From Desulfofarcimen acetoxidans DSM 771 (GTDB lineage Bacteria; Bacillota; Desulfotomaculia; Desulfotomaculales; Desulfofarciminaceae): a DNA stretch of 64,000 bases. The position numbers were made by a program, and so were the translations under genes. The notes under the pieces are model-generated. The model ran no database searches, was not told where the DNA came from, and saw only the letters and a program-made list of their open reading frames with translations. Shown piece after piece: positions 1-64,000 of this stretch. The DNA lies in the NCBI RefSeq assembly GCF_000024205.1, contig NC_013216.1:806001-870000 (forward strand), given 5' to 3'. Each line of letters begins with the position of its first letter. Within the stretch, counting starts at the first letter, position 1.

Positions 1-2
1 TG

Positions 3-524
3 TTATGTCTGCTTTTCGGTGTTGCCCCGGGATTGGTATTGAATAATATAACGCCTTTAATCGAACAACTGGTGCCTGGAACGCCACTGCCTGAAATTGC
101 GACTTACAATATGAATTTAACTTTGCTGCTTGTATTGGTCGGTGTTTTTCTCTTTGTTGCCAGTAAGCTGACGGGGGCCAAGAAAGTCAGGCGGACCGAA
201 ACCTGGGGCTGCGGCATAGAATTAACCGCCGAGATGGAATATACCGCTGCTTCCTTTTCTCAGCCTGTGCGCAGGACTTATCGTGCAATTCTACAGCCTA
301 AAAGGAAGGTGAAAAACAATTACCGGTTGTTGCCTTATTTCGATTTCCATATTCACTTTGATGAACATGTTAGACCGGTTATTGAGGATTTCTTATATAA
401 TCCCTTGAGAAAAACGATTATTAAAACCTCAAAAATATGGCAGCATATTCAGAGCGGGAGTATAAATTTATATCTCGGCTATATCTTTATAACGCTGGTA
501 GTTTTGCTGGTTTGGGCCAGATAG
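3..524 (+). CDS. hyfB: Hydrogenase-4 subunit B-like membrane protein, C-terminal part (cut by window edge)
   Basis: The frame is open from base 3 to a stop at 522-524, so only the last ~173 residues of a larger NuoL/HyfB-type antiporter-like subunit are visible. The fragment has one membrane helix near its start, a soluble stretch containing the ETWGCG motif typical of HyfB/HycC C-termini, and a final membrane helix. In the family this subunit forms part of the proton- or sodium-translocating membrane arm. It is followed after 12 bases by the HyfC-like gene and heads the visible part of a hydrogenase operon. An internal TTG at 33 could be read as a start but the frame clearly continues upstream. 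Confidence 0.85.
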   Translation, partial: LCLLFGVAPGLVLNNITPLIEQLVPGTPLPEIATYNMNLTLLLVLVGVFLFVASKLTGAKKVRRTETWGCGIELTAEMEYTAASFSQPVRRTYRAILQPKRKVKNNYRLLPYFDFHIHFDEHVRPVIEDFLYNPLRKTIIKTSKIWQHIQSGSINLYLGYIFITLVVLLVWAR

Positions 525-536
525 GAGGTTTAAACT

Positions 537-1436
537 GTGTCTGATCAATTGGTTATTATGGGCGGGCAAATTATTTTGTTATTGCTCTTGGCGCCTCTGG
601 TGAACGGTATTATTAAGAAAACCAAAGCATTGATGCAATGCAGGCGCGGCCCCGGTATTTTTCAGCCTTATTTTGATGTGATCAAGTTTTTAAAGCGGGA
701 ACCGGTGGTATCGGACAATACATCATGGATTACCCTTTTAACCCCGTATGTTTGTTTGACTGCTTACCTGACTGCTGGCAGTTTGATCCCTATGTGGGTG
801 AAGACCGGTTTTGGTTTTGGTGATTTGATTGCTTTAACCTATCTTTTTGCCTTGTCCAGATTCTTTCTTGCTTTAGCAGGCTTGGAACCGGCCAGTGCCT
901 TCGGAGGCATGGGTTCGAGCAGGGAGATGATGATTGCAACTCTGGTTGAACCGGTAATGGTAACAGGTTTATTTGGACTGGCTTTACTGGCTGGAACTAC
1001 AGATCTGGCAGGCATCAGGGGTGCCGGGCACAATCCGGTGGGTCTGTTGGCTTTTATCGGCTTAATGTTTGTAACGGTAGCGGAAACGGGTCGTATTCCG
1101 GTGGATAATCCTGATACACACCTTGAATTGACTATGGTGCACGAAGCTATGCTGTTGGAATATGCCGGGAGACAGGTGGGCTTTTTGCACCTGGCGGCTA
1201 TGGTTAAACAAACGGTGCTGCTGGTTCTTTTGATACACTTATTTTGGCCTCTGGCTGCAGGTGCTTCTCCGGCTCTGGCACTGTTGATTATGATTGGAAA
1301 AGTGATTGTTTTAGGATTGGCTCTGGCTGTGATTGAAACAAGCATGGCCAAGATGAGGTTGTTTAAGCTGCCGGAACTGATGGCAGGGGGAGCTACCTTT
1401 TGCCTGCTGGCATTGTTAATTTATTGTTTGGTATAG
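537..1436 (+). CDS. hyfC: Hydrogenase-4 subunit C-like (NuoH/ND1-type membrane subunit)
   Basis: A 299-residue polytopic membrane protein with about eight hydrophobic helices. It carries the NADH dehydrogenase subunit 1 signature around residues 185-200 (DNPDTHLELTMVHEA), including conserved acidic residues in the loop that contacts the soluble arm. In HycD/HyfC/NuoH proteins this subunit links the hydrogenase module to the ion-pumping arm. The start is a GTG with GGAGG just upstream (523-527 region). The gene lies 12 bases after the HyfB-like stop and 11 bases before the HyfE-like start, so one transcript is likely. Confidence 0.93.
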   Translation: MSDQLVIMGGQIILLLLLAPLVNGIIKKTKALMQCRRGPGIFQPYFDVIKFLKREPVVSDNTSWITLLTPYVCLTAYLTAGSLIPMWVKTGFGFGDLIALTYLFALSRFFLALAGLEPASAFGGMGSSREMMIATLVEPVMVTGLFGLALLAGTTDLAGIRGAGHNPVGLLAFIGLMFVTVAETGRIPVDNPDTHLELTMVHEAMLLEYAGRQVGFLHLAAMVKQTVLLVLLIHLFWPLAAGASPALALLIMIGKVIVLGLALAVIETSMAKMRLFKLPELMAGGATFCLLALLIYCLV

Positions 1437-1447
1437 GGGGGGTTAGG

Positions 1448-2092
1448 GTGCTTGTAGTTGATTTTTTGGCAGTGGTTTTTCTGATGTCAGGCTTATTAAT
1501 GCTGGCCGGCAAGAGTATTCCGAATAATATAAATCTGCTGGCTGTTCAGTCCCTGGCTTTAAGCAGCATGGCTTTCTATATGGGTTATAACCAGGGTGCA
1601 AATGGTACACATATGTTTTTAGTGGGCGGGTTGACCCTGCTAATCAAGGTGGTTATTCTGCCCTGGGTGCTCTTTAAGCTGGTTTACAGCGTTAAGGTTG
1701 ACCGGGAAGCTTCCCTTTCCGTGGGTTTGATTCCTTCTATTTTAATAGGCATATTATTAATAGGTCTTTCTTATGACTATGCAGTACCTGTTCTGCTGGA
1801 GGAACTCCCCGGAGGTCACCTGCTTTCAGCCGCTCTATCCACAGTTTTGCTGGGCTGTTTTTTTATGATCAGCAGGCGAACCGCTATAAGCCAGTTAATT
1901 GGTATAGTAGTTATGGAAAACGGGTTGTTTTTGTGCGCTGTTGCTGTTACCGGAGGCATGCCTCTGATTATTGAACTGGGTATTTTCTTTGACGTTTTAG
2001 TCGGTGCTTTAGTCATGGGTATAATGACTTATCAGATAAGAGGAACTTTTGATACTCTTGATACTAAATATTTGAATAAATTAAAGGGGTGA
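1448..2092 (+). CDS. hyfE: Hydrogenase-4 subunit E-like membrane protein
   Basis: A 214-residue, highly hydrophobic protein with about seven predicted membrane helices and the ending typical of HyfE (short charged tail after the last helix). HyfE-like proteins combine a NuoK-like core with extra helices in the membrane arm of group 4 hydrogenases. A start at 1400 is possible in this frame but would overlap hyfC; the GTG at 1448 sits a good distance after a purine-rich GGGGGG site at 1435-1442 and is preferred. The stop overlaps the ribosome site of the next gene. Confidence 0.88.
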   Translation: MLVVDFLAVVFLMSGLLMLAGKSIPNNINLLAVQSLALSSMAFYMGYNQGANGTHMFLVGGLTLLIKVVILPWVLFKLVYSVKVDREASLSVGLIPSILIGILLIGLSYDYAVPVLLEELPGGHLLSAALSTVLLGCFFMISRRTAISQLIGIVVMENGLFLCAVAVTGGMPLIIELGIFFDVLVGALVMGIMTYQIRGTFDTLDTKYLNKLKG

Positions 2093-2097
2093 GAGAA

Positions 2098-3567
2098 ATG
2101 TTATACCTCTTATTGGCTGTACCGGTTATAACGGCAGTGCTGTGTTTTTTACCCATGAGAGCTTCCGCTGTGGAAAAGATAAACATTTGGGGTGCTTTGT
2201 TGACCGGCTGCACAGCAATCTATTGTATTTTTCAAGCCTTGGTTTCCGGAAGTGCTGCGGTAAAGTCCTCTTTTCTGGTACTGGATGCACTTTCCTCTGT
2301 GTTTGTCTTTATAATTGGCGTTGTGGGGACAATTTGCTGCCTGTATGCGGTCAGTTATCTCAGGAGGGATCAAGAAAGAGGAGAGTTGGAGCAGCGCCGC
2401 ACGGGTATTTTCTTCGGTCTTTTGCACTTATTTCTAGCCAGCATGTATTTAGCGGTGCTGGCCGATAACTTGGGTGTTATGTGGGTGGCTATTGAAGCTA
2501 CCACTATAGTTTCGGCTCTGCTGGTTGGTTTTTACGGTCATAAGGAGTCACTGGAAGCTGCCTGGAAATATATTATTATTTGTACGGTAGGCATTGCTTT
2601 TGCGATGCTAGGTATAATATTTACTTATTATGCTGTCAGAGGAATTTCCGGTGGAGAAGAAATCAGCCTTAGCTGGCGGCTGCTTTTTTCTATGGCCGGG
2701 CAGATTGACCCCTCTTTGATGAAACTGGCTTTTATTTTTGTGCTGGTCGGGTATGGGACAAAAGCCGGTTTGTTCCCCCTGCATACATGGTTGCCGGACG
2801 CTCACAGTCAGGCACCTTCACCTGTAAGCGCGCTTTTATCAGGGGTCTTGTTGAATTGTGCTGTTTATGCCATCATCAGGTTTCACCTGCTGACAGTTAA
2901 ATCTGTCGGGGGAAACTTCTCCGCCAAACTGTTGATAATTTTTGGCTTATTGTCAATGGTAGGTTCTTTGCCTTTTATCCTGGTGCAGAAGGATATTAAG
3001 AGGCTGCTTGCTTATTCAAGTGTTGAACACATAGGCATTATTGTGCTTGGTGTGGGTATCGGCGGGGTTTTAGGCTATACAGGAGCACTGCTGCATTTAA
3101 TCAACCATGCTCTTGGCAAGTCGGTTCTTTTTTTAAGTGCAGGTACTTTGACGCAGAAGTATAACAGCAAGTTAATCCCTAAAATGAAAGGTATCGGTCA
3201 ATTGCTTCCGATCACTTCTACTGTATTCATGGCCAGCCTGCTGGCTATTGGAGGGGCTCCTCCTTTCGGGCTGTTTATCAGTGAACTTAATGTAGCTTCC
3301 GGCGGTTTTGCCTATGTGGGAAAAAGTGTTGGTTTTATATTTCTTATGGTAATTGCTATTGTATTTGCCGGTTTGATTTATTTTGCCGGTAAAATGTATT
3401 TCAGTAATTTGCCGAAGAGATTTATTCAAGGAGAGAGGTTTTCGTTCAACCATGTACTGATCCTGCTGCCTCTTTGCTTATTGATAATGCAGGGTATTTA
3501 TATGCCTGATGCATTTCAGAGTCTGATAGGAAAGGTAGTCAACTATTTGATTGTTGGAGGTATCTAA
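2098..3567 (+). CDS. hyfF: Hydrogenase-4 subunit F-like (NuoM/NuoN-type antiporter subunit)
   Basis: A 489-residue polytopic membrane protein of the proton-conducting NuoL/M/N family. The conserved HTWLPDAHSQAPSPVSALLSG block is interrupted only by normal variation, with the Lys-rich TKAG segment just before it (near residue 222) and a lysine pair around QKDIKRLLAYSS. These are the elements of the ion channel in complex I antiporter subunits. ATG 2098 is chosen over GTG 2089 because AAAGGGG (2083-2089) stands 8 bases before it. The next gene starts one base after the stop, so translational coupling is expected. Confidence 0.92.
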   Translation: MLYLLLAVPVITAVLCFLPMRASAVEKINIWGALLTGCTAIYCIFQALVSGSAAVKSSFLVLDALSSVFVFIIGVVGTICCLYAVSYLRRDQERGELEQRRTGIFFGLLHLFLASMYLAVLADNLGVMWVAIEATTIVSALLVGFYGHKESLEAAWKYIIICTVGIAFAMLGIIFTYYAVRGISGGEEISLSWRLLFSMAGQIDPSLMKLAFIFVLVGYGTKAGLFPLHTWLPDAHSQAPSPVSALLSGVLLNCAVYAIIRFHLLTVKSVGGNFSAKLLIIFGLLSMVGSLPFILVQKDIKRLLAYSSVEHIGIIVLGVGIGGVLGYTGALLHLINHALGKSVLFLSAGTLTQKYNSKLIPKMKGIGQLLPITSTVFMASLLAIGGAPPFGLFISELNVASGGFAYVGKSVGFIFLMVIAIVFAGLIYFAGKMYFSNLPKRFIQGERFSFNHVLILLPLCLLIMQGIYMPDAFQSLIGKVVNYLIVGGI

Positions 3568-3568
3568 G

Positions 3569-5146
3569 GTGAATACTGGTGTTATCTGGAAGGAACTGCA
3601 AGACGAGCAGAACTGTGACATATTGCAATTTACTACCGAACTGGCAATTCGCACGATAAAGCTGGGAGTGCCTGCTGCCAGCTTTATGGAAACGGTAAAA
3701 AGATTAAAGGCTGAGGGAGCCTATTTATTGACCATGACAGGGGTTGACGAAAGAGATTATAACGGACATTTTAGTGTCTATTCTGTTTTCGGTTTGCCGG
3801 GTGATACTACTCTGGTAGAAACCAAAATAGTATTGAACGCGGAAAACCCCACTTTTACGTCAATATCACCTGTGATGCCCTCAGCTCACTGGTTGGAAAG
3901 GGAAATCAAGGATATGCTGGGCATTGTGCCCTATGGCCATCCTGATTTACGCAGGGTAGCGGTTCACCCTGATTGGCCGCAGGATGTTTTCCCCATGAGA
4001 AAAGATTTTATTGCGGGCCGGCAGGTGCCCCGTGTACAAGGAGAAATGCAATTCTGTAAGGTCGAGGGCGAGGGTCTTTACCAGGTTCCGGTAGGTCCCG
4101 TGCATGCCGGGATTATTGAACCCGGTCACTTTAGATTTTTTACTTTTGGCGAGGACGTTATTAATTTACAGGCTCAATTATTTTATACTCACCGTGGTAT
4201 TGAGAAAACAGCCGAGGGAAAACACTTCCTTGACGCCGTCTTAGTGGCGGAAAGAGTATGCGGGGTTTGCTCGGCTTCCCATGCGGTATCTTATGCCCAG
4301 GCAATTGAAAGCCTGGCGGGCATTAACGCCCCGTTAAGGGCAAGATACATTCGGACCGTACTGCTGGAGATGGAGAGGCTATATAATCATGTGGGGGATA
4401 TTGGCAATATGTGCGCTGGCATCGGTTTTTCCTTTGGCATTAGCAGGGGAGCGGAATTGAAAGAACGCTTGATGAGAATGAATATGAAACTGGCCGGACA
4501 CAGGTACCTGCGCGGAACTGTTGTTCCGGGGGGTGTAAAGATTGATCTAAAGGATACAGAGGGGATCGGTCGTGCTTTGGATACTGTAAAGAGAGAATTG
4601 AAAGAGTTGACCGACACCATGCTCAGTTCCCAGTCTCTTCTTGACCGAATGCAGACAACCGGTGTTCTGCCGACAGATGCGGCCCGTGACCTGGGCGCCA
4701 CCGGACCTGCCGCCAGAGCGTCAGGCGTGAACAGAGATTTAAGAAGGGAATTCCCTTATGCGGCTTACAGAAGGGTTTCCTTTCAGGTGCCTATTCAACA
4801 CGAAGGCGATGTTTATTGCCGTTTGATACAAAGGATAGAAGAAAGCGAGCAGTCATTTGATATTATACGCCAGGTTTTTAATAACCTGCCCGCAGGTGAA
4901 TTGCAAGCGCCTATCACTTATCTTCAGCCTTACCATACGGCTGTCGGATATACTGAATCCGCCAGGGGGGCTAATGTCCACTGGGTTATGAGCGGGCCGG
5001 ACAATACTGTTTACCGTTATATGGTTCGTTCTGCTTCTCATTGTAATTGGCCGGTAGTTCCCCTGTGTTTGCCCGGAAATATTGTACCGGACTTTCCATT
5101 GATTAATAAGAGCTTTGAATTATGTTATGCCTGCCTTGACCGGTAG
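3569..5146 (+). CDS. hyfG: [NiFe]-hydrogenase large subunit fused to NuoC-like domain (HyfG/HycE-like)
   Basis: 525 residues: an N-terminal NuoC/30-kDa-like domain (about 1-140) followed by a NuoD/49-kDa [NiFe]-hydrogenase catalytic domain. The first metal motif is RVCGVCSASH near residues 230-240. The second motif is at the extreme C-terminus: Cys519 and Cys522 in FELCYACLDR, so all four Ni-binding cysteines are kept. The usual DPC is EL-C here, and no C-terminal extension follows, so cleavage by a maturation protease may not be needed. GTG 3569 is chosen because GGAGG lies at 3556-3560; an upstream TTG at 3551 overlaps hyfF. Expected reaction: reversible proton reduction in a membrane-bound group 4 complex. 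Confidence 0.9.
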   Translation: MNTGVIWKELQDEQNCDILQFTTELAIRTIKLGVPAASFMETVKRLKAEGAYLLTMTGVDERDYNGHFSVYSVFGLPGDTTLVETKIVLNAENPTFTSISPVMPSAHWLEREIKDMLGIVPYGHPDLRRVAVHPDWPQDVFPMRKDFIAGRQVPRVQGEMQFCKVEGEGLYQVPVGPVHAGIIEPGHFRFFTFGEDVINLQAQLFYTHRGIEKTAEGKHFLDAVLVAERVCGVCSASHAVSYAQAIESLAGINAPLRARYIRTVLLEMERLYNHVGDIGNMCAGIGFSFGISRGAELKERLMRMNMKLAGHRYLRGTVVPGGVKIDLKDTEGIGRALDTVKRELKELTDTMLSSQSLLDRMQTTGVLPTDAARDLGATGPAARASGVNRDLRREFPYAAYRRVSFQVPIQHEGDVYCRLIQRIEESEQSFDIIRQVFNNLPAGELQAPITYLQPYHTAVGYTESARGANVHWVMSGPDNTVYRYMVRSASHCNWPVVPLCLPGNIVPDFPLINKSFELCYACLDR

Positions 5147-5159
5147 GGGGAGGGCAAAA

Positions 5160-5870
5160 ATGCTGAAATTATTTAAAGGCTTAATGAAAACCAGAATTGT
5201 AACGGAAGATCCCCGGACCTGGGGGGAAAGCATGGGCAGGGGTCTTCCCCAGATAGATATGAAACTTTGTCAGAAAGACTGCAATAACTGTGAGGCTGTT
5301 TGTCCTGTGGGAGCAATAGCAGGCAAAACTGTTAACAGCAGGCTGTGTATTTATTGTCACGCTTGCCGTGAGGTCTGCCCGGTTGGAGCGATTGGCGAGA
5401 CGGAAGTTCCTGTTCTGACAGCACCTGCGTCAGCGGAAGACCTGGGCAGGGCCTTGCGTGAAAAAATTAAAAAAATATGCCACAGGTCACTGCATATTCG
5501 TTATGTCGATGCCGGGGCCTGTAATGGCTGCGATTTTGAAATTAATTCTATGACCAATCCTGTATATGATATACAGCAGTATGGCGTGGATTTCGTAGCT
5601 TCCCCCCGCCATGCGGATATGCTTTTAGTTACAGGTGTTGTCACCAGAAATTTGGAAATTGCCTTGCATAAAACCTATGAAGCCTGTCCCAGACCGGCCT
5701 TAGTGGTGGCTGTGGGAGCCTGCGCCTGTGGCGGCGGGGTTTTTAAAGAAGCCTATGCCTCCGGTGGCGGTGTGGACAAGTTTTTGCCCGTAGACGTCTA
5801 TGTGCCCGGTTGTCCACCGACACCTGCGCAAATTATAAAAGGGATATTGACTGCTATTGGCAGGCTTTAA
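5160..5870 (+). CDS. Ferredoxin / hydrogenase small subunit fusion (HyfH+HyfI-like)
   Basis: 236 residues. The N-terminal third (about 30-80) is a two-[4Fe-4S] ferredoxin with motifs CQKDCNNCEAVCP and CIYCHACREVCP. The C-terminal part (about 115-236) is NuoB/HycG-like with CNGC, a Cys in GACACGG and a Cys in PGCPP, which would hold the cluster nearest the NiFe site. In E. coli these are separate proteins (HyfH and HyfI), so this is a fused electron-transfer module. ATG 5160 follows GGGGGAGGG at 5147-5154; an in-frame ATG at 5115 inside hyfG lacks a site. It is the last gene of the hydrogenase operon visible here; no hyp maturation gene follows. Confidence 0.88.
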   Translation: MLKLFKGLMKTRIVTEDPRTWGESMGRGLPQIDMKLCQKDCNNCEAVCPVGAIAGKTVNSRLCIYCHACREVCPVGAIGETEVPVLTAPASAEDLGRALREKIKKICHRSLHIRYVDAGACNGCDFEINSMTNPVYDIQQYGVDFVASPRHADMLLVTGVVTRNLEIALHKTYEACPRPALVVAVGACACGGGVFKEAYASGGGVDKFLPVDVYVPGCPPTPAQIIKGILTAIGRL

Positions 5871-5880
5871 GCGGGATGCG

Positions 5881-5909
5881 GCATAAGCATAATTTTCCGG
5901 AGTATAAAA
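5881..5909 (-). repeat. Fragment of the dispersed ~155-bp repeat (left end only)
   Basis: On the minus strand this reads as the conserved left end of the repeat family (TATACTCC-GG-AAATTATGCTTATG) seen complete at 28051-28209. It stops after about 29 bases and runs into the terminator-half direct repeat at 5904-5925. Confidence 0.7.
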
Positions 5910-5925
5910 AAAGGGGGCTCCTAAA
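5904..5925. repeat. Direct repeat, left copy, of a terminator half flanking the toxin-antitoxin insert
   Basis: The block ATAAAAAAA-GGGGG-CTCCTAAA recurs at 7194-7214 with one A fewer. At the right copy it is completed by GGGAGCC to form a terminator hairpin; here the second arm is missing and foreign-looking sequence begins. This looks like a duplication produced when the segment 5926-7193 was inserted. Confidence 0.6.
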
Positions 5926-5979
5926 GGCACGGTTTAATAGGGAAACTTATTGAACCATACTCCAAACCGATACAGAAAT

Positions 5980-6025
5980 GCGAAAAAGAGAGGTAATGCT
6001 GAAAAACATTGGCTCTCTTTTTCGC
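5980..6025. terminator. Strong perfect hairpin, terminator-like on both strands
   Basis: GCGAAAAAGAGAG (5980-5992) pairs with CTCTCTTTTTCGC (6013-6025) around a 20-base loop. A and T runs lie inside the stem, so it could stop transcription from either side. A weaker hairpin precedes it at about 5930-5957. The gap 5871-6249 otherwise holds only the repeat fragment, the direct repeat and no convincing gene. Confidence 0.55.
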
Positions 6026-6249
6026 CATGTAGTTGAGGCTGGATTTTGGACAAGATTTGTAAAATTTTTTGGTGGGGGTAGCTTTTACCGCATCTAACCT
6101 CTACGACCAAACTTTAGGCATCACATTAGACGATAAAACGAATATTAATGTATAAAGCGACCCAGTTTATATAGATAATTACATGTTCATACTATACAAA
6201 AAGCCTTGATTCTATGTTAAGATATAGTCAACGAGAGAGGAGTGTTAAC

Positions 6250-6408
6250 ATGGCAAAAAGTATACTTCTTGAAGATGCTATCTATGAAATTGCCGATGTT
6301 GATAAAAACAATAATCAGAAAGGTGAAATTGTCGTAGGCAAGGATTTTGATTTTTGGTTAAGCGAAGGTGATAGTGTTTATGACGACCTCTATGGGGACG
6401 AAATTTAA
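6250..6408 (+). CDS. Small antitoxin-like protein paired with the MazF/PemK-type gene
   Basis: 52 residues, acidic at the C-terminus (SEGDSVYDDLYGDEI). ATG 6250 follows GAGAGGAG at 6233-6240; an in-frame ATG at 6214 lacks a ribosome site. No DNA-binding fold can be assigned by eye. The call rests on size, acidity and position: its end overlaps the start of a PemK/MazF-like toxin gene, the usual arrangement of type II toxin-antitoxin pairs. The acidic tail would be suited to cover the toxin's RNA-binding surface, as in MazE, but that is inference. Confidence 0.6.
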   Translation: MAKSILLEDAIYEIADVDKNNNQKGEIVVGKDFDFWLSEGDSVYDDLYGDEI

Positions 6409-6724
6409 TCAAGGTGACATTTGGATTGCAAGAGTTCGGTTTATTCAAGACCTTTCAAAAGTAAAGGCTAGACCTGTAGTAATAGTTGGGAAAAACATTG
6501 CCCATGAGACGGACGTAATTATTAACCCAATCACTACAGAAAGTCCTCGCACTGATTTTGATATTCCCATCATCAACTGGCAAAAAGCCGGTTTAGCAGG
6601 GCCATCTATTATAAGAGCTTCAAAACCCCTTACGATAATTGGATCTGAACTCCATAAAAAAATTGGTGAGTTAGACCCTGATGATCTAGTTAAAGTCTTA
6701 CAAAAAAATAGAGAGCTTTATTAA
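6392..6724 (+). CDS. PemK/MazF-family endoribonuclease toxin
   Basis: About 110 residues with the family layout: GDIWIARV near the N-terminus, the KARPVVIVG strand, and the T-x-S-P-RTDFDIPI and GPSIIRASKP segments. Family members cut mRNA at short sequences when the antitoxin is degraded. ATG 6392 gives the usual N-terminus (MGTKFNQGDIW); ATG 6380 would add four residues. Either start lies inside the antitoxin gene, so translation is coupled. The stop codon sits in the left arm of a terminator hairpin. Confidence 0.82.
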   Translation: MGTKFNQGDIWIARVRFIQDLSKVKARPVVIVGKNIAHETDVIINPITTESPRTDFDIPIINWQKAGLAGPSIIRASKPLTIIGSELHKKIGELDPDDLVKVLQKNRELY

Positions 6725-6759
6725 ACCACCTAAGTTAACTAAACAGTTGCGGTGGTTTA
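6722..6759 (+). terminator. Terminator of the toxin-antitoxin operon
   Basis: TAAACCACC (6722-6730, containing the toxin stop codon) pairs perfectly with GGTGGTTTA (6751-6759), followed by ATTATTATTA. Confidence 0.7.
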
Positions 6760-6794
6760 ATTATTATTACACAACTACTGCTTTACAATAATGT

Positions 6795-6920
6795 TTAGTG
6801 GCTTGAAACGATATGTAGATTATTTTCCTCCACTGGCTCATTATATGGTACGCTGGTCATTATTCTCATAGTAAAACTACGTAGCATCTCGATAGCATCC
6901 TCAAATTCTTTTTTATCCAT
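6795..6920 (-). CDS. Possible 41-residue protein of unknown function
   Basis: The minus-strand frame starts at ATG 6920 (or the adjacent ATG 6923) and ends at 6795. The product begins MDKKEFEDAIEMLRSF and looks like a real helical N-terminus, but no clear ribosome site precedes it. It may be the cut-down start of a longer gene lost when the recombinase remnant next to it decayed. Not recognised. Confidence 0.3.
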   Translation of the reverse strand: MDKKEFEDAIEMLRSFTMRIMTSVPYNEPVEENNLHIVSSH

Positions 6921-6940
6921 CATAACGTTTAATACTAAAA

Positions 6941-7120
6941 TGTTACACCGAGATTAACGAACTGACCGGCGAACTTTTGAATCTGTTTATCAAGCGGATT
7001 GAAGTCGGTGAACGTGATGAGCGATATTCCAGAACCGCGGGGCAGAAGATCGTCATCCACTACCGGTACATCGGCGTAATCAGTGCCTTCGCAGAAGAAG
7101 CCGAGAAAATAGCCGTTTAG
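6941..7120 (+). pseudogene. C-terminal remnant of a large serine recombinase (DUF4368-type tail)
   Basis: The frame 6941-7120 reads CYTEINELTGELLNLF, then an IEVGERDERYSR segment and VIHYRYIG, ending at TAG 7118-7120. This matches the C-terminal tail common to TnpX-like large serine recombinases of Tn4451-type elements (family knowledge). Resolvase and zinc-ribbon parts are absent, so it is a dead fragment. It suggests that the segment between the two terminator halves arrived by or with an integrative element. Confidence 0.7.
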
Positions 7121-7161
7121 AGAAGGAAGGCAGACAGCGAAATCTGCTGCCTTCCTTCTCT
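7119..7161. terminator. Perfect 15-bp hairpin after the recombinase remnant
   Basis: AGAGAAGGAAGGCAG (7119-7133) pairs with CTGCCTTCCTTCTCT (7147-7161) around a 13-base loop; it begins at the stop codon of the remnant. Confidence 0.6.
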
Positions 7162-7193
7162 AAACCCACGGTTCAACTTGTGTCCCTATGGAC

Positions 7194-7227
7194 ATAAAAA
7201 AGGGGGCTCCTAAAAGGGAGCCTCCTT
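7194..7227 (-). terminator. Terminator of the acetate-transporter gene; also right copy of the direct repeat
   Basis: On the minus strand GGCTCCC and GGAGCCC form a stem followed by a run of T. It is placed 67 bases after the transporter stop. Its right-hand arm plus the A/T run (7194-7214 on the plus strand) is the sequence duplicated at 5904-5925. Between 6760 and 7293 there is otherwise only the small minus-strand frame, the recombinase remnant and hairpins. Confidence 0.7.
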
Positions 7228-7293
7228 ATATCTGGGCTTTGTTTTTGGGGAAGAATGATATATGATTGCAGCTAACAATTTGAAAAAAATTAC

Positions 7294-7890
7294 TTAACTT
7301 TTAACAATCGGCTTGCCTAAAGGTATAATTGTTTTACCGTAAGCGGTATTTAAAACAATGCCTGCTGCGGTGTATAAACCGAAAATGCCGCCGGTTAAAA
7401 GTAATTTTCCTGCGATTGGAGCATATACTGCTTTGTCAATTGCTCCCATATCAAATAAAGCAACCATTAATACAGCCGGGTCTAAGGCTAATACAACAAC
7501 AAGTAAGGATAAAGGGGATTTGAAATAAGCAGGGGTGAAAGCTATTAAGGCAATTGCCAGCGGCAACCAGGCCCACCCGTCAATCTTTGCATCAATATGC
7601 CAGCCGTATTGCGCGGCAAAGAATTTTAATATGAGTTCCATTCCCGATGCCAGCATAAAAAAGGCGGAGAAATATAGAAATACGTTGCCGCCTGTGGTAT
7701 TTCCCTCTTTTAACTCAATGAGAGCAACTATAACTTGAACAACAAAACCGCCGATTAACCAGCAGCCCAGCAGTCCAATGGCTCCATGGCTGACGCGGCC
7801 GGTAAAAATGGCGAAGAATGTAAAGCAAGCCATGGCTAATGCCACTAAACCTGCAGGGCCGGGATTGGCCCAATCGTGACCTTTTGACAT
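7294..7890 (-). CDS. Acetate uptake transporter, GPR1/FUN34/YaaH (AceTr) family
   Basis: 198 residues with six predicted membrane helices. The family hallmark NPxPxGL appears as NPGPAGL at residues 9-15, followed by the first helix. Homologues such as E. coli SatP move acetate or succinate with protons across the cytoplasmic membrane. The start ATG at 7890 has GGAGGG 9 bases upstream (minus strand). It is a single-gene unit with its own terminator. An acetate carrier fits an anaerobe that makes or uses acetate; direction of transport cannot be told from sequence. Confidence 0.9.
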   Translation of the reverse strand: MSKGHDWANPGPAGLVALAMACFTFFAIFTGRVSHGAIGLLGCWLIGGFVVQVIVALIELKEGNTTGGNVFLYFSAFFMLASGMELILKFFAAQYGWHIDAKIDGWAWLPLAIALIAFTPAYFKSPLSLLVVVLALDPAVLMVALFDMGAIDKAVYAPIAGKLLLTGGIFGLYTAAGIVLNTAYGKTIIPLGKPIVKS

Positions 7891-8128
7891 AAAGAAAAAT
7901 CCCTCCTGTTTGATAAGTTATTCTACTGCAAATTAATTACAAAGAATTGGAATTTTTCACCCCCCGCCAGACTGTTTTTAAATGCAACATTAGTTCTTGA
8001 AAATTTACACAACTTAAATATGCAAAAATTATGGCAAAGGAAAAGTTAATTAATTAAATAGTTGATTATTCGGGGTAAATGGTTTTTTTGACGGGGCCAG
8101 CGGAAAATAAAAGGCTAAAAAAAGAAAG

Positions 8129-8162
8129 AAGGCCAACCGGTTAGGTTACCGGCTGCCGCCTT
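8129..8162 (-). terminator. Terminator of the GH57 branching-enzyme gene
   Basis: On the minus strand, AAGGC...ACCGGT and its partner enclose a small loop and are followed by CTTTCTTTTTTT. It lies about 30 bases after the stop at 8190. The gap 7891-8189 holds this hairpin and the promoter side of the transporter gene. Confidence 0.65.
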
Positions 8163-8189
8163 AAAGTGTCACTGGTTAAAATCATGTCA

Positions 8190-9809
8190 TTAATTGTTGA
8201 CTGCACTGGGCAGAATGCCTTTGACAGGCTGGTAATTTTCATAGTTTATATCAGGGAAAATATTATTTTGATATTCTAAATAATACAGCCAACCGGTATC
8301 AATCCGGTTGTATTTTATTTCTTCATATAATCTGTTGAAATTCACGAGATGCTGCTTGGTCCGCTTAATGGCGTAGTTAACCATGGTGTTTGTACTTATT
8401 ATAAAGGCCCAGTCGCTGCTTTGGGCCAGAAGCAGTTCCCTGGCCGCTTGGTTTAACGCACGCCTTAAATCACCTTCTGCCTGCGGATAGTTTTTAGCCA
8501 GTTCTACCATTCTTTCACTTGCGGCGTGCAAATGACGGTAAATCCAGTCATTAGAGGTATTCAGCCATACCTCGTTATAGCCTTTATTGCCCCAGGTGGA
8601 TGCACAGGGTGTGGCTATCTGATTGCAGGGAAACATTTTAAGATATTCACCGGGTGTTATCAATTTGACCGTATCCTGGTCATAGGCCATTTTTCTGATT
8701 AAATAATTTAACCACAGGGGACCTTCATACCACCAGTGACCGAAAAGTTCCGCGTCATAAGGAGCAACAATGATAGGAGGCCTGTCCATTAGCGTTGTCA
8801 GGTGCCTTACTTGCAATTCACGATTGAACATAAAGTTTCCGGCGTGAGTTGCGGCTATGCGGTCGGCCAACCGGGGATCATAAACCTGTTTGTCATGTGT
8901 TTTACCGGTGATGCGATAATATTTTATACCTGTATGTATCCGAATACCGTCCGGGTGAATATAAGGCTTAATATAATCAAAATCCAAATCAAAGCCTATA
9001 TCCCGGTAGAATTCACGGTAGGTGCCGTCTCCCGGATAACCTTCATCTTTACTCCAGACTTGTTTTGAGGATTCTATATCACGCCCGAAAGCAGCTACCC
9101 CGCTGGGACAAAAAATAGGAGCAAAAACACCAAAACGCGGCCGGTGCGAGGCATACATAATGCCGTGAGTGTCTACAAAGAAAAACTTGATATTAAATTC
9201 TTTTAATATTTTATCTATGCCCGGAGTATAGCCGCACTCTGGAAGCCATATGCCTTCCGGAGGTTGTCCGAGATGTTTTGTATGCAGGTCGATGGCGGTT
9301 TTAATCTGTCCCCTGGCGGTTTCCTGGTGCAGCATCAGCGGAAAAAAACCGTGAGTAGCCGCGCAAGTAGTTATTTCCAGCCGGCCGGCATCCATAAATT
9401 TTTTAAAAGCACTGACCAAATTGCGATTATACCTGCCGCAGAATATTTCACGGGCTTCATGAAGGCGATCTCTGTACATTTTAGCCACTTCGTGAAAAGG
9501 ACTGCCGTAGGTGCGGCCCAATTCTTTTTCCACTAACTCAATAAGTTTATTGAGGTGTTTAATATATCTATCCTGCAGTAAGGGATCTGTTAACATAGAT
9601 AAGAGTGGCGGTGACATGGAAAATGTTATTCGAAATGGTACATTGTCGTAAACTAAACTGTCGAAAACAGATATCAAGGGAATATAAGTCTCTGTAATGG
9701 CTTCGAACAGCCATCTTTCTTCCAGAAAATTTTCGTGTTCCGGGTGCCTTACATAGGGCAGGTGTGCATGTAAGACCAGTGACAGGTAGCCTTGGGGCAT
9801 TTTCTTCAC
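8190..9809 (-). CDS. Glycoside hydrolase family 57 1,4-alpha-glucan branching enzyme
   Basis: 539 residues. The GH57 N-terminal motif is LVLHAHLPYVRHPE (residues 11-24). The nucleophile is Glu191 in GIWLPECGY and the acid/base is Asp352 in APYDAELFGHWW. The C-terminal helical region resembles DUF1957 of the TK1436-type branching enzymes. The reaction transfers alpha-1,4-glucan chains to 6-positions in glycogen-like polymers in the cytoplasm. It follows the DUF4912 gene by 15 bases and probably shares its transcript. A second, unrelated GH13 branching enzyme lies at 28269. An amylase or 4-alpha-glucanotransferase activity is the main alternative within GH57. Confidence 0.87.
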   Translation of the reverse strand: MKKMPQGYLSLVLHAHLPYVRHPEHENFLEERWLFEAITETYIPLISVFDSLVYDNVPFRITFSMSPPLLSMLTDPLLQDRYIKHLNKLIELVEKELGRTYGSPFHEVAKMYRDRLHEAREIFCGRYNRNLVSAFKKFMDAGRLEITTCAATHGFFPLMLHQETARGQIKTAIDLHTKHLGQPPEGIWLPECGYTPGIDKILKEFNIKFFFVDTHGIMYASHRPRFGVFAPIFCPSGVAAFGRDIESSKQVWSKDEGYPGDGTYREFYRDIGFDLDFDYIKPYIHPDGIRIHTGIKYYRITGKTHDKQVYDPRLADRIAATHAGNFMFNRELQVRHLTTLMDRPPIIVAPYDAELFGHWWYEGPLWLNYLIRKMAYDQDTVKLITPGEYLKMFPCNQIATPCASTWGNKGYNEVWLNTSNDWIYRHLHAASERMVELAKNYPQAEGDLRRALNQAARELLLAQSSDWAFIISTNTMVNYAIKRTKQHLVNFNRLYEEIKYNRIDTGWLYYLEYQNNIFPDINYENYQPVKGILPSAVNN

Positions 9810-9824
9810 CTTTTCATGAGTTAT

Positions 9825-10559
9825 TTAATGTTTTGGGTTTTCCTGATGAAATCCTGGGGAACTGACACCGCTGGGTATAATGCCTCCTGTAGGACCTAAT
9901 TGCTCCAATAGGGCGGCTGAACTGAGACCATACTTCCACTTTCCCATATAGCGATAAATTCCTTCAATCCACATCCATTCCTCATCCAGGCATTCGGACA
10001 AGGCAACCCTGGGTGTAGTGACAACATTTGATCTGAGTAATGTAATGAATCTGCCGTCAGATAACTTTCTTCCTATGTCCACGCAAAAGGAGCAGTTTGC
10101 TTTGCCGACATTAATATGCCAGCTATCAGCATCATCATTTACAGATATGTCAAGATAGCTGTTAGCATTTTCCCCGTTAAAACAAACACCGGTCACATCA
10201 TAGACACGCAGGACGGGATGGGAATTTTCCCAGGCATTAAAGCCCAGATTATGATAGAATTCCTCCTGTTTGGTAGCTGTAATTTCCCAATAAGCATACA
10301 GCCAATCAGGATCACGTACCATTAAAACCATGCGGTCGAAGCCGTAAGCTTGGGGAAGGTGCAGTTCAGGCTCCTTATGTGCTGAGGGTTCTGTGTATTT
10401 AATTTGTACAGGTGCTAATTCTTCGCTGGTTTCCTGTGCAAAATCGCCTGGCTTTTTACTTGCATGCTTGCTCTGGCGCTGAATAATTTGTTTATAAACG
10501 ATAAATGCTGCCAGAAATAATACTGCTACCCCGATTATCCATGGAACAATGGTAGTCAT
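9825..10559 (-). CDS. Membrane-anchored DUF4912 domain protein
   Basis: 244 residues. One membrane helix at residues 5-23 (IVPWIIGVAVLFLAAFIVY) is followed by a charged linker and a DUF4912 domain with the PDWLYAYWEIT motif near residue 85. DUF4912 proteins have no proven function, but are often found beside GH57 and glucan genes. ATG 10559 has AGGAGGG 7 bases upstream. It is the first gene of a two-gene minus-strand unit with the GH57 enzyme, so a role in placing glucan synthesis at the membrane is possible but only inferred. Confidence 0.8.
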   Translation of the reverse strand: MTTIVPWIIGVAVLFLAAFIVYKQIIQRQSKHASKKPGDFAQETSEELAPVQIKYTEPSAHKEPELHLPQAYGFDRMVLMVRDPDWLYAYWEITATKQEEFYHNLGFNAWENSHPVLRVYDVTGVCFNGENANSYLDISVNDDADSWHINVGKANCSFCVDIGRKLSDGRFITLLRSNVVTTPRVALSECLDEEWMWIEGIYRYMGKWKYGLSSAALLEQLGPTGGIIPSGVSSPGFHQENPKH

Positions 10560-10824
10560 GGAGTGCCCTCCTTTAATAAAAATAGTAGCAAAAAAACTGT
10601 TAGGTTTTCTTAATGCATAGGCTTTATTATTATTGCCAGTAGGCGTTCTTTTATTAACAAAAAGTCGCTTTTGAGAATTTAAAAATAAATGTTTTTTTGC
10701 GATGTTTAAGATAGTTTGTAACGATAAAGAATTAATATGCTATAATAAAGTCACAATATAAAGTGTTATAATTAGAATTATTTAGAAAAATCAAATTATG
10801 AATGACAAGGATAGGAGTGTTGAT

Positions 10825-11244
10825 GTGCTGCCAAATCCCAGTGAACAGGAAATTAAGTTCTTGCTGCAAAACAGTAAAAAAATCGCTATTGTTGGTTTAT
10901 CCAATAAACCGGAACGGGACAGTTATATGGTGGCTGCTTACCTAAAAAAACAGGGTTACAAAATATTTCCTGTTAATCCTGGCATTAAAGAAGTATTAGG
11001 TGAAAAAGCTTATCCTTCGTTATCAGATATTCCTGAGCCGGTGGATATAGTTAATATTTTTAGACGCAGTTCTGATGTACCCCCGATCATTGCTGAGGCC
11101 ATTCGCCTGAAAGAGAAGTCGGTTTGGCTGCAGCTAGGCATAGTTAATGAAGAAGCAGCCCAGGCCGCCAGAGCAGCCGGACTTACAGTGGTAATGGATC
11201 GCTGTATTAAAGTAGATCATTACAGGCTGCTCTGTGAAATTTAA
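10825..11244 (+). CDS. CoA-binding domain protein (YccU family)
   Basis: 139 residues forming a Rossmann-like CoA-binding domain: KKIAIVGLSNKPERDS near the N-terminus, YKIFPVNP, and the VVMDRCIKVDHYRL end typical of the YccU family. Function in the cell is unknown. GTG 10825 is chosen because AGGAG lies at 10813-10817; the in-frame ATG at 10798 has no ribosome site. The nth gene starts three bases after its stop. AT-rich DNA upstream (10735-10790) contains several TATAAT-like hexamers and probably the promoter, but no single one stands out. Confidence 0.88.
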   Translation: MLPNPSEQEIKFLLQNSKKIAIVGLSNKPERDSYMVAAYLKKQGYKIFPVNPGIKEVLGEKAYPSLSDIPEPVDIVNIFRRSSDVPPIIAEAIRLKEKSVWLQLGIVNEEAAQAARAAGLTVVMDRCIKVDHYRLLCEI

Positions 11245-11247
11245 TAT

Positions 11248-11907
11248 ATGTCTCAATTGAAGAAAAATAGAAGAGCGGCAGAAATCTTAAAAAAACTGGC
11301 AGAGCACTATCCTGACGCAACTACTGCTCTTAATTTTAGTAATGAATTTGAACTGCTGGTGTCTGTTGTCCTGTCGGCTCAGAGCACAGATAAGCAGGTT
11401 AATCAGGTTACGCGGGAGTTGTTTCAAAAATATCGTACGCCGGAGGACTTTGCGGTTCTCGCACCGGAGGAACTGGCGGAAGAAATTAAAGGTTGCGGCC
11501 TATATAGAAACAAGGCGGTTTTTTTAGTGCAAATTGCCAAACAATTGGTATCTGACTATAATTCCCGTGTACCGGCAAACAGACAGCAACTGGAAGCACT
11601 GCCCGGAGTAGGCAGAAAAACCGCCAATGTAGTCTTGAGCCTGGCCTTTGGACAGGACACTTTAGCTGTAGACACTCATGTGCACAGGGTTGCCGCCAGA
11701 TTAGGCCTGGCCTCGGGTAAAAATACTCTGCAGACAGAAAAGGAACTTTTGGATGTTATCCCTTTACTGCAAAGAAAGGATTTTCATCACCGGCTCATTA
11801 CACACGGGCGAAAGCTATGCAAGGCCAGAAAGCCTCTCTGCAGTTCTTGTTTTCTCAGTGATTTGTGCCCAAGTAACCCGTTGCAACCACCTGGCAGCGT
11901 TTTTTAA
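11248..11907 (+). CDS. nth: Endonuclease III (DNA glycosylase/AP lyase)
   Basis: 219 residues, the usual length. The helix-hairpin-helix LPGVGRKTA (about 115-123) supplies the catalytic Lys, and VDTHVHR (about 141-147) the catalytic Asp. The [4Fe-4S] loop is C-x6-C-x2-C-x5-C near the end (CKARKPLCSSC then C). It removes oxidised pyrimidines and cuts abasic sites in base-excision repair. It is probably translated with the CoA-binding gene: the spacing is three bases and its own ribosome site is weak. Confidence 0.96.
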   Translation: MSQLKKNRRAAEILKKLAEHYPDATTALNFSNEFELLVSVVLSAQSTDKQVNQVTRELFQKYRTPEDFAVLAPEELAEEIKGCGLYRNKAVFLVQIAKQLVSDYNSRVPANRQQLEALPGVGRKTANVVLSLAFGQDTLAVDTHVHRVAARLGLASGKNTLQTEKELLDVIPLLQRKDFHHRLITHGRKLCKARKPLCSSCFLSDLCPSNPLQPPGSVF

Positions 11908-11999
11908 CATTACACAGAATATATCTTGAAAAATAACTGATACGCGGGGTAAGCTTTTATTGAAGCTAGTTCAGCCACGCTGCTGGAGGGACATAAAAT

Positions 12000-12506
12000 T
12001 TGCATATTGTTTTAGTTGAACCGGAAATTCCAGCCAATACAGGCAATATCGTGCGCACCTGTGCCGCTACCTCTTCTGTTTTGCATCTGGTGCGCCCTTT
12101 GGGGTTTTCTACTGAGGATAAATATTTAAAACGGGCGGGTCTGGATTACTGGTATTTAGTAGAGATATATTATCACGACAGTTTTGAGGCTTTAAAGGAA
12201 AAATACCCGCTTGGCACTTTTTATTATGTCAGTACCAAGGCTGCCAGGCACTATTGTGATGTTGAGTACGGTCCTGGTGATTTCTTGGTATTTGGCAAGG
12301 AAACCAGAGGATTGCCGGAAAGTTTATTGCAGGCCAACAGCGGGAACTGTGTGCGCATACCCATGGTTTCTGACGCCCGCTCGTTAAATTTAGCCAATTC
12401 TGTAGCTATTGTTTTATATGAAGCCTTAAGACAGCAGGCTTTTGCCGGCTTAGAGACAGCAGGCAGGGTCAACCCGCAATTGCAAGGTACTTGTACGAAG
12501 CCTTAA
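12000..12506 (+). CDS. trmL: tRNA (cytidine/uridine-34-2'-O)-methyltransferase
   Basis: 168 residues of the SPOUT family: HIVLVEPEIPANTGNIVRTC at the N-terminus, FGKETRGLPE in the middle, and the knot end MVSDARSLNLANSVAIVLYE. It methylates the ribose of the wobble base of tRNA-Leu species. The start is TTG 12000 with GGAGGG at 11985-11990. It is separated from nth by about 90 bases and from the MoxR gene by 66. Confidence 0.93.
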   Translation: MHIVLVEPEIPANTGNIVRTCAATSSVLHLVRPLGFSTEDKYLKRAGLDYWYLVEIYYHDSFEALKEKYPLGTFYYVSTKAARHYCDVEYGPGDFLVFGKETRGLPESLLQANSGNCVRIPMVSDARSLNLANSVAIVLYEALRQQAFAGLETAGRVNPQLQGTCTKP

Positions 12507-12572
12507 CAGGGAAGGTTAAACATAATTAATCTTCTTACTAAATATTTAAAAATATGTAATTGAGGTGATTTA

Positions 12573-13532
12573 ATGGATATAACGGTTAACGAATTACAAA
12601 AAACTTTAGAAGAGCAAGGCTATATCTGTGATATGGATTTGGCTACGACCATATTCTTATCCCTGAAACTGGAGAAACCGCTTCTGGTGGAAGGGGCGCC
12701 GGGTGTTGGAAAAACGGAAATTGCCAAGGTATTAAGCCAGGCTTTTGGTTTAAAGCTAATCCGCCTGCAGTGCTATGAAGGTCTGGATGAAAATAAGTCT
12801 CTTTACGAGTGGAATTACCAGCGTCAACTTTTAAAAATTCAAATTCTAAGGGGCCAGGAAGCATGCAGCGATATAGAAAATGATTTGTTTAATGAAGAGT
12901 ATTTGCTGGAAAGGCCTCTCTTAAAAGCCATTAGGTCCAAGGAAAAGGCTGTGCTCCTGATTGATGAGTGCGACAAGGTTGATGAACCCTTTGAAGCCTT
13001 TTTATTTGAAATACTGTCGGATTTTCAGGTCTCTATACCTGAACTGGGCACTTTGACTGCCCGCAACATACCCATAGTTGTTCTGACCAGCAACGGGGAG
13101 AGGGAAATCTCTGACGGATTAAAACGGCGCTGCATTTATCTCTATATAAATTACCCTTCAGTAGAAAAAGAAGTAAAGATTTTAAGGACCAAAGTTCCCG
13201 AGGCGGGAGAAAAGCTTTCCCTGCAGGTGGCCAGAGCTGTAGGCTATATCAGAAATAATCTTGATTTGATCAAGCAGCCTTCTATCTCAGAGTCGATAGA
13301 CTGGGCCAGAGCGCTGGTTGCTTTAAGTGCCAGTTCCATTGATGAGAAGGTGTTGGCGCAGACTTTAAGTGTATTATTGAAGAATAATGAGGATATGCAA
13401 ACAATACAAAGGGCCGGTTTGGACAGCGTAGCAGTTGCCGCCAGGGATAACCCGGAAAAAGTTCAGTCCAAGCCGGCCAAGGGAAACTCCCTTGAACAGT
13501 CAAAATGCCATTGCAGCGGCCACGGGCATTAG
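12573..13532 (+). CDS. MoxR-type AAA+ ATPase
   Basis: 319 residues. Walker A is GAPGVGKTE (about 41-49), Walker B is AVLLIDECDK (about 127-136), and sensor 1 is VVLTSNGER. The C-terminal ~45 residues are a Pro/Ser-rich tail ending in CHCSGHGH, a possible metal site. MoxR/CoxD ATPases act as chaperones with VWA proteins in metal-cofactor insertion or complex assembly. The partner VWA gene starts 20 bases downstream. ATG 12573 has GAGGTG just before it. The substrate is unknown; nothing in the window is an obvious target. Confidence 0.88.
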   Translation: MDITVNELQKTLEEQGYICDMDLATTIFLSLKLEKPLLVEGAPGVGKTEIAKVLSQAFGLKLIRLQCYEGLDENKSLYEWNYQRQLLKIQILRGQEACSDIENDLFNEEYLLERPLLKAIRSKEKAVLLIDECDKVDEPFEAFLFEILSDFQVSIPELGTLTARNIPIVVLTSNGEREISDGLKRRCIYLYINYPSVEKEVKILRTKVPEAGEKLSLQVARAVGYIRNNLDLIKQPSISESIDWARALVALSASSIDEKVLAQTLSVLLKNNEDMQTIQRAGLDSVAVAARDNPEKVQSKPAKGNSLEQSKCHCSGHGH

Positions 13533-13552
13533 ATGCAGGCCGGGAGGTGCGG

Positions 13553-14992
13553 ATGAACAATCAAAAGTATACTCAAATTCTTTCAGAAATAAGCAGCAAG
13601 GATAATAAATCTTTGGAGTATATGGTAGCCAGGTTTGCACATATCCTGAGACATTTGGATGTCCGGGTGAGCGCCTCAGAAACCATAGATGCTTTAAGGG
13701 CTTTATCCATAATTAACATCATGGACAGAGATCAAGTTAGAGCAGCTTTAAGAGGCACTCTGGTCAAAGGGGAAATGGAACATAGAATTTTTGACCTGGC
13801 TTTTAATAATTTCTTTCTCCCGCCTGAAGAAAAAGCCAGCCTGCGCCTGGAAGAGAAGTTGGCCGAGCAGGATCGTCTGGCCAGCCTGCAGGAAGCAGAG
13901 GAGGACTTTTTGGCCAGTATGCAGGACGGAGAGTTTCCCTGGAGTGAGGAATTATTGAAGAATATCAGGCTGACCAGGGAGCAGAAAGAAACTTATGCTC
14001 ACCTGCCGGAAAAAGAAAAGCAAAGATTAAAAGAAATCCTGACCAGTTTCCAGGGCAATAATATCAACAATCCTGATACTTTGATAGCTCAGGTGGCCGA
14101 ATCTTCCTTAAATTTCTGGCGTTATCATATGCTGAAGAATAATGAGGATTTCGATGAGCCGGAGCCTCTTGCTCCAGACAGGTTAACCGGCGAGGAAGAG
14201 ATGGATGAGGTAATCGAAAGAGTAAGCGCCGAGTTTTTCCGTGACGCGGGCGATAATATAATGTATCAGGATATGAAGAATATTTCGGATGAAAACTTGC
14301 CCCGTGTCATGTCCCTGATCAAAAAGATGACCAAGAAGCTGGTAACAAGAGTTTCCCGCCGTACCAGGTTCAGTAAAATGAAAAAAACCATAGACATCCG
14401 GCGCAGCATTCGCCAGAATATAAGTTACGGGGGCATTCCTCTGGAACTGCGCTACCGGGCCAAAAGGATTCAAAAGCCGCGCCTGTTATTGATTTGTGAC
14501 GTATCTGCCTCCATGGCCCGCTACGCCAGGTTTGTGATCCAGTTTATATACGGTCTTTCCAACGCGGTGAAAGATATTGAAAGTTTTATTTTTTCTGAGG
14601 ATCTGGAACGCATAACCCCCATGTTTAAAAGAAAAAAAGGTTTTGCTGATACCATGACTGAAATCATCAACCAGAGCGGCATATGGGGTCAGGCAACCGA
14701 TTTTAACCGGTCATTAGAGACTTTTGGGCAGAGATATCAAAATTTATTAACAAGTGAAACATATTTGATAATTATGAGCGATACAAAAACTCTGGCGGTT
14801 GAACAGGCTGCTTTTCGCCTGAAGCAGATGAAAAAGAACCTCAGGGGTGTAATATGGCTGAATACTTTGCCCAGAAATGAATGGATACAATATAAATCAG
14901 TCTTTATTTTTCAACAGCAGTCCCGTATGTTTGAGTGCAATACGCTGGCTCACCTGGATAAAGTTATGCGCAGTCAAATTTTCTCTGTTTGA
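13553..14992 (+). CDS. VWA (CoxE-like) domain protein partner of the MoxR ATPase
   Basis: 479 residues. A helical, charged N-terminal half (many Glu/Lys runs) is followed by a C-terminal von Willebrand A domain with the MIDAS start LLLICDVSASMARY (about 310-323) and a later Thr/Asp in GQATDFNRSL. This is the CoxE type. ATG 13553 has GGGAGG 8 bases upstream; a frame start at 13505 lies inside the moxR gene. Together with the ATPase it forms a two-gene unit of the MoxR-VWA chaperone class. Confidence 0.87.
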   Translation: MNNQKYTQILSEISSKDNKSLEYMVARFAHILRHLDVRVSASETIDALRALSIINIMDRDQVRAALRGTLVKGEMEHRIFDLAFNNFFLPPEEKASLRLEEKLAEQDRLASLQEAEEDFLASMQDGEFPWSEELLKNIRLTREQKETYAHLPEKEKQRLKEILTSFQGNNINNPDTLIAQVAESSLNFWRYHMLKNNEDFDEPEPLAPDRLTGEEEMDEVIERVSAEFFRDAGDNIMYQDMKNISDENLPRVMSLIKKMTKKLVTRVSRRTRFSKMKKTIDIRRSIRQNISYGGIPLELRYRAKRIQKPRLLLICDVSASMARYARFVIQFIYGLSNAVKDIESFIFSEDLERITPMFKRKKGFADTMTEIINQSGIWGQATDFNRSLETFGQRYQNLLTSETYLIIMSDTKTLAVEQAAFRLKQMKKNLRGVIWLNTLPRNEWIQYKSVFIFQQQSRMFECNTLAHLDKVMRSQIFSV

Positions 14993-14993
14993 A

Positions 14994-15021
14994 TTGATAT
15001 TTTTGCAGGAATTTATAGAAT
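14994..15021 (+). promoter_or_regulatory. Possible sigma-A promoter of the sigma-54 activator gene
   Basis: TTGATA (14994-14999), a 16-base spacer and TAGAAT (15016-15021). The -35 box overlaps the end of the VWA gene region. Matches are fair, not perfect. Confidence 0.4.
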
Positions 15022-15090
15022 AGTGTCGAAATTATAATAAATTATGTCTTCGATTACCCGCATAGGATAGTTTTTAATGAGGTGATTTGC

Positions 15091-16866
15091 GTGACAGCAG
15101 GGAAAGCAGCCGCAATTGCAAAGGGATCTTCCAGGGAAGCCGTACAGGCACATGATTTTCATGCGCACGAACTGATAGTAAAAGAAGTGCCGGTTCTCAA
15201 TGCCATTTACAATGTTGTAATTGCTGTTGATTATTCCGGCAAAATTATTGTTTATAACCACGGTTGTGAACGGCTGTTTAAGGTTCCGGCGGAAAAAGCG
15301 ATGGGACGCTTTGTATCGGAGGTAGTCCCCATGACCGGTTTGTTAAAGGTTTTAAAAACCGGTAATTCGCATATAGGTCGTAAATTTGTACAGGGAAATT
15401 CTCTTTATATTGTTAACAGGACTCCGATTTTACATGACAACAAGGTTGTCGGAGCAGTAGGTGTGGCACAGGACATTACGGAATTGCAGCAGATAGCCAA
15501 CGAGCTGAATTCTGTCAATGAGATGAAATCAACTTTAGAAACCATAATAGATACAGGACATGACGGTTACCTGGTAGTCAATAAGGAAGGGTATGTCATA
15601 ACGCTGAACAAAGCATATGCTGAGTTGATCGATATTAACCCTGAAGATGCTATCGGAAGGCATATAAAAGAAGTAATTCCTGAGACAGAATTGCATCTTG
15701 TATCTCAAACAGGTAAAACGCAAATCGGCGAGGTTTTGAGAGTTAAAGGACGGGAAGCAGTGGTTATGCGCTACCCGATAAATAAAGACGGGCGGATTAT
15801 CGGTGCCGTCAGCAAGGTAATGTTCAGGGATGTCAATCAGTTCATTACCTCGGCTAAAACAGTCTATTCTTCACAAAGGCGTATTAAAGGTGAGCCTGAA
15901 CAGTGGGCCAGTGCCCGCTATACAGTTGACAATCTAATAGGTAAAAGTCATCCCATGCTGCGGCTGAAAGAAACAGTCAGGCGGGTGGCTTTAGGTCCCT
16001 CCACTGTATTGATTCGCGGTGAGAGCGGTACAGGTAAAGAGCTTTTGGCTCATTCCCTGCATGTTGGATCTAATCGCTGCCTGGGCCCGTTTGTTAAGGT
16101 TAATTGCGCCGCTGTACCGGAAAACCTGTTGGAGTCGGAATTATTCGGCTATGTGGAAGGGGCTTTCACCGGAGCTAAAAAAGGCGGGCAAATAGGCAAA
16201 TTTGAGCAGGCTAACGGGGGCACTATTTTCCTTGATGAGATAGGGGATATGCCGCTTTTAATGCAGGCCAAGCTATTAAGAGTGCTTCAGGAGAAGGAAA
16301 TAGAGAGATTGGGCGATAACCGTGCCCGTCATGTTGAGGTACGGGTTGTTGCCGCTACCAACCGGCCGTTGGAGCAAATGATTGCAGACAATACTTTCCG
16401 GGAAGATTTGTATTATCGCCTTAATGTAGTCACACTGCAAATACCCTCCTTGCGTGAAAGGATAGATGATTTAAAAGACTTGGTTGAATATTTTCTGGCT
16501 AAATATAATCATGCCTTTGGTCTCAATATAACAGGTCTTTCCGCTGATGCCCTTGAGCTTTTTGAAAATTACAATTGGCCGGGCAATGTGCGGGAGTTGG
16601 AAAATGTGGTGGAAAGAGCTTTTAATCTGGTTGACGGGCATATCATTGATGTGATGCACCTGCCGCCTTATTTGCAAAAATTCGGTAAGAGCAAACGGCA
16701 CTCAATTAATAAGTCGCTTCCCTCGCTGCTCGAACAGGTGGAGAAAGAAGCCATTGCCGACGCCCTTTCAGTCACTAACGGCAATAAGATGCAGGCTGCT
16801 AAGATTCTGGGCATATCGCGGGCCTGGTTGTACAAGAAAATTGCCCAGTACGGAATAAAAGCATAA
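15091..16866 (+). CDS. Sigma-54-dependent activator with two PAS domains
   Basis: 591 residues. Two PAS-like sensor domains (about 30-140 and 150-260) precede a AAA+ domain with Walker A GESGTGKE (about 311-318), the sigma-54 contact loop GAFTGA (about 354-359) and Walker B GGTIFLDEIGD. The C-terminus is a Fis-type helix-turn-helix (KMQAAKILGISRAWLYKKI). No receiver domain is present, so it probably senses a small ligand or redox state directly. GTG 15091 is chosen with GAGG at 15079-15082. A perfect -24/-12 promoter lies at 36389 in this window; whether this protein serves it is unknown. Confidence 0.93.
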   Translation: MTAGKAAAIAKGSSREAVQAHDFHAHELIVKEVPVLNAIYNVVIAVDYSGKIIVYNHGCERLFKVPAEKAMGRFVSEVVPMTGLLKVLKTGNSHIGRKFVQGNSLYIVNRTPILHDNKVVGAVGVAQDITELQQIANELNSVNEMKSTLETIIDTGHDGYLVVNKEGYVITLNKAYAELIDINPEDAIGRHIKEVIPETELHLVSQTGKTQIGEVLRVKGREAVVMRYPINKDGRIIGAVSKVMFRDVNQFITSAKTVYSSQRRIKGEPEQWASARYTVDNLIGKSHPMLRLKETVRRVALGPSTVLIRGESGTGKELLAHSLHVGSNRCLGPFVKVNCAAVPENLLESELFGYVEGAFTGAKKGGQIGKFEQANGGTIFLDEIGDMPLLMQAKLLRVLQEKEIERLGDNRARHVEVRVVAATNRPLEQMIADNTFREDLYYRLNVVTLQIPSLRERIDDLKDLVEYFLAKYNHAFGLNITGLSADALELFENYNWPGNVRELENVVERAFNLVDGHIIDVMHLPPYLQKFGKSKRHSINKSLPSLLEQVEKEAIADALSVTNGNKMQAAKILGISRAWLYKKIAQYGIKA

Positions 16867-16872
16867 GAAATT

Positions 16873-16904
16873 AAAGGCCGCTGCTGTTAAAGGCAGGGGC
16901 CTTT
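16873..16904 (+). terminator. Terminator after the sigma-54 activator gene
   Basis: AAAGGCC-G-CTGC pairs with GCAG-G-GGCCTTT around an 8-base loop, 6 bases after the stop. Confidence 0.65.
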
Positions 16905-16908
16905 CCTG

Positions 16909-17020
16909 TACTCTAAGAAATTATGCTTATTATAAATCCGTGGATACGTTAAGGTTAGTATTACATAATTTCCAACTAGCACTTGTGGCTGCTCGAAAGT
17001 CGCTTTAAGCGACTTTCTTG
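16909..17020 (+). repeat. Dispersed repeat, copy A (internally shortened, ~112 bp)
   Basis: Starts with TACTCTAAGAAATTATGCTTAT and ends with the hairpin AAGTCGCTTTAAGCGACTT. Compared with the full copy at 28051-28209 it lacks part of the middle. It fills the gap between the activator gene and dnaE (16867-17103). Confidence 0.8.
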
Positions 17021-17103
17021 GTTACCCGGTAGGAAAAGTTCTGTTAAAGGTAGAAATATAATGGTAGAATTATATCAAACGCTGGAAGATCGGAGGGGTG
17101 TTT

Positions 17104-20100
17104 TTGCCTTCTTTTGTTCATCTTCATGTGCATACTGAGTATAGCTTGCTGGACGGGGCGGCCCGGATTAAAGAAGTGGTGAAAAAGGCCAAATCCCTGG
17201 GCATGTCTGCTTTGGCCATAACTGACCACGGGGTTATGTTCGGGGTGGTGGACTTTTTTAAGGCCTGTAAAAAGGAAGGCATCAAGCCTATCCTGGGCTG
17301 TGAGGTTTATGTGGCGCCGCGCAGCAGGCATGATCGCACACCCAGAGTGGATGACAACCTCTACCACCTGGTATTGCTGGCTAAGAATGAAACAGGCTAC
17401 AGAAATCTGCTCAACCTGGTTTCCATAAGTTTCACTGAAGGGTTCTATTACAAGCCAAGAGTGGATAAAGAAGTTCTGGCTATGTACAGTGAGGGATTGA
17501 TTGCCTTGAGCGGTTGTATTGCCGGGGAAGTGGCCGAGTATATTTTAAAAGACTTGCCTGAGCAGGCTAGGGCTGCCGCTGCTGAATACCTGAAAATTTT
17601 TGGTGAGGACAATTACTACCTGGAAATCCAGGATCACAGTTTCCCCGAGCAGAAAAAAGCCAATCGGGAACTGGTAAAAATAAGCGAAGAGCTGAATATT
17701 CCGCTGGTGGCTACCAATGATGTGCATTATGTGGCTAAAGAAAACGCTGAAATGCAGGATGTATTGCTTTGCATCCAGACCGGTAAAACAGTGGATGACC
17801 CTAAAAGAATGAAATTCCAATCCCAGGAGTTTTACCTGAAAAGCCCGGAGGAAATGGCGGAGCTTTTTCCTGAGCTGCCGCAAGCGCTGCAAAATACAGT
17901 GTCAATAGCTGATAAGTGTGAGATAAGCATGGAGTTTGGCCAACTGCACCTGCCTTTTTACCAGGTGCCGGAGGGGCATACTGTGGAAAGCTATTTAAGG
18001 GAACTGTGCGAAAAAGGTTTGCTGGACAGGTACGGGGCGGCACCCGAGGAAAGTGTCAGGCAGAGAATGGAATTCGAGTTATCCGTTATCGAGCAAATGG
18101 GTTATTCGGCTTATTTTTTAATTGTCTGGGACTTCATAGATTATGCACGGCAAAACGGTGTTCCGGTGGGCCCTGGCCGCGGCTCGGCAGCCGGCAGCCT
18201 GGTATCCTATGTGTTGGGAATTACTAACCTGGATCCCTTAAAATATGACCTGCTGTTTGAAAGGTTTTTGAACCCGGAACGTGTCTCAATGCCGGATATT
18301 GATATAGATATATGTTATGAACGCCGGAATAAAGTAATTGAATATGTAGTGCGGAAATACGGGGCTGAACGGGTAGCCCAGATAGCCACTTTCGGTACCA
18401 TGGCGGCTAAAGGAGCTATTCGTGATGTCGGGCGGGCTTTAGCCATGTCCTACGGTGAAGTGGACAGGGTAGCCAAGCTGGTGCCGGCCGAGCTGCATAT
18501 GACCATTGAGAAGGCTTTAAGTGAGAACCAGGACTTGTTGGAAGCTTACAATAATGAACCGGAAGTGCGCAGGCTGATTGATACTGCCAAAGGCTTGGAA
18601 GGCATGCCCCGCCATGCCTCTACTCACGCAGCCGGCGTGGTAATTACCAAACAGCCTTTGACCCATTACCTGCCCTTGTATAAGTCCACGGACGGTCCGG
18701 TAACTACCCAGTTTGCCAAGGAACCGGTGGAAGAACTGGGGCTGTTAAAAATGGATCTTCTGGGATTGCGCACCCTGACTGTTATAGCCGATGCTGTGGC
18801 AGAGGTAAATAAAAGAGCCGGTTCCCCTCTGGATATTGACAAAATTACACTGGAAGATAAAAATACCTTTGATCTTTTATCCCGGGGTGAGGGTATTGGT
18901 GTGTTTCAGTTAGAAAGCAGTGGCATGAGAGCTATTCTGCGCGATTTAAAACCGGAGGTTTTTGAGGATATTGTGGCCCTGGTGGCCCTTTACCGGCCCG
19001 GTCCTTTGGGCAGCGGTATGGTTGACGATTTTATCAAAAACAAGCACGGGTTGCAAAAGGTTTCCTATTTGCATCCTATCCTGGAACCGATATTGAAAGA
19101 CACTTATGGGGTTATCCTCTACCAGGAACAGGTAATGCGTATCTCCAGCGACCTGGCCGGTTTTAGTCTGGGTGAGGCGGATCTTTTGCGCCGGGCTATG
19201 GGCAAGAAAAAACCGGAGGTAATTGCCGGTCTGCGTTCTCAATTTATGGAGGGCGCGGCTAAAAAAGATGTGGACCCGGAAGTCGCCGGTAAAGTATTTG
19301 ATTTGATGGAGTTTTTTGCCGGTTACGGCTTCAATAAGAGCCACAGCGCAGCTTATGCACTGGTTTCTTACCAGACTGCTTATTTAAAGGCCAATTACCC
19401 GGCAGAGTTTATGGCTGCTCTTTTAACCTCGGTTAGAGACAACTCTGACAAGGTAGCAGTCTATATTGAAGAGTGCAGGCGCATGGGCATAGTAGTTTTG
19501 CCGCCCGATGTCAATGAAAGCCGGGATGGTTTTACGGTAGTCGGCGATAAAATTCGTTTTGGCCTGGCGGCAATGAAAAATGTCGGGCTGGCAGCTGTCT
19601 ATTCGATTATTTCCATGCGTGAGCAAGGCGGGCCGTTCAAAAATTATGCTGATTTTTGTAACCGTTTGGATACCAGAGTAGTTAACCGGAGAGTGCTGGA
19701 GAGTTTGATTAAAGGCGGGGCCTTTGATTCTTTGGGTCACAGGCGGGCCCAGCTTATGGCTGTGGTCGATACCGGCCTGAGCATTGCCCAACAGGCACAG
19801 CGGGATAGAAACAGCGGGCAAATGTCGCTTTTTGAATTTTTGGAAGAAGAGGAAGAATATAATTTGTCTTTTGTATTGCCTGATATTGCTGAGTATCTCT
19901 ACAGTGAAATGCTGGCTCTGGAAAAAGAATCATTGGGACTGTATATCAGTGGGCATCCCCTGGCCGAATACCGTGAGGTATTACGCCAAAACGATACTGT
20001 TAATGCGGGGGAATTGCCGGATTTCACCGAAGGCGAGACAGTGGCGCTGGGCGGCTTAATTATAAATTACAAACAGATAACCACCAAAAAAGGCGATGCT

Positions 20101-20541
20101 ATGGCCTTTGTCAATCTGGAGGATTTAACCGGGGTAGTTGAAGTGGTGATTTTTCCGCGTATCTTCAAACAATACCGGCAATTGCTGCAGCCTGACAGGG
20201 TCGTACTGGTTAAGGGCAGAGTAAACCAGGCCGGTGAGGAAATAAAAATAATTGCCGAGGAAGTATCCTCTTTAGTTAAAACGACACAGGGGGATTTATA
20301 CCTGCAGTTTATTAAGCGGGATATGCAGACAGTTAAACAGGTGCAGCTTATATTGCAAACTTATCCGGGTAATAATCATGTATACTTATATTTTCCGCAG
20401 GAGAAAAAATTAGCGAAAACCTCGGAAAACTATTGGGTTAATTTGGACAGTGAAGTGGTCAAAGAACTGGAGCAGGTACTTGGGGTTTCTAACGTCAGGA
20501 TAAAGCAAAAAGCCCCGGCTCAAGAAGCAGTTTCTTTATAA
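17104..20541 (+). CDS. dnaE: DNA polymerase III alpha subunit
   Basis: 1145 residues, the DnaE type. The N-terminal PHP domain begins FVHLHVHTEYSLLDGA; the polymerase active-site block includes PDIDIDICYERR (about 398-410) and GPGRGSAAGSLVSYVLGI; the DNA-binding HhH and OB folds follow (VALGGLI, GVVEVVIFPR). It is the main replicative polymerase or, where PolC also exists, the lagging-strand/primer-extending enzyme. TTG 17104 is chosen because GGAGGGG occupies 17092-17098 and would overlap the alternative GTG 17098. It is transcribed alone. Confidence 0.96.
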   Translation: MPSFVHLHVHTEYSLLDGAARIKEVVKKAKSLGMSALAITDHGVMFGVVDFFKACKKEGIKPILGCEVYVAPRSRHDRTPRVDDNLYHLVLLAKNETGYRNLLNLVSISFTEGFYYKPRVDKEVLAMYSEGLIALSGCIAGEVAEYILKDLPEQARAAAAEYLKIFGEDNYYLEIQDHSFPEQKKANRELVKISEELNIPLVATNDVHYVAKENAEMQDVLLCIQTGKTVDDPKRMKFQSQEFYLKSPEEMAELFPELPQALQNTVSIADKCEISMEFGQLHLPFYQVPEGHTVESYLRELCEKGLLDRYGAAPEESVRQRMEFELSVIEQMGYSAYFLIVWDFIDYARQNGVPVGPGRGSAAGSLVSYVLGITNLDPLKYDLLFERFLNPERVSMPDIDIDICYERRNKVIEYVVRKYGAERVAQIATFGTMAAKGAIRDVGRALAMSYGEVDRVAKLVPAELHMTIEKALSENQDLLEAYNNEPEVRRLIDTAKGLEGMPRHASTHAAGVVITKQPLTHYLPLYKSTDGPVTTQFAKEPVEELGLLKMDLLGLRTLTVIADAVAEVNKRAGSPLDIDKITLEDKNTFDLLSRGEGIGVFQLESSGMRAILRDLKPEVFEDIVALVALYRPGPLGSGMVDDFIKNKHGLQKVSYLHPILEPILKDTYGVILYQEQVMRISSDLAGFSLGEADLLRRAMGKKKPEVIAGLRSQFMEGAAKKDVDPEVAGKVFDLMEFFAGYGFNKSHSAAYALVSYQTAYLKANYPAEFMAALLTSVRDNSDKVAVYIEECRRMGIVVLPPDVNESRDGFTVVGDKIRFGLAAMKNVGLAAVYSIISMREQGGPFKNYADFCNRLDTRVVNRRVLESLIKGGAFDSLGHRRAQLMAVVDTGLSIAQQAQRDRNSGQMSLFEFLEEEEEYNLSFVLPDIAEYLYSEMLALEKESLGLYISGHPLAEYREVLRQNDTVNAGELPDFTEGETVALGGLIINYKQITTKKGDAMAFVNLEDLTGVVEVVIFPRIFKQYRQLLQPDRVVLVKGRVNQAGEEIKIIAEEVSSLVKTTQGDLYLQFIKRDMQTVKQVQLILQTYPGNNHVYLYFPQEKKLAKTSENYWVNLDSEVVKELEQVLGVSNVRIKQKAPAQEAVSL

Positions 20542-20605
20542 AACAGATTTAAGCATGAAAAAACGATAATTTAGCGCGCAATTATCCAATTTAAGCAGGA
20601 TTAGC

Positions 20606-20634
20606 TTGTCAAACAGGTAAAGTTGTGATATGAT
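20606..20634 (+). promoter_or_regulatory. Sigma-A-type promoter of mtrB
   Basis: TTGTCA (20606-20611), exact 17-base spacer, TATGAT (20629-20634). The predicted start of transcription is about 30 bases before the GTG start codon. Confidence 0.65.
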
Positions 20635-20675
20635 ATGCTTGAAAAAAAAGGAAATGATGATTCAGAGGTGATAAT

Positions 20676-20903
20676 GTGCCGGATGGTAAAAACCATGAGG
20701 AATATGTAGTAATCAAGGCCAAGGAAAACGGGGTAACCATTATCGGTTTAACCAGGGGTAAGGATACTAAATTTCATCATTCTGAGAAACTTGATAAGGG
20801 CGAGGTAATGATTGCCCAGTTTACAGAACATACCTCGGCTATAAAAATAAGAGGCCGGGCGGAAATATTAACAAAACATGGCAAGATGCACACAGATGAG
20901 TAG
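20676..20903 (+). CDS. mtrB: trp RNA-binding attenuation protein (TRAP)
   Basis: 75 residues, the exact family size. The core [19 protein letters not shown] and [18 protein letters not shown] are nearly identical to Bacillus TRAP. These include the residues that bind tryptophan (Thr/Gly in GLTRG, and the QFTEHTSA strand) and the Lys/Arg residues that hold GAG/UAG triplets. TRAP forms an 11-subunit ring that, loaded with tryptophan, binds trp leader RNA and forces termination. GTG 20676 has GAGGTG upstream. No trp gene or (G/U)AG repeat tract is seen nearby, so it regulates in trans. Confidence 0.93.
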
Positions 20904-20937
20904 TATCCAGGGTCTTGGCTCTGGATATACCTTTTTT
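20904..20937 (+). terminator. Terminator of mtrB
   Basis: TATCCAG (20904-20910) pairs with CTGGATA (20921-20927) and is followed by CCTTTTTT. Confidence 0.75.
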
Positions 20938-20999
20938 ATACTCTAAGAAATTATGCTTATGATTGGCTGTTCGAAAGCCGCTTAACGCGACTTTCTTCT
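20937..20999 (+). repeat. Dispersed repeat, copy B (short, ~63 bp)
   Basis: Contains both ends of the family, ACTCTAAGAAATTATGCTTATG and the hairpin arms GAAAGCCGCTTAACGCGACTTTC, with almost all of the middle missing. It directly abuts the mtrB terminator. Confidence 0.75.
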
Positions 21000-21076
21000 T
21001 TAAAAAATAGAGGATTTTATTTATTAAGGTAGAAAAGATATCAGTGATATATGTTTTTGTGGGGGGGCTTTAGGCT

Positions 21077-21268
21077 GTGTGGACAGTGGTATATATTGCA
21101 CCAAACCAGAAAGTGGCTGATAAACTTCAGCGCAAATTAACCGCTGAGGGTTTGCTGGTGAAACTACGCCCTATCGGACAGGTACAGCCTGATTCCGTTT
21201 ACTCGGTAGAAATTCTTGTGCCTGAGTCTGAGGTAAACGAGGCTTTGGATATTATTAATTTGGGTTAG
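21077..21268 (+). CDS. Small DUF2007-like putative signal-transducing protein
   Basis: 63 residues: VVYIAPNQKVADKLQRKLTAEGLLVKLR and a closing VPESEVNEALDIIN. This is the pattern of small ACT-like or DUF2007 proteins placed before accD in related Clostridia. Some databases label such genes glutamate decarboxylase, for which there is no support here. GTG 21077 has a G-run (GGGGGGGC at 21061-21068) as ribosome site. It lies 27 bases before accD and is probably co-transcribed with it. Confidence 0.7.
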   Translation: MWTVVYIAPNQKVADKLQRKLTAEGLLVKLRPIGQVQPDSVYSVEILVPESEVNEALDIINLG

Positions 21269-21295
21269 TTTTTCAGCGCAGGGGAGAGTGAGTTT

Positions 21296-22144
21296 TTGGT
21301 TTTAGATATTTTCCGCAAGCAAAAATATGTTACCTTACATCCTGAAACTAAACGGGAAATTCCCGAAGGACTTTGGGTTAAATGTGATCGCTGTGGGGAA
21401 ATACTGTACAATAAAGAGCTTGATAAGAATTTCAAGGTATGTGAGAAATGCGGATTTCATTTTCGCCTTTCCTCCAGAGAACGGTTGCAGATGACCATAG
21501 ATGAAAACAGTTTTAATGAATTTGACAGCGAACTTATCTCGGTGAATCCTCTGGGTATTGCTGATTATAGTGAGAAGCTGGTTGTTGCCAGAGAAAAAAC
21601 AGAATTAAACGAAGCAATTGTTACCGGTGAAGGTGCCATTGAGGGTCAAAGAGTTGTCCTGGCTATTATGGACGCCCGTTTTATTATGGGTAGTATGGGT
21701 GCTGTGGTAGGTGAGAAGTTCACGCGAGCCGTGGAAACCGCCATAGAAAAAGGATTGCCTTTTCTGGCTTTTACCGCTTCCGGCGGTGCGCGCATGCAGG
21801 AAGGGTTATTGTCACTGATGCAGATGGCCAAGACCACTGCAGCTTTAGCAAAGTTAGATCTTTCCGGCGGCTTGTATATTTCTGTTATGACTGATCCGAC
21901 TACCGGTGGTGTAAGTGCCAGTTTTGCCTCTGCAGCCGATATCATTGTTGCTGAGCCGGGAGCTTTAATTGGTTTTGCCGGGCCCAGGGTTATTGAGCAG
22001 ACTATACGTCAAAAGCTTCCTGAAGGGTTTCAGAGAGCCGAATTTGTCCGTCAACATGGTTTTGTTGATAAGATTGTCAGCCGGCAGCAGATGAAATCTT
22101 TTTTAGCTAAATTGCTTAGGCTGCACCGGCAGGAGGAGAAATAA
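21296..22144 (+). CDS. accD: Acetyl-CoA carboxylase carboxyltransferase subunit beta
   Basis: 282 residues. An N-terminal zinc ribbon with two CxxC pairs (CDRC about residue 30, CEKC about 49) is followed by a crotonase-fold carboxyltransferase domain with FTASGGARMQEG and the PTTGGVSASFA block. With AccA it transfers the carboxyl group from biotin to acetyl-CoA, giving malonyl-CoA. The TTG start at 21296 follows GGGGAGAG (21281-21288). accA starts one base after its stop, as in many Firmicutes. Confidence 0.95.
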   Translation: MVLDIFRKQKYVTLHPETKREIPEGLWVKCDRCGEILYNKELDKNFKVCEKCGFHFRLSSRERLQMTIDENSFNEFDSELISVNPLGIADYSEKLVVAREKTELNEAIVTGEGAIEGQRVVLAIMDARFIMGSMGAVVGEKFTRAVETAIEKGLPFLAFTASGGARMQEGLLSLMQMAKTTAALAKLDLSGGLYISVMTDPTTGGVSASFASAADIIVAEPGALIGFAGPRVIEQTIRQKLPEGFQRAEFVRQHGFVDKIVSRQQMKSFLAKLLRLHRQEEK

Positions 22145-22145
22145 A

Positions 22146-23123
22146 ATGCCCGGCACTGTTTTAGAATTTGAAAAGCCTATACTGGAACTGGTGGAAAAGA
22201 TCTCTGAATTAAAGAATTTCAGCAGCCAGACCGGTATTGATTTAGTATCAGAAATAGATATTCTGGATAAAAAGGCACGGGAACTGAAGAAGTCCATATA
22301 CGGCAATCTTACGCCCTGGCAAACGGTTTTGCTGGCACGCCACCCGAACCGGCCTAATGCTTTGGAATATATAAATATGATTATAGATGACTATATCGAA
22401 CTGCACGGTGACCGCTGTTACGGAGACGACCCGGCAATCACAGGTGGCATCGGCTACTTCTGCGGTTACCCTGTTACTGCCGTAGGTATTTTAAAAGGTC
22501 GGGAAACCAAGGAGAATTTGGCCAGAAATTTTGGCATGCCTCACCCGGAAGGTTACCGGAAGGCAATGCGCTTAATCCGGCAGGCAGAAAAATTCGGCCG
22601 CCCGGTTATCTGTTTTATTGATACTCCCGGTGCCTATTGCGGCATGGGAGCGGAGGAAAGGGGACAGTCCGAAGCCATAGCCAGCAGCCTGGTATTGCTG
22701 TCGAAGATTAAAGTGCCGGTTGTGAGCATAGTTATCGGAGAGGGCGGCAGCGGCGGGGCTCTGGCTTTAGCCGCCGGGGATCGAATATTAATGCAGCAGC
22801 ATGCCGTATTTTCCATTATCTCACCGGAAAGCTACGCTATAATTCTCTGGAAGGAATCTTCACGTGCTAAAGATGCGGCTGAAATAATGAAAATAACCGC
22901 ACGGGATGTTTATGAACTGGGTATTGCCGATGAAATTATTGCAGAACCGCTTGGCGGTGCGCACAGCGCCGGAGAGGAAGCGGCTGCTTTGCTCAAAGAA
23001 GCTGTATCCCGGCACTTGCAGCATTTGCGCGAATTGCCGGCAGAAGAACTGCTCTCCGCCAGGTTTAGCAAAATACGCAAAATTGGTTCTGCGGCAATAG
23101 GGCAGCAACCAAATATTAACTGA
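22146..23123 (+). CDS. accA: Acetyl-CoA carboxylase carboxyltransferase subunit alpha
   Basis: 325 residues. A helical N-terminus (LEFEKPILELVEKISELK) leads to the carboxyltransferase domain with HGDRCYGDDPAITGG, TPGAYCGMGAEERGQ and IGEGGSGGALALAAGD. ATG 22146 is preceded by AGGAGGAG. The biotin carboxylase and carrier (accB, accC) are not in the window. The operon ends at a hairpin 12 bases after the stop. Confidence 0.96.
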   Translation: MPGTVLEFEKPILELVEKISELKNFSSQTGIDLVSEIDILDKKARELKKSIYGNLTPWQTVLLARHPNRPNALEYINMIIDDYIELHGDRCYGDDPAITGGIGYFCGYPVTAVGILKGRETKENLARNFGMPHPEGYRKAMRLIRQAEKFGRPVICFIDTPGAYCGMGAEERGQSEAIASSLVLLSKIKVPVVSIVIGEGGSGGALALAAGDRILMQQHAVFSIISPESYAIILWKESSRAKDAAEIMKITARDVYELGIADEIIAEPLGGAHSAGEEAAALLKEAVSRHLQHLRELPAEELLSARFSKIRKIGSAAIGQQPNIN

Positions 23124-23135
23124 CAAAAATTCAAG

Positions 23136-23178
23136 CAGCTGTGGGTAATAATAAATATATATCCCACGGCTGTTTTTT
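23136..23178 (+). terminator. Terminator of the accDA operon
   Basis: CAGCTGTGGG (23136-23145) pairs with CCCACGGCTG (23163-23172), one G-T pair, followed by TTTTTT. Confidence 0.8.
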
Positions 23179-23253
23179 GTAGAACGAGGAAAATATTCCC
23201 TATTATATTATATTCGTGGATAATTTTTAATATTGTTTGAGGAGGGATATAAA

Positions 23254-24216
23254 TTGCAAAGAATAGCAGTATTAACCAGCGGGGGCGATTCATCCGGCAT
23301 GAACCCGGCTATCCGGGCAGTAACAAGGAAAGCAATTTATCATGGGATAGAGGTTATCGGCATCAAACGTGGTTATACAGGTTTTATTGAGGGGGAGATG
23401 TCACTTTTAAACCTGGGCTCGGTAGCAGACATCATACAGAGAGGCGGAACAATGTTATTTTCAGCCAGATCGGAAGAATTCCGGACACCTGAAGGACGAA
23501 AAAAGGCTTTTGAAAATGTTGAGAGATTTGGCATCCAGGGCCTAATCGTTATTGGCGGTGACGGCTCCTTTCGTGGTGCAAGGCAATTTCATAAGGAATT
23601 CGGTTTGCCTATCATTGGTGTGCCGGGAACAATTGATAACGACATAGTTGGCACTGACTACTCAATAGGTTTTGACACGGCTATAAATACAGTTGTAGAT
23701 GCAATAAACAAGATCAGGGATACTGCCACCTCGCACGAGCGCACTTTTATAGTTGAAGTTATGGGCAGGGATACGGGTTTTATAGCACTTACTGCCGGTC
23801 TGGCGGCAGGTGCCGAATCAATACTGATCCCGGAAAAGCCTTTTTCCATAAATGACATCTGTCACAAACTGATGCAGGGTCATAAAAGAGGTAAGCTGCA
23901 TAGTATTATACTGGTAGCGGAAGGTGCTTCCGACAGTTTTGATGTAGCCAGCCAGATTAAAGAAAAAACAGGTTTTGACACTAAAGTAATTATTTTGGGA
24001 CACCTGCAAAGAGGCGGGGCACCGACTGCTTATGAAAGGGTAATAGGCAGCTGTATGGGAGCAAAGGCAGTGGAATTGTTAAGAAACGGTGAGGTTCTTA
24101 AGATGGTCGGCATGCAGGCCGGCAAGATTGTGGCCCTGGATATAGAAGATTCAGCCTTGAAAAAGAAACCCATAGATATGGATATGTATGATTTGGCAAA
24201 CATTTTATCAATTTAA
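23254..24216 (+). CDS. pfkA: 6-phosphofructokinase, ATP type
   Basis: 320 residues, the bacterial size. Motifs: VLTSGGDSSGMNPAIRA at the start (GGDAPGMN in most relatives), IGGDGSFRGA, and PGTIDNDIVGTDYSIGFDTA with the catalytic Asp. The Gly of GGDGS and the PGTIDND (not PKTIDND) form indicate ATP rather than pyrophosphate as donor. TTG 23254 follows GAGGAGGG at 23240-23247. pyk starts 12 bases after its stop, so the two glycolytic genes form one unit. Confidence 0.94.
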   Translation: MQRIAVLTSGGDSSGMNPAIRAVTRKAIYHGIEVIGIKRGYTGFIEGEMSLLNLGSVADIIQRGGTMLFSARSEEFRTPEGRKKAFENVERFGIQGLIVIGGDGSFRGARQFHKEFGLPIIGVPGTIDNDIVGTDYSIGFDTAINTVVDAINKIRDTATSHERTFIVEVMGRDTGFIALTAGLAAGAESILIPEKPFSINDICHKLMQGHKRGKLHSIILVAEGASDSFDVASQIKEKTGFDTKVIILGHLQRGGAPTAYERVIGSCMGAKAVELLRNGEVLKMVGMQAGKIVALDIEDSALKKKPIDMDMYDLANILSI

Positions 24217-24228
24217 GGGGTGAAATTT

Positions 24229-25980
24229 GTGCGCCGAACAAAGATCGTTTGTACTATAGGACCAGCCTGCGAGGATGTGGAAATATTAAAAAAAATGATG
24301 CAGGCAGGTATGAATGTAGCCAGACTTAATTTTTCTCACGGTACCTATGAAGAGCACGAAAAGAGAATTAAACTGGTGCGACAGGCTGCCATTGAGGGAG
24401 GGTATAATATAGCCCTGCTTTTAGACACCAAGGGACCGGAAATTAGAATTGGCAAGTTCAAAGAGGAACCTGTTACTTTAAAAGAGGGTAAAAAGCTTGT
24501 TTTGACTACTGAAGAAATACTGGGAGACAGTGAACATATACATATTACTTATTCAGGATTGCCGGCAGATGTTGAGCCGGGCAACACTATTTTGATTGCG
24601 GACGGTTTAATAGAATTAAAGGTTCTTAGCACTTCCAAGAAGGAAATTACCTGTGAGATAGTCAACGGCGGTCAACTCACCGGTCAAAAAGGGGTCAACG
24701 TACCGGGGGTAAAGGTAAACCTGTCAGCTATGACAGAGCAGGATATTTCCGATTTGAAATTTGGCATCAAACAAAATATGGATTTTATTGCTGCTTCTTT
24801 TGTGCGCAAGACCTCTGATGTGCTGGCTATACGTGAGGTATTGGAGGAAGCGGGAGCTGATCTGGATATTATCGCTAAGATAGAAAATCGGGAAGGTGTG
24901 GATAATGTTTCTGATATCATCAAGGTTGCCGATGGTATTATGGTAGCCAGAGGTGATTTGGGAGTAGAGATACCTGCCGAAGAGGTTCCTTTGCTGCAAA
25001 AGAGAATTATCGAAAAGTGTAACAGGCTTGGAAAGCCGGTGATTACCGCTACCCAAATGCTGGAGTCCATGATACAAAATCCCCGTCCAACCAGAGCTGA
25101 AGCCAGTGATGTGGCCAATGCCATTTTTGACGGGACAGATGCCATCATGCTGTCGGGGGAAACCGCTATTGGCAAACACCCTGTGGAAGCCGTCAAAACT
25201 ATGGCCAGGATAGCGGAATGCTCGGAACAGTCACTTAATTATGAAGAAATTTTAAGTAAAAAAAGACAGGTGCAGACCCGTACCGTAACGGATTCGATAA
25301 GTTATGCCACCTGTGCAATGGCCCAGGATTTGGGGGCAGCGGCCATTATAACGGCCACACAGACCGGTTATACCTCCATTATGGTTTCTAAATATCGTCC
25401 CAAGGCACCGGTTATAGCGGTAACGCCTGTAGAGAGCATATCCAGAAAAATGGCTTTGGTCTGGGGGGTTAAATCAATCTTGACCGTGCCAACGAAAACC
25501 ACTGATGAGATGATTTCAACAGCGGTTAATTTTACGCTGGCTGCCGGTTTAATTAAGTCAGGTGATCTGCTGGTAATTACCGCCGGTGTTCCGGTAGGTA
25601 TACACGGCACGACTAATTTAATCAGAGTTCACACTGTGGGAGATATCCTGGCCAGGGGCACCGGTATAGGTGCGCGTGCTGTTACCGGTAAAGTGAGAAT
25701 TGTGCGTACGGTAAAGGATGCCCAGGAAAATGTTCAGCAGGGCGATATTCTGGTGGCCGAGTCGACTGATAGGGATTATATGCCGGCTATACAGAAGGCG
25801 GGAGCTATAATTACTGAAGTAGGAGGTTTAACTTCACACGCTGCTATTGTTGGCCTGCAGTTTGGCATACCGGTGATTGTCGGAGTTGACGGGGCGGTAG
25901 GTATTCTGCCTGAAGGGCAGATTGTTACGGTAGACGGGCGCAGAGGCCTGATCTATAGCGGTGAGGCCAGGGTATTATAA
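24229..25980 (+). CDS. pyk: Pyruvate kinase with extra C-terminal PEP-utiliser domain
   Basis: 583 residues. The N-terminal ~470 are a standard pyruvate kinase: MRRTKIVCTIGPA, NFSHG, DTKGPEIR, and the metal/active-site block ITATQMLESMI. The last ~90 residues are a PEP-utilising mobile domain with the phospho-His motif GGLTSHAAIVG, as in Bacillus and Geobacillus enzymes. It makes ATP and pyruvate from PEP. GTG 24229 is chosen because AAGGGG (24215-24220) is 8 bases before it; the earlier GTG 24220 overlaps that site. Confidence 0.95.
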   Translation: MRRTKIVCTIGPACEDVEILKKMMQAGMNVARLNFSHGTYEEHEKRIKLVRQAAIEGGYNIALLLDTKGPEIRIGKFKEEPVTLKEGKKLVLTTEEILGDSEHIHITYSGLPADVEPGNTILIADGLIELKVLSTSKKEITCEIVNGGQLTGQKGVNVPGVKVNLSAMTEQDISDLKFGIKQNMDFIAASFVRKTSDVLAIREVLEEAGADLDIIAKIENREGVDNVSDIIKVADGIMVARGDLGVEIPAEEVPLLQKRIIEKCNRLGKPVITATQMLESMIQNPRPTRAEASDVANAIFDGTDAIMLSGETAIGKHPVEAVKTMARIAECSEQSLNYEEILSKKRQVQTRTVTDSISYATCAMAQDLGAAAIITATQTGYTSIMVSKYRPKAPVIAVTPVESISRKMALVWGVKSILTVPTKTTDEMISTAVNFTLAAGLIKSGDLLVITAGVPVGIHGTTNLIRVHTVGDILARGTGIGARAVTGKVRIVRTVKDAQENVQQGDILVAESTDRDYMPAIQKAGAIITEVGGLTSHAAIVGLQFGIPVIVGVDGAVGILPEGQIVTVDGRRGLIYSGEARVL

Positions 25981-25988
25981 AAAATATT

Positions 25989-26019
25989 GCGTCTTCTTTA
26001 TAGGGGATGCATTTTTTTT
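25989..26019 (+). terminator. Probable terminator after pyk
   Basis: A short stem (GCGTC with GATGC) followed by ATTTTTTTT, 8 bases after the stop. The stem is weak. Confidence 0.4.
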
Positions 26020-26020
26020 G

Positions 26021-26160
26021 ATACTTTAGGAAATTATGCTTATGATAATTTTGTGGATTAATCATTGGTTAATGTTGCGCAAATTTATGTAGCATAAGCA
26101 GGGTTGACACCGCGTAATTTCCATCGAGCATAAGTGCCTGTGGCTGCTTCGAAAGAAGTT
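26021..26160 (+). repeat. Dispersed repeat, copy C (~140 bp)
   Basis: Left end ATACTTTAGGAAATTATGCTTATG, middle GTGGATTAATCATTGGTTAATG and AGCAGGGTTG, then GCGTAATTTCCATCGAGCATAAG and CTGTGGCTGCTTCGAAAG. The right hairpin is decayed. The gap 25981-26331 holds this repeat, the pyk terminator and presumably the promoter of the DedA gene. Confidence 0.8.
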
Positions 26161-26331
26161 AAGGTGTTCGTGCGGCAGGATATTGCACTTTTAATTATTC
26201 ATATTTTTTAAAACATCAGCATATAAAGCATATTGTGTGCGATTTATAATTTCAAAGCCTTTCCTTGATTTCATAAGCAGCAGTCATATGGATCATAATA
26301 TTTGTAGCTGTGAAATTAGGGGGAGTATTCA

Positions 26332-26931
26332 GTGAAGGAAATGATGATGCACTATCTGTCAACTTTGGGTGTTGCCGGTTTATTTATCGCTATATTCATA
26401 GAATCATTAGGAGTACCCTTTCCTGGTGGGATAATGGTAGTGTTTGCGGGTTTTATGGTAGGACAGGGCAGGCTAAATTTATACCATGCGCTTTTTTCTG
26501 CCGTAGCGGCTTTTGTTCTTGGCTCTATAGTAGCTTTTTTCCTGGGCAGATACGTGGGGGAACCGTTCTTTCAGCGCTGCGGCAAATATCTAAATTTTTC
26601 ACCCCGCGATCTCAATCAAGCTCAGGTTAGGTTAAAACACTCATCTGCTGTTTTTATTATTTTGGGGAGGTTTATTCCCGGTCTGAGTAATGTTTCACCT
26701 TACCTGGCGGGAATCAGCCGTTTGGGATTAGGCAGGTTTATTTTGTATAATTTTATATTTGCCTTGCTTTGGGGAGGTCTGTATTTAGGGATTGGTATAT
26801 TTTTTGGACATAGATGGAGTTATATCAGCGGTAAGCTTCAGATAGGCTTGCCGGTAGTGGCCATAATTCTATCGCTTATTTATCTGGGCTTTACTTCCAT
26901 TAAAAAGAAGCTGGCCAGGAAGAAGCTCTAA
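26332..26931 (+). CDS. DedA family membrane protein
   Basis: 199 residues with 4-5 hydrophobic helices. The DedA/SNARE-associated pattern is present: FIESLGVPFPGG near residue 24, a Gly-rich FFLGRYVGE, and RFIPGLSNVSPYLAGI near residue 115 with the conserved Arg. DedA proteins act in lipid carrier recycling and membrane homeostasis as proton-driven flippases. GTG 26332 follows GGGGGAG (26320-26326). A basic tail (KKKLARKKL) stays in the cytoplasm. Confidence 0.88.
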   Translation: MKEMMMHYLSTLGVAGLFIAIFIESLGVPFPGGIMVVFAGFMVGQGRLNLYHALFSAVAAFVLGSIVAFFLGRYVGEPFFQRCGKYLNFSPRDLNQAQVRLKHSSAVFIILGRFIPGLSNVSPYLAGISRLGLGRFILYNFIFALLWGGLYLGIGIFFGHRWSYISGKLQIGLPVVAIILSLIYLGFTSIKKKLARKKL

Positions 26932-26979
26932 AACAAAAAATCTTTCGGAGCAGGGAACCCTGAAACGGGGGTGGAAGGT

Positions 26980-27975
26980 ATGCTGGAAGTGTGGGGGGAA
27001 TCTGGCCAACTGCGGGCTGATGCGGTAATTAAGCTATTTATAAAGAAAAATGAAACAGATAAATATGAAATTTTTGTTGGGGATGAGATTAACCCTATAT
27101 TTAGTGAACAGGTGATGATATGCTCGCCTGACTTCACTCAAAACATCAGGAGAACTTTGACAAAGATTCTTGAACAGCTGGAAAGCTTGAAGGTATCCAG
27201 CGTGCTGGTTCAGTTTAGTATCAGCCAGCCGGCAGGCAGCAGTCCAATAGAGGATATCTTGTTGGCTGAGGTAAGGCGGCACCTGGCAGTAGGCTCCGTT
27301 CTGGGCCGGGTTGTTTTTGCAACAGCCGATCAAAAAGTGGGAAAAAGGCTTGAGCAGCTTATTAACAGGAATAATACAGTTTGTCTGGGGGACAGTATAA
27401 CCTATGGATATCCTTATGATTCTCAGGTTTCCTGGGTAAAATTATTGGCCGACAGGTTGGGCGTAACAATGATCAATAAGGGAGTTAATGGTGATACTTT
27501 AAGCCAGATGGCTTCTCGCTTTGAACGGGATGTTATTAGCTGCCGGCCTGCCTTGGTTGTTATTCTTGGTGGTACAAATGATGCTTTTATGGGAGCAGCT
27601 TCTGAAAGTGTTGGTTCAGCCATAGCTTATATGGTTGAGCAATCTTTTGCTGCGGGAATTTGTCCTGCGCTCGGCTTACCGGCTGCTGTAACCGGTGAGG
27701 GAATTTTATCGGAGGTATCGCCGGAGGAACTTTATAGCGTTGAGACCGAGTTAAAAATTATGCGCAACTGGATTAGGAATTATGCGGAGGAGAATCACCT
27801 GCCGTTGCTGGACTTTTACACTCCTTTACTGGCACCCGGGGGAATGGGAGACCCCCGTTATTTTGTTGATGGCTATCATCCCAACCGGGCTGGCTATCGT
27901 GAGTTGTCGTTTAGTATTGAAAAAAGTTTGGTTCCCATTATGAATAGAATTTGTTTGCACAACTTCAAGATTTAA
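26980..27975 (+). CDS. SGNH/GDSL hydrolase with an unassigned N-terminal domain
   Basis: 331 residues. The C-terminal ~210 are an SGNH hydrolase: block I LGDSITYG (about 136-143), block II Gly in NKGVNGDT, block III GGTNDA, block V DGYHPNRAGY with catalytic Asp and His. The N-terminal ~130 residues match no family I recognise; they are mixed alpha/beta with no signal peptide, so the enzyme is cytoplasmic. Substrate unknown. ATG 26980 has GGGGG 9 bases upstream; GTG 26971 is an alternative. It lies 48 bases after the DedA gene. Confidence 0.82.
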   Translation: MLEVWGESGQLRADAVIKLFIKKNETDKYEIFVGDEINPIFSEQVMICSPDFTQNIRRTLTKILEQLESLKVSSVLVQFSISQPAGSSPIEDILLAEVRRHLAVGSVLGRVVFATADQKVGKRLEQLINRNNTVCLGDSITYGYPYDSQVSWVKLLADRLGVTMINKGVNGDTLSQMASRFERDVISCRPALVVILGGTNDAFMGAASESVGSAIAYMVEQSFAAGICPALGLPAAVTGEGILSEVSPEELYSVETELKIMRNWIRNYAEENHLPLLDFYTPLLAPGGMGDPRYFVDGYHPNRAGYRELSFSIEKSLVPIMNRICLHNFKI

Positions 27976-28050
27976 CTTAATAAAAAATCCTCATATGCTA
28001 TGTTTTTCACAAAATTGTTGTATAATTAAATTATAAGGTTTTGGCATTTT

Positions 28051-28209
28051 ATCAAGAAAGTCGTTTTAAGCGACTATCGAGCAGCCACAGGCGCTTGTGC
28101 TCGATAGAAATTATGCGATACTAACCCTGCTCATACCATATAAATTTGCACAACATTAAACAATGATTTATCCACAGAATTATCATAAGTATAATTTCCT
28201 GGAGTATAA
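28051..28209 (-). repeat. Dispersed repeat, copy D (full length, ~159 bp, reversed)
   Basis: The most complete copy. On the minus strand it runs from TATACTCCAGGAAATTATACTTATG through GTGGATAAATCATTG and TATCGCATAATTTC to the hairpin AGTCGCTTAAAACGACTTTC. GAAATTAT near the left end and ATAATTTC in the middle form an internal inverted repeat. It fills most of the gap between the SGNH gene and glgB (27976-28268). Confidence 0.85.
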
Positions 28210-28268
28210 AAAGCTTTTGTAATCTTATTGTGAATAGACATCAAAACAAAGGCGGATGTGATCATTAC

Positions 28269-30293
28269 ATGAACGGCTTTTCCGTTAGTGATTATGATTT
28301 ATATTTATTTCATGAAGGTACGCACTACCAGAGCTACAAAATTTTTGGCGCTCATATTGTTGAGCAGAACGGGCAAGCCGGTGTGCGCTTCACTTTATGG
28401 GCCCCAAATGCCGGAAGTGTAAGAGTTGTCGGTGATTTCAACAACTGGCAGGGTGATTCTCATGAGATGGTGAAGCTGGACAACTCCGGTATATGGTCAC
28501 TTTTTGTACCAGGTTTGCGAGAAGGAGATTTATATAAATACCAAATAATTACCTATCAAGGTGAGGTCTTTTTAAAGTCGGATGCTTACGCTTTTTTTTC
28601 GGAGCGCAGGCCAGGTACTGCCTCGAGGGTTGCCTCATTGCACGGTTATCACTGGCAGGATGCTTGCTGGTATAAACATAAAAACAGCCGTTCAATTTAT
28701 AAATGTCCCATGAATATATATGAAGTTCATTTAGGTTCCTGGAGGTGTGGCTTGCCTGAGACAGGCGAGAATGTGTATGAATCGGATCAAAATGACCGTT
28801 CTTTGAGTTACAGGGATCTGGCTCAGCAATTAGTTGATTATGTCTATGAGATGGGTTACACTCATATTGAACTGCTGCCGGTTTCTGAGCACCCTTATGA
28901 CGGTTCCTGGGGCTACCAGGCTACAGGTTATTTTTCCGTAACCAGCAGGTATGGAAATCCCCATGATTTTATGTATTTTGTAGACTGTTGCCATCAAAAA
29001 GGACTGGGGGTTATTTTAGACTGGGTACCGGCACATTTTTGCAAGGATGACTGTGGGCTTAGAAGATATGACGGCAGTGCCCTGTATGAAAACGAGAACA
29101 GCCTGCGGGGAGAGAACGTTCAGTGGGGTACAGCCAACTTTGATTTTTCCAAGAACGAGGTTTGGAGCTTTCTTATCTCCAATGCTTATTTTTGGTTTGA
29201 TGTATATCATATTGACGGTTTAAGAGTTGATGCAGTAGCGTATATATTATATCTGGATTACTGCAAACAGCCGGGCCAATGGCTGCCTAATAAGTACAAC
29301 GGCCCGGAAAACCTGGAAGCTATTGAGTTTATGAAAAAATTAAATCTGGTTATATTTGAGAATTTCCCGGAAGCTTTAATGATTGCTGAAGAAGCAACTC
29401 ACTGGCCTATGGTAACCTATCCCACTTATCTGGGGGGGTTGGGTTATAATTATAAATGGAATATGGGTTGGATGAACGACATACTGGATTATATGAAATC
29501 CGATCCTCTATACAGAAAAGACAAGCACAGTTTATTAACATTTTCCTTAATGTATGCTTTTTCTGAAAATTATGTACTCCCTCTGTCTCATGATGAGGTA
29601 GTCCATGGAAAAAAATCTTTAATTAATAAGATGCCCGGTGACTACTGGCAGAAATTTGCCAATCTAAGACTTCTTTACGCTTATATGATGGCCCATCCCG
29701 GTAAAAAGTTACTTTTTATGGGCGGAGAATTCGGGCAGTTTATTGAGTGGTCTTATAAAGAAAGTTTGGATTGGCACCTGCTGGTTTATGAAATGCATGG
29801 TAAACTGCATTCTTATGTTAAGGACTTAAATCATATATATTTAGATGAAAGATGTTTATGGGAAGAGGACGGTAATTGGAACGGTTTCTCCTGGATCGAC
29901 CCGCATGACAGCGAGAGAAGTATTATCACTTTTATACGCAGGGCCAGCAATGAGGAGGATTTTATCATAGTTGTATGCAACTTTACACCTGTCGTTAGAG
30001 ACAGTTACCTTATTGGGGTCCCGCAGGCGGGGGTCTATCAGGAAGTGTTTAACAGTGATAATGAAAAATACGGTGGATCAGGACAAAAGAATAACCGCTT
30101 GATTTTTGCCGATGAATTCCCATACCACGGTTTGCCACATTCTATGAGAATAACTATTCCACCTTTGGCTGTTGTATATTTGAAGAGGATAAAGACAAAA
30201 CAATCATGCACAGGGAGGGGAAAAAATGCGCAAGGAATGTGTCGCGATGCTCTTAGCGGGAGGGAAGGGCAGTCGTTTGGGGATTTTAACTAA
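28269..30293 (+). CDS. glgB: 1,4-alpha-glucan branching enzyme, GH13
   Basis: About 674 residues. A CBM48 domain ([22 protein letters not shown]) precedes a GH13 barrel with [17 protein letters not shown], nucleophile Asp in [16 protein letters not shown], acid Glu in IAEEATHWP and [14 protein letters not shown]. It makes alpha-1,6 branches in glycogen. The start is uncertain: ATG 28269 follows AAAGGCGG at some distance; GTG 28230 lacks a site. The last ~25 residues read through the glgC ribosome site and start in another frame, giving a 68-base overlap with glgC; relatives usually end near [10 protein letters not shown]. Confidence 0.92.
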
Positions 30294-31434
30294 AAATCTG
30301 GCCAAACCGGCAGTACCTTTTGGCGGTAAATACAGGATTATTGATTTTACCTTGAGCAATTGTTGCAATTCCGGACTTGATACTGTGGGTGTGCTGACGC
30401 AATACCAGCCTTTAAAACTAAATTCCTATATAGGCATTGGCAGTCCCTGGAATTTAGATCGCAAAAACGGTGGAGTTACCTTGCTTCCCCCGTATGAGAG
30501 AGAGGTAGGTAAGGAGTGGTATAAAGGAACAGCCAATGCAATTTATCAAAATATAAATTTTATAGATGAGTTCAGACCAAAGTATTTACTCGTACTTTCG
30601 GGCGACCATATATACAAAATGGATTATTCTTTAATGCTGCAATGGCATAAAGAAAAGAACGCCGATGCAACTATCGCGGTTATTGAGGTGCCTTGGTCGG
30701 ATGCCAGTAATTTCGGTATATTGAGTACTGATGAAAACGGGCGCATTACTGAGTTTGAAGAGAAGCCTCCGGTTCCTAAAAGCAATTATGCTTCGATGGG
30801 TGTATATGTTTTTAACTGGGAACTGCTGGTCAAATATTTGGAAGAGGATGAGCATGATCCTGCCTCCGATAATGATTTTGGTAAAAATGTTATTCCCAAA
30901 ATGCTGCAGTGCGAACAAAGGCTTTTTGCCTACCCGTTTAAAGATTATTGGAGAGATGTAGGTACTATTGAAAGTTTGTGGCAGGCCCATATGGATTTGC
31001 TGCAGGATGAGCCGGCACTGGATCTTTACGATGCCAAATGGCGTATCTATTCACAAAATCCCACAATGCCCGCTCATTACATTTCTTCTACAGCCAGAGT
31101 AACTTGCTCGTTAATTAATGAAGGATGTTTTGTTCGCGGCAATGTGCATAATTCTGTTATATTTCCTGGAGTTTATATTGGTGAAGGTGCAGAAATAAAG
31201 GACTCAATCATCATGCCCAATGCCATTATCGGTTCTCATGTGAAAATTTATAAGTCTATTATTTGTGAAGCTACAGTTATTCAAGATTATTGTCGTATTG
31301 GCATTTGCCAGGCAGAAGTTGAGCATCGTTGCTCCGGATGCGACATTACTGTGGTGGGGGGGAACGGTATGATTGCCAGAGGCACGGTAATACCGGCAGG
31401 CCAAAGAGGGAATGGCTGTGATCTGGCAAAATAA
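30226..31434 (+). CDS. glgC: Glucose-1-phosphate adenylyltransferase
   Basis: 402 residues. [13 protein letters not shown] (nucleotide site), [27 protein letters not shown] and [11 protein letters not shown] are all present, followed by a left-handed beta-helix of hexapeptide repeats. It makes ADP-glucose, the committed step of glycogen synthesis. ATG 30226 has GGAGGGG 6 bases upstream. It begins inside the end of glgB and is followed by glgD after 25 bases; the GlgC-GlgD pair is the Firmicute two-subunit form. Confidence 0.95.
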
Positions 31435-31459
31435 GTGACCGGAAGCGAGGCGTATAGAT

Positions 31460-32578
31460 ATGAAAGATGTTATGGGAATCATAAATATAGTTGAGGCGGA
31501 AGGATTGCTGAAGGGAATTACTCATTTTCGCCCTGTTGCTTCCGTTCCTTTTGGGGGCAGGTACCGGGTAATCGACTTTGTTTTGTCCAGTATGGTTAAT
31601 TCCGGCATGCATAATGTAGGTGTCTTTACCAGAAATAAATACCGTTCAGTGATGAATCATCTGCGATCAGGAAAGGAATGGGATTTGGATCGCAAGAGGG
31701 ATGGCCTGTTCTTATTTCCTCCGGAAGACATTAATGCAACTATTAATTCTTTAAAAGGTGACTTGCAAAATATATACATCAATCTGAATTATATCCATAG
31801 AAGCAGTCAAAAACATGTGCTTATTACCGGGGGGAATATTGTCTGCAATATAGACTACCGGAAAGCTTTTCAGCACCACCTTGATACTAAGGCGGATATA
31901 ACTGTTATTTGTAAAGAACCGGATGAAAATATTTTGGATTATTCTCAGTATAGTGTATTGGAAACAAGAGAAGACGGCAGAGTTATAGATATGAAGGTTA
32001 GTCCGGATAAATCCAGCAGAGCAAAGATAAGTCTGGATATGTTTATTATGGAAAAATCCTTTTTGTTAGAAGTTATGGATGCTTGTATTTCACGTGGTTA
32101 TTATGATTTAGTCAGGGATGGTTTTATAAGGAACATTGGTATGCTGAATATGCAGAGTTATGAATATCAAGGTTACTGGGCTAAAATATACTCTATTAAC
32201 AGCTACTATAAATACAGTATGGATTTGCTGAGACCCGAGATAATGAGGCAGTTATTTTTTAAACCGGGTTTAATATATACTAAAGTAAAAGATGAAGCAC
32301 CAGTAAAATACTTGAGCAATGCCAATGTAATTAATTCTATTGTAGCTAATGGCTGTGTTATTGACGGTACTGTGGAAAACAGTATCCTGTTTCGCGGGGT
32401 AAAAATTCACAAAGGCGCCTATGTTAAAGACAGTATATTAATGCAAAAAACAGAAATCCGTGAAAATGCTTTTATAGAAAACATAATAACTGATAAGATG
32501 GTTACTGTAACTTGCGGGACCCGTTTGAACGGGGTGAAAAATTATCCTATAGTTATCGATTTGGAGACTGTAGTTTAA
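31460..32578 (+). CDS. glgD: GlgD, second subunit of glucose-1-phosphate adenylyltransferase
   Basis: 372 residues, similar in plan to GlgC but lacking the [10 protein letters not shown] loop at the N-terminus (here INIVEAEGLLKGITHFRP) and so probably not catalytic alone. VPFGGRYRVIDFVLS, NIYINLNYI and a beta-helix C-terminus (NSIVANGCVIDG, NSILFRGVKI) are seen. In Bacillus GlgD raises the activity of GlgC in a mixed oligomer. ATG 31460 has GAGGCG upstream. It sits between glgC and glgA. Confidence 0.93.
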   Translation: MKDVMGIINIVEAEGLLKGITHFRPVASVPFGGRYRVIDFVLSSMVNSGMHNVGVFTRNKYRSVMNHLRSGKEWDLDRKRDGLFLFPPEDINATINSLKGDLQNIYINLNYIHRSSQKHVLITGGNIVCNIDYRKAFQHHLDTKADITVICKEPDENILDYSQYSVLETREDGRVIDMKVSPDKSSRAKISLDMFIMEKSFLLEVMDACISRGYYDLVRDGFIRNIGMLNMQSYEYQGYWAKIYSINSYYKYSMDLLRPEIMRQLFFKPGLIYTKVKDEAPVKYLSNANVINSIVANGCVIDGTVENSILFRGVKIHKGAYVKDSILMQKTEIRENAFIENIITDKMVTVTCGTRLNGVKNYPIVIDLETVV

Positions 32579-32621
32579 AATATGTTTTAGATTAAACAAC
32601 AGGAAACAGGTGAGGCATATA

Positions 32622-34070
32622 ATGAAAGTGCTGTTTGTAGCCGGAGAAGCTTTTCCTTTTGCTAAAACCGGTGGTTTAGCAGATGTGGTTGGTTCTTTGC
32701 CCAAGTACCTGAGAAAATTAGGCGTTGATGTTCGTGTGATGATTCCCAAGTACGGCGATATTCAGGATATTTATACTGAAGATGCCGTAACTGTTCATAG
32801 CAGAATTGTAGATGTTGGCTGGAGACACCAGTACTGCGGCATTCAAGAAGTAAACTATCAGGGAGTACCTATTTATTTTGTCGACAATGAATATTATTTC
32901 AAAAGACAGGGTTATTACGGTTTTTATGATGAAGCTGAGCGTTATGCTTTTTTCTGCCGGGCGGTGCTTGATTGTTTGCCTCATATACACTTTATACCTC
33001 AGATTATACATTGTCACGATTGGCACGCCGGTATGGTAAGCGCATTAATAAAGACGCAGTACAGGTATAATGCTATATGCGGCCGTTTGAAAACTATATT
33101 TACCGTGCACAACCTGAAATACCAGGGGATTTTTCCCCATGGCATCTTATGGGATCTATTCCGCTTGTCTTATGAGCACTTCAATGCAGAGGGTTTGGAA
33201 TTTTACGGTGACGTCAGTTATCTTAAGGCTGGTTTAGTTTATTCAGATATTATCACTACCGTCAGTCAAAATTATATGTATGAAATTCAAACTCCTTTTT
33301 ACGGGGAGAGGCTGGACGGGTTGTTAAGACGCCGCAGCCATGAGTTATACGGTATAATCAACGGCATTGATTATGAGGAATATAATCCGCTTACTGACCC
33401 GCATATATTTGTAAACTATAATGCTGATTCTCTGGACAAAAAGTTACAAAACAAGGCTTCTTTGCAACAGTATTTGGGTTTGCCTGAGCGCCCTGAGATT
33501 CCTCTGATTGCAATTGTTTCAAGATTGGTCGGTCAAAAAGGGCTGGATTTGGTGGCCAGAGTTTTAGGTGAGATGTTGGATCTGGATGTTCAACTGGTGG
33601 TACTGGGAACAGGTGAGGCGATTTACGAGAATATGTTTAGAAATGCGGCCTATTGGTTTCCACAAAAGGTATCTGCAAATATTTATTTTGATAATTCTCT
33701 GGCTCACAGGGTTTATGCCGGTTCGGATATGCTGCTGGTGCCTTCACTCTTTGAGCCCTGCGGTTTGTCGCAGTTGATAGCCATGCGTTACGGCTGCCTG
33801 CCGGTTGCCCGGGAAACAGGGGGCTTAAAAGACACGGTATTGTCATATAATGAAAATACCGGAGAAGGAAACGGTTTTAGTTTTGCTAATTATAATGCGC
33901 ATGACATGCTTTATACTGTTAGCAGGGCAGTTGGTTTCTACAAGCAGCAGGAAGTTTGGCAGAAAATTGTCAGGCAGTCTATGTCAATGGATTACAGCTG
34001 GGACACTTCCGCCCAGGAATATGCTAAACTATATAATATTTTGGCTAAGAGAGCCCAGGTGGGCAGATAA
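32622..34070 (+). CDS. glgA: Glycogen synthase (GT5)
   Basis: 482 residues, family length. The ADP-glucose loop KTGGLADVVGSLPK is at residues 15-28, HDWHAG near 136, and the C-terminal nucleotide-binding half has SRLVGQKGLDL and PSLFEPCGLSQLIAMRYG. It extends alpha-1,4-glucan from ADP-glucose. ATG 32622 follows AGGTGAGG (32607-32614); the in-frame GTG at 32610 overlaps that site. It is the last gene of glgBCDA, and a shared hairpin separates it from the converging cysK. Confidence 0.95.
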   Translation: MKVLFVAGEAFPFAKTGGLADVVGSLPKYLRKLGVDVRVMIPKYGDIQDIYTEDAVTVHSRIVDVGWRHQYCGIQEVNYQGVPIYFVDNEYYFKRQGYYGFYDEAERYAFFCRAVLDCLPHIHFIPQIIHCHDWHAGMVSALIKTQYRYNAICGRLKTIFTVHNLKYQGIFPHGILWDLFRLSYEHFNAEGLEFYGDVSYLKAGLVYSDIITTVSQNYMYEIQTPFYGERLDGLLRRRSHELYGIINGIDYEEYNPLTDPHIFVNYNADSLDKKLQNKASLQQYLGLPERPEIPLIAIVSRLVGQKGLDLVARVLGEMLDLDVQLVVLGTGEAIYENMFRNAAYWFPQKVSANIYFDNSLAHRVYAGSDMLLVPSLFEPCGLSQLIAMRYGCLPVARETGGLKDTVLSYNENTGEGNGFSFANYNAHDMLYTVSRAVGFYKQQEVWQKIVRQSMSMDYSWDTSAQEYAKLYNILAKRAQVGR

Positions 34071-34075
34071 AAACT

Positions 34076-34121
34076 ACCGCAATAAAAATGCTCTGGTTTT
34101 TAAGGGCAATTTTATTGCGGT
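34076..34121. terminator. Two-way terminator between glgA and cysK
   Basis: ACCGCAATAAAA (34076-34087) pairs with TTTTATTGCGGT (34110-34121). A run lies in one arm and T run in the other, so it can serve both converging genes. Confidence 0.75.
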
Positions 34122-34134
34122 TAATATTTTATAC

Positions 34135-35061
34135 TCACTCTTCTTTATATAAATCTGTGCTCAAGTATCTTTCCCCTGTATCAGGTAAAATGATTAGAAT
34201 TTTTTTATCTTCGCCCAGTCTGTGGCCGATTTGTTTAGCCGCGTATACGGCTGCCCCGCTGGATATGCCGGCCAGAATGCCTTCTTCTCTGGCCAGCCGG
34301 CGTGTCATCATATATGCATCCCCGTCGCTCACTGACAAGGGAGCGTCAAGTATGTCCATATCCAGGTTTTCCGGAACAAACCCGTCTCCTATTCCCTGCA
34401 GTTTATGCTGTCCCGGTTGTTCACCGGCAATGACGGCGGAATTGGCTGGTTCTACCGCGTATACTTTTATTGAAGGGTATACTTCTTTCAATACTCTGGC
34501 AATCCCTGTAAGGGTACCGCCTGTTCCGACTCCCGCCACCAGTGCGTCTATCGGTCCTTCAATTTGTTCTAAAATTTCCTGTGCGGTTGTTCTGGCATGA
34601 TACCTGGGATTGGAGGGATTGGCAAACTGGTTGGGCATCCAGGAGTTAGGCGTGGATGCAACTATCTCCTGGGCTTTGCGAACAGTTCCCTCTAAATTTT
34701 CACTGGCCGGTGAAAGAACAACTTCTGCTCCGTAAGCGCGGGCCAGCATCCTGCGTTCCATACTCATGGAATCCGGCATAACAATGATAATTCTGTATCC
34801 TTTTACTGCGCCAACCATGGCTAAAGCAATGCCCTGATTGCCGCTGGTCGGTTCCACAATGACCATGCCCGGTTTTATAATGCCTTCCTTTTCTGCTTCC
34901 AGCAGCATTCCGTAAGCAGCTCTGGCTTTTGAACTGCCACTGGGATTAAACATTTCCAGCTTGGCCAGCAATTTTGCCGGGCAGTCATCAGCGACTTTAT
35001 TTAACCGGACAACCGGTGTCATGCCAATTGTTTCCAGTATATTATGTAAAACTTTGCTCAT
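34135..35061 (-). CDS. cysK: Cysteine synthase A (O-acetylserine sulfhydrylase)
   Basis: 308 residues of the PLP fold-type II family. The PLP lysine is in NPSGSSKARAAYG (about 39-51), TSGNQGIALA binds substrate, and the phosphate loop is GVGTGGTLTG (about 176-185). It makes cysteine from O-acetylserine and sulfide. ATG 35061 has AAAGGATG 6 bases upstream. In the usual CysK motif the residues around the lysine are NPxxSVKDR; SSKARAAYG here is the variant found in many Clostridia. No T-box or riboswitch structure was recognised upstream. Confidence 0.93.
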   Translation of the reverse strand: MSKVLHNILETIGMTPVVRLNKVADDCPAKLLAKLEMFNPSGSSKARAAYGMLLEAEKEGIIKPGMVIVEPTSGNQGIALAMVGAVKGYRIIIVMPDSMSMERRMLARAYGAEVVLSPASENLEGTVRKAQEIVASTPNSWMPNQFANPSNPRYHARTTAQEILEQIEGPIDALVAGVGTGGTLTGIARVLKEVYPSIKVYAVEPANSAVIAGEQPGQHKLQGIGDGFVPENLDMDILDAPLSVSDGDAYMMTRRLAREEGILAGISSGAAVYAAKQIGHRLGEDKKILIILPDTGERYLSTDLYKEE

Positions 35062-35282
35062 GCTATCATCCTTTCGGTGTGAATTAAAGCAAGCGGTCTA
35101 TTTATTATTCGACGTTAATACTATTATTCCTTGATTCATTACTGTGTATTGTAATAAATAGTGTAAATTCTAGTAAACAAAATAATAAAAATGTGTTAAG
35201 ATGTTTCTAAATAGTTCAACTTTTTAGAACAGTGTATTAAATCGGCCCATTTAATTTCATTCTGAAAGGAAAGTACCTAATT

Positions 35283-35879
35283 ATGCAGGATATGGTTGTG
35301 CGAAAAGAATTTCTTATTGATTGTCGAAAAAAAAATGCCTGTATGAAAATGTGTGAAAAATTAAAGAAGCTGCTGCCTCCTGAACGGGAGATTACATTTC
35401 TATGTATCGGTACTGACAGGGTATTAGCTGACATATATGGTCCCCTGGTAGGCAGTTTATTAAGCGATATGGGCATGAAAAATATACTTGGGATGATAGG
35501 CCAGCCGGTGCATGCTAAGAATCTGAGCACGTATGCGGCCGGGATACCCAGAGAACATTTTGTGATAGCTTTTGATGCTATGTCCGGCAGGGAAGAGAAT
35601 CTGGGTAAAATCAGAATCAGAAGAGGACGTTGTTACCCTGGTACCGGGATTAAGAAAAAACTTTTGCCTGTTGGGGATTTGACGGTTTCCTTTAATATAG
35701 CTGTGGAGAGGGAATGGGGTTTGGATTTAAATGTTGATCCTGAGATGATCTGGCGAGGTGCCACAGTAACAGCCGGGATGATCGTTAGAACAATAAGGGA
35801 ATTGGAAAATGTCAAGAAGCCGGAGAAATTTGGTTTTAGAATGTTTTCACGGTCCTATCGTCAGATATTATTTGGATAA
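35283..35879 (+). CDS. yyaC: Spore protease YyaC-like protein
   Basis: 198 residues. FLCIGTDRVLADIYGPLVGSLL and VHAKNL match the YyaC family, which resembles the GPR germination protease fold. It has the Asp-rich FLCIGTDR and AFDAMSGREENLG segments. In Bacillus yyaC is expressed during sporulation; the exact role is unclear. ATG 35283 follows GAAAGGAAAG. Its presence is evidence that the host forms spores. Confidence 0.88.
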   Translation: MQDMVVRKEFLIDCRKKNACMKMCEKLKKLLPPEREITFLCIGTDRVLADIYGPLVGSLLSDMGMKNILGMIGQPVHAKNLSTYAAGIPREHFVIAFDAMSGREENLGKIRIRRGRCYPGTGIKKKLLPVGDLTVSFNIAVEREWGLDLNVDPEMIWRGATVTAGMIVRTIRELENVKKPEKFGFRMFSRSYRQILFG

Positions 35880-35985
35880 GAGCAGAGTAAGATACTATCT
35901 TTAATATGCAAGCACCTCTATGTAGATGGAATTGATGTCGTTATACCCCATTCGGTTGACTCTTATAGAAAACGTGTTTTTAAGT

Positions 35986-36017
35986 GGTTTTCCCTTTTGG
36001 GGATAACCGTTTTTTTA
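35986..36017 (+). terminator. Terminator downstream of yyaC
   Basis: GGTTTTCCC pairs with GGGATAACC (one mismatch) and is followed by GTTTTTTT. It lies about 105 bases after the stop and abuts repeat copy E. Confidence 0.65.
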
Positions 36018-36170
36018 TGATCCGGGAAATTATGCTTACGATAGACCCGTGAATAAATCATTGTTTAATTAAAGTGTAAATTTATATTATATGACAAGGT
36101 CAGTACCGTGTAATTTTCATAAGTGACAATAGCAAAAAGAAAGTCGCTTCAAGCGACTTTCTTTTTGCTA
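36016..36170 (+). repeat. Dispersed repeat, copy E (~155 bp, with perfect 19-bp end hairpin)
   Basis: Left end GATCCGGGAAATTATGCTTACGATAG, middle GTGAATAAATCATTGTTTAATT, then CCGTGTAATTTTCATAAGTG. The right end is a perfect hairpin: 19-base arms beginning AGCAAAAAGAAAGTCGC at 36131-36149 and 36151-36169 around a single C. Confidence 0.85.
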
Positions 36171-36388
36171 AGAATGAAAAAATGATGAGAAGATTTATAT
36201 ACATGTATACAATTGAGTAATCATTTTTAATATTGAATAAGCTTGTTTATTGGTGGCGGTGTGTTAAAAAACTCTGTTGTTTTATAGGGAGGAAAGTCGA
36301 TATTTGCTGCTTTACATTGTCTTTGCAAGTTATAATAGCCTGCCGCGCGGCTGTTAAATATGCTTGAGCAAGAACACAATAATATGTT

Positions 36389-36404
36389 TGGCACAGATAT
36401 TGCA
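36389..36404 (+). promoter_or_regulatory. Sigma-54 (-24/-12) promoter
   Basis: TGGCAC (36389-36394), five bases, TTGCAA (36400-36405). This equals the consensus TGGCAC-N5-TTGCA exactly. The predicted transcript starts near 36416 and would reach the small gene at 36502. The gap 35880-36501 holds a terminator, repeat copy E and this promoter; no activator site is obvious. Confidence 0.75.
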
Positions 36405-36501
36405 ATGTAAAATAATCAGTTGTTTAAATTTATTTAATTTTCGTAAATAAGTTTAACACGGAAAATCATATCAAGAATATTGAGAAAGGTGTGTACTAAA
36501 A

Positions 36502-36801
36502 ATGTTGGAATGTAAAAAATGTGGTATTGCTGAGGAAACCGGTGAGGATATGATTTTTTGTCATAAATACAGAACTGCTATAAATACAAAGGTTAAGAGC
36601 TTCCGGCAGGAATGTATTTTCTTTACCTCGCGGATAGTAGAAGGTGGGGAACTATTATCTCCTCAAGAGCATCTTTATTTAAAAGAAGCAGAACAAGCTT
36701 CCATTGCTCGTAAAACAGTGAGTTTACCCAACCGCAGACGCTTTATTGCAAAGAACTTTGCAACTTACTCGGGTAGTGAAATGAAAAACGGGTCCTTTTA
36801 A
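36502..36801 (+). CDS. Small Cys-containing protein of unknown function, sigma-54 controlled
   Basis: 99 residues, not recognised. The N-terminus has Cys4-x2-Cys7 in ECKKCG and a later Cys in MIFCHKY, giving a possible half zinc ribbon. The C-terminal half is basic and helical (EQASIARKTVSLPNRRRF). ATG 36502 follows GAGAAAGGTG. The perfect -24/-12 promoter about 100 bases upstream makes it a real gene. A terminator follows at once, so it is transcribed alone. A small regulator or metal-binding adaptor is possible; nothing in the sequence decides this. Confidence 0.75.
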   Translation: MLECKKCGIAEETGEDMIFCHKYRTAINTKVKSFRQECIFFTSRIVEGGELLSPQEHLYLKEAEQASIARKTVSLPNRRRFIAKNFATYSGSEMKNGSF

Positions 36802-36830
36802 AACCAGGTTGCTGCACCTGGTTTTTTTTT
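36802..36830 (+). terminator. Terminator of the sigma-54-controlled small gene
   Basis: AACCAGG pairs with CCTGGTT around GTTGCTGCA-type loop, followed by eight T. It touches the end of the converging flavoprotein gene. Confidence 0.8.
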
Positions 36831-38073
36831 ATACAAAGGCGGCATTTTTGCCTGCGATATAACCGGAAGACCAGGCCCACTGCAAGTTATAACCGCCACA
36901 ATCCCCGTCTATATCGAGAATTTCTCCGGCCAGATACAGCCCTTTTACTTTTTTAGATTCCAATGTCTGCGGGTTGACTTCGTTTACAGCAACTCCTCCC
37001 GCTGTTACTTGCGCGGCTGACCAGGAATCGGTACCGGTAACCTGAAAACGCCAGTCTTGCAGGATAGAAGCTATCTGTTTTATTTCTTTAGAAGAGAGAT
37101 TACTAACTTTTTTGTTTATGTCTTCAATCCCGGCTGCTTTTAACATGGCCGGGATTATTCTTTTATGTATAAAGCCGGTGAAGCTGAAAGCTAATGACTG
37201 GGAAGGCTGGTTATGCCAGCGTTTGAGCAGTATCTGCTCCAGCTGCTCTGTAGAAAGATGATTAATGAGACTTAATTTTAGCCATACTTTTAGCTGTTTT
37301 TGCAGGTATTCACCGGCTTTACGGCTAAGCTGCAGAATGGGTGGCCCGGAAATACCGTTAGCAGTGAAGAGTATTTCACCGGTTGCTCTGGCCTTTGCCT
37401 TATTATCAACAATTATTTCCGCCGTGCCCTCAAATTTAAAACCCTGAACTTGCTTAAGAAAGCTTTCGGCCAACTGCAGCCGTACCAGAGCGGGGAAAGG
37501 TTCTATTATGTGGTGGCCCAGGCTTTGAGCCAGTGAAAAACCGCTGCCGTTAGAGCCCAGGTTGGGAGAGGCTTTGCCCCCCGCGGCCAGAATTAAGCGG
37601 TTGGCTTGAAACTTTCTCCCGTCTTTACAGGTAGCGTAAAAGTTGTTATCCGTCTTTTTAATCTTATTGATATCTGCCTGGCAAATAACAATAATCTTTC
37701 TCTGTTCCATTTCGAAACGCAATACATCCAATACGGAAGAAGCCTGCCCGGAAAAAGGAAAGACTTTGCCTCCGGTTTCTGTTTTTGGCATTATTCCCAG
37801 ATTTGCAAAAAAATCAATAGTGTTTTGGTAGTTAAACTCGGTTAAAGCGGTGTAGGCAAACTTAGGATTTTGACCATGATAATGTTTCAGGTGCAAGTCT
37901 GTGTTGGTCAAATTGCACCTGCCGTTGCCGGTTGCTAATATCTTTCTGCCTATCCGCTCGTTTTTTTCCAGAATTGTTGCTGCCGCGCCTTCTCTGGCGG
38001 CTGTTATGGCTGCCATAATACCTGCCGCGCCGCCCCCGATTACCAGTACAGTGGTGGGATGGTTAAAACTCAT
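36829..38073 (-). CDS. HI0933-family flavoprotein (NAD(P)/FAD-dependent oxidoreductase)
   Basis: 414 residues. FAD-binding GGGAAGIMAAITAAREGAA (about 13-31), the GRKILATGNGRCNLTN motif of the HI0933/BaiN family, and a C-terminal GLYLAGEILDIDGDCGGYNLQWAWSSG. BaiN-type members have been linked to bile-acid dehydroxylation, but most family members have no proven substrate. ATG 38073 starts MSFNHPTTVLVIGGG. It follows the other flavoprotein gene after 23 bases on the same strand. Confidence 0.88.
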   Translation of the reverse strand: MSFNHPTTVLVIGGGAAGIMAAITAAREGAAATILEKNERIGRKILATGNGRCNLTNTDLHLKHYHGQNPKFAYTALTEFNYQNTIDFFANLGIMPKTETGGKVFPFSGQASSVLDVLRFEMEQRKIIVICQADINKIKKTDNNFYATCKDGRKFQANRLILAAGGKASPNLGSNGSGFSLAQSLGHHIIEPFPALVRLQLAESFLKQVQGFKFEGTAEIIVDNKAKARATGEILFTANGISGPPILQLSRKAGEYLQKQLKVWLKLSLINHLSTEQLEQILLKRWHNQPSQSLAFSFTGFIHKRIIPAMLKAAGIEDINKKVSNLSSKEIKQIASILQDWRFQVTGTDSWSAAQVTAGGVAVNEVNPQTLESKKVKGLYLAGEILDIDGDCGGYNLQWAWSSGYIAGKNAAFV

Positions 38074-38096
38074 AATGCTGCTCCCTCCAGATTGTT

Positions 38097-39695
38097 CTAT
38101 TGTGATACAGTTTTGTATTTGCCTGACACAGCTTCTGCCGCTTTAATACCGTCAACCGCGGCGGAAACAATGCCTCCCGCGTAACCTGCTCCTTCACCCG
38201 CCGGGTAGAGGCCTTCTACATTTGACTCAAAATTTTCATTTCTGGTGATGCGTACAGGGGAAGAACTTCTGGTTTCCACTCCTGTTAATACTGCGTCAGG
38301 CAGGTTAAACCCCTTTAATTTTTTGTCGAAGTCTCTAACAGCTTCTTTTAAAGTTGAGATCACATAAGGCGGCAGGCAGTCATCTAAAGATGTCATCCGC
38401 ACAGATTTTTTAAAGGAAGGTGTAACCGATCCTGGACAGTCTGATGGCTTATCGATCAGGAAATCTCCCAGTAGCTGAGCCGGCGCGTTATAATTGCTGC
38501 CGCCCCGTAGAAAGGCATTCTTTTCCCAGATTCTTTGGAATTCTACCCCGGCCAGCGGGTGGTTGCCCGGAAAATCCTTTGGTGTTACCCCTACCAGAAA
38601 AGCACTGTTGGCGTTTGGGGTATTGCGGGCGTATTCGCTCATTCCATTGGTAACCACTGTTTCACTTTCGGAAGCCGCTGAGACAACCATGCCGCCCGGA
38701 CACATGCAAAAGGTATAAGCTGAGCGTCCTGATGGCGAGTGGTAGGCCAGTTTATAATCAGCCGCTCCCAGCTTTGGGTGTCCGGCCAAGTTTTTGTACT
38801 GTGATTGATCAATCAATTTTTGCGGGTGTTCTATTCTCACACCGATGGAAAAGGCTTTAGGCAGCAGGTTTACCTGGCGTTTATGCAGCATTTCAAAAGT
38901 ATCCCTGGCACTGTGCCCGATGGCGAGAATCAGGATATCCGTGGCTAACTGCTCCTGCCCGTTGATGATGATACCGACAATTTTGCCTGATTTAATGATG
39001 AGATCAGTAATTTTAGAGTTGAATTTAATCTCACCGCCCAGTTCGGTTATGGTTTGGCGGAGGTTTTTTACCACCGCTCTCAATTTATCTGTTCCTACGT
39101 GTGGTTTATGGGTGTAGAGTATTTCCTCGGGAGCCCCGGCCTTGACCAGTTCTTCTAATACTTTGCGGCACCGGTAATCCTTTATCAACGTGGTCAGCTT
39201 ACCGTCAGAAAAAGTTCCCGCGCCACCCTCGCCGAATTGAACATTGCATTCGGGATCCAACTCTCCTGTTTGCCAGAACCTGTTTACTGCTCTTATCCTG
39301 GTGTCTACGTCGCTGCCTCTTTCCAATAAAAGCGGGCGGCAGCCGGTTTGAGCCAGTATCAGCCCGGCGAAAAGACCCGCCGGACCTGTTCCGGCGATTA
39401 CAGGACGGTGATCAAGTTTTTTATTACCCTGTTCGACATATTGATAGTTGAGGCAGGGAGTTTCTGATATTGACCGGTCTTTTATTTTTTTTAATACATC
39501 AGCTTCATTTTTCACATTAACATCAATAGTATAAACAAAATTAATCTGCGAACTTTTTCTGGCATCCAGAGATTGTTTGAAAATCCGGTAGTCCAACAGG
39601 TCTTTATTCTTTATTCTTAGTTTTTGAAGGATAGCTTTTTCCAGATCATTTTTATCCTCGTCAAGGGTTAATTTTATTCCGTTTAACCTGAGCAT
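38097..39695 (-). CDS. COG2509-type FAD-dependent dehydrogenase
   Basis: 532 residues. An N-terminal ~90-residue domain (RLNGIKLTLDEDKNDLEKAI) precedes a FAD domain with VIAGTGPAGLFAGLILAQTG, GEGGAGTFSDGKLTT and a C-terminal YPAGEGAGYAGGIVSAAVDG. This is a conserved but uncharacterised bacterial flavoprotein family. It leads a minus-strand pair with the HI0933-type gene and may share its transcript. Substrate and electron acceptor are unknown. Confidence 0.87.
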   Translation of the reverse strand: MLRLNGIKLTLDEDKNDLEKAILQKLRIKNKDLLDYRIFKQSLDARKSSQINFVYTIDVNVKNEADVLKKIKDRSISETPCLNYQYVEQGNKKLDHRPVIAGTGPAGLFAGLILAQTGCRPLLLERGSDVDTRIRAVNRFWQTGELDPECNVQFGEGGAGTFSDGKLTTLIKDYRCRKVLEELVKAGAPEEILYTHKPHVGTDKLRAVVKNLRQTITELGGEIKFNSKITDLIIKSGKIVGIIINGQEQLATDILILAIGHSARDTFEMLHKRQVNLLPKAFSIGVRIEHPQKLIDQSQYKNLAGHPKLGAADYKLAYHSPSGRSAYTFCMCPGGMVVSAASESETVVTNGMSEYARNTPNANSAFLVGVTPKDFPGNHPLAGVEFQRIWEKNAFLRGGSNYNAPAQLLGDFLIDKPSDCPGSVTPSFKKSVRMTSLDDCLPPYVISTLKEAVRDFDKKLKGFNLPDAVLTGVETRSSSPVRITRNENFESNVEGLYPAGEGAGYAGGIVSAAVDGIKAAEAVSGKYKTVSQ

Positions 39696-39753
39696 ATTAT
39701 TGTATCCCTTCGTTGAATAATTTCATTAACTTCTCGACAGGCAAAGCGTATTT

Positions 39754-40428
39754 TTACACCCTGAAAGGCAAATGCCTGAAAATGTCTTCCAGCTCCTGCA
39801 AGAGAATTATTTTAGGCAATTCCCGCATAATTTTGTGTTTATCCTCATCTTTAGCTCCAATCAGCAAGGCGTTGGGTGTTGCCCTTAGCATTTCCAAATC
39901 TCCTAAGCTGTCTCCGACGGCAGCGGCTTCTTCCGGTCTTATATTATATTTATCCATAAGATTTTGCAGGTGATCTTCTTTACGCAAACCCCGAACATCG
40001 GTGGATACATGGATAAGCACTTCACCGGTAAAGCTTCCGTCCCGGCAAACCAATTCATTGGCCAGATGATGGTGAAAGGGAAGTATCTGAGCCAGTTGAT
40101 CAGCCAATAGTTTTAAGCCGGAGGAGAGTAAAGCTATTTTAACACCTGATCGGTGAAGAGTTCTCAGTACCTTTCCGGCCCTTGGTCTTAGTTGTATTTC
40201 AGTAAGTATTTCTGCTGCTCTTAGGCAGTCAGTACCCTGCCATAAAGACGCGTCCAGACGGCAGAATTCAGCATAATCAATCTTGCCTGCCCAGAAGAGA
40301 TCCTGAAAAACGTGTGCTTTTTCATGCCATATTTCCATACGCCTGTGCAGGTATTCCCAGGAACTGTGTTCGCTGGTCAGTGTTCCGTCCATATCAAAGG
40401 CGATAAGTTTTATTTTTTGATCTGACAC
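39754..40428 (-). CDS. HAD-IB phosphatase, SerB-like
   Basis: 224 residues. HAD motif I FDMDGTLT (about 10-17, nucleophile Asp), motif II LLSSG (about 100-104), Lys in LRKEDH, and motif IV GDSLGDLEML. The cap region matches phosphoserine phosphatase-like enzymes. Phosphoserine is a reasonable substrate but other small phosphates are possible. ATG 40428 has GGAGGAAA 9 bases upstream (minus strand). A separate transcript from the flavoprotein genes is suggested by the 58-base gap. Confidence 0.85.
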   Translation of the reverse strand: MSDQKIKLIAFDMDGTLTSEHSSWEYLHRRMEIWHEKAHVFQDLFWAGKIDYAEFCRLDASLWQGTDCLRAAEILTEIQLRPRAGKVLRTLHRSGVKIALLSSGLKLLADQLAQILPFHHHLANELVCRDGSFTGEVLIHVSTDVRGLRKEDHLQNLMDKYNIRPEEAAAVGDSLGDLEMLRATPNALLIGAKDEDKHKIMRELPKIILLQELEDIFRHLPFRV

Positions 40429-40655
40429 TAAAATTTCCTCCGGTATAAGAGATTACTCTATATATTTATAATTAAAAGAGCCTCTCAGTCAAGAGGTAAG
40501 CATTGCTTTTTATTCGGTTGCCTGCTATAAATTATTTTGTTATTTCAAAATGTCGATTTTTTAACGGTCTCTTGAGTAACTCTTTATTAAAACGCAGCAG
40601 GAATTTCGACACTATTTGTAGAATCGATAACGAAACTGTTCGGAGGTATGTTACG

Positions 40656-41489
40656 GTGAAGAAAGCTAAGACTCTGCAGCCATTTTTGAAGTGGGCCGGG
40701 GGTAAAAGCCAGTTGCTTAAAGAGATTAGTAATTTTATGCCCGGTGAATTCAATAATTATTTTGAGCCTTTTGTCGGCGGGGGAGCAGTATTATTTGAGC
40801 TTCATCCTTACCAAGCAGTAATAAATGACACTAATCCTGATTTATATAATTGCTATATTGTTGTCAGGGATTACATTGAGGAACTGATTGCTGACTTAGG
40901 CAGACATCAAAATGATGAGAGTTATTATTACAAATTAAGAGATATAGACCTCAGTGAGGAGTACGGGCTGCTTTCGCCTGTCCAAAGAGCTTCCAGGACT
41001 ATTTTTTTGAATAAAACATGTTATAATGGTCTTTACCGCGTTAATAAGAAAGGACATTTTAATGTGCCTTTTGGCAAATATAAAAAGCCGAATATAGTTA
41101 ACGAGCATGTTTTGCGTCTCGTTAGCAGCTACTTGTCCGAAAATAAAATTAAAATATTGGATACGGATTTTGCAGAGGCTGTAGAAGAAGCTGCCAGCGG
41201 TGATTTTATATACTTTGATCCACCTTATGATCCTTTGTCGGACACTTCCTCCTTTACCGCTTACAGCAGCAGTGGTTTCGGTAAAGACGAGCAGAAGAGG
41301 CTAAGGGATGTTTTTGTTGATTTAGACAAAAAAGGATGTAAGGTTATGTTAAGCAATTCTGCTACGGATTTCATTCTTGACCTGTATAAGAATTATAGAG
41401 TATTGTTTGTATCCGCCAATAGGAGTATAAATTCAGTTGGTACAGGGAGGGGTAAAATAAATGAAGTACTGGTGATGAATTATACATAG
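40656..41489 (+). CDS. Dam-type (D12 class) adenine-N6 DNA methyltransferase
   Basis: 277 residues. Motif I PFLKWAGGKSQLL (residues 9-21), FVGGGAVLFEL and the catalytic DPPYDP (near residue 187). D12-class enzymes methylate adenine, often in GATC. GTG 40656 has CGGAGG 9 bases upstream; the frame is open to 40503 but those residues do not resemble the family. No restriction endonuclease is next to it, so it could be an orphan methylase. It lies 1.3 kb before the tRNA that bounds the mobile region. Confidence 0.9.
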   Translation: MKKAKTLQPFLKWAGGKSQLLKEISNFMPGEFNNYFEPFVGGGAVLFELHPYQAVINDTNPDLYNCYIVVRDYIEELIADLGRHQNDESYYYKLRDIDLSEEYGLLSPVQRASRTIFLNKTCYNGLYRVNKKGHFNVPFGKYKKPNIVNEHVLRLVSSYLSENKIKILDTDFAEAVEEAASGDFIYFDPPYDPLSDTSSFTAYSSSGFGKDEQKRLRDVFVDLDKKGCKVMLSNSATDFILDLYKNYRVLFVSANRSINSVGTGRGKINEVLVMNYT

Positions 41490-41505
41490 ATTTATTAGTG
41501 CTTGT

Positions 41506-42618
41506 TTACACCACACACAGGCCATAGCGGGGAAAAAGCCGGCGGGTAAGGAAATAATGGTGATCCTTAAGTGCATCGTGAAACTTTTTCCAGTTGCTAT
41601 CCAGAAACTCATTGTAGATTTCTATAGGATCTGAAAGCCAGATATCGGTGTTGAGAAAATTATATTCCCATGAATCAGGCCCGCTTTCGTCATAAGCAAT
41701 TTTATCCTCAATTATAATAGTTTCGCCGTCCCGCTCAAAACTGAAGATACCGGTACGAATGTATTCCAACCATTGCTCATGTCTTAATTTCTGATTTTCA
41801 TCGTTAATTTCCTGAAAAAGACTTGCTAACTGGTTAGCTGTTTTCTCTTGCAGTCCTGTGACATCGGCTTCCGGATCTCCCAGTTTGAATCTTTTCATAG
41901 CTATAAACATATTCTTGGCGGCGTCTAAATACTCAGCCGGGTTGTTGCGGTGCATTATGGTGCCCCGGTAATCTTCATAATGCCATTTAAGATAGGGTTT
42001 ATCAGGATAACTGAGTACCGCAGCATGTCCTAAAGGTATAACCCCGTCTACAAATTTGCTGACTATCGGGTCAAAAATTTCTTGAAAATAGTTTGCCACA
42101 TCTTTAATAACTTTGCCGCCTGCCCACTCGTCCGTATCCTCCAGGTACTTAACTGAATTAACATGATGTTTTATGCCGGCAAAGCCTTGATGCGCCCATG
42201 TATCTGCGTAAACATGCATAGTAATGCCAAGCCTGTGCAAGGCATTTGGCTCGTTATGCCGCCTAATACATTCCTCTACCATGTCCCTTGCTATGTAACT
42301 GTTTGCTCTGCAGACCAGTCTGCTGGCGAAATTAAGATCACTTCCATGATCGACTGGTAAAGAACAGTTGCCCGGCAAAAAATGATACGGTATCCAGACA
42401 TGGTGGTCGGATAATTCATCAAAATTCTTGTAATCCAGGCTTTTGTGAGCTGAGCGGACAGCATGGTACATGGCTTGGTTCGGCAGTTTAACCAGAGCGT
42501 TGTTTGTTGCATCGTCTACATACTGTGAGCTGTAGGCTATAATTTCCGATTCATGTTGAAGGAAACCGGCCAACCTGGCCAGCAGGTAGGTAACACCATG
42601 ATGAAAGTCAATTTGCAA
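41506..42618 (-). CDS. DUF6765 family protein (zinc-dependent phospholipase C-like fold)
   Basis: 370 residues. The N-terminus MQIDFHHGVTYLLARLAGF and the His/Asp-rich HHVWIPYHFLPGN, HVYADTWAHQGFAG segments match the DUF6765 group. The HD/His pattern (YADTWAHQGF) recalls zinc-binding sites of bacterial phospholipase C-like proteins. No signal peptide is visible. Function is unknown. ATG 42618 follows AAAGGAGTTG on the minus strand. It is the last intact core gene before the tRNA. Confidence 0.72.
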   Translation of the reverse strand: MQIDFHHGVTYLLARLAGFLQHESEIIAYSSQYVDDATNNALVKLPNQAMYHAVRSAHKSLDYKNFDELSDHHVWIPYHFLPGNCSLPVDHGSDLNFASRLVCRANSYIARDMVEECIRRHNEPNALHRLGITMHVYADTWAHQGFAGIKHHVNSVKYLEDTDEWAGGKVIKDVANYFQEIFDPIVSKFVDGVIPLGHAAVLSYPDKPYLKWHYEDYRGTIMHRNNPAEYLDAAKNMFIAMKRFKLGDPEADVTGLQEKTANQLASLFQEINDENQKLRHEQWLEYIRTGIFSFERDGETIIIEDKIAYDESGPDSWEYNFLNTDIWLSDPIEIYNEFLDSNWKKFHDALKDHHYFLTRRLFPRYGLCVV

Positions 42619-42738
42619 TATTTAATCAACTCCTTTAAAAATATCGCTATAGGTAGGAATAAAAGTTAATATTATTTAAAATATAGCACATGGTAGAATT
42701 TATCACAATAGAAGATTAGTATGGCCACTCAAAAATAG

Positions 42739-42767
42739 TTGACCTTTTATTATATGTATGTTAAGAT
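42739..42767 (+). promoter_or_regulatory. Promoter of tRNA-Leu
   Basis: TTGACC (42739-42744), 17-base spacer, TAAGAT (42762-42767), 14 bases before the mature 5' end. Confidence 0.65.
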
Positions 42768-42781
42768 AATAAACGTAGCTG

Positions 42782-42868
42782 GCCGAAGTGGCGGAACTGG
42801 CAGACGCACTGGACTCAAAATCCAGCGTTGGCAACAACGTGTGGGTTCGACTCCCACCTTCGGCACCA
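42782..42868 (+). tRNA. tRNA-Leu (anticodon CAA), CCA encoded
   Basis: 87 bases. Acceptor GCCGAAG pairs with CTTCGGC; the anticodon stem CTGGA/TCCAG encloses loop CTCAAAA giving anticodon CAA; a long variable arm CGTTG...CAACG marks a class II tRNA; the T arm GTGGG-TTCGACT-CCCAC is perfect; CCA is encoded. It reads UUG codons. The DNA to its right is broken mobile sequence, so its 3' end is a likely insertion site. Confidence 0.97.
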
Positions 42869-42875
42869 AACCAAT

Positions 42876-42929
42876 ATAATCCGAACCAATCTCGACAGCT
42901 AATTCCTGTCGGTGACGGGTTCGGATTAT
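42876..42929. other. Two-tier perfect hairpin just after the tRNA
   Basis: Outer stem ATAATCCGAACC (42876-42887) with GGTTCGGATTAT (42918-42929); inner stem CGACAG with CTGTCG; symmetric 5-base internal loops. A T-rich tail follows, so it could end tRNA transcription, but the size suggests a left-over element end or structured RNA. A short open stretch after it ends at 43022 and is not recognised. Confidence 0.5.
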
Positions 42930-43030
42930 TGCTTTATTTCGATTATAACTTCTTCCCGAATGGTGTGAAGCAACGTCCGGAATCCAAGCCGAGAGGCGCA
43001 CGGAAAAAACGGAAGACTGAATAGACAAAA

Positions 43031-43067
43031 AAGGGGCGGCGGCATCGTAATGATACCGCCGCCCCTT
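43031..43067. terminator. GC-rich perfect hairpin
   Basis: AAGGGGCGGCGG-ATC pairs with GAT-CCGCCGCCCCTT around a small loop, one mismatch near the loop. The 43-kb gap 42869-43723 has this hairpin, two pseudogene fragments and two more hairpins. Confidence 0.6.
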
Positions 43068-43087
43068 ATGTCAGTCCTTCGGTGTCC

Positions 43088-43246
43088 TTTCCAATTTTTA
43101 AAGACTTTATAGCTGTTAAAAATTCAGTTATCAGTGAATACAGTAATGGATTTATTGAAGGTAATAACAATCGTTTAAAAATGATCAAACACACCATGTA
43201 TGGAAGAGCCGGTTTAGATCTTCTCAGAGCTAAGATTATCTATTAG
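43088..43246 (+). pseudogene. C-terminal remnant of an ISL3-family transposase
   Basis: The frame ending at TAG 43244-43246 reads NGFIEGNNNRLKMIKHTMYGRAGLDLLRAKII with the last residues at the stop. The E-G-x-N-N-R/K-x-K-x-x-K-R-x-x-Y-G-R-A pattern is the end of ISL3-type transposases, holding the catalytic Glu. Everything upstream is missing and no inverted repeat is left. Confidence 0.75.
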
Positions 43247-43275
43247 CTTTTTATTTTAGCCTTTCATACCCAAAT

Positions 43276-43493
43276 CTACGGATGAACCTCGGATAAACCG
43301 GAATACGCAACAGTGAAACAGGTAGATTTGTCCGGCTCATGGAAGCCTAACGAATCCGTCAGGTTGCCTTGTGCGTCCGCGTCTACTAAAAGCACCTTTT
43401 TACCTGCATCGCAAGGCCGATACCCAGATTGACCGTTGTGGTCGTTTTGCCCGTGCCGCCTTTCTGGTTGGCAAGGGCGATTACTTTTGCCAC
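43276..43493 (-). pseudogene. Frameshifted ParA/Soj ATPase fragment
   Basis: On the minus strand a GTG at 43493 with GGAGG upstream starts [27 protein letters not shown], the deviant Walker A of ParA. The frame then breaks near 43400; in another frame it continues [19 protein letters not shown] (Walker A' region) and stops at 43276. ParA of this kind drives plasmid or ICE partition. Only ~70 of ~260 residues remain. Confidence 0.82.
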
Positions 43494-43517
43494 TTAAATT
43501 TCCTCCTTTCACGCAAA

Positions 43518-43559
43518 AAAGCCGTTTGCTTTAACTGGGATAATAAAGCAAATGGCTTT
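43518..43559. terminator. Perfect hairpin, terminator-like
   Basis: AAAGCCGTTTGCTTT-type arm pairs with AAAGCAAATGGCTTT, one mismatch. It lies just upstream of the parA fragment on the minus strand and downstream of the gene ending at 43724. Confidence 0.55.
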
Positions 43560-43576
43560 GTGGTTGATATATGAAA

Positions 43577-43608
43577 AGAGGACATAATTAATCAACACTA
43601 TGTCCTCT
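43577..43608. terminator. Second hairpin, AGAGGACATA with TATGTCCTCT
   Basis: Ten-base perfect arms around a 12-base loop, followed on the minus strand by TTCATATATC; probable terminator of the minus-strand gene ending at 43724. Confidence 0.5.
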
Positions 43609-43723
43609 TGTTCATCTATTTGATTGTAATATGGATAATGAGCAGTTTAACGTTCTTGAAGACTTGGTATATTCTAAACATAATGGGAAATTCAAAAATG
43701 GTTTGTGCTCAACATTATGGCTA

Positions 43724-45007
43724 TTAATGTTGTATTTGTTCCAAAGACTTAACAATAAGTTTGTTATAAAAAGAATTAAAGCTTCCATCATCAAATGTAT
43801 ACCCGTTAAACACATCATTGCAAAGCTGAGATATTTCACTGAGATCAGTTTGAGGAATTTGAGATTCAACTGTTCTAAGAAGGCTTGAAATTTCGGTTTT
43901 ATAATTGTTTTCAATATATTTCCGGTATTCAGTATCACTGTCATCAGATAATTCTTCTTGCGATTTAGAGAAAGCCCATAACAATTCTGCAATCCTATCA
44001 ATTTCCTCATATCCGGTAACAATGGGACTAAATACTTCGTACTGATGCTCGAAGCATTCTAAAATTTGTGTTGTTACTTCTTCTGGGAAAGGTGATGTCA
44101 ACTGTTCTGCCAGTTTGGTATCCTCGGTATTAATAGCGATTTTAAGCCTCTTTAAAAAGTCCTTTGAAACCCTTAGCCCACTTGGCATGATTTTATCATG
44201 GTCATTTTTGCACACTACCACTAAGTAGTCATAATCTAGTTCCGCAAAAGGTGTGCAGTGACAAAAAAACTCTATTAACAGCGTGCCATCTGTCATGTCC
44301 AGATCGTGTACGATAATCGGGTAAAAATTGAGGATTCCATTGTAATAATATTTCTCTGGGAAAATGACAAAATGATCTGATAATAAACCGCACAGAGCTT
44401 GTTTGGCTTTTTCCATTGCATTCTTGAAGTTTTCTTTATACCAGCTTTTGATTTGATATTTGTTAAAAAACTTGCTTGGTTGATGTTCATTATAGTATAG
44501 ACATGCCATCATAAGATTCTGTAAATTTTGTTCTTCCAGTATACAAAGTTCATAGTGTTTCCGCATTAAAATTCCTTGCTCGTCAGCAATATTTTCAAAA
44601 TACTTTTGCATTTTCACTAAAGATGATTTTGTAGCTCTAAGGTTAATTAAAGCCAGCCTAGCCTTATTTGAATCTCTAAGCAGAAAACCAGCTAATTGGT
44701 CAAAGAAATTACGAGTACTTTGAAAATAATCACTTTTTATTTTGCTAAATCCCTCAGGTATTTTTGCTTTTTCATCAAAAGGTCTATCTTTATAAGGAAA
44801 TCTAAATTCTTTAATTAGTTTTTTATTCATTTCAATTCTTAAACTATCTATTTCAGTTGCAAGACTCCCAAGGGGTTTTTCTTCAAGTTGTTTGCATATG
44901 CAAGCAACACTTTTTTGAAATAGATCTATTATATTTTTTCTAGTAGAAAACCAATACTCTAGCCACTCTAAGATGCTATCGCATTCATAGTTGCGGTTTA
45001 TCCCCAA
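43724..45007 (-). CDS. Unrecognised 427-residue helical protein, probably missing its start
   Basis: Mostly helical, with no signal peptide or membrane segment. Acidic patches (SKSQEELSDDSDTEYRKYIENN) lie near the end, and a mixed strand-rich middle carries FYPIIVHDLDMTDGTLLIEFFCHC. I do not recognise a family. The only start is TTG 45007, with a stop codon two codons upstream and no ribosome site. On its other side, at 45013, a DUF429 fragment on the plus strand also lacks its start, so 45008-45012 looks like a recombination joint. It may be the C-terminal part of a larger island protein. Confidence 0.5.
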   Translation of the reverse strand: MGINRNYECDSILEWLEYWFSTRKNIIDLFQKSVACICKQLEEKPLGSLATEIDSLRIEMNKKLIKEFRFPYKDRPFDEKAKIPEGFSKIKSDYFQSTRNFFDQLAGFLLRDSNKARLALINLRATKSSLVKMQKYFENIADEQGILMRKHYELCILEEQNLQNLMMACLYYNEHQPSKFFNKYQIKSWYKENFKNAMEKAKQALCGLLSDHFVIFPEKYYYNGILNFYPIIVHDLDMTDGTLLIEFFCHCTPFAELDYDYLVVVCKNDHDKIMPSGLRVSKDFLKRLKIAINTEDTKLAEQLTSPFPEEVTTQILECFEHQYEVFSPIVTGYEEIDRIAELLWAFSKSQEELSDDSDTEYRKYIENNYKTEISSLLRTVESQIPQTDLSEISQLCNDVFNGYTFDDGSFNSFYNKLIVKSLEQIQH

Positions 45008-45012
45008 CTACA

Positions 45013-45219
45013 ACTGGTCTTATAATACATCTCCTGCCATTAAAGCAGGCTTTGACCGACATATTTCACTATTCGGAACAAAATAATGTGGTGACTGTTG
45101 CGATAGATGCTCCTCTTACAAGTTCCATTAGTGATGAAAATGGATTTAGATCATCTGATATGCTATTAAGAGAACTTCTCCCTGTTAAATATCGAAACTG
45201 GGTTGCATATTTGAAGTAG
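45013..45219 (+). pseudogene. C-terminal fragment of a DUF429 (RNase H-like fold) protein
   Basis: 69 codons ending at TAG 45217-45219. VVTVAIDAPLTSS with GFRSSDMLLRELLP and NWVAYLK fit the DUF429 predicted nuclease family (Asp in AIDAPL, conserved Arg before the helix). The N-terminal half is absent, cut at the same point where the neighbouring minus-strand gene starts. Confidence 0.55.
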
Positions 45220-45356
45220 TAATGGAAAAACTCCTTCGAAGGCTTGAGATTAATATAACGGACAGTTTTCTTGGTATTATATGGAAATTCAGTGGTGTAT
45301 GGTGGATAACTATGTTATAATGCTTCTGGCAATATTTTTCAAGGAGGAAACCTGAT

Positions 45357-46481
45357 ATGCTCAATAAAATTGAACTGGCTGGTTATAAGTCAATTCATGA
45401 AATGGATCTTGAACTTCGCCCCTTAAATGTGTTGATCGGGGCGAATGGTGCTGGCAAGTCCAATTTTATTTCTTTTTTTAAGTTGCTTAATTACATCATG
45501 AGCGGTTATTTACAGGGATATGTCGGTGAATTAGGTGGAGCTGATTCTCTATTGTATTATGGTTCGAAACGCACACCGCAGCTTTCTGGGACATTATATT
45601 TCACTACAGATGCGGGCCAAAATATCTATCACTTACGTTTAGTAAGTGCTGCTCAGGATACTCTGTTGTTTGCAGATGAGGCTATCTCCTTTACTAAAAA
45701 AGGATACCCGGTAAATTCACTTGTATCGCTTGGTGTTGGGCATAAAGAGACAATGCTCTCAGAAAAAATTAATGATAATAGAATAAATGCAAAAGCCACG
45801 AAAGTTCTTAAAACAGCTAATATTATTAAGAATATTATGGATCGATGGCGTGTATATCATTTTCATGATACTTCGCCGCAAGCGAAAATAAAAAAGACAG
45901 GTTATATAGAAGACTGTAACTATTTGTGACATGATGCTGGTAATTTAGCCGTCTACCTTTACATGCTAAAGAAAACCAAAGAGCAATACTATCGTAGAAT
46001 AATATCTACCATCAGACTAATGGCTCCTTTTTTTGATGATTTTGAATTGGTTCCTTCTAAGTATAACCAGAATTATATTTTATTGAATTGGAAAGAGAGA
46101 GGTTCACATCCAGATTTAATTTTTGGGCCGCATCAATTATCAGATGGTACATTACGGATGATGGCCTTAGTTACATTATTGTTGCAGCCAGAATTGCCAA
46201 ATCTGATTATTATAGATGAACCGGAATTAGGGTTGCATCCTTATGCCATTACTGTTTTAGCTTCCTTGTTGCGCAGTGCTTCAGCAAAAACACAAATTAT
46301 TGTTTCCACGCAATCGGTAACATTAATTGATCAACTTGAATTGGATGACCTGATTGTAGTAGATCGTAAAGATAATCAATCTGTTTTTAAACGATTAGCA
46401 AGCCATGAATTTGAAGTTTGGCTTGAAGAATATAGTTTAGGTGAGCTATGGGAGAAGAATGTTTTAGGGGGAGGCCTTCAC
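45357..46481 (+). pseudogene. OLD/RecF-like AAA ATPase interrupted by a single in-frame stop
   Basis: MLNKIELAGYKSIHEMDLEL and Walker A GANGAGKSNF (residues 30-39) begin a SMC-like ATPase; the signature HQLSDGTLRMMAL, Walker B NLIIIDEPELGLHP and STQSVTLIDQL end it. The frame is continuous except for TGA 45927-45929, exactly where relatives have Arg in a LRHDAGNLA block; CGA to TGA is a one-base change. Ribosome site AAGGAGG is intact (45342-45348). Such ATPases pair with DUF4276 or TOPRIM proteins in presumed phage defence. An ATG at 45963 could restart translation. Confidence 0.85.
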
Positions 46482-46646
46482 GTGGTTAAACTAAATATAA
46501 TTGTTGAAGGCCATACCGAGGAAACTTTTGTTAGGGATATGTTATCACCACATTTATCAATGCACGACGTTTACGTTGGTGGTGTTAGGTGTGTGGAAAC
46601 CGGGAGAAAAAGAGGGAAAATCTATAGAGGTCGCATAACCAGTTAC
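46482..46646 (+). pseudogene. N-terminal fragment of a DUF4276 protein, cut by the IS200/IS605 element
   Basis: GTG 46482 begins VKLNIIVEGHTEETFVRD, followed by RCVETGRKRGKIYRG, typical of DUF4276, a TOPRIM-like family found next to OLD-like ATPases. It is fused in frame with the ATPase (no stop between). The coding sequence ends at 46646, where the element joins immediately after a TTAC target. Confidence 0.78.
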
Positions 46647-46765
46647 CGGAACGGCCCGTAAAGCCCCTGGCTTTAGCCATTGGGATATAAGGGCCATCGG
46701 GCGAAGCCCGATAATTATGCAATCTTGCTATTTAGTTATATAACTTTATGTTGTATAATAATATC

Positions 46766-46969
46766 ATGGAATATAAATCCAACAACAATGTAGTGTACTC
46801 ATGCAAATATCATGTAGTATGGTGTCCTAAATATCGTCGTAAAGTGCTAACCCAAGGTGTAGATGTTCGACTAAAGGAGTTGATATATCAGATTTGCAGC
46901 GAACATCAATCAGAAATCCTGGAGTTAGAAATTATTAAACAGTACATTGAGAACCAAAAGAAAGTATAA
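46766..46969 (+). pseudogene. tnpA: IS200/IS605 TnpA with an internal deletion
   Basis: 67 residues. The start MEYKSNNNVVYSCKYHVVWCP and the end KQYIENQKKV fit Y1 transposases of about 130 residues, but the middle ~60 residues are missing in frame. The lost part includes the HUH metal site; the catalytic Tyr in QYIENQ remains. It cannot cut DNA. The element can now move only with a TnpA supplied elsewhere. Confidence 0.82.
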
Positions 46970-47006
46970 GACACTAAATCTCTACATAGAGGGGAGGTGA
47001 AACCAA

Positions 47007-48329
47007 ATGTTTGCAACCCAAAAGAACCGTATTAAACATCTAACTAAAGAGCAATATGCTCTACTGCAAAACCTCTGCCGGTATGCCAAAAACCTGTACA
47101 ATGTGGCATTGTACAACATACGGCAGCACTACTTTGTCACCGGCAAGCTTCTAAGCTACGCCAAAAACTGTGCCCTGTGCAAAACCAACGAAAACTTTAA
47201 GATGCTGCAGGCCGGTGTTTCCCAGCAGATTATCCGGGTAGCTACCCAAAGTTTCAAAAGCTTTCTCGGATTGAAAAGGTTAGCAGCTAAAGGCCAGTAC
47301 CCGGCAGAGAAAGTCCGTATCCCACGCTACCTGAAAAAAGACGGCTACTTTCAACTGGTACTGTCAACCAACGCAATAACCATAAATGCCGGGTACCTGC
47401 AGCTGCCGTTATCAAACGTATTCAAAAAAGACCACCCGGAGGCCAGGGACATCCGGTTTCCGTTTCCCGAGCGATTAGATAAAACCAGTATTCGGGAGGT
47501 ACGCATCAATCCGGCTCATAAGGCCCACTTCTTTGAAGTGGAGTATATCTACCGTGACAAGCCAGTAGTGCTGCCTTCCCTGGATAGCAATCGCATCCTG
47601 GGCATAGATTTGGGTGTAGATAACCTGGCTGCCTGTGCATCCACCACCGGGCATGTCTTATTAATTGACGGCAAGCAACTCAAGGCCGCCAACCAGTGGT
47701 ATAACAAAGAAAGAGCCAGACTGCAGTCTATTAAAGATCTGCACAACATTAAGAGTGAAACCCACAAGCTGGCTGCCCTTGCCGTATCCCGGGAAAATTT
47801 TATCACCGACTACTTGCGGAAAGCTGCCAAACATATTGTAGAATTCAGTATCTCCCTGGAGATTGGCACCGTGGTAGTTGGTGTAAATAAGGAACAAAAG
47901 CAGGGAGTCAACATTGGCCACGTTAACAACCAGAACTTTGTACAAATCCCCCTCTGGAAGTTCCGGCGTGTTCTGAAAAACATCTGCGATAAGTACGGTA
48001 TCACCTATATTGAGGTAGAGGAAAGCTACACCAGTAAAGCCAGCTTCCTTGATAAGGATTTTTTGCCGGAGTACGATCCCGCGAACAAAAATGAATACAC
48101 CTTCAGCGGTAGACGGGTTAAGCGGGGGTTGTATCGAACAAAAAACGGTTGTACTATTCATGCCGACATCAATGGTGCAGCGAATATCATCCGCAAATAC
48201 CGGTTGGATGGGGATTTTTCTGTTCTGGATAAGGGTATATTCTTAAATCCCTACCGGGTACAGGTTCTAAATACGCCCCGTAAGAAACCACCGGTAGTCC
48301 AGAAAAAGAAAAGTAAGGCAGCGGCGTAA
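47007..48329 (+). CDS. tnpB: TnpB RNA-guided nuclease, RuvC site of the rearranged type
   Basis: 440 residues. The RuvC-like domain has Asp201 in GIDLGVDNLAA and Asp387 in HADINGAANI. The usual second acid (E of VVxED) is absent: the strand reads TVVVGVNKEQKQG. Instead Glu residues occur at 336-339 in IEVEESYTSKASF. No CxxC zinc finger is present between them. This matches the rearranged catalytic site reported for a TnpB subset related to Fanzor. ATG 47007 follows GGGGAGG. It should use the RNA made from the element's right end as guide. Confidence 0.86.
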   Translation: MFATQKNRIKHLTKEQYALLQNLCRYAKNLYNVALYNIRQHYFVTGKLLSYAKNCALCKTNENFKMLQAGVSQQIIRVATQSFKSFLGLKRLAAKGQYPAEKVRIPRYLKKDGYFQLVLSTNAITINAGYLQLPLSNVFKKDHPEARDIRFPFPERLDKTSIREVRINPAHKAHFFEVEYIYRDKPVVLPSLDSNRILGIDLGVDNLAACASTTGHVLLIDGKQLKAANQWYNKERARLQSIKDLHNIKSETHKLAALAVSRENFITDYLRKAAKHIVEFSISLEIGTVVVGVNKEQKQGVNIGHVNNQNFVQIPLWKFRRVLKNICDKYGITYIEVEESYTSKASFLDKDFLPEYDPANKNEYTFSGRRVKRGLYRTKNGCTIHADINGAANIIRKYRLDGDFSVLDKGIFLNPYRVQVLNTPRKKPPVVQKKKSKAAA

Positions 48330-48409
48330 GCGACTGCTTAGAGGTGATTGTATTGCCCTCGGGGTTCGACCCCGGAATCGCCTGGCTTTAGCCATGGGGA
48401 GAATGTCAA
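48330..48409 (+). ncRNA. Right end of the IS element, likely 3' part of the omegaRNA
   Basis: Contains the hairpin CGGGGTTCGACCCCGG (about 48360-48375) and the end hairpin TGGCTTTAGCCA, ending at TCAA 48409. In related elements this stretch plus the tnpB 3' end is the scaffold RNA, and the flanking bases act as guide. Confidence 0.55.
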
Positions 48410-48815
48410 GCAACTATTTTGATGAGGTAGGAAATGTAGACTATAACTTTCAGCGCTTTGAGTATAACGATGATTATGAAACAATAATGAAAATATATCG
48501 GAAGTGGTCAGAAAAAGACGATACAATAGCCATGAACAGAGAAACGAACTGGCAAAACTTATGCTGCCTTTGGGGTAGTACCACAGACCTGGTGTTATCC
48601 GGCAATTATCAAGCATTATATGAATTTCTACAGCTAAGACTCTGTGAAAGAGCAGAGTGGAAATTAGACAACTGGCTAATAAATTTAAATATATACTGGC
48701 AGAAATTATGCCGGTTATATTTAAAGAATTAAACTGTGAAGGTGATGAATTAGGCTATTGTCCAGATATTCACGGCTCATGTGGTAAACATATGGTAAAT
48801 CAGAAAGTGGGTTAG
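48410..48815 (+). pseudogene. Frameshifted fragment of a ThyX-like (flavin-dependent thymidylate synthase) gene
   Basis: The first frame gives STTDLVLSGNYQALYEFLQLRLCERAEW, matching the ThyX LRxCxRAQWE region. After a one-base shift near 48668 it continues RQLANKFKYILAEIMPVIFKELN, then CPDIHGSCGK, to TAG 48813-48815. The N-terminal half is gone and the left edge is the IS element. The RHR-type FAD motif is not visible. Confidence 0.65.
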
Positions 48816-48825
48816 CCAAAGTTTT

Positions 48826-49068
48826 TTAACACGCTAATTCATTCAATTCAGTAGGAGATTGATTTGATACAGCGTTCTCTTTAGGGGGAACGCTGTTAAC
48901 CTCAGGATGACTTGTTATCAGTTCTCCCTTAAATATAAAATATTCATTCAACAGAATATCAAGCTCTTGACTAATTTTCAGTAACTTGTTAGGGTCACCG
49001 TTATACCTAGCATTGTAAAGTTTTCTTCTTGTTTTTTCTATTTTTATTATTATCTTTGCTAAGTTCAT
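48826..49068 (-). CDS. Spo0E-like aspartyl-phosphate phosphatase
   Basis: 80 residues. Helix 1 IIIKIEKTRRKLYNARYN and the signature SQELDILLNEYF (SxxLDxxI/V form) are those of the Spo0E family, which removes phosphate from Spo0A and so delays sporulation. ATG 49068 is preferred over the upstream start at 49119, which adds residues unlike the family; an AGGAAGC site lies just upstream. The C-terminal ~30 residues are a Ser/Asn-rich tail with no homology I know. It stands alone. Confidence 0.78.
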   Translation of the reverse strand: MNLAKIIIKIEKTRRKLYNARYNGDPNKLLKISQELDILLNEYFIFKGELITSHPEVNSVPPKENAVSNQSPTELNELAC

Positions 49069-49280
49069 AGTGAATGCTTCCTTTTTCAATGAATTGCAAT
49101 TACCAAGAATATTAGACATAAATTGATAATACCCTTTAGAAATATATGGTATATAGCATTTTAAAATAACTTTTTTTCATTTTTTCTCAAGAAAGCAAAT
49201 TAAAAACGAAGTGTTTAGATTTCGTGGTAATTTAGTCTAGTATAATAACATTTTTACACATTTTCTTTTGTTGATGAAAG

Positions 49281-49673
49281 CTACTCCACAACCTTATAAC
49301 CAGCCGAATTGAGAGATGGTTTTGTATAAATAAATAACATTTCAACGGGTTCATCAAATGGGTTATAAAACCAATGTACTGACCCACGTGGAATGAACAT
49401 TGTATCTCCTTTAGTCATCTCAATCTCAGTGTCCCCGATTCCACTCATACCTTTGCCAGAAAGAATATATATAACTTCTTCTGCATCTTTATGAGTATGT
49501 TTCTTATGTACAGATGTCTTAGCCTCAAATTTACAATAGGCAAAGGTAATATCTTCAGCACCAACAGTATCCTTATCTACTAAGACAATCCTTTTTGCAT
49601 TATCTAAATCCTTAATAGGTTCATTTCGGCCATCCTCAAGGGTCAATAGATATTTTTTAATATTTGTATTCAT
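49281..49673 (-). CDS. Cupin-domain protein
   Basis: 130 residues, single small barrel. Metal-binding motif 1 appears as HKKHTHKDAEEVIYILSGKG (about 56-75) with His, His and Glu, and motif 2 as PRGSVHWFYNP (about 95-105). This is the pattern of cupin_2 proteins that bind Fe, Mn or Zn. Substrate unknown. ATG 49673 has AAAGGAG 7 bases upstream. It is flanked by the split XRE gene. Confidence 0.85.
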   Translation of the reverse strand: MNTNIKKYLLTLEDGRNEPIKDLDNAKRIVLVDKDTVGAEDITFAYCKFEAKTSVHKKHTHKDAEEVIYILSGKGMSGIGDTEIEMTKGDTMFIPRGSVHWFYNPFDEPVEMLFIYTKPSLNSAGYKVVE

Positions 49674-49721
49674 AATTTTCTCCTTTCGTTTTTTAGTTGA
49701 ATAGATTGTATATCATAGAAG

Positions 49722-49830
49722 CTATTGTTTGACTTCCTCAAATCGAATCAACTCACTAATATCCTTTATATTTAAAGCTTCGGCAACTTTCACTAAATGC
49801 TCCGTATTAATAACTGACCTCCTGTTATTA
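49722..49830 (-). pseudogene. 3' half of an XRE-family regulator, separated by the IS1634-type element
   Basis: On the minus strand this reads RRSVINTEHLVKVAEALNI, then ISELIRFEEVKQ, then stop at 49722. Joined to the 5' half at 51886-52004 (one TTATTA copy removed) it restores a 73-residue frame with no loss: MPLKFTVKLKQ...GLRPAAISEFANN-RRSVIN. It is therefore a recently broken Cro/CI-type repressor. Confidence 0.88.
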
Positions 49831-51885
49831 CCCACGTTCCGCATCTAGCATATACAAACACAAGCAATTTTGCTTTAGGCCGATAAATTTACTTTTATTA
49901 ACATGACATATTATTGAATTTGCACTTTTTATACCTCACTATTGAACTTTATATTTACATTGTAATAAATGTAAAACACCTTAATGTTTTTAATGAACAA
50001 ATTTAACATTTTAGGGTGAGTAGTTATGGGCTTATGATACTATAGATAATTCTTTTAGGTATATCGACTCATCAAATCCTGTCAATCGGATTATTTCTAA
50101 TTGTTGTTTGCTTGTTTTGGTTGGTAGATACCTCTCTCTTCTTCCTAATTTACGGGTAATATGAATTATTGTAAAGTTCGTCATCTCTTGCAAAATCAAC
50201 ATTCCTGTTGGTTGTTTAACTTTTGAACGATAGCTTAATTGAAGGACTTTCCCTTCTGCGGCTAGATTTTGTCTAACTCTACGTTCCATAAGTGCATAAA
50301 TTAACATGGTTATCAAGAATATATATCCAAGTGCTTTTACTCTTGACGGCTTTTTCAAAAAGACTTGACCTAATATTGCGGGGTTTTTTAGAAAGCGAAA
50401 GCGCATTTCCACTGTGTTTTGTTCTTTGTAATGCCGAAGGATTGTTTCTGCTGTATTTTCCCTTGGATTTTTTAAATTGGTGATCAGTACAAATGTTGAT
50501 GCCCTTTCTTTTGCCATTTGCCAGGCCGTTTCATCCATTACACTAACTATAGCCTTTATGCGATAAACTATTTTTATGGGGGACTTTTCTTTTGTTTTGG
50601 GGCGCCCTACACCTTTTTTTTCTTCAGCAATTACTTCTGCATCTAAATGGTAGAACTGTCCGTCCTGTTTCTTTTTCATATGTCTTAAGTACGAGATGGC
50701 ATCTTTTTCGCAAGCAAATTCTTGTTTACCAATTTCTTTACAGATTTTTTCTAGTTTTTTCTGTTCATTCTCAGCAGTACGCTTCAATGTTTTTTCTTTC
50801 TTTTGATCAAGATTTGATGAATGTACGATAATAAACCGGTAACGACGGTCGCCCAATTTCACTTTTATGGACTGAAGCTTATATACAGCAGCGTTTTTAT
50901 CCGGCAATATATTCTCTATTTCTTGCCACTTATCTTGGCGAAAGGCCCAATCTTTAAGTGACGGTACTATTCCAAATGTCTCAGGAATTCGGGATATGAA
51001 GCGAATGTTTTTCTTGGCTAAATGTTTTAGGTTATCTATGGTAACCAGTTTTGAGTCAGCTACGTATATGGTTTCTGGACTATTAAGTGATTTTAACATT
51101 TCCGGCAATTGTTCGATTATTTGTTGATTCCATTTCACATCGTTTAAGTTGCCATCGTTTATTGTTCCCATAAGAGGTATTCCTTCGGGAGTTACTACTG
51201 CACCAGCTACTATCTGCTTGCAGTCCCGATGGCCGTCTTTGTTAAATCCTCGAACTATGTTTAATGTCTCCGACGAAGCATTGGCATAATCTCCATAAAC
51301 AGTAATGGATGTAGTATCACCATGTGCTAAATCTACTCTAAAACGGTGTTTTAAATGTGCTTGTAAAACTATGTTAGAATACAAATGGTCTAGATTTGAT
51401 TCAGCTAATCGATCCAATGTATTTCCTAAAGCATCGTCGTTGAAATCAGTTGCTTGTACCGTTGGACCAAATAATGCTTCTACGTCCATATCTTTAAAAA
51501 ATTCAGATACTCGGTACAAAGGTTTTCGGTCTGTCAATATGTTTATAATCATAGCTTCTACATAAAGGCCTGGTGAATTATTACATTGTTTTTCATCCCA
51601 GATTACCTGATTGTTAATGATTTGTACTAAATTTATTTCTCGGGTAAGTGCAGCTATTATTGCGCTGGGCCCCACCTGTAAGCTATTAATATTTTGTAGT
51701 ATTTGGTTTTCCATTTACTTACCCTCCTAATCTATTAAGGAGGCATTTGACATCATTGCTTGTTTCTCCTGCAAAAAAACATCTATTACCATTGCATTTT
51801 TCAACAAAAAATATTTAAATTTCAGCCTAAGTTTATCTGTTTGTAATAATTATTGATTTATTTCCTTAAGGGTACGGAATGTGGG
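49831..51885 (-). mobile_element. Complete IS1634-type insertion sequence (2055 bp)
   Basis: Ends: CCCACGTTCCGCA (49831-49843) and, inverted, CCCACATTCCGTA (51873-51885), 11 of 13 matching. It is flanked by the direct repeat TTATTA (49825-49830 and 51886-51891), a 6-bp target duplication. One long transposase gene lies inside. Intact ends and target copies suggest recent insertion. Confidence 0.9.
50032..51714 (-). CDS. IS1634-family (DDE) transposase
   Basis: 560 residues. The N-terminus (LQVGPSAIIAALTREINL) is the DUF4277-like domain of this group. The DDE triad is visible as Asp in LAHGDTTS (about 155), Asp in YVADSKL (about 219) and Glu in KEQNTVEMRFRFLK (about 435). ATG 51714 follows GGAGGGTAAG. 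The frame is full length, so the element may be active. Confidence 0.92.
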   Translation of the reverse strand: MENQILQNINSLQVGPSAIIAALTREINLVQIINNQVIWDEKQCNNSPGLYVEAMIINILTDRKPLYRVSEFFKDMDVEALFGPTVQATDFNDDALGNTLDRLAESNLDHLYSNIVLQAHLKHRFRVDLAHGDTTSITVYGDYANASSETLNIVRGFNKDGHRDCKQIVAGAVVTPEGIPLMGTINDGNLNDVKWNQQIIEQLPEMLKSLNSPETIYVADSKLVTIDNLKHLAKKNIRFISRIPETFGIVPSLKDWAFRQDKWQEIENILPDKNAAVYKLQSIKVKLGDRRYRFIIVHSSNLDQKKEKTLKRTAENEQKKLEKICKEIGKQEFACEKDAISYLRHMKKKQDGQFYHLDAEVIAEEKKGVGRPKTKEKSPIKIVYRIKAIVSVMDETAWQMAKERASTFVLITNLKNPRENTAETILRHYKEQNTVEMRFRFLKNPAILGQVFLKKPSRVKALGYIFLITMLIYALMERRVRQNLAAEGKVLQLSYRSKVKQPTGMLILQEMTNFTIIHITRKLGRRERYLPTKTSKQQLEIIRLTGFDESIYLKELSIVS

Positions 51886-52004
51886 TTATTAGCAAATTCA
51901 CTAATAGCAGCAGGTCTCAGTCCGGTTAACTCCACCAGTTCTTTCTGTGTCATCCCTCTTTCAAATAAGACTTGTTTCAATTTTACAGTAAATTTTAAAG
52001 GCAT
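51886..52004 (-). pseudogene. 5' half of the XRE-family regulator split by the IS
   Basis: ATG 52004 with GGAGG at 52011-52015 starts MPLKFTVKLKQVLFERG, then MTQKELVELTGLRPAAISEFANN, a helix-turn-helix of the Cro/CI type. The reading frame runs into the insertion element after codon 40. See 49722-49830 for the other half. Confidence 0.88.
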
Positions 52005-52020
52005 GATATTCCTCCACGGT

Positions 52021-52114
52021 GATTACTGATTAACGTAATCATATTATATATAAATATTTTTACGAAATCAAGTAATTACAGTGTCACAAATGAATTTTAA
52101 TTACGAAATGTAAT
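52021..52114. promoter_or_regulatory. Three TTAC-GTAA palindromes between the XRE gene and its divergent neighbour
   Basis: GATTAC-N8-GTAATC (52021-52040), TTAC-N8-GTAA (52060-52075) and ATTAC-GAAAT-GTAAT (52100-52114). They occupy the control region of both divergent genes and are good candidates for the operators of the broken repressor. Confidence 0.5.
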
Positions 52115-52146
52115 AGTAGAGGGCTTTTAAAGGGGGGACACAGGCA

Positions 52147-52532
52147 ATGACAGCAAGCCCGTATAATCGGTACAGGATGGACTATCGTACAACAGAACAA
52201 TTTGCCAGAGATATTAAAAACGGTTCAAAAGCTGAAAGGGTGATTATTAATTGGTATATTGAGTATTACCGGAACAAGTATGGAGAAAATCTCATCGTTT
52301 TAGATAATGGCTGTGTAATACCGGTAAGCTTTTGAGTTTATCAAAGGTTAACACCAAAGCTGATTTTTTAGTTAATGGTAAACCAGTCGAGGTTAAGTTA
52401 AATAAACATTATTTAAAGATATTTCACTTTAAGGTTGACCAGTTAAATAGTTATCTAAAACAAGAGGCTGTGGTTCTCTGGGTTAACGGTTATAAAACTG
52501 ATAATCCGGTCTTTACTGTGATTAAAAAATAG
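52147..52532 (+). pseudogene. PD-(D/E)XK nuclease-like gene with a one-base frameshift
   Basis: The first frame (52147-52335) gives RTTEQFARDIKNGSKAERVI then INWYIEYYR; it stops at TGA in GTAAGCTTTTGA. The overlapping frame from 52332 gives KADFLVNGKPVEVKLNKHY with Asp and the E-x-K pair of a PD-(D/E)XK nuclease. The two halves fit one protein of ~128 residues. A shift at the CTTTTG run could be a mutation or programmed slippage. ATG 52147 follows AAAGGGGGG. Confidence 0.65.
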
Positions 52533-52652
52533 ACATGGAACGTATTAAGCAAGTAAAGATACTTATTTATTTTCTGCCGTGGGGTGGAAAATTGTGTTAC
52601 GAACTAAAAGCAAAAGAATTTGATTGGATAAGTTTTAAGGGATGCAAATGTG

Positions 52653-52850
52653 ATGAGTGAAGTTATAGATTATTGTGATGTAATGACCAGGTATCAAAAA
52701 GAACTTGATGATTTCTTAAATGAGATAGACAAACTGGCAAAGTTTAACGGTACGAATATAGAAGAAGAACTTGAATATCTTGACCCGACAGAACTGCAAT
52801 ACTTCGGGAGACTGAAAAAAAAACTGGCCAAGCTGCAGCAGTGGGATTAA
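52653..52850 (+). CDS. Small acidic island protein, unknown
   Basis: 65 residues, helical and acidic: MSEVIDYCDVMTRYQKELDD and ending LKKKLAKLQQWD. ATG 52653 follows AAGGGATG. Not recognised; the size and the neighbours suggest a phage or integrative-element gene. It ends four bases before the next start. Confidence 0.55.
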   Translation: MSEVIDYCDVMTRYQKELDDFLNEIDKLAKFNGTNIEEELEYLDPTELQYFGRLKKKLAKLQQWD

Positions 52851-52854
52851 GAAA

Positions 52855-53376
52855 ATGAAAATAATAAAGCCGGACAAAGCAAAAAAAGAAGGGGGAACAA
52901 TAAAAAGAATGAGGATAGCAGTAACAGGCAAAATGAGAAGTGGTAAAGATACAGTGGGGGATTATCTTGTCAGACAGCATAGATTTAAAAATTTTGCCTT
53001 TGGTGATGCTATCCGGTCAATATGCCAAGAACTGTTTCCCGAAGCTTTGGCAAAAGGTAAACCACGATACTTATATCAAGCTGTAGGACAAGGGATGAGA
53101 ACAATTGAATCTGACGTATGGATTAATAATTTGTTTAAGCAGATAGATAAGGAATCACCGGAAACCAATTTAGTGGTAACGGATTTAAGGCAACAAAATG
53201 AGTATAAGGCTTTAAAGCAACATGGTTTTATCATTGTAATGGTGAATTCAAGGCTGGATAACAGAATAAAAAGAATGAATGACTGTGGTGATAACTTCTC
53301 AATAGCAGATTTAGCTTTGGTTAACAAAGGCAACGGAAATGAAACCGGAATTATTGACTGTAGAAGGCAACCGTAG
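52855..53376 (+). CDS. P-loop deoxynucleoside monophosphate kinase-like protein, possibly cut short
   Basis: The family match begins at ATG 52909: MRIAVTGKMRSGKDTVGDYL with a P-loop GKMRSGKD; NLVVTDLRQQNEYKAL follows and the end reads NFSIADLALVNKGNGN. Phage dNMP kinases have this plan and supply nucleotides for replication. The usual C-terminal INNGSLEELY-type strand is missing, so the gene may have lost ~25 residues at a later junction. ATG 52855 is the longer start, with weak ribosome sites for both. Confidence 0.65.
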   Translation: MKIIKPDKAKKEGGTIKRMRIAVTGKMRSGKDTVGDYLVRQHRFKNFAFGDAIRSICQELFPEALAKGKPRYLYQAVGQGMRTIESDVWINNLFKQIDKESPETNLVVTDLRQQNEYKALKQHGFIIVMVNSRLDNRIKRMNDCGDNFSIADLALVNKGNGNETGIIDCRRQP

Positions 53377-53415
53377 CGCTGATACCATTCTGTATTGTAT
53401 TTAGCCTTTGCCCAG

Positions 53416-53487
53416 TCAGTGGTTTGCATCATAACGCTTCTGTGCAGGCTTCCTAGGATTTTTTTGTTGTTGGGTATTGGCTGTCAT
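53416..53487 (-). CDS. Truncated 23-residue start of a small basic protein
   Basis: ATG 53487 has GAGGTG upstream at a good distance and gives MTANTQQQKNPRKPAQKRYD, then ANH and stop. Further island frames (WAKAKYNTEWYQRY) follow out of frame, so this is probably the broken start of a small basic protein. Confidence 0.35.
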   Translation of the reverse strand: MTANTQQQKNPRKPAQKRYDANH

Positions 53488-53650
53488 GATAGCACCTCTT
53501 GCTTACTCATATTTAATTTATTAAATTTATATTTGATTTATTAAAGTTAATTATAGCATGCTAAATACTAAAATTAATAAATTTATCTTTGTCTTATTAA
53601 ATTTTTTTTTATATAATAAAATATAAATTTAACTATGGGGGTAATTTTAC

Positions 53651-53857
53651 TTGATTAGTTATAAACCTTTTCAAAAGTTACTAATTGATAGAGATATTAA
53701 AAAACAAGAATTAATAAAAAAAGCACATATCTCTGGGGCTACTATGGCTAAATTAAATACTAACGAGTATGTATCTCTAGAAGTTATTGATAAAATCTGC
53801 GCAGCCCTCAAGTGCCAACCAGGGGATTTACTGGAACACATTCCCGATAAGTGCTAG
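53651..53857 (+). CDS. XRE/YozG-type helix-turn-helix regulator
   Basis: 68 residues: KLLIDRDIKKQELIKKAHIS then GATMAKLNTNEYVSLEVIDKICAAL and CQPGDLLEHI. This is the compact single-domain HTH common in Firmicute phages and mobile elements. TTG 53651 follows GGGGGTAA. The upstream stretch 53510-53640 is very AT rich with many ATTTATTAAA-like repeats and may hold its operator. Confidence 0.85.
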   Translation: MISYKPFQKLLIDRDIKKQELIKKAHISGATMAKLNTNEYVSLEVIDKICAALKCQPGDLLEHIPDKC

Positions 53858-54098
53858 GGTAATATGTCAAGAGGGAATTTAAAAACATATTTTTCCTTGT
53901 TTTTGGGTATAAAAAATTAACCACCACAGAAACACCCAAAAATTCCTGTTGCGGCTATAAAATTATTCCCTGATATTAAGGCATAATCTTAAAATATGGT
54001 TATTGTTTGCACCAATAAAGCTCAGGGAAAAACATATATTGGTGCACAAATAATATTTCAGTGCATCACCACTCTTTTACCTGTGGATAACTATGATA

Positions 54099-54146
54099 AT
54101 TAATATTCCTAGCCAGTTGGCAGCAGACAACCGCAGGAATATTAAT
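54099..54146. other. Hairpin next to the IS110 element
   Basis: ATTAATATTCCT (54099-54110) pairs perfectly with AGGAATATTAAT (54135-54146). It lies 30 bases beyond the stop of the IS110 transposase. The gap 53858-54175 shows no gene, only this structure and AT-rich DNA. Confidence 0.45.
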
Positions 54147-54175
54147 CAGCACCGTTACCGCAGTTATTTAAACAG

Positions 54176-55402
54176 CTATCCCCTGTCCGACCTGTAAAGC
54201 TGGTTCTTTGAAAGTAAGGAAAAAACCAGCCTTACAAACTTCCTAGCTGTAAGAACCTGAGCTCGTTTATGGGCATGTTTTTTTGATTCTTGAAATTTTT
54301 TTTGATAGTAAGCTCGGTACTCGTCATTATGTCTCCTCAAACTGTCCGCAGCTTCTATCAGATAATACCTGAGATACCGGTTTCCAGCCCTATTCAGGGG
54401 TTTATCTTCACCGTCAAATTCGCCGGATTGATTGCTATTCCAGGTGATACCTGAAAATTTAGCTAACTGGGACTGATCTTCGAACTTGTTAATATCCCCA
54501 ATTTCAGAGATAATGCCGGCGGAAAACACTGGCCCAATTCCCTTGATTGACATCAATGGATTCGAGAGCTTGGCCATATCCCTGGCAATCACACTGTCCA
54601 ATTTGCGGATGGTTTGCTCAAAAAAGCGGATATTATTCATACTGGTTTCAAGAATCAGATTAACCGAATCCGTGAGCTTCGGACTCATCCGGTAGGATTC
54701 ACGGCAAATTCGTTTTAGCTCAGTAGCCAATGTTTCAGGGTTAGAAAATTGCTTATTTCCTTTATCCACAAGCAATTGAACCAAGTCTTCAAGTGGTGTA
54801 TTAATAATTTCTTCCGGGCCAAAAAAATCGGTAATAATAGACATGCTGGTGGCTCCAAAGATATCACTGAATACATCACCATAATTACTAAATTTCATAA
54901 ACAACATAGTTAAAAAATAACTTTTTTCTCGCACAAGTGAACCCACCAGGTGAAACCTGTAACGGGTCAGTCGCTGTAGCGGAAGATACATCTCATCAAC
55001 CTCGTAAGGTTTAGGTAATCTGCCGTGTCTTAGTTTTTCAGCTATGATATAAGCGTCATATGCATCGTTCTTGCCCTTTGGAGGATAAGACTTCTTGAAG
55101 TTCTTGATACTTCTGGCATTGAGTTGGTAAACTGTAGGCCTGTATGGCTTTAATTCTTCGGTGATTAGTAAATAATTCATCAAGTGAAAGTGGTATAAAG
55201 AAGTAGCTTCCATTCCAAAAACAACATGATCAAAGCTATCTTTAATCGATAACTCTTTAGTTTTAGATGCCAAACTCTCGGCACCTGAAATGGAGTTATC
55301 GAAAACTAACTTTTTCAACAAAATCGTTCCGTCTAATTTCATAAAGCAAGCCACATTCTTATTCTTACCAATATCAATGCCAACATGCAAGGATATTGTC
55401 AT
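54176..55402 (-). CDS. IS110-family transposase (RuvC-like + Tnp domain recombinase)
   Basis: 408 residues. The N-terminal RuvC-like domain starts HVGIDIGKNKNVAC (Asp) and includes GKNDAYDAYIIAE (Asp pair about 113-116). The C-terminal domain has SIKGIGPVFSAGIISEIGDI and the SGEFDGEDKPLNRAGNRYLR block with the catalytic Ser. In this family a bridge RNA from the element's end pairs with donor and target DNA. ATG 55402 has AGAGGTG upstream. The gene is full length. Confidence 0.93.
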   Translation of the reverse strand: MTISLHVGIDIGKNKNVACFMKLDGTILLKKLVFDNSISGAESLASKTKELSIKDSFDHVVFGMEATSLYHFHLMNYLLITEELKPYRPTVYQLNARSIKNFKKSYPPKGKNDAYDAYIIAEKLRHGRLPKPYEVDEMYLPLQRLTRYRFHLVGSLVREKSYFLTMLFMKFSNYGDVFSDIFGATSMSIITDFFGPEEIINTPLEDLVQLLVDKGNKQFSNPETLATELKRICRESYRMSPKLTDSVNLILETSMNNIRFFEQTIRKLDSVIARDMAKLSNPLMSIKGIGPVFSAGIISEIGDINKFEDQSQLAKFSGITWNSNQSGEFDGEDKPLNRAGNRYLRYYLIEAADSLRRHNDEYRAYYQKKFQESKKHAHKRAQVLTARKFVRLVFSLLSKNQLYRSDRG

Positions 55403-55600
55403 AAAAACACCTCTGGTAAGTGGATTAACTTTTCCGTTTTCTACGCGAGAACATCCTCGTAATCAGAACTGACATGGAGCGGGAGACTACCTGGATCTGC
55501 TGCCATCCAGGTCAACTATCATGCTGAACAGGCTAGGTGTTAGAACTAAAACGTAGAAGGAAAAGAAACATACTTTATTAAGCAGTCTATGCTGCTCGGG
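55403..55600 (-). ncRNA. Probable bridge-RNA region of the IS110 element (left end)
   Basis: On the minus strand, upstream of the transposase: outer arms CTTTTCCTTCTACG (about 55551-55564) and CGTAGAAAACGGAAAAG (about 55430-55446), and inside a perfect ACCTGGAT/ATCCAGGT hairpin. Bridge RNAs of IS110-group elements arise from just this position. Loop guides cannot be matched without the element boundaries. Confidence 0.55.
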
Positions 55601-55781
55601 GTATTGAGAATTTACCATCTTACCGGGATCATTCTAACTAAATGATTATTTAAATTGCTTATTTCATCAAACATTGACAGACAGGCACCTAAAAAGTACT
55701 ATCTAAACCATTGTAAATTATAGCACTCTTTAAAGAAAGTTGACAACACCACTCCCCCGGGTTTAAACAGCCTCACGTAAA

Positions 55782-55925
55782 TCAGAATTGCTAAGCAAAC
55801 ATTCTAAGTGTCAGAATCAAACCCTGACGGGGAAAGAGAAACAGACTTAAAAAGCATTGTGGATATCACCACATGCGAGGAGGACTGATGAATTCATCTT
55901 ACTAATTTTTCAGTGTGGGCTGTCT
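55782..55925 (-). repeat. Degenerate second copy of the IS110 left end
   Basis: Compared with 55461-55640, shared blocks in order are AATCAGAA, CTAAGTGTCAGAA / CTAGGTGTTAGAA, GAAA(C)AGACTT / GAAACATACTT, AAGCA, and CATCTTAC. No transposase follows. It looks like the leftover end of a related IS110. The gap 55601-56233 shows no convincing gene. Confidence 0.45.
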
Positions 55926-56133
55926 CTTTGAAAATGATTTGCCTGTGGATATTTTTCTGTCAATAAAATTTTCGGTTCGTATAGACATCACCATCCTATC
56001 ATTGATTGGGTACCTTGGCGCAACTACTTCCAATAAGTAACCCACATGCAGTAATTCACGTGATTAATAGGTACCTTTACTGCATTGTTGTGGTATTGTT
56101 ATTGACTTCATCAAACCCAGGTACCCTTGATAT

Positions 56134-56147
56134 GGGAACCGGTTCCC
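56134..56147. promoter_or_regulatory. Perfect 14-bp palindrome GGGAACCGGTTCCC
   Basis: It lies about 90 bases before the coiled-coil gene, just after TTGACT (56102) and near other GGTACC sequences; a candidate operator. No regulator is assigned. Confidence 0.35.
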
Positions 56148-56233
56148 TGAACATCCGGACCACAACATTCTACTATTTTAGAACATGTCGTATTCGGTTG
56201 TTCTGACTCTATTATACGAGGAGGAATAAACCA

Positions 56234-56569
56234 ATGCCAAATAGTGAATTAGCTAATATGCTTTGCTCTATTATCCGGGAGGAATTAAAACCTATCAATG
56301 AACGGTTTACTGCCCTGGATGAGGGATTACAGTCCATTAATGATCGCTTGAGTAATTTGGAGGAAGGGTTACAGACTACAAACGATCAATTAGATAACCT
56401 GGATCAAGGCCAACTCGATCTAAAACAAGGTCAAATTAGCCTGGAAAAGGGACAGCGTAGGCTCCAGAAAGATGTTACCCTTATCAGGAAAGAATTAAAG
56501 GAATCATGGAAGGATGTTGGTAACTTTGATGATAGGATTACTACTTTAGAAAAAATGGTTATACGATAA
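56234..56569 (+). CDS. Coiled-coil protein with heptad repeats, unknown
   Basis: 111 residues, almost all coiled coil. Repeats with the pattern ALDEGLQSINDRLSNLEEGLQ and LDQGQLDLKQGQISLEKGQ alternate hydrophobic and Asn/Gln positions. ATG 56234 has GAGGAGGAATAAACC before it. Similar short GQxxLxxGQ coils occur in Clostridial mobile regions. A clear terminator follows, so it is a separate transcription unit. Confidence 0.7.
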   Translation: MPNSELANMLCSIIREELKPINERFTALDEGLQSINDRLSNLEEGLQTTNDQLDNLDQGQLDLKQGQISLEKGQRRLQKDVTLIRKELKESWKDVGNFDDRITTLEKMVIR

Positions 56570-56571
56570 AA

Positions 56572-56597
56572 CCCGGCCAATTAACCGGGCTTTTTTT
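56572..56597 (+). terminator. Terminator of the coiled-coil gene
   Basis: CCCGG-CCAATTAA-CCGGG followed by CTTTTTTT. Confidence 0.85.
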
Positions 56598-56786
56598 ATG
56601 AAGCTGGTTTGCTCCCACGTAGTGATTAAACTGCAATGCAGGTATACTAAAAGGATGAGTTTTTCCGATTTCAAATCGGGAAACTGATTCCGCAAATCTT
56701 CGGAGTGAGTTTATAATTTTAGCTATTTAATGCCTGGTTTTGATGTGCTACAATAAGTCAAAGTATTATAAAATGGAGGCTTTTTT

Positions 56787-56954
56787 ATGACCAGAAAGAA
56801 AGATCCCATTAGCCAAACCAGAGGCTTTCTTTACGGTTTGGCTAAACTGCTAGGGAATATATCAGCCATACAGAATGGCACAATGGGCAAACGCATAGCT
56901 AGGAGGGCAGTTGGTAAAGCCACCGGTAAGCTATTGGGTAAACTGTTTAAATAA
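56787..56954 (+). CDS. Small basic protein, 55 residues, unknown
   Basis: ATG 56787 follows ATGGAGGC at a good distance. The product starts MTRKKDPISQTRGFLYGLAK and ends KATGKLLGKLFK, very basic with regularly spaced Gly. No family recognised. It could be a membrane-active or nucleic-acid-binding peptide, as the helix GKRIARRAVGKATGKLLGK is amphipathic. It stands alone between two terminator-like hairpins. Confidence 0.6.
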   Translation: MTRKKDPISQTRGFLYGLAKLLGNISAIQNGTMGKRIARRAVGKATGKLLGKLFK

Positions 56955-56988
56955 CTTGTTACGGGGGTAAATAACCTTGTATTAAAAA

Positions 56989-57006
56989 GGGGACCAACTG
57001 GTCCCC
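56989..57006. terminator. GGGGACCA-AC-TGGTCCCC hairpin
   Basis: Perfect 8-bp stem. Preceded by AAAA on the plus strand and followed by AT-rich DNA; it lies between the small basic gene and a converging short minus-strand frame. Confidence 0.55.
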
Positions 57007-57010
57007 ATAC

Positions 57011-57085
57011 TTAAAGGTTGCTTTGTCCTTCTATGAGTATTTTTAGCTGTTGCACTACAAGTTCTTGAAATTTATCATTGTCCAT
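57011..57085 (-). CDS. 24-residue coiled-coil peptide with a good ribosome site
   Basis: ATG 57085 is preceded by GGAGG at the right distance and gives MDNDKFQELVVQQLKILIEG, then QSNL and stop. The start resembles the opening of GQxxL coiled-coil proteins such as the one at 56234. It may be a shortened relative. The rest of the gap 56955-57279 shows no other gene. Confidence 0.45.
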   Translation of the reverse strand: MDNDKFQELVVQQLKILIEGQSNL

Positions 57086-57279
57086 TCTGATACCTCCATT
57101 AATACTCATTTTCATTTAGCTTTATTCCCGAATCTGGAGTATTGGGGCCGTGTGCTGCAGGTTCGGAGTCTATTACCGGTTCTGGTATTCCAAATTTCTT
57201 TATTTCCTTATCCTAGTTTCAGGCTTTTCGGCTCTCAACAAAACGGCAATTTGTATTTCAAGGTCGTAATGGTCATTAG

Positions 57280-57811
57280 GTGGTAGTTTTTTGTGAGACC
57301 AATCAGGCTGAACTGGATAAATTACCAACTAAGCCCGAGAAGCTAAACTACCTGTATGACCAGCTTAAAAATATATCTTCTGAAATTGTGTTAAAGGGCT
57401 ACGCTAGGTTCGCAAAAGGCAAAGTGAAGCCTTTGGATGAGCAGATAGCGGCATACAAGCAAAAAATGCAGGAGAAGATGGAAGCACAGATTGCACGGTT
57501 GCCATTTACGGAAGCGGAAACCAGGGCCATGATAGGTAAACGTGTGGTACTGACTGCTAAAGATTTATCCGGTAAACCGTATGAGGTTACCTAAGTTTGA
57601 AAGGGCGACAGTGCAGGTGATTCACCACTTTAGAACTAACCGGCGCCGGGATCCGCAGGACAATTATGCACCTAAATTTTTGATGGACGCCCCGGTCCGG
57701 GCCGGGGTCCCGGTAGATGATAACGGGGAACTGGTGCCAGTGCCGGTCCCAGAGCTGAAGGCTGATCGAGAAAGGCCGAGGACGGAAGTTTTTGTGTGGA
57801 AGAATGTTTAA
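57280..57811 (+). pseudogene. Degraded phage-type region with a RusA-like resolvase fragment
   Basis: Two overlapping frames. 57280-57594 gives a basic helical segment (KLPTKPEKLNYLYDQLKN) of unknown kind. 57581-57811 gives FRTNRRRDPQDNYAPKFLMD, then a short acidic loop and RPRTEVFVWKNV, as in phage RusA-like Holliday-junction resolvases (Arg-rich loop and Asp pair RDPxDN). The N-terminal RusA part is missing or lost by frameshift. The stretch 57690-57760 is unusually GC rich and repeats GTGCCGGTCCC-like words. Confidence 0.5.
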
Positions 57812-57950
57812 TGTCTTTCAACGCTAAATCTAGCACTTGTGAAAAAGACCTTGAGTTTGTATTTTTAGATGCTGTTTTTTGTTTATGCTGAGTATTGTTT
57901 TTATCTGAACAGCTTGGGACAATAGGCATAACTTTATAATTAAGATTCAA
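57812..57950 (-). pseudogene. 5' fragment of an unidentified gene
   Basis: TTG 57950 is preceded by GAGGAGGC and gives MNLNYKVMPIVPSCSDKNN; the protein-like composition ends near 57815, where the RusA-like fragment begins on the other strand. Probably a truncated gene start. From 57951 to 58111 nothing else is seen apart from the IS607 left-end region. Confidence 0.3.
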
Positions 57951-58111
57951 AATGATAGCCTCCTCTTATGGTTATTTAATAATTTATACGGATTATGAGG
58001 CTGTTTTGAGGGTATTGGAGTCTGCAGGAGGACGATATAACTGTTACTAGAAAACTAAATTAATATCAAAAAACCTGCCATAATATGATATAATTGGGGC
58101 AGGTGATTAGG

Positions 58112-58780
58112 ATGGAAAACCATATAAGTATTGGCAAAGCAGCTAAATATTTAGGGGTTAGTATTAATACTTTACGTGTTTGGGAAAAGAAAAAGATATT
58201 AGTTCCAGAAAGAACTCCTACTGGCCATCGCCGCTATAAAATGTCCCAAGTAGAATCCTTTGAGGGCAAAAAATATAGCCGAATTCAAAATACCGTATTT
58301 CTCTACGCCAGGGTATCTACACAAAAACAGGCTGATGCCGGGAATCTGGATCGACAAATAAGAAGGCTTACTGAATATGCATCAAATAACAAATATGCTA
58401 TTCAGGCTGTTTTTCGTGATATTGCCAATGGTTTAAATGAAAACCGTAAAGGTCTACAAAAGTTACTTAAGGCTGTAAAGGAGACTAATAACGCCTTAGT
58501 AATTATTGAGTATAAAGACCGTTTAGCACGGTTCGGTTATGCCTACTTGGAGAAATACATTAGCGACTTTGGCGGGCATATCGTAGTAATAGAAAAAAAA
58601 GACGTCGATGAACAGCAAGAGTTGGTAGAAGATTTAATTGCTGTTACAACGTCATTTTCTGCTCGTATATATGGAAAAAGTGGCGGCAGAGTAGCAAAAA
58701 AGCTGTCAAAGGTCATTGAAAGCGAGGTGACTGCCAGTGAAGACAACGGCGATGGGGATAATCCCGGAACTGACAGCTAA
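58112..58780 (+). CDS. tnpA: IS607-family serine transposase (TnpA)
   Basis: 222 residues. A MerR-like helix-turn-helix (ISIGKAAKYLGVSINTLRVW) is followed by a serine recombinase domain with FLYARVSTQKQ (catalytic Ser about residue 73) and the EYKDRLARFGY helix. IS607 enzymes insert without a fixed target. ATG 58112 follows AGGTGATTAGG; ATG-like starts at 58094 are less likely. Its end overlaps the tnpB start by 44 bases. Confidence 0.92.
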   Translation: MENHISIGKAAKYLGVSINTLRVWEKKKILVPERTPTGHRRYKMSQVESFEGKKYSRIQNTVFLYARVSTQKQADAGNLDRQIRRLTEYASNNKYAIQAVFRDIANGLNENRKGLQKLLKAVKETNNALVIIEYKDRLARFGYAYLEKYISDFGGHIVVIEKKDVDEQQELVEDLIAVTTSFSARIYGKSGGRVAKKLSKVIESEVTASEDNGDGDNPGTDS

Positions 58781-60195
58781 ACAGAAAGAATACATTGATA
58801 ACCTCATGGATCGTTACTGTGCCGCAGTTCGTTGGGCATTTAAAAGACTGCTGGACGGATGGAAAGTACAGGACATTCGTATAAACTGTACAAGGAAAGT
58901 TCAGACTTAACTCCCGGCAGGCTAACGATGCAGTATCTGATGCCCAGACCACAACCAAAAGCCAATATAAATTAGTGCAGATGCACTATGAAAACGCCAA
59001 AGCAAAGGTTGAATTTACAGAAAAGCGTATCGCCAAGGCTAAATCACCGGCTAAGATTGCCAAACTGCAAAAACGGTTAGAAAAGGAACAGCGTAAACTG
59101 GCCTTCTGGCAAAAGCACCTGGATAACAATACTTTTCCGCCTGTTGTATTCGGAGGAAAGAAGCTCTTTCAAGAACGCTGCAAAGGCAATATTACCAGAG
59201 AAGAGTGGCAGGAAGTCAGAAGTAACCGTTATCTGTCACGGGGAGATAAAACCAAAGGCGGCAACCTAAATACCCGCATATACGAAGGCCAAGACCAAAT
59301 CTATCTTGATATAGCTGCCGACCCGGTACAGAAAGGGAAATCCGTTCGGTATAACCGCATAACGGTGCCGATCTATTTAGCTCAAAAGCCATCGAAAAAA
59401 ACCGGCAAAATTAACGGTATCAACTACCGGCAAATGGTTTTGGATTATATTAAAACAGGCAGTGCCTATCAGGTAGAAATCCTCCGCAGAGACGGGAAAT
59501 ATTACGTCCATGTGAGTATTGAAGAAGAAGTTCCGATGCCATATAACCATAAGGGTGCGTTTGGTGTAGACACCAACCCGGACGGATTAGGCGTAACCCA
59601 GGTAGACTGTCTGGGGCAATACCGGGGCAGTGAATGGCTGGGTCAAGGCGAATGGACTTATGCCAGAACAAACCGGAGAGATAACCGGACCTGCGAAATG
59701 GCTAAGAAAGTGATCCTCCAGGCTAAAGAAAAAGGTTACGCCCTGGCGGTAGAGGACTTGAAGTTTAAAAATGACAAGTCCGTAATGGCCAAGTTTAAGC
59801 GAATGAGTCACAGTTTTGTCTGGTCGAAGTTTCTAAAAGCAGTTGACCGGAGTGCTGCCCGTGAGGAAGTGCCGATATTAAAGGTAAAACCGGCTTTTAC
59901 TTCGGTCATAGGCATCCTAAAATACCAGCACATGTACGGCATAGCTGTTCACGAAGCGGCAGGCTATGTCATAGCCCGGCGTGGCTTGGGCTTTGATCAT
60001 GAGAAGATACCCAAGATGTTGCTTGATAAACTGGTTAAAAAGAAACCTGAATTTAAACAAATGACAAATTGGAAACAATGGTCAGCAGTTAAAAAGTCTG
60101 TGCTGGCCAAGATTAAAAAAATCACGAAAAGGAAGAAGGTGAATAGCCTGGTTTCATGGCAGATTCACCGGAAAAATGTGTTAGGTATAGGTTAA
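58737..60195 (+). pseudogene. tnpB: IS607-associated TnpB with one frameshift, variant third acid
   Basis: GTG 58737 (GAGGTGA upstream) opens KTTAMGIIPELTAKQKEY; the frame breaks near 58885-58905 and continues FRLNSRQANDAVSDAQTT to the stop at 60195. The RuvC acids are Asp in GVDTNPDGLG and Glu in LAVEDLKF. Where most TnpBs have D-x-x-A-A, this family has VHEAAGYVIARRGLGF, so the third acid is Glu. About 480 residues if repaired. Translation from GTG 58975 could still make a 406-residue C-terminal product. Confidence 0.75.
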
Positions 60196-60440
60196 TCCCT
60201 TTGCTATAAATTTTGCGGGCGGCACAGTACACGCAGCGAAAGGCTGTTGCCGCAAGTCAGAACCCAGGCGGAGGTAACACCTTCTCCGGTTAGTACGCTC
60301 GCTTTAAGCAGCGGCGGGGAACTCTTTTAGAGGAGACCACCCGGAACATAGGCGAGAACCTATGGCCTAGCAGTTGAATCCTGTGACACTGCCACCCGTT
60401 TGTCGGACGGGTGAAAAAACTACTTGTAGGTTTTAGTAGG
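60196..60440 (+). ncRNA. Structured, GC-rich RNA region downstream of tnpB (probable omegaRNA)
   Basis: About 240 bases of far higher GC than the flanks. Hairpins include GGAGGTAACACCTTCTCC, CATAGG-CGAGAA-CCTATG and ACCCG-TTTGTCGGA-CGGGT. They precede a tandem GTAGGTTTTA repeat at about 60426-60446 that may mark the element's right end. TnpB guide scaffolds come from this position. Confidence 0.6.
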
Positions 60441-60462
60441 TTTTAGAAACCAGGTTTATTAT

Positions 60463-60873
60463 ATGTCCGCATTTGAACAAATCCAATCTAGTGCTGAAGA
60501 TGCTATTCTTGAACTCGAATCAGAAATAATTGACTTGGAAGAAAAAATTGAAGCCTATAAATTGCGTATTCAAAGCGCAAAAATTCAAATACAGGCATTA
60601 AAAAAGTTTCTTAGCCCGGACGAAAATAGTTCTGTGCTAAATGACGGTAATCTTCATGATATAGTCCTGCAAACAATAAGCGATTTTCGCGAACAATCTG
60701 TTCATTACAAAGACCTAACGGATATAATTGCTCAGAATGGTTATGAAATTTCCGGAAAACAACCGGAGAAAACGGTTTTAAACTGCCTTATGAAGTTGGC
60801 CAAGGCTGGTACGATTAAGAATGCAGGAAAAGGTTATTATAAGTCAATGATAGAGGAAGGACAAGCATTATAG
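60463..60873 (+). CDS. Coiled-coil + winged-helix (HARE-HTH-like) protein
   Basis: 136 residues. Residues 10-50 form an acidic coiled coil (ILELESEIIDLEEKIEAYK). Residues 60-130 look like a HARE-HTH winged helix: VLQTISDFREQSVHYKDLTD, then EKTVLNCLMKLAKAG and GYYKS. HARE-HTH domains occur in restriction, modification and RNA polymerase delta proteins. No strong ribosome site is seen before ATG 60463. It stands just after the IS607 right end. Function unknown. Confidence 0.6.
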   Translation: MSAFEQIQSSAEDAILELESEIIDLEEKIEAYKLRIQSAKIQIQALKKFLSPDENSSVLNDGNLHDIVLQTISDFREQSVHYKDLTDIIAQNGYEISGKQPEKTVLNCLMKLAKAGTIKNAGKGYYKSMIEEGQAL

Positions 60874-60924
60874 ATATATATACGATATATTGCATATATA
60901 TAGTTTTGCTAAGGGGGTATTGAA

Positions 60925-61647
60925 ATAAATAACTGGATTTATAACGAATTTAAACATTGCGGAGTTAATTACTCTGATATAGAGCAAGCAGAAATTTATG
61001 ATAATCAACACCAAAAATTTAGAGATTATGAGAAGGAATTTATTGATTTCCTAAGTAACTTATCATTGGATAATTACCATAATGTAACAATGATTGATTT
61101 GGGTTGTGGAACGGGTGCTACATCACTTTATGCATCGAAGTATTTTAAAAAAATATATGCTATTGATGTATCTGAACTGATGATTAAGCAAGTAATTAAA
61201 AAATCTGAAAAGGAAAATATAACAAATATTGAATTTATTAATTCTGGGTTTTTAAGCTACGAACATAAAGCAGAACCAGTAGATATCGTATTGACTAAAT
61301 CGGCTCTTCATCATCTACCAGATTTTTGGAAACAAGTTGCCCTATTGAGAATAAATAAAATGCTTAAACCGAGTGGAATATTTTATTTATTTGATGTCAT
61401 TTATCATTTTCAACCCACAGAATATATCAATAAAATTGATAATTTTATTTCGGCTTTTGAAGCAATGGCAGGTGAACAATTTAAGGCCGAGGTTGAAACT
61501 CATATAAGAGATGAATTCAGCACATTTAGTTGGATTATGGAAGGTATGCTGGCGAGAGCAGGTTTTGAGGTTGAGAAGATTAGGACATCAGATGGATTTG
61601 TAATGGAGTATTATTGTAAAAAGGTTAGAGACATAGCGTTACCTTAG
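60925..61647 (+). CDS. Class I SAM-dependent methyltransferase with a non-ATG start
   Basis: About 240 residues. Motif I is IDLGCGTGATSLYA; post-I YAIDVSELM; motif III LKPSGIFYLFD. Family members begin about 48 residues before the first TTG (61066), and the frame is open back to 60919. AAGGGGG (60911-60917) points to ATA 60925 (or ATT 60919) as start; the extension NNWIYNEFKHCGVNYSD looks genuine. Substrate unknown. Confidence 0.75.
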   Translation: MNNWIYNEFKHCGVNYSDIEQAEIYDNQHQKFRDYEKEFIDFLSNLSLDNYHNVTMIDLGCGTGATSLYASKYFKKIYAIDVSELMIKQVIKKSEKENITNIEFINSGFLSYEHKAEPVDIVLTKSALHHLPDFWKQVALLRINKMLKPSGIFYLFDVIYHFQPTEYINKIDNFISAFEAMAGEQFKAEVETHIRDEFSTFSWIMEGMLARAGFEVEKIRTSDGFVMEYYCKKVRDIALP

Positions 61648-61850
61648 GATGCGGGAAGGGTTGAAAACCCTTCTTTCTATATTTGACATTGAAATTAATG
61701 AGTTTAATTAAAAGTGGACAATCAAGTTCAAGATATAAAACAAAAGGAAATGTAATATATTCTTGCTGTACATGTGTTAAAAATGTGCAACAGAGTAGTC
61801 AGTAATATAATAATTGCCATTAGGACAAAAATTATAACATCGAAACAATT

Positions 61851-62234
61851 CTATCGATACTTTTTAGCGATAAGATATTCAGTACAGGGTAGAATAATTA
61901 ATGACAAGCAAAGAACCAATAACAAAGCCATATTTTCAATTTTAAAGACTAATTCTTCAATTATAAAGATTATGAGAATTGAAAATACCAACACAAAATA
62001 GCTTATTTTGGTACTTCTTAAAATGATATATCTTCCTAATTCTTCATCTTCAGTGATACCTTCTTGCCTTGTTGGACTCCAGGTAAGTGTTGAAAAAAGC
62101 GTACTTAGGATAAATGTAATAGAAAATAGTTCATTTTTACCAATATGTTCATTGGCTAACCATTTGTAGAAAGTGTACCCGAGAATAACTAGACTTATTA
62201 TGATACATGTAACTAATTTCACCTTTTTTATCAC
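61851..62234 (-). CDS. Small membrane protein, unknown
   Basis: 127 residues with four hydrophobic helices (VTCIIISLVILGYTFY, FSITFILSTLFS, SYFVLVFSILIIFIIEELVF, MALLLVLCLSLIIL). A charged loop EGITEDEELGRYII lies in the middle. ATG 62234 starts MIKKVKLVTC without a strong ribosome site. Similar four-helix proteins are common near Firmicute regulators. No function can be stated. Confidence 0.6.
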   Translation of the reverse strand: MIKKVKLVTCIIISLVILGYTFYKWLANEHIGKNELFSITFILSTLFSTLTWSPTRQEGITEDEELGRYIILRSTKISYFVLVFSILIIFIIEELVFKIENMALLLVLCLSLIILPCTEYLIAKKYR

Positions 62235-62413
62235 GATTTTATTCTCCCTACATCATCAGATAGGAACAAGGTATAAAAGGTTATCTTTAGGCATTTGCGT
62301 TTATATGATTAATATAAACTAAGGACACTTTACTCGAATATATTAACTTTACTTGTAATAATAATTTCCACAGCAGATCAATTTATCCTTCCTTGCTTGT
62401 GGTCTGGGAATAA

Positions 62414-62640
62414 AAATATCTAAATTATTACACATCACAAGGATTGAGTGAGAGAAGAATTAATGACTGTCGTACTCATGTTAAAATGTTCTTTAACCGT
62501 TATTCTGAAGCTTACAACAAAAATGTGAAATCTGCAGCGTTGGAATATTTAGTCCAGCCAGTAAAGCCAGCAACGTTTAATCTAAGATTGGTTTATCTGA
62601 AAGACTTCTTTGAATGGTGCGTTGGCGAGAGGTTATTTGA
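62414..62640 (+). pseudogene. N-terminal (SAM-like) fragment of a tyrosine integrase
   Basis: KYLNYYTSQGLSERRINDCR, then THVKMFFNRY and PATFNLRLVYLKDFFEWC form the core-binding domain of a phage-type integrase. There is no catalytic domain; the frame runs into the end of the minus-strand anti-sigma gene near 62640. The missing start and end mark it as a remnant. It may have belonged to the element that used the tRNA-Leu. Confidence 0.78.
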
Positions 62641-62965
62641 GTTTGGGTATAATTCTAAAATCCATAAAGCAATAGAGAACAAGAGCAATAAGGGCAATAG
62701 CCAAAATAGTGATTAAAATGCCTTTTAGCAGTGATTTTAACATTCCTTTTTTCCATCTCTTTGACAGTTTTTTTACCGCCTCGGCCTCGTGCAAATTCTG
62801 TTCCGCTTTGTTAATAGATAATGCATTGTTCATTACCAGCAGCTCGGCTTTGCATCTGTCACAATAAGCAAGATGTTCCTCAACCATCGTTTTGCTGTCG
62901 TTACTGCAAACGCCATCGTGATACAATGGCAACAAATCTTTAACAATTTCACAAGATATTTTCAT
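62633..62965 (-). CDS. Anti-sigma factor with zinc-finger (zf-HC2), possibly truncated
   Basis: 110 residues. N-terminal zinc-binding EEHLAYCDRCKAEL (H-x3-C-x2-C about 47-57), with another Cys in ISCEIV; a single membrane helix near residues 82-104 (LLKGILITILAIALIALVLY). Almost no extracellular domain follows, and the end overlaps the integrase fragment, so the C-terminus has probably been cut off. ATG 62965 overlaps the sigma gene by four bases. Confidence 0.8.
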   Translation of the reverse strand: MKISCEIVKDLLPLYHDGVCSNDSKTMVEEHLAYCDRCKAELLVMNNALSINKAEQNLHEAEAVKKLSKRWKKGMLKSLLKGILITILAIALIALVLYCFMDFRIIPKLK

Positions 62966-63450
62966 TTCATTGCCTCCTGTAATTGTTTTTTTGCCCTGTA
63001 AAAAATCAGCCTTGCCCAACTATCGGTTTTCCCGAATAACTCACCGATTTGAGAAAATGGCAGTTCTCCGAATACCCGCAAAGTAAAGACCTCTTTGTAT
63101 GGCTCATTCAGATTATGAAGCAGAATGTGTAACCGCGTTGCCGCTTCTTTATTAAAGTAATCTCTTTCTATGTCTGATGTTATATCCGGGAAATCTGCAT
63201 CTATATCCAGAGCGATACGCTTTCGTTTTTTGGAAAGTGAGAAGTAAGTATTTTTAGCAATCTGATAAAGCCATACGTATAATTTGCAGCTTCCATTGAA
63301 CTGATCTATATGCCGCATGGCTTTGAAAAAAGTTTCCTGCGTAACCTCTTCCGCGATAGCCTCGTTCCGGCATAGGGTTAGCACATATTTATATACATCA
63401 GAAAAATATTTTGTATATATTTCTTCGAAGTCTGTCACTTTCTCACTCAC
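62962..63450 (-). CDS. ECF-type RNA polymerase sigma factor
   Basis: 162 residues. Region 2: DVYKYVLTLCRNEAIAEEVTQETFFKAM; region 4: EPYKEVFTLRVFGELPFSQI then GKTDSWARLIFYRAKKQL. It forms the standard pair with the membrane anti-sigma downstream, with a 4-base overlap. Such sigma factors answer envelope stress or antimicrobials in Firmicutes. ATG 63450 has GAGGTGAG upstream. Target promoters are unknown. Confidence 0.9.
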   Translation of the reverse strand: MSEKVTDFEEIYTKYFSDVYKYVLTLCRNEAIAEEVTQETFFKAMRHIDQFNGSCKLYVWLYQIAKNTYFSLSKKRKRIALDIDADFPDITSDIERDYFNKEAATRLHILLHNLNEPYKEVFTLRVFGELPFSQIGELFGKTDSWARLIFYRAKKQLQEAMK

Positions 63451-63496
63451 CTCCTGCCCATAAGACTCAACTCCTATAAAAACGTTTCAAAGTTTT

Positions 63497-63904
63497 TTAT
63501 TTTTCTTTCGCCTTGCACCTACTAATTTTTGCATTCATTTCGATGAAAGGGTCATGTATAATATTCTTGATTTTTTTCTTAAGCCGACAAATTCTTGTGG
63601 TTATTGCTATAGCTGAAACATCATATTTTCCCGACAATTCTAAAATCGACATATGGTTAATTTTCACTATTTGTTGTTTTTTCAATATCTTATCAGATAG
63701 CATTTCGATATCGTCAATATTGCCATTTAAAATTTTCTCAAAATCATTATCTGATGATAGTATAATATTTGATATATTATCATCAATGAATACTTCATGC
63801 CTCTTTTTTATATACATGCTCCTGTATAAACTGTTAATCAGATTTCTGGTTTTAGTATATAGCCAGCCTTCAAACAACCTTAAGCTGCTGTGTTCAAAAG
63901 GCAC
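63497..63904 (-). pseudogene. 5'-truncated second sigma-70-family factor
   Basis: The fragment starts in the middle of region 2 (LFEGWLYTKTRNLINSLYRS) and keeps region 4 (HMSILELSGKYDVSAIAITT then RICRLKKKIKNII). The frame is open across 63904 but the preceding residues do not fit a sigma factor, so region 1.2/2.1 is gone. It faces a different fragment on the plus strand from 63901. Confidence 0.6.
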
Positions 63905-64000
63905 GTGTAGGTGATTTTGAATCCGTAAAAGATTTCTTGGAGTATAGAGTTGACCAAGGCAGAGGCTCGGATTATGTATCAGTAATTCAAATTAAATCTG
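63901..64000 (+). pseudogene. Start-less coding fragment running off the window
   Basis: The frame ARVGDFESVKDFLEYRVDQG then RGSDYVSVIQIKS is open to the window end. Codon use looks coding; no start is visible. Family not identified. It ends exactly where the sigma fragment begins on the other strand, so this is another junction. Confidence 0.35.

What the first reader, a model, noticed from the sequence alone, without database searches (positions are those of the whole stretch)
47007..48409. TnpB with a rearranged RuvC catalytic site and no zinc finger
Asp201 and Asp387 are in place, the canonical Glu is missing, and a Glu cluster in IEVEESYTSK stands in for it. Family work places such TnpBs nearest to eukaryotic Fanzor nucleases. 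The gene is intact and the scaffold end and TTAC-type target are visible, so it may be active.
Basis: partly seen in the sequence, partly recalled or inferred. Interest (0 to 1): 0.62.

Follow-up and report, generated by a model that had tools for sequence, protein, structure and literature searches.

The report
Transposon nuclease with relocated catalytic glutamate
This is an intact RNA-guided DNA-cutting gene (TnpB) inside a small IS608-like jumping element; its odd active site and missing zinc finger are real but are shared by a large, already recognisable branch of TnpB proteins, so it is a good new example rather than a new kind of system.

Summary
Window 47007-48329 encodes an intact 440-aa TnpB. 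Asp201 and Asp387 are in place, the canonical RuvC-II Glu is replaced by Gly292, and no C4 zinc finger is present. The stand-in narrows from a "Glu cluster" to one residue, Glu339: Glu in all 170 sequences of its group, at the published Ealt spacing (E-x6 to the lost first Cys, here Ser346), and aligned profile-to-profile with the Ealt of pro-Fanzors. Ealt and the canonical Glu never co-occur in 211 homologues. The whole element is 46643-48409. Its ends match IS608 (TTAC/AAAG left, GAAT/TCAA right), and a covarying guide-RNA scaffold ends at 48409. Six copies lie in the genome. Three, this one included, share a 189-bp deletion removing the HUH motif of tnpA, yet keep tnpB under purifying selection. 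The Fanzor link is only partly right: the protein is in the D-Phi-G Ealt branch, not the DPG pro-Fanzor branch, although one common Ealt clade is not rejected. Zinc-finger-less Ealt TnpBs are widespread in bacteria, archaea and phages. Verdict: most likely an active RNA-guided dsDNA nuclease using Asp201-Glu339-Asp387; a new member of a known kind.

The parts
46643..46646 (+). TTAC: left cleavage/target site (CL) and presumed TAM; retained in the left flank
   Evidence: present at the left boundary of all four full-length copies whose outside flanks differ, and of the Desulfotruncus relative L028; matches CL of IS608 (PMC5934647)
46660..46684 (+). left end: guide tetranucleotide AAAG (46660-46663) and imperfect palindrome IPL (46664-46684)
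   Evidence: same AAAG + hairpin order as IS608. Single-strand folding of the hairpin alone is not significant (z -0.7), of the 78-nt end z -3.1
46766..46969 (+). tnpA (Y1/IS200-type transposase) remnant, 67 codons, with a 189-bp in-frame internal deletion that removes the HUH motif; deletion joint at the 12-bp repeat GTTAGAAATTAT, 46924-46935
   Evidence: PF01797 4e-14 over model positions 2-53 only; full-length homologue in copy L013 is 130 aa, PF01797 1e-47; repeat twice in L013, once here
47007..48329 (+). tnpB, 440 aa, intact, RuvC triad proposed Asp201-Glu339-Asp387
   Evidence: NF040570 guided_TnpB E 1e-51, 176 bits against cut-off 100; PF01385 and PF07282; AlphaFold2 model pLDDT 88.5, matches Cas12f, ISDra2 TnpB and mimivirus Fanzor2 folds
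47607..47609 (+). codon of Asp201 (RuvC-I, D-L-G)
   Evidence: D in 211 of 211 homologues
47880..47882 (+). codon of Gly292, where canonical TnpBs carry the catalytic Glu
   Evidence: G in 168 and S in 2 of 170 Ealt homologues, never acidic
48021..48023 (+). codon of Glu339 (Ealt), just past the end of strand 333-338
   Evidence: E in 170 of 170 Ealt homologues; E-x6 spacing to the lost first Cys; aligned with pro-Fanzor Ealt
48042..48137 (+). replacement of the zinc-finger loop: SFLD...FSGRRVKRGLY (residues 346-377)
   Evidence: no CxxC here; F366, G368, R370, R373, Y376 invariant in 63 relatives
48165..48167 (+). codon of Asp387 (RuvC-III)
   Evidence: D in 209 of 211, gap in 2
48318..48409 (+). 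reRNA (omegaRNA) scaffold: stem P1 48318-48337 (overlaps the tnpB stop codon), stem P2 48343-48346/48354-48357 with invariant loop UUGUA, GC-rich hairpin about 48360-48374, IPR hairpin, candidate pseudoknot UUG 48348-48350 with CAA 48407-48409
   Evidence: 98.3% of cells paired, 4 pairs with compensatory change, 0 of 500 shuffles as high on the covariation score, slid versions 15-50%; expression not tested
48379..48409 (+). right end: IPR hairpin 48379-48399, guide tetranucleotide GAAT 48401-48404, cleavage site TCAA 48406-48409
   Evidence: identical end in all full-length copies and L014; matches GR/CR of IS608
48410..48429 (+). presumed guide segment of the reRNA (right flank, begins GCAACTATTTTGATGAGG)
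   Evidence: by the IS200/IS605 rule; no second TTAC + guide target in the genome beyond 3-mismatch matches

Best explanation
An IS608-type IS200/IS605 element whose tnpB makes an RNA-guided double-stranded DNA endonuclease. The tnpB transcript's 3' end (scaffold ending at TCAA, 48409) plus the flanking DNA acts as guide RNA; the nuclease binds TTAC + guide sequence and cuts with a two-metal RuvC site made of Asp201, the relocated Glu339 and Asp387. It cuts empty donor sites left after Y1 excision so that repair restores the element. Because this copy's TnpA lacks its HUH motif, mobility would need TnpA supplied by the full-length copy in the same genome. Shown: gene intact, residues conserved, ends and TTAC, reRNA covariation, selection on tnpB. 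Inferred: expression, cleavage, Glu339 as metal ligand, homing.
For: TnpB identity. Fold matches Cas12f, ISDra2 TnpB and Fanzor2 structures. Glu339 invariant and exclusive with the canonical Glu: 168 Ealt only, 40 Ecan only, 2 apparent doubles that are pattern noise, 1 truncated row. Profile alignment pairs D201/E339/D387 with pro-Fanzor D/Ealt/D; a pro-Fanzor of that set in turn matches solved mimivirus Fanzor2 9b0l with E 1.7e-30 and an Ealt in register. TTAC...TCAA ends on four copies, with a clean empty site when the flanks of L011 are joined at TTAC (response regulator start MKQVIIVEDD restored). reRNA covariation. dN/dS 0.10-0.19 between tnpB copies and 0.10 against L028, while the tnpA remnant has 5-6 nonsynonymous against 1 synonymous changed codon when L012 is compared with the other two deletion copies (1 and 0 between the window and L011).
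Against: No expression or cleavage data for this or any close relative was found in the library. The distance of Glu339 to Asp201/Asp387 could not be measured (model coordinates are not released by the tool). Low dN/dS may partly date from before the copies dispersed. The window copy has a G-G mismatch in the IPR stem (48380) and its two flanks come from different genes, so it may be a rearranged, no longer mobile copy. Part of the P1 covariation lies in coding sequence. Loss of the zinc finger could impair target-strand loading.
Confidence: 0.76

Rival explanations
1. Cleavage-deficient binder: loss of the canonical Glu and zinc finger makes this a nuclease-dead RNA-guided DNA-binding protein (TldR-like repressor).
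For: The canonical Glu and zinc finger are gone; nuclease-dead TnpB relatives are known (TldR, PMC13418256 abstract).
Against: Both Asp and one Glu remain strictly invariant across 170 diverse homologues, which is not expected of a dead site; Fanzors use the same Ealt and cut DNA (PMC10711439, PMC10432273); it stays in a transposon with intact ends.
Confidence: 0.1
2. Active nuclease, but another residue of the cluster (Glu336 or Glu338) or Glu296 provides the third ligand.
For: Glu336 is invariant in the 63 close relatives; E338 is usually acidic.
Against: Position 336 is E in only 109 of 211 (L, V, T, K elsewhere); 338 is T or N in some Ealt members; 296 is acidic in 29% of the Ealt group. 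Glu339 alone has the Ealt spacing and no exceptions.
Confidence: 0.08
3. Decaying remnant: tnpB is drifting and the copy is a fossil without function.
For: tnpA is deleted here; flanks are mismatched; two of six copies are 5'-truncated and one full-length copy has a stop at codon 297.
Against: Three deletion copies keep an open 440-codon tnpB with dN/dS 0.10-0.19 and an intact triad; the deletion derivative itself spread to at least three sites.
Confidence: 0.06

Closest known systems
D-Phi-G Ealt branch of TnpB (NAR 2023, PMC10711439)
   Same: DLG at RuvC-I, no canonical Glu, Glu at E-x6 before the position of the first zinc-finger Cys
   Different: No zinc finger at all; that paper's search expression requires four Cys and does not match this protein
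IS608 of Helicobacter pylori (PMC5934647)
   Same: TTAC, AAAG, hairpins, GAAT, TCAA in the same order; Y1 tnpA + tnpB
   Different: tnpA carries a HUH-removing deletion in this copy; IS608's own tnpB was not compared here
ISDra2 TnpB (8h1j, 8exa)
   Same: overall fold, reRNA scaffold at the right end, pseudoknot-type end
   Different: canonical Glu and CCCC zinc finger there; TTGAT instead of TTAC
Pro-Fanzor / Fanzor2 (e.g. 9b0l; cyanobacterial L280-L293 here)
   Same: relocated RuvC-II Glu at the same aligned column
   Different: DPG, zinc finger, long N-terminus, IS607 association; outside the window protein's clade in the free tree
TnpB of Helicobacter and Campylobacter IS607-type loci (L099, L107)
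   Same: Ealt, no zinc finger, about 30% identity
   Different: next to a serine recombinase instead of Y1 TnpA

Membership tests
TnpB RNA-guided endonuclease | match to the curated family model over its cut-off | tested here: met
   NF040570 176.4 bits against cut-off 100, residues 11-397
TnpB RNA-guided endonuclease | RuvC Asp-Glu-Asp triad | tested here: met
   Asp201, Glu339 (alternative position), Asp387 invariant; geometry not measured
TnpB RNA-guided endonuclease | reRNA scaffold at the right end of the element | tested here: met
   covarying stems and candidate pseudoknot to the TCAA end; RNA itself not observed
TnpB RNA-guided endonuclease | C4 zinc finger (part of the motif of Bao and Jurka 2013, PMC3627910; PMC10711439 says only that many members have it) | tested here: not met
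   no CxxC in residues 340-386; also absent in 162 sequences of the set, so it is treated as common, not defining
TnpB RNA-guided endonuclease | guided cleavage of TAM-flanked DNA | not testable with these tools
   needs an assay
Ealt TnpB clade | no Glu at the canonical RuvC-II place, Glu at E-x6 before zinc-finger Cys1 | tested here: met
   Gly292; Glu339-x6-Ser346; aligned with pro-Fanzor Ealt
Pro-Fanzor / Fanzor | DPG at RuvC-I | tested here: not met
   DLG
Pro-Fanzor / Fanzor | four-Cys zinc finger after Ealt | tested here: not met
   published expression does not match
Pro-Fanzor / Fanzor | groups with pro-Fanzors in a tree | tested here: not met
   free tree separates them; one larger clade of all Ealt proteins is not rejected, p-AU 0.67
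IS608-type IS200/IS605 element | TTAC/AAAG left end and GAAT/TCAA right end with subterminal hairpins, no target duplication | tested here: met
IS608-type IS200/IS605 element | functional Y1 TnpA (HUH + Tyr) | tested here: not met
   HUH deleted in this copy; complete in copy L013, so this copy is a non-autonomous derivative
TldR (nuclease-dead TnpB repressor) | loss of RuvC catalytic acids | tested here: not met
   triad kept in all three intact copies

The most novel reading that the evidence does not exclude
Zinc-finger-less Ealt TnpBs are a large, functionally distinct nuclease type: a relocated Glu plus a conserved segment (FSGxRxxRGLY) replacing the zinc finger gives guided dsDNA cutting with little collateral cleavage, showing that the Fanzor-type active site does not need the zinc finger and also works in prokaryotic IS608-like elements.
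Probability: 0.3. Interest if true: 0.55.

Novelty: new member of a known kind. Interest (0 to 1): 0.33.

Why it matters
It gives a compact, complete and multi-copy example of the relocated-glutamate active site without a zinc finger, with ends, target motif, guide-RNA scaffold and comparison copies all defined. That makes two questions testable: whether Ealt alone supports cleavage, and what the zinc finger is for. It also shows that the DPG + Ealt combination held to mark the Fanzor line recurs elsewhere, which bears on how Fanzor ancestry is read from motifs.

Tried and rejected
Sequence search of the Protein Data Bank with the window protein or its 63-member profile: no useful relative; only fold comparison worked. 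Viral contigs with the genome's second TnpB family as query: none. Same-family genome for an empty site: one held, no copy. Second intact target for the window's guide: only 3-mismatch matches, at about chance level by my own estimate. A general left-end finder over 76 loci gave mostly chance hits and was discarded. Glu296 and Glu336 as the third ligand: rejected on conservation. hhalign against canonical TnpBs shifts the RuvC-II strand by about four columns, so the Gly292 equivalence rests on the strand motif (TVVVG against VVVVE) and the absence of any conserved acid nearby, not on that pair. No paper describing zinc-finger-less Ealt TnpBs as a group, or testing one, was found in the held library; subscription papers are not held, so this is no proof of absence.

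Full report
Observation. The TnpB ORF at 47007-48329 is real, intact and preceded by a good ribosome-binding site. It matches the curated RNA-guided TnpB model well above cut-off and the Pfam OrfB_IS605 and TNB domains.

The element. Six copies lie in the 4.5-Mb genome. Comparing the four full-length copies fixes the element to 46643-48409: it begins TTACCGG and ends AATGTCAA, with unrelated sequence outside. Joining the flanks of copy L011 at a single TTAC restores the start of a response regulator gene (MKQVIIVEDD), which is what insertion 3' of TTAC without duplication predicts. Left end TTAC/AAAG/hairpin and right end hairpin/GAAT/TCAA are the CL/GL and GR/CR of IS608. The nearest relative, in Desulfotruncus arcticus (L028, 77% identical), has the same ends with TTAC and no tnpA between them.

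tnpA. Window, L011 and L012 share a 189-bp in-frame deletion between two copies of GTTAGAAATTAT. It removes the HUH motif; copy L013 keeps a complete Y1 TnpA but its tnpB has a stop at codon 297. Since the deletion form sits at three loci, it was most simply mobilised in trans (inference). After the deletion, tnpA changes are mostly nonsynonymous, with stops in L012, while tnpB stays at dN/dS 0.10-0.19; the tnpA numbers are small (7 codons at most).

Active site. In 211 homologues Asp201 is universal and Asp387 present in 209 (two gaps). 170 have Glu at 339, and of these none has an acid at 292; 40 canonical TnpBs have the usual Glu and mostly Arg or Pro at the 339 column. Two sequences flagged as having both (L039, L276) read TLIVGTN and NIIIGHN on inspection and do not. 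Profile alignment with cyanobacterial pro-Fanzors pairs D201, E339 and D387 with their D, Ealt and D; one of those pro-Fanzors matches solved mimivirus Fanzor2 with E 1.7e-30, Ealt in register. Published work places Ealt six residues before the zinc finger and reports a topologically distinct but consistent placement in models (PMC10711439). Here Ser346 takes the place of the first Cys. The AlphaFold2 model is confident (pLDDT 88.5) and puts strand 333-338 directly before Glu339; I could not measure distances.

Zinc finger. There is none. In place of it, residues 346-377 carry a conserved SFLD...FSGxRxxRGLY segment. The same absence is seen in 162 sequences of my set, from Bacillota, Cyanobacteria, Synergistota, Chloroflexota, Campylobacterota, archaea and phages.

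Guide RNA. The last about 92 nt align between own copies, L028 and Peptococcaceae CEB3 relatives. Two stems show compensatory change (P2 pair, alignment columns 51-60: C-G, G-U, G-C, U-A, U-G), 98.3% of cells pair, no shuffle reaches the covariation score, and slid versions collapse. The invariant P2 loop UUG can pair with the terminal CAA, in the manner of the pseudoknot shown necessary in ISXfa1; being invariant, that pairing has no covariation support. P1 overlaps the end of tnpB, so part of its pattern could be coding.

Relation to Fanzor. The trees put the window protein deep inside zinc-finger-less, mostly D-Phi-G, Ealt TnpBs. Pro-Fanzors fall outside, but forcing all Ealt proteins together gives a slightly better likelihood (8.1 units) that the free search missed, p-AU 0.67, so a common Ealt origin is compatible. 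No Fanzor sequences themselves were in the trees. The Fanzor fingerprint DPG + Ealt also occurs without zinc finger in L028, L019, L048, L177 and a Ligilactobacillus plasmid protein, and with zinc finger in a second TnpB family of this same genome that carries a Y1 tnpA (L126-L129). It is therefore less exclusive than stated in PMC10711439.

Mechanism. Most likely: the tnpB mRNA 3' end is processed to reRNA; TnpB cuts TTAC + guide DNA, the empty donor site, using Asp201-Glu339-Asp387; repair from a sister copy restores the element. Steps after protein and RNA anatomy are inferred from ISDra2, ISXfa1 and Fanzor work.

Verdict. Confirmed observation, interpretation partly right, ordinary membership in a large known superfamily branch, useful as a test case.

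Noticed in passing
G000:C1:207964-209031 and four or more other loci (L126-L131): A second TnpB family in the same genome has DPG + Ealt + four-Cys zinc finger, i.e. the published pro-Fanzor fingerprint, but with a Y1 tnpA (L127, L129) and outside the pro-Fanzor clade in the trees.
   Followed up: partly
L028, L019, L048, L177, L106: DPG + Ealt without zinc finger arises several times inside the zinc-finger-less clade.
   Followed up: partly
window 58094-60195: IS607-type recombinase gene followed by a TnpB-like gene (GVDTNPDG, VEDLKF) without zinc finger whose RuvC-III motif reads VHEAAGYVIARRG, apparently His where Asp is expected; about a dozen related copies in the genome.
   Followed up: partly
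window 60200-60500: GC-rich, probably structured sequence just after that TnpB-like gene; no Rfam family matches.
   Followed up: partly
window 46478-46643 and 48410-48732: The two flanks of the window copy come from different truncated genes (DUF4276-like left, ThyX-like right), so a deletion or recombination followed insertion.
   Followed up: partly
L020-L027 (Peptococcaceae bacterium CEB3): Many copies of a 57% identical TnpB element, some of which have lost most of tnpA while keeping tnpB, the same pattern as here.
   Followed up: partly
window 50032-51714: DDE transposase (DUF4277 + DDE_Tnp_1) on the minus strand.
   Followed up: no
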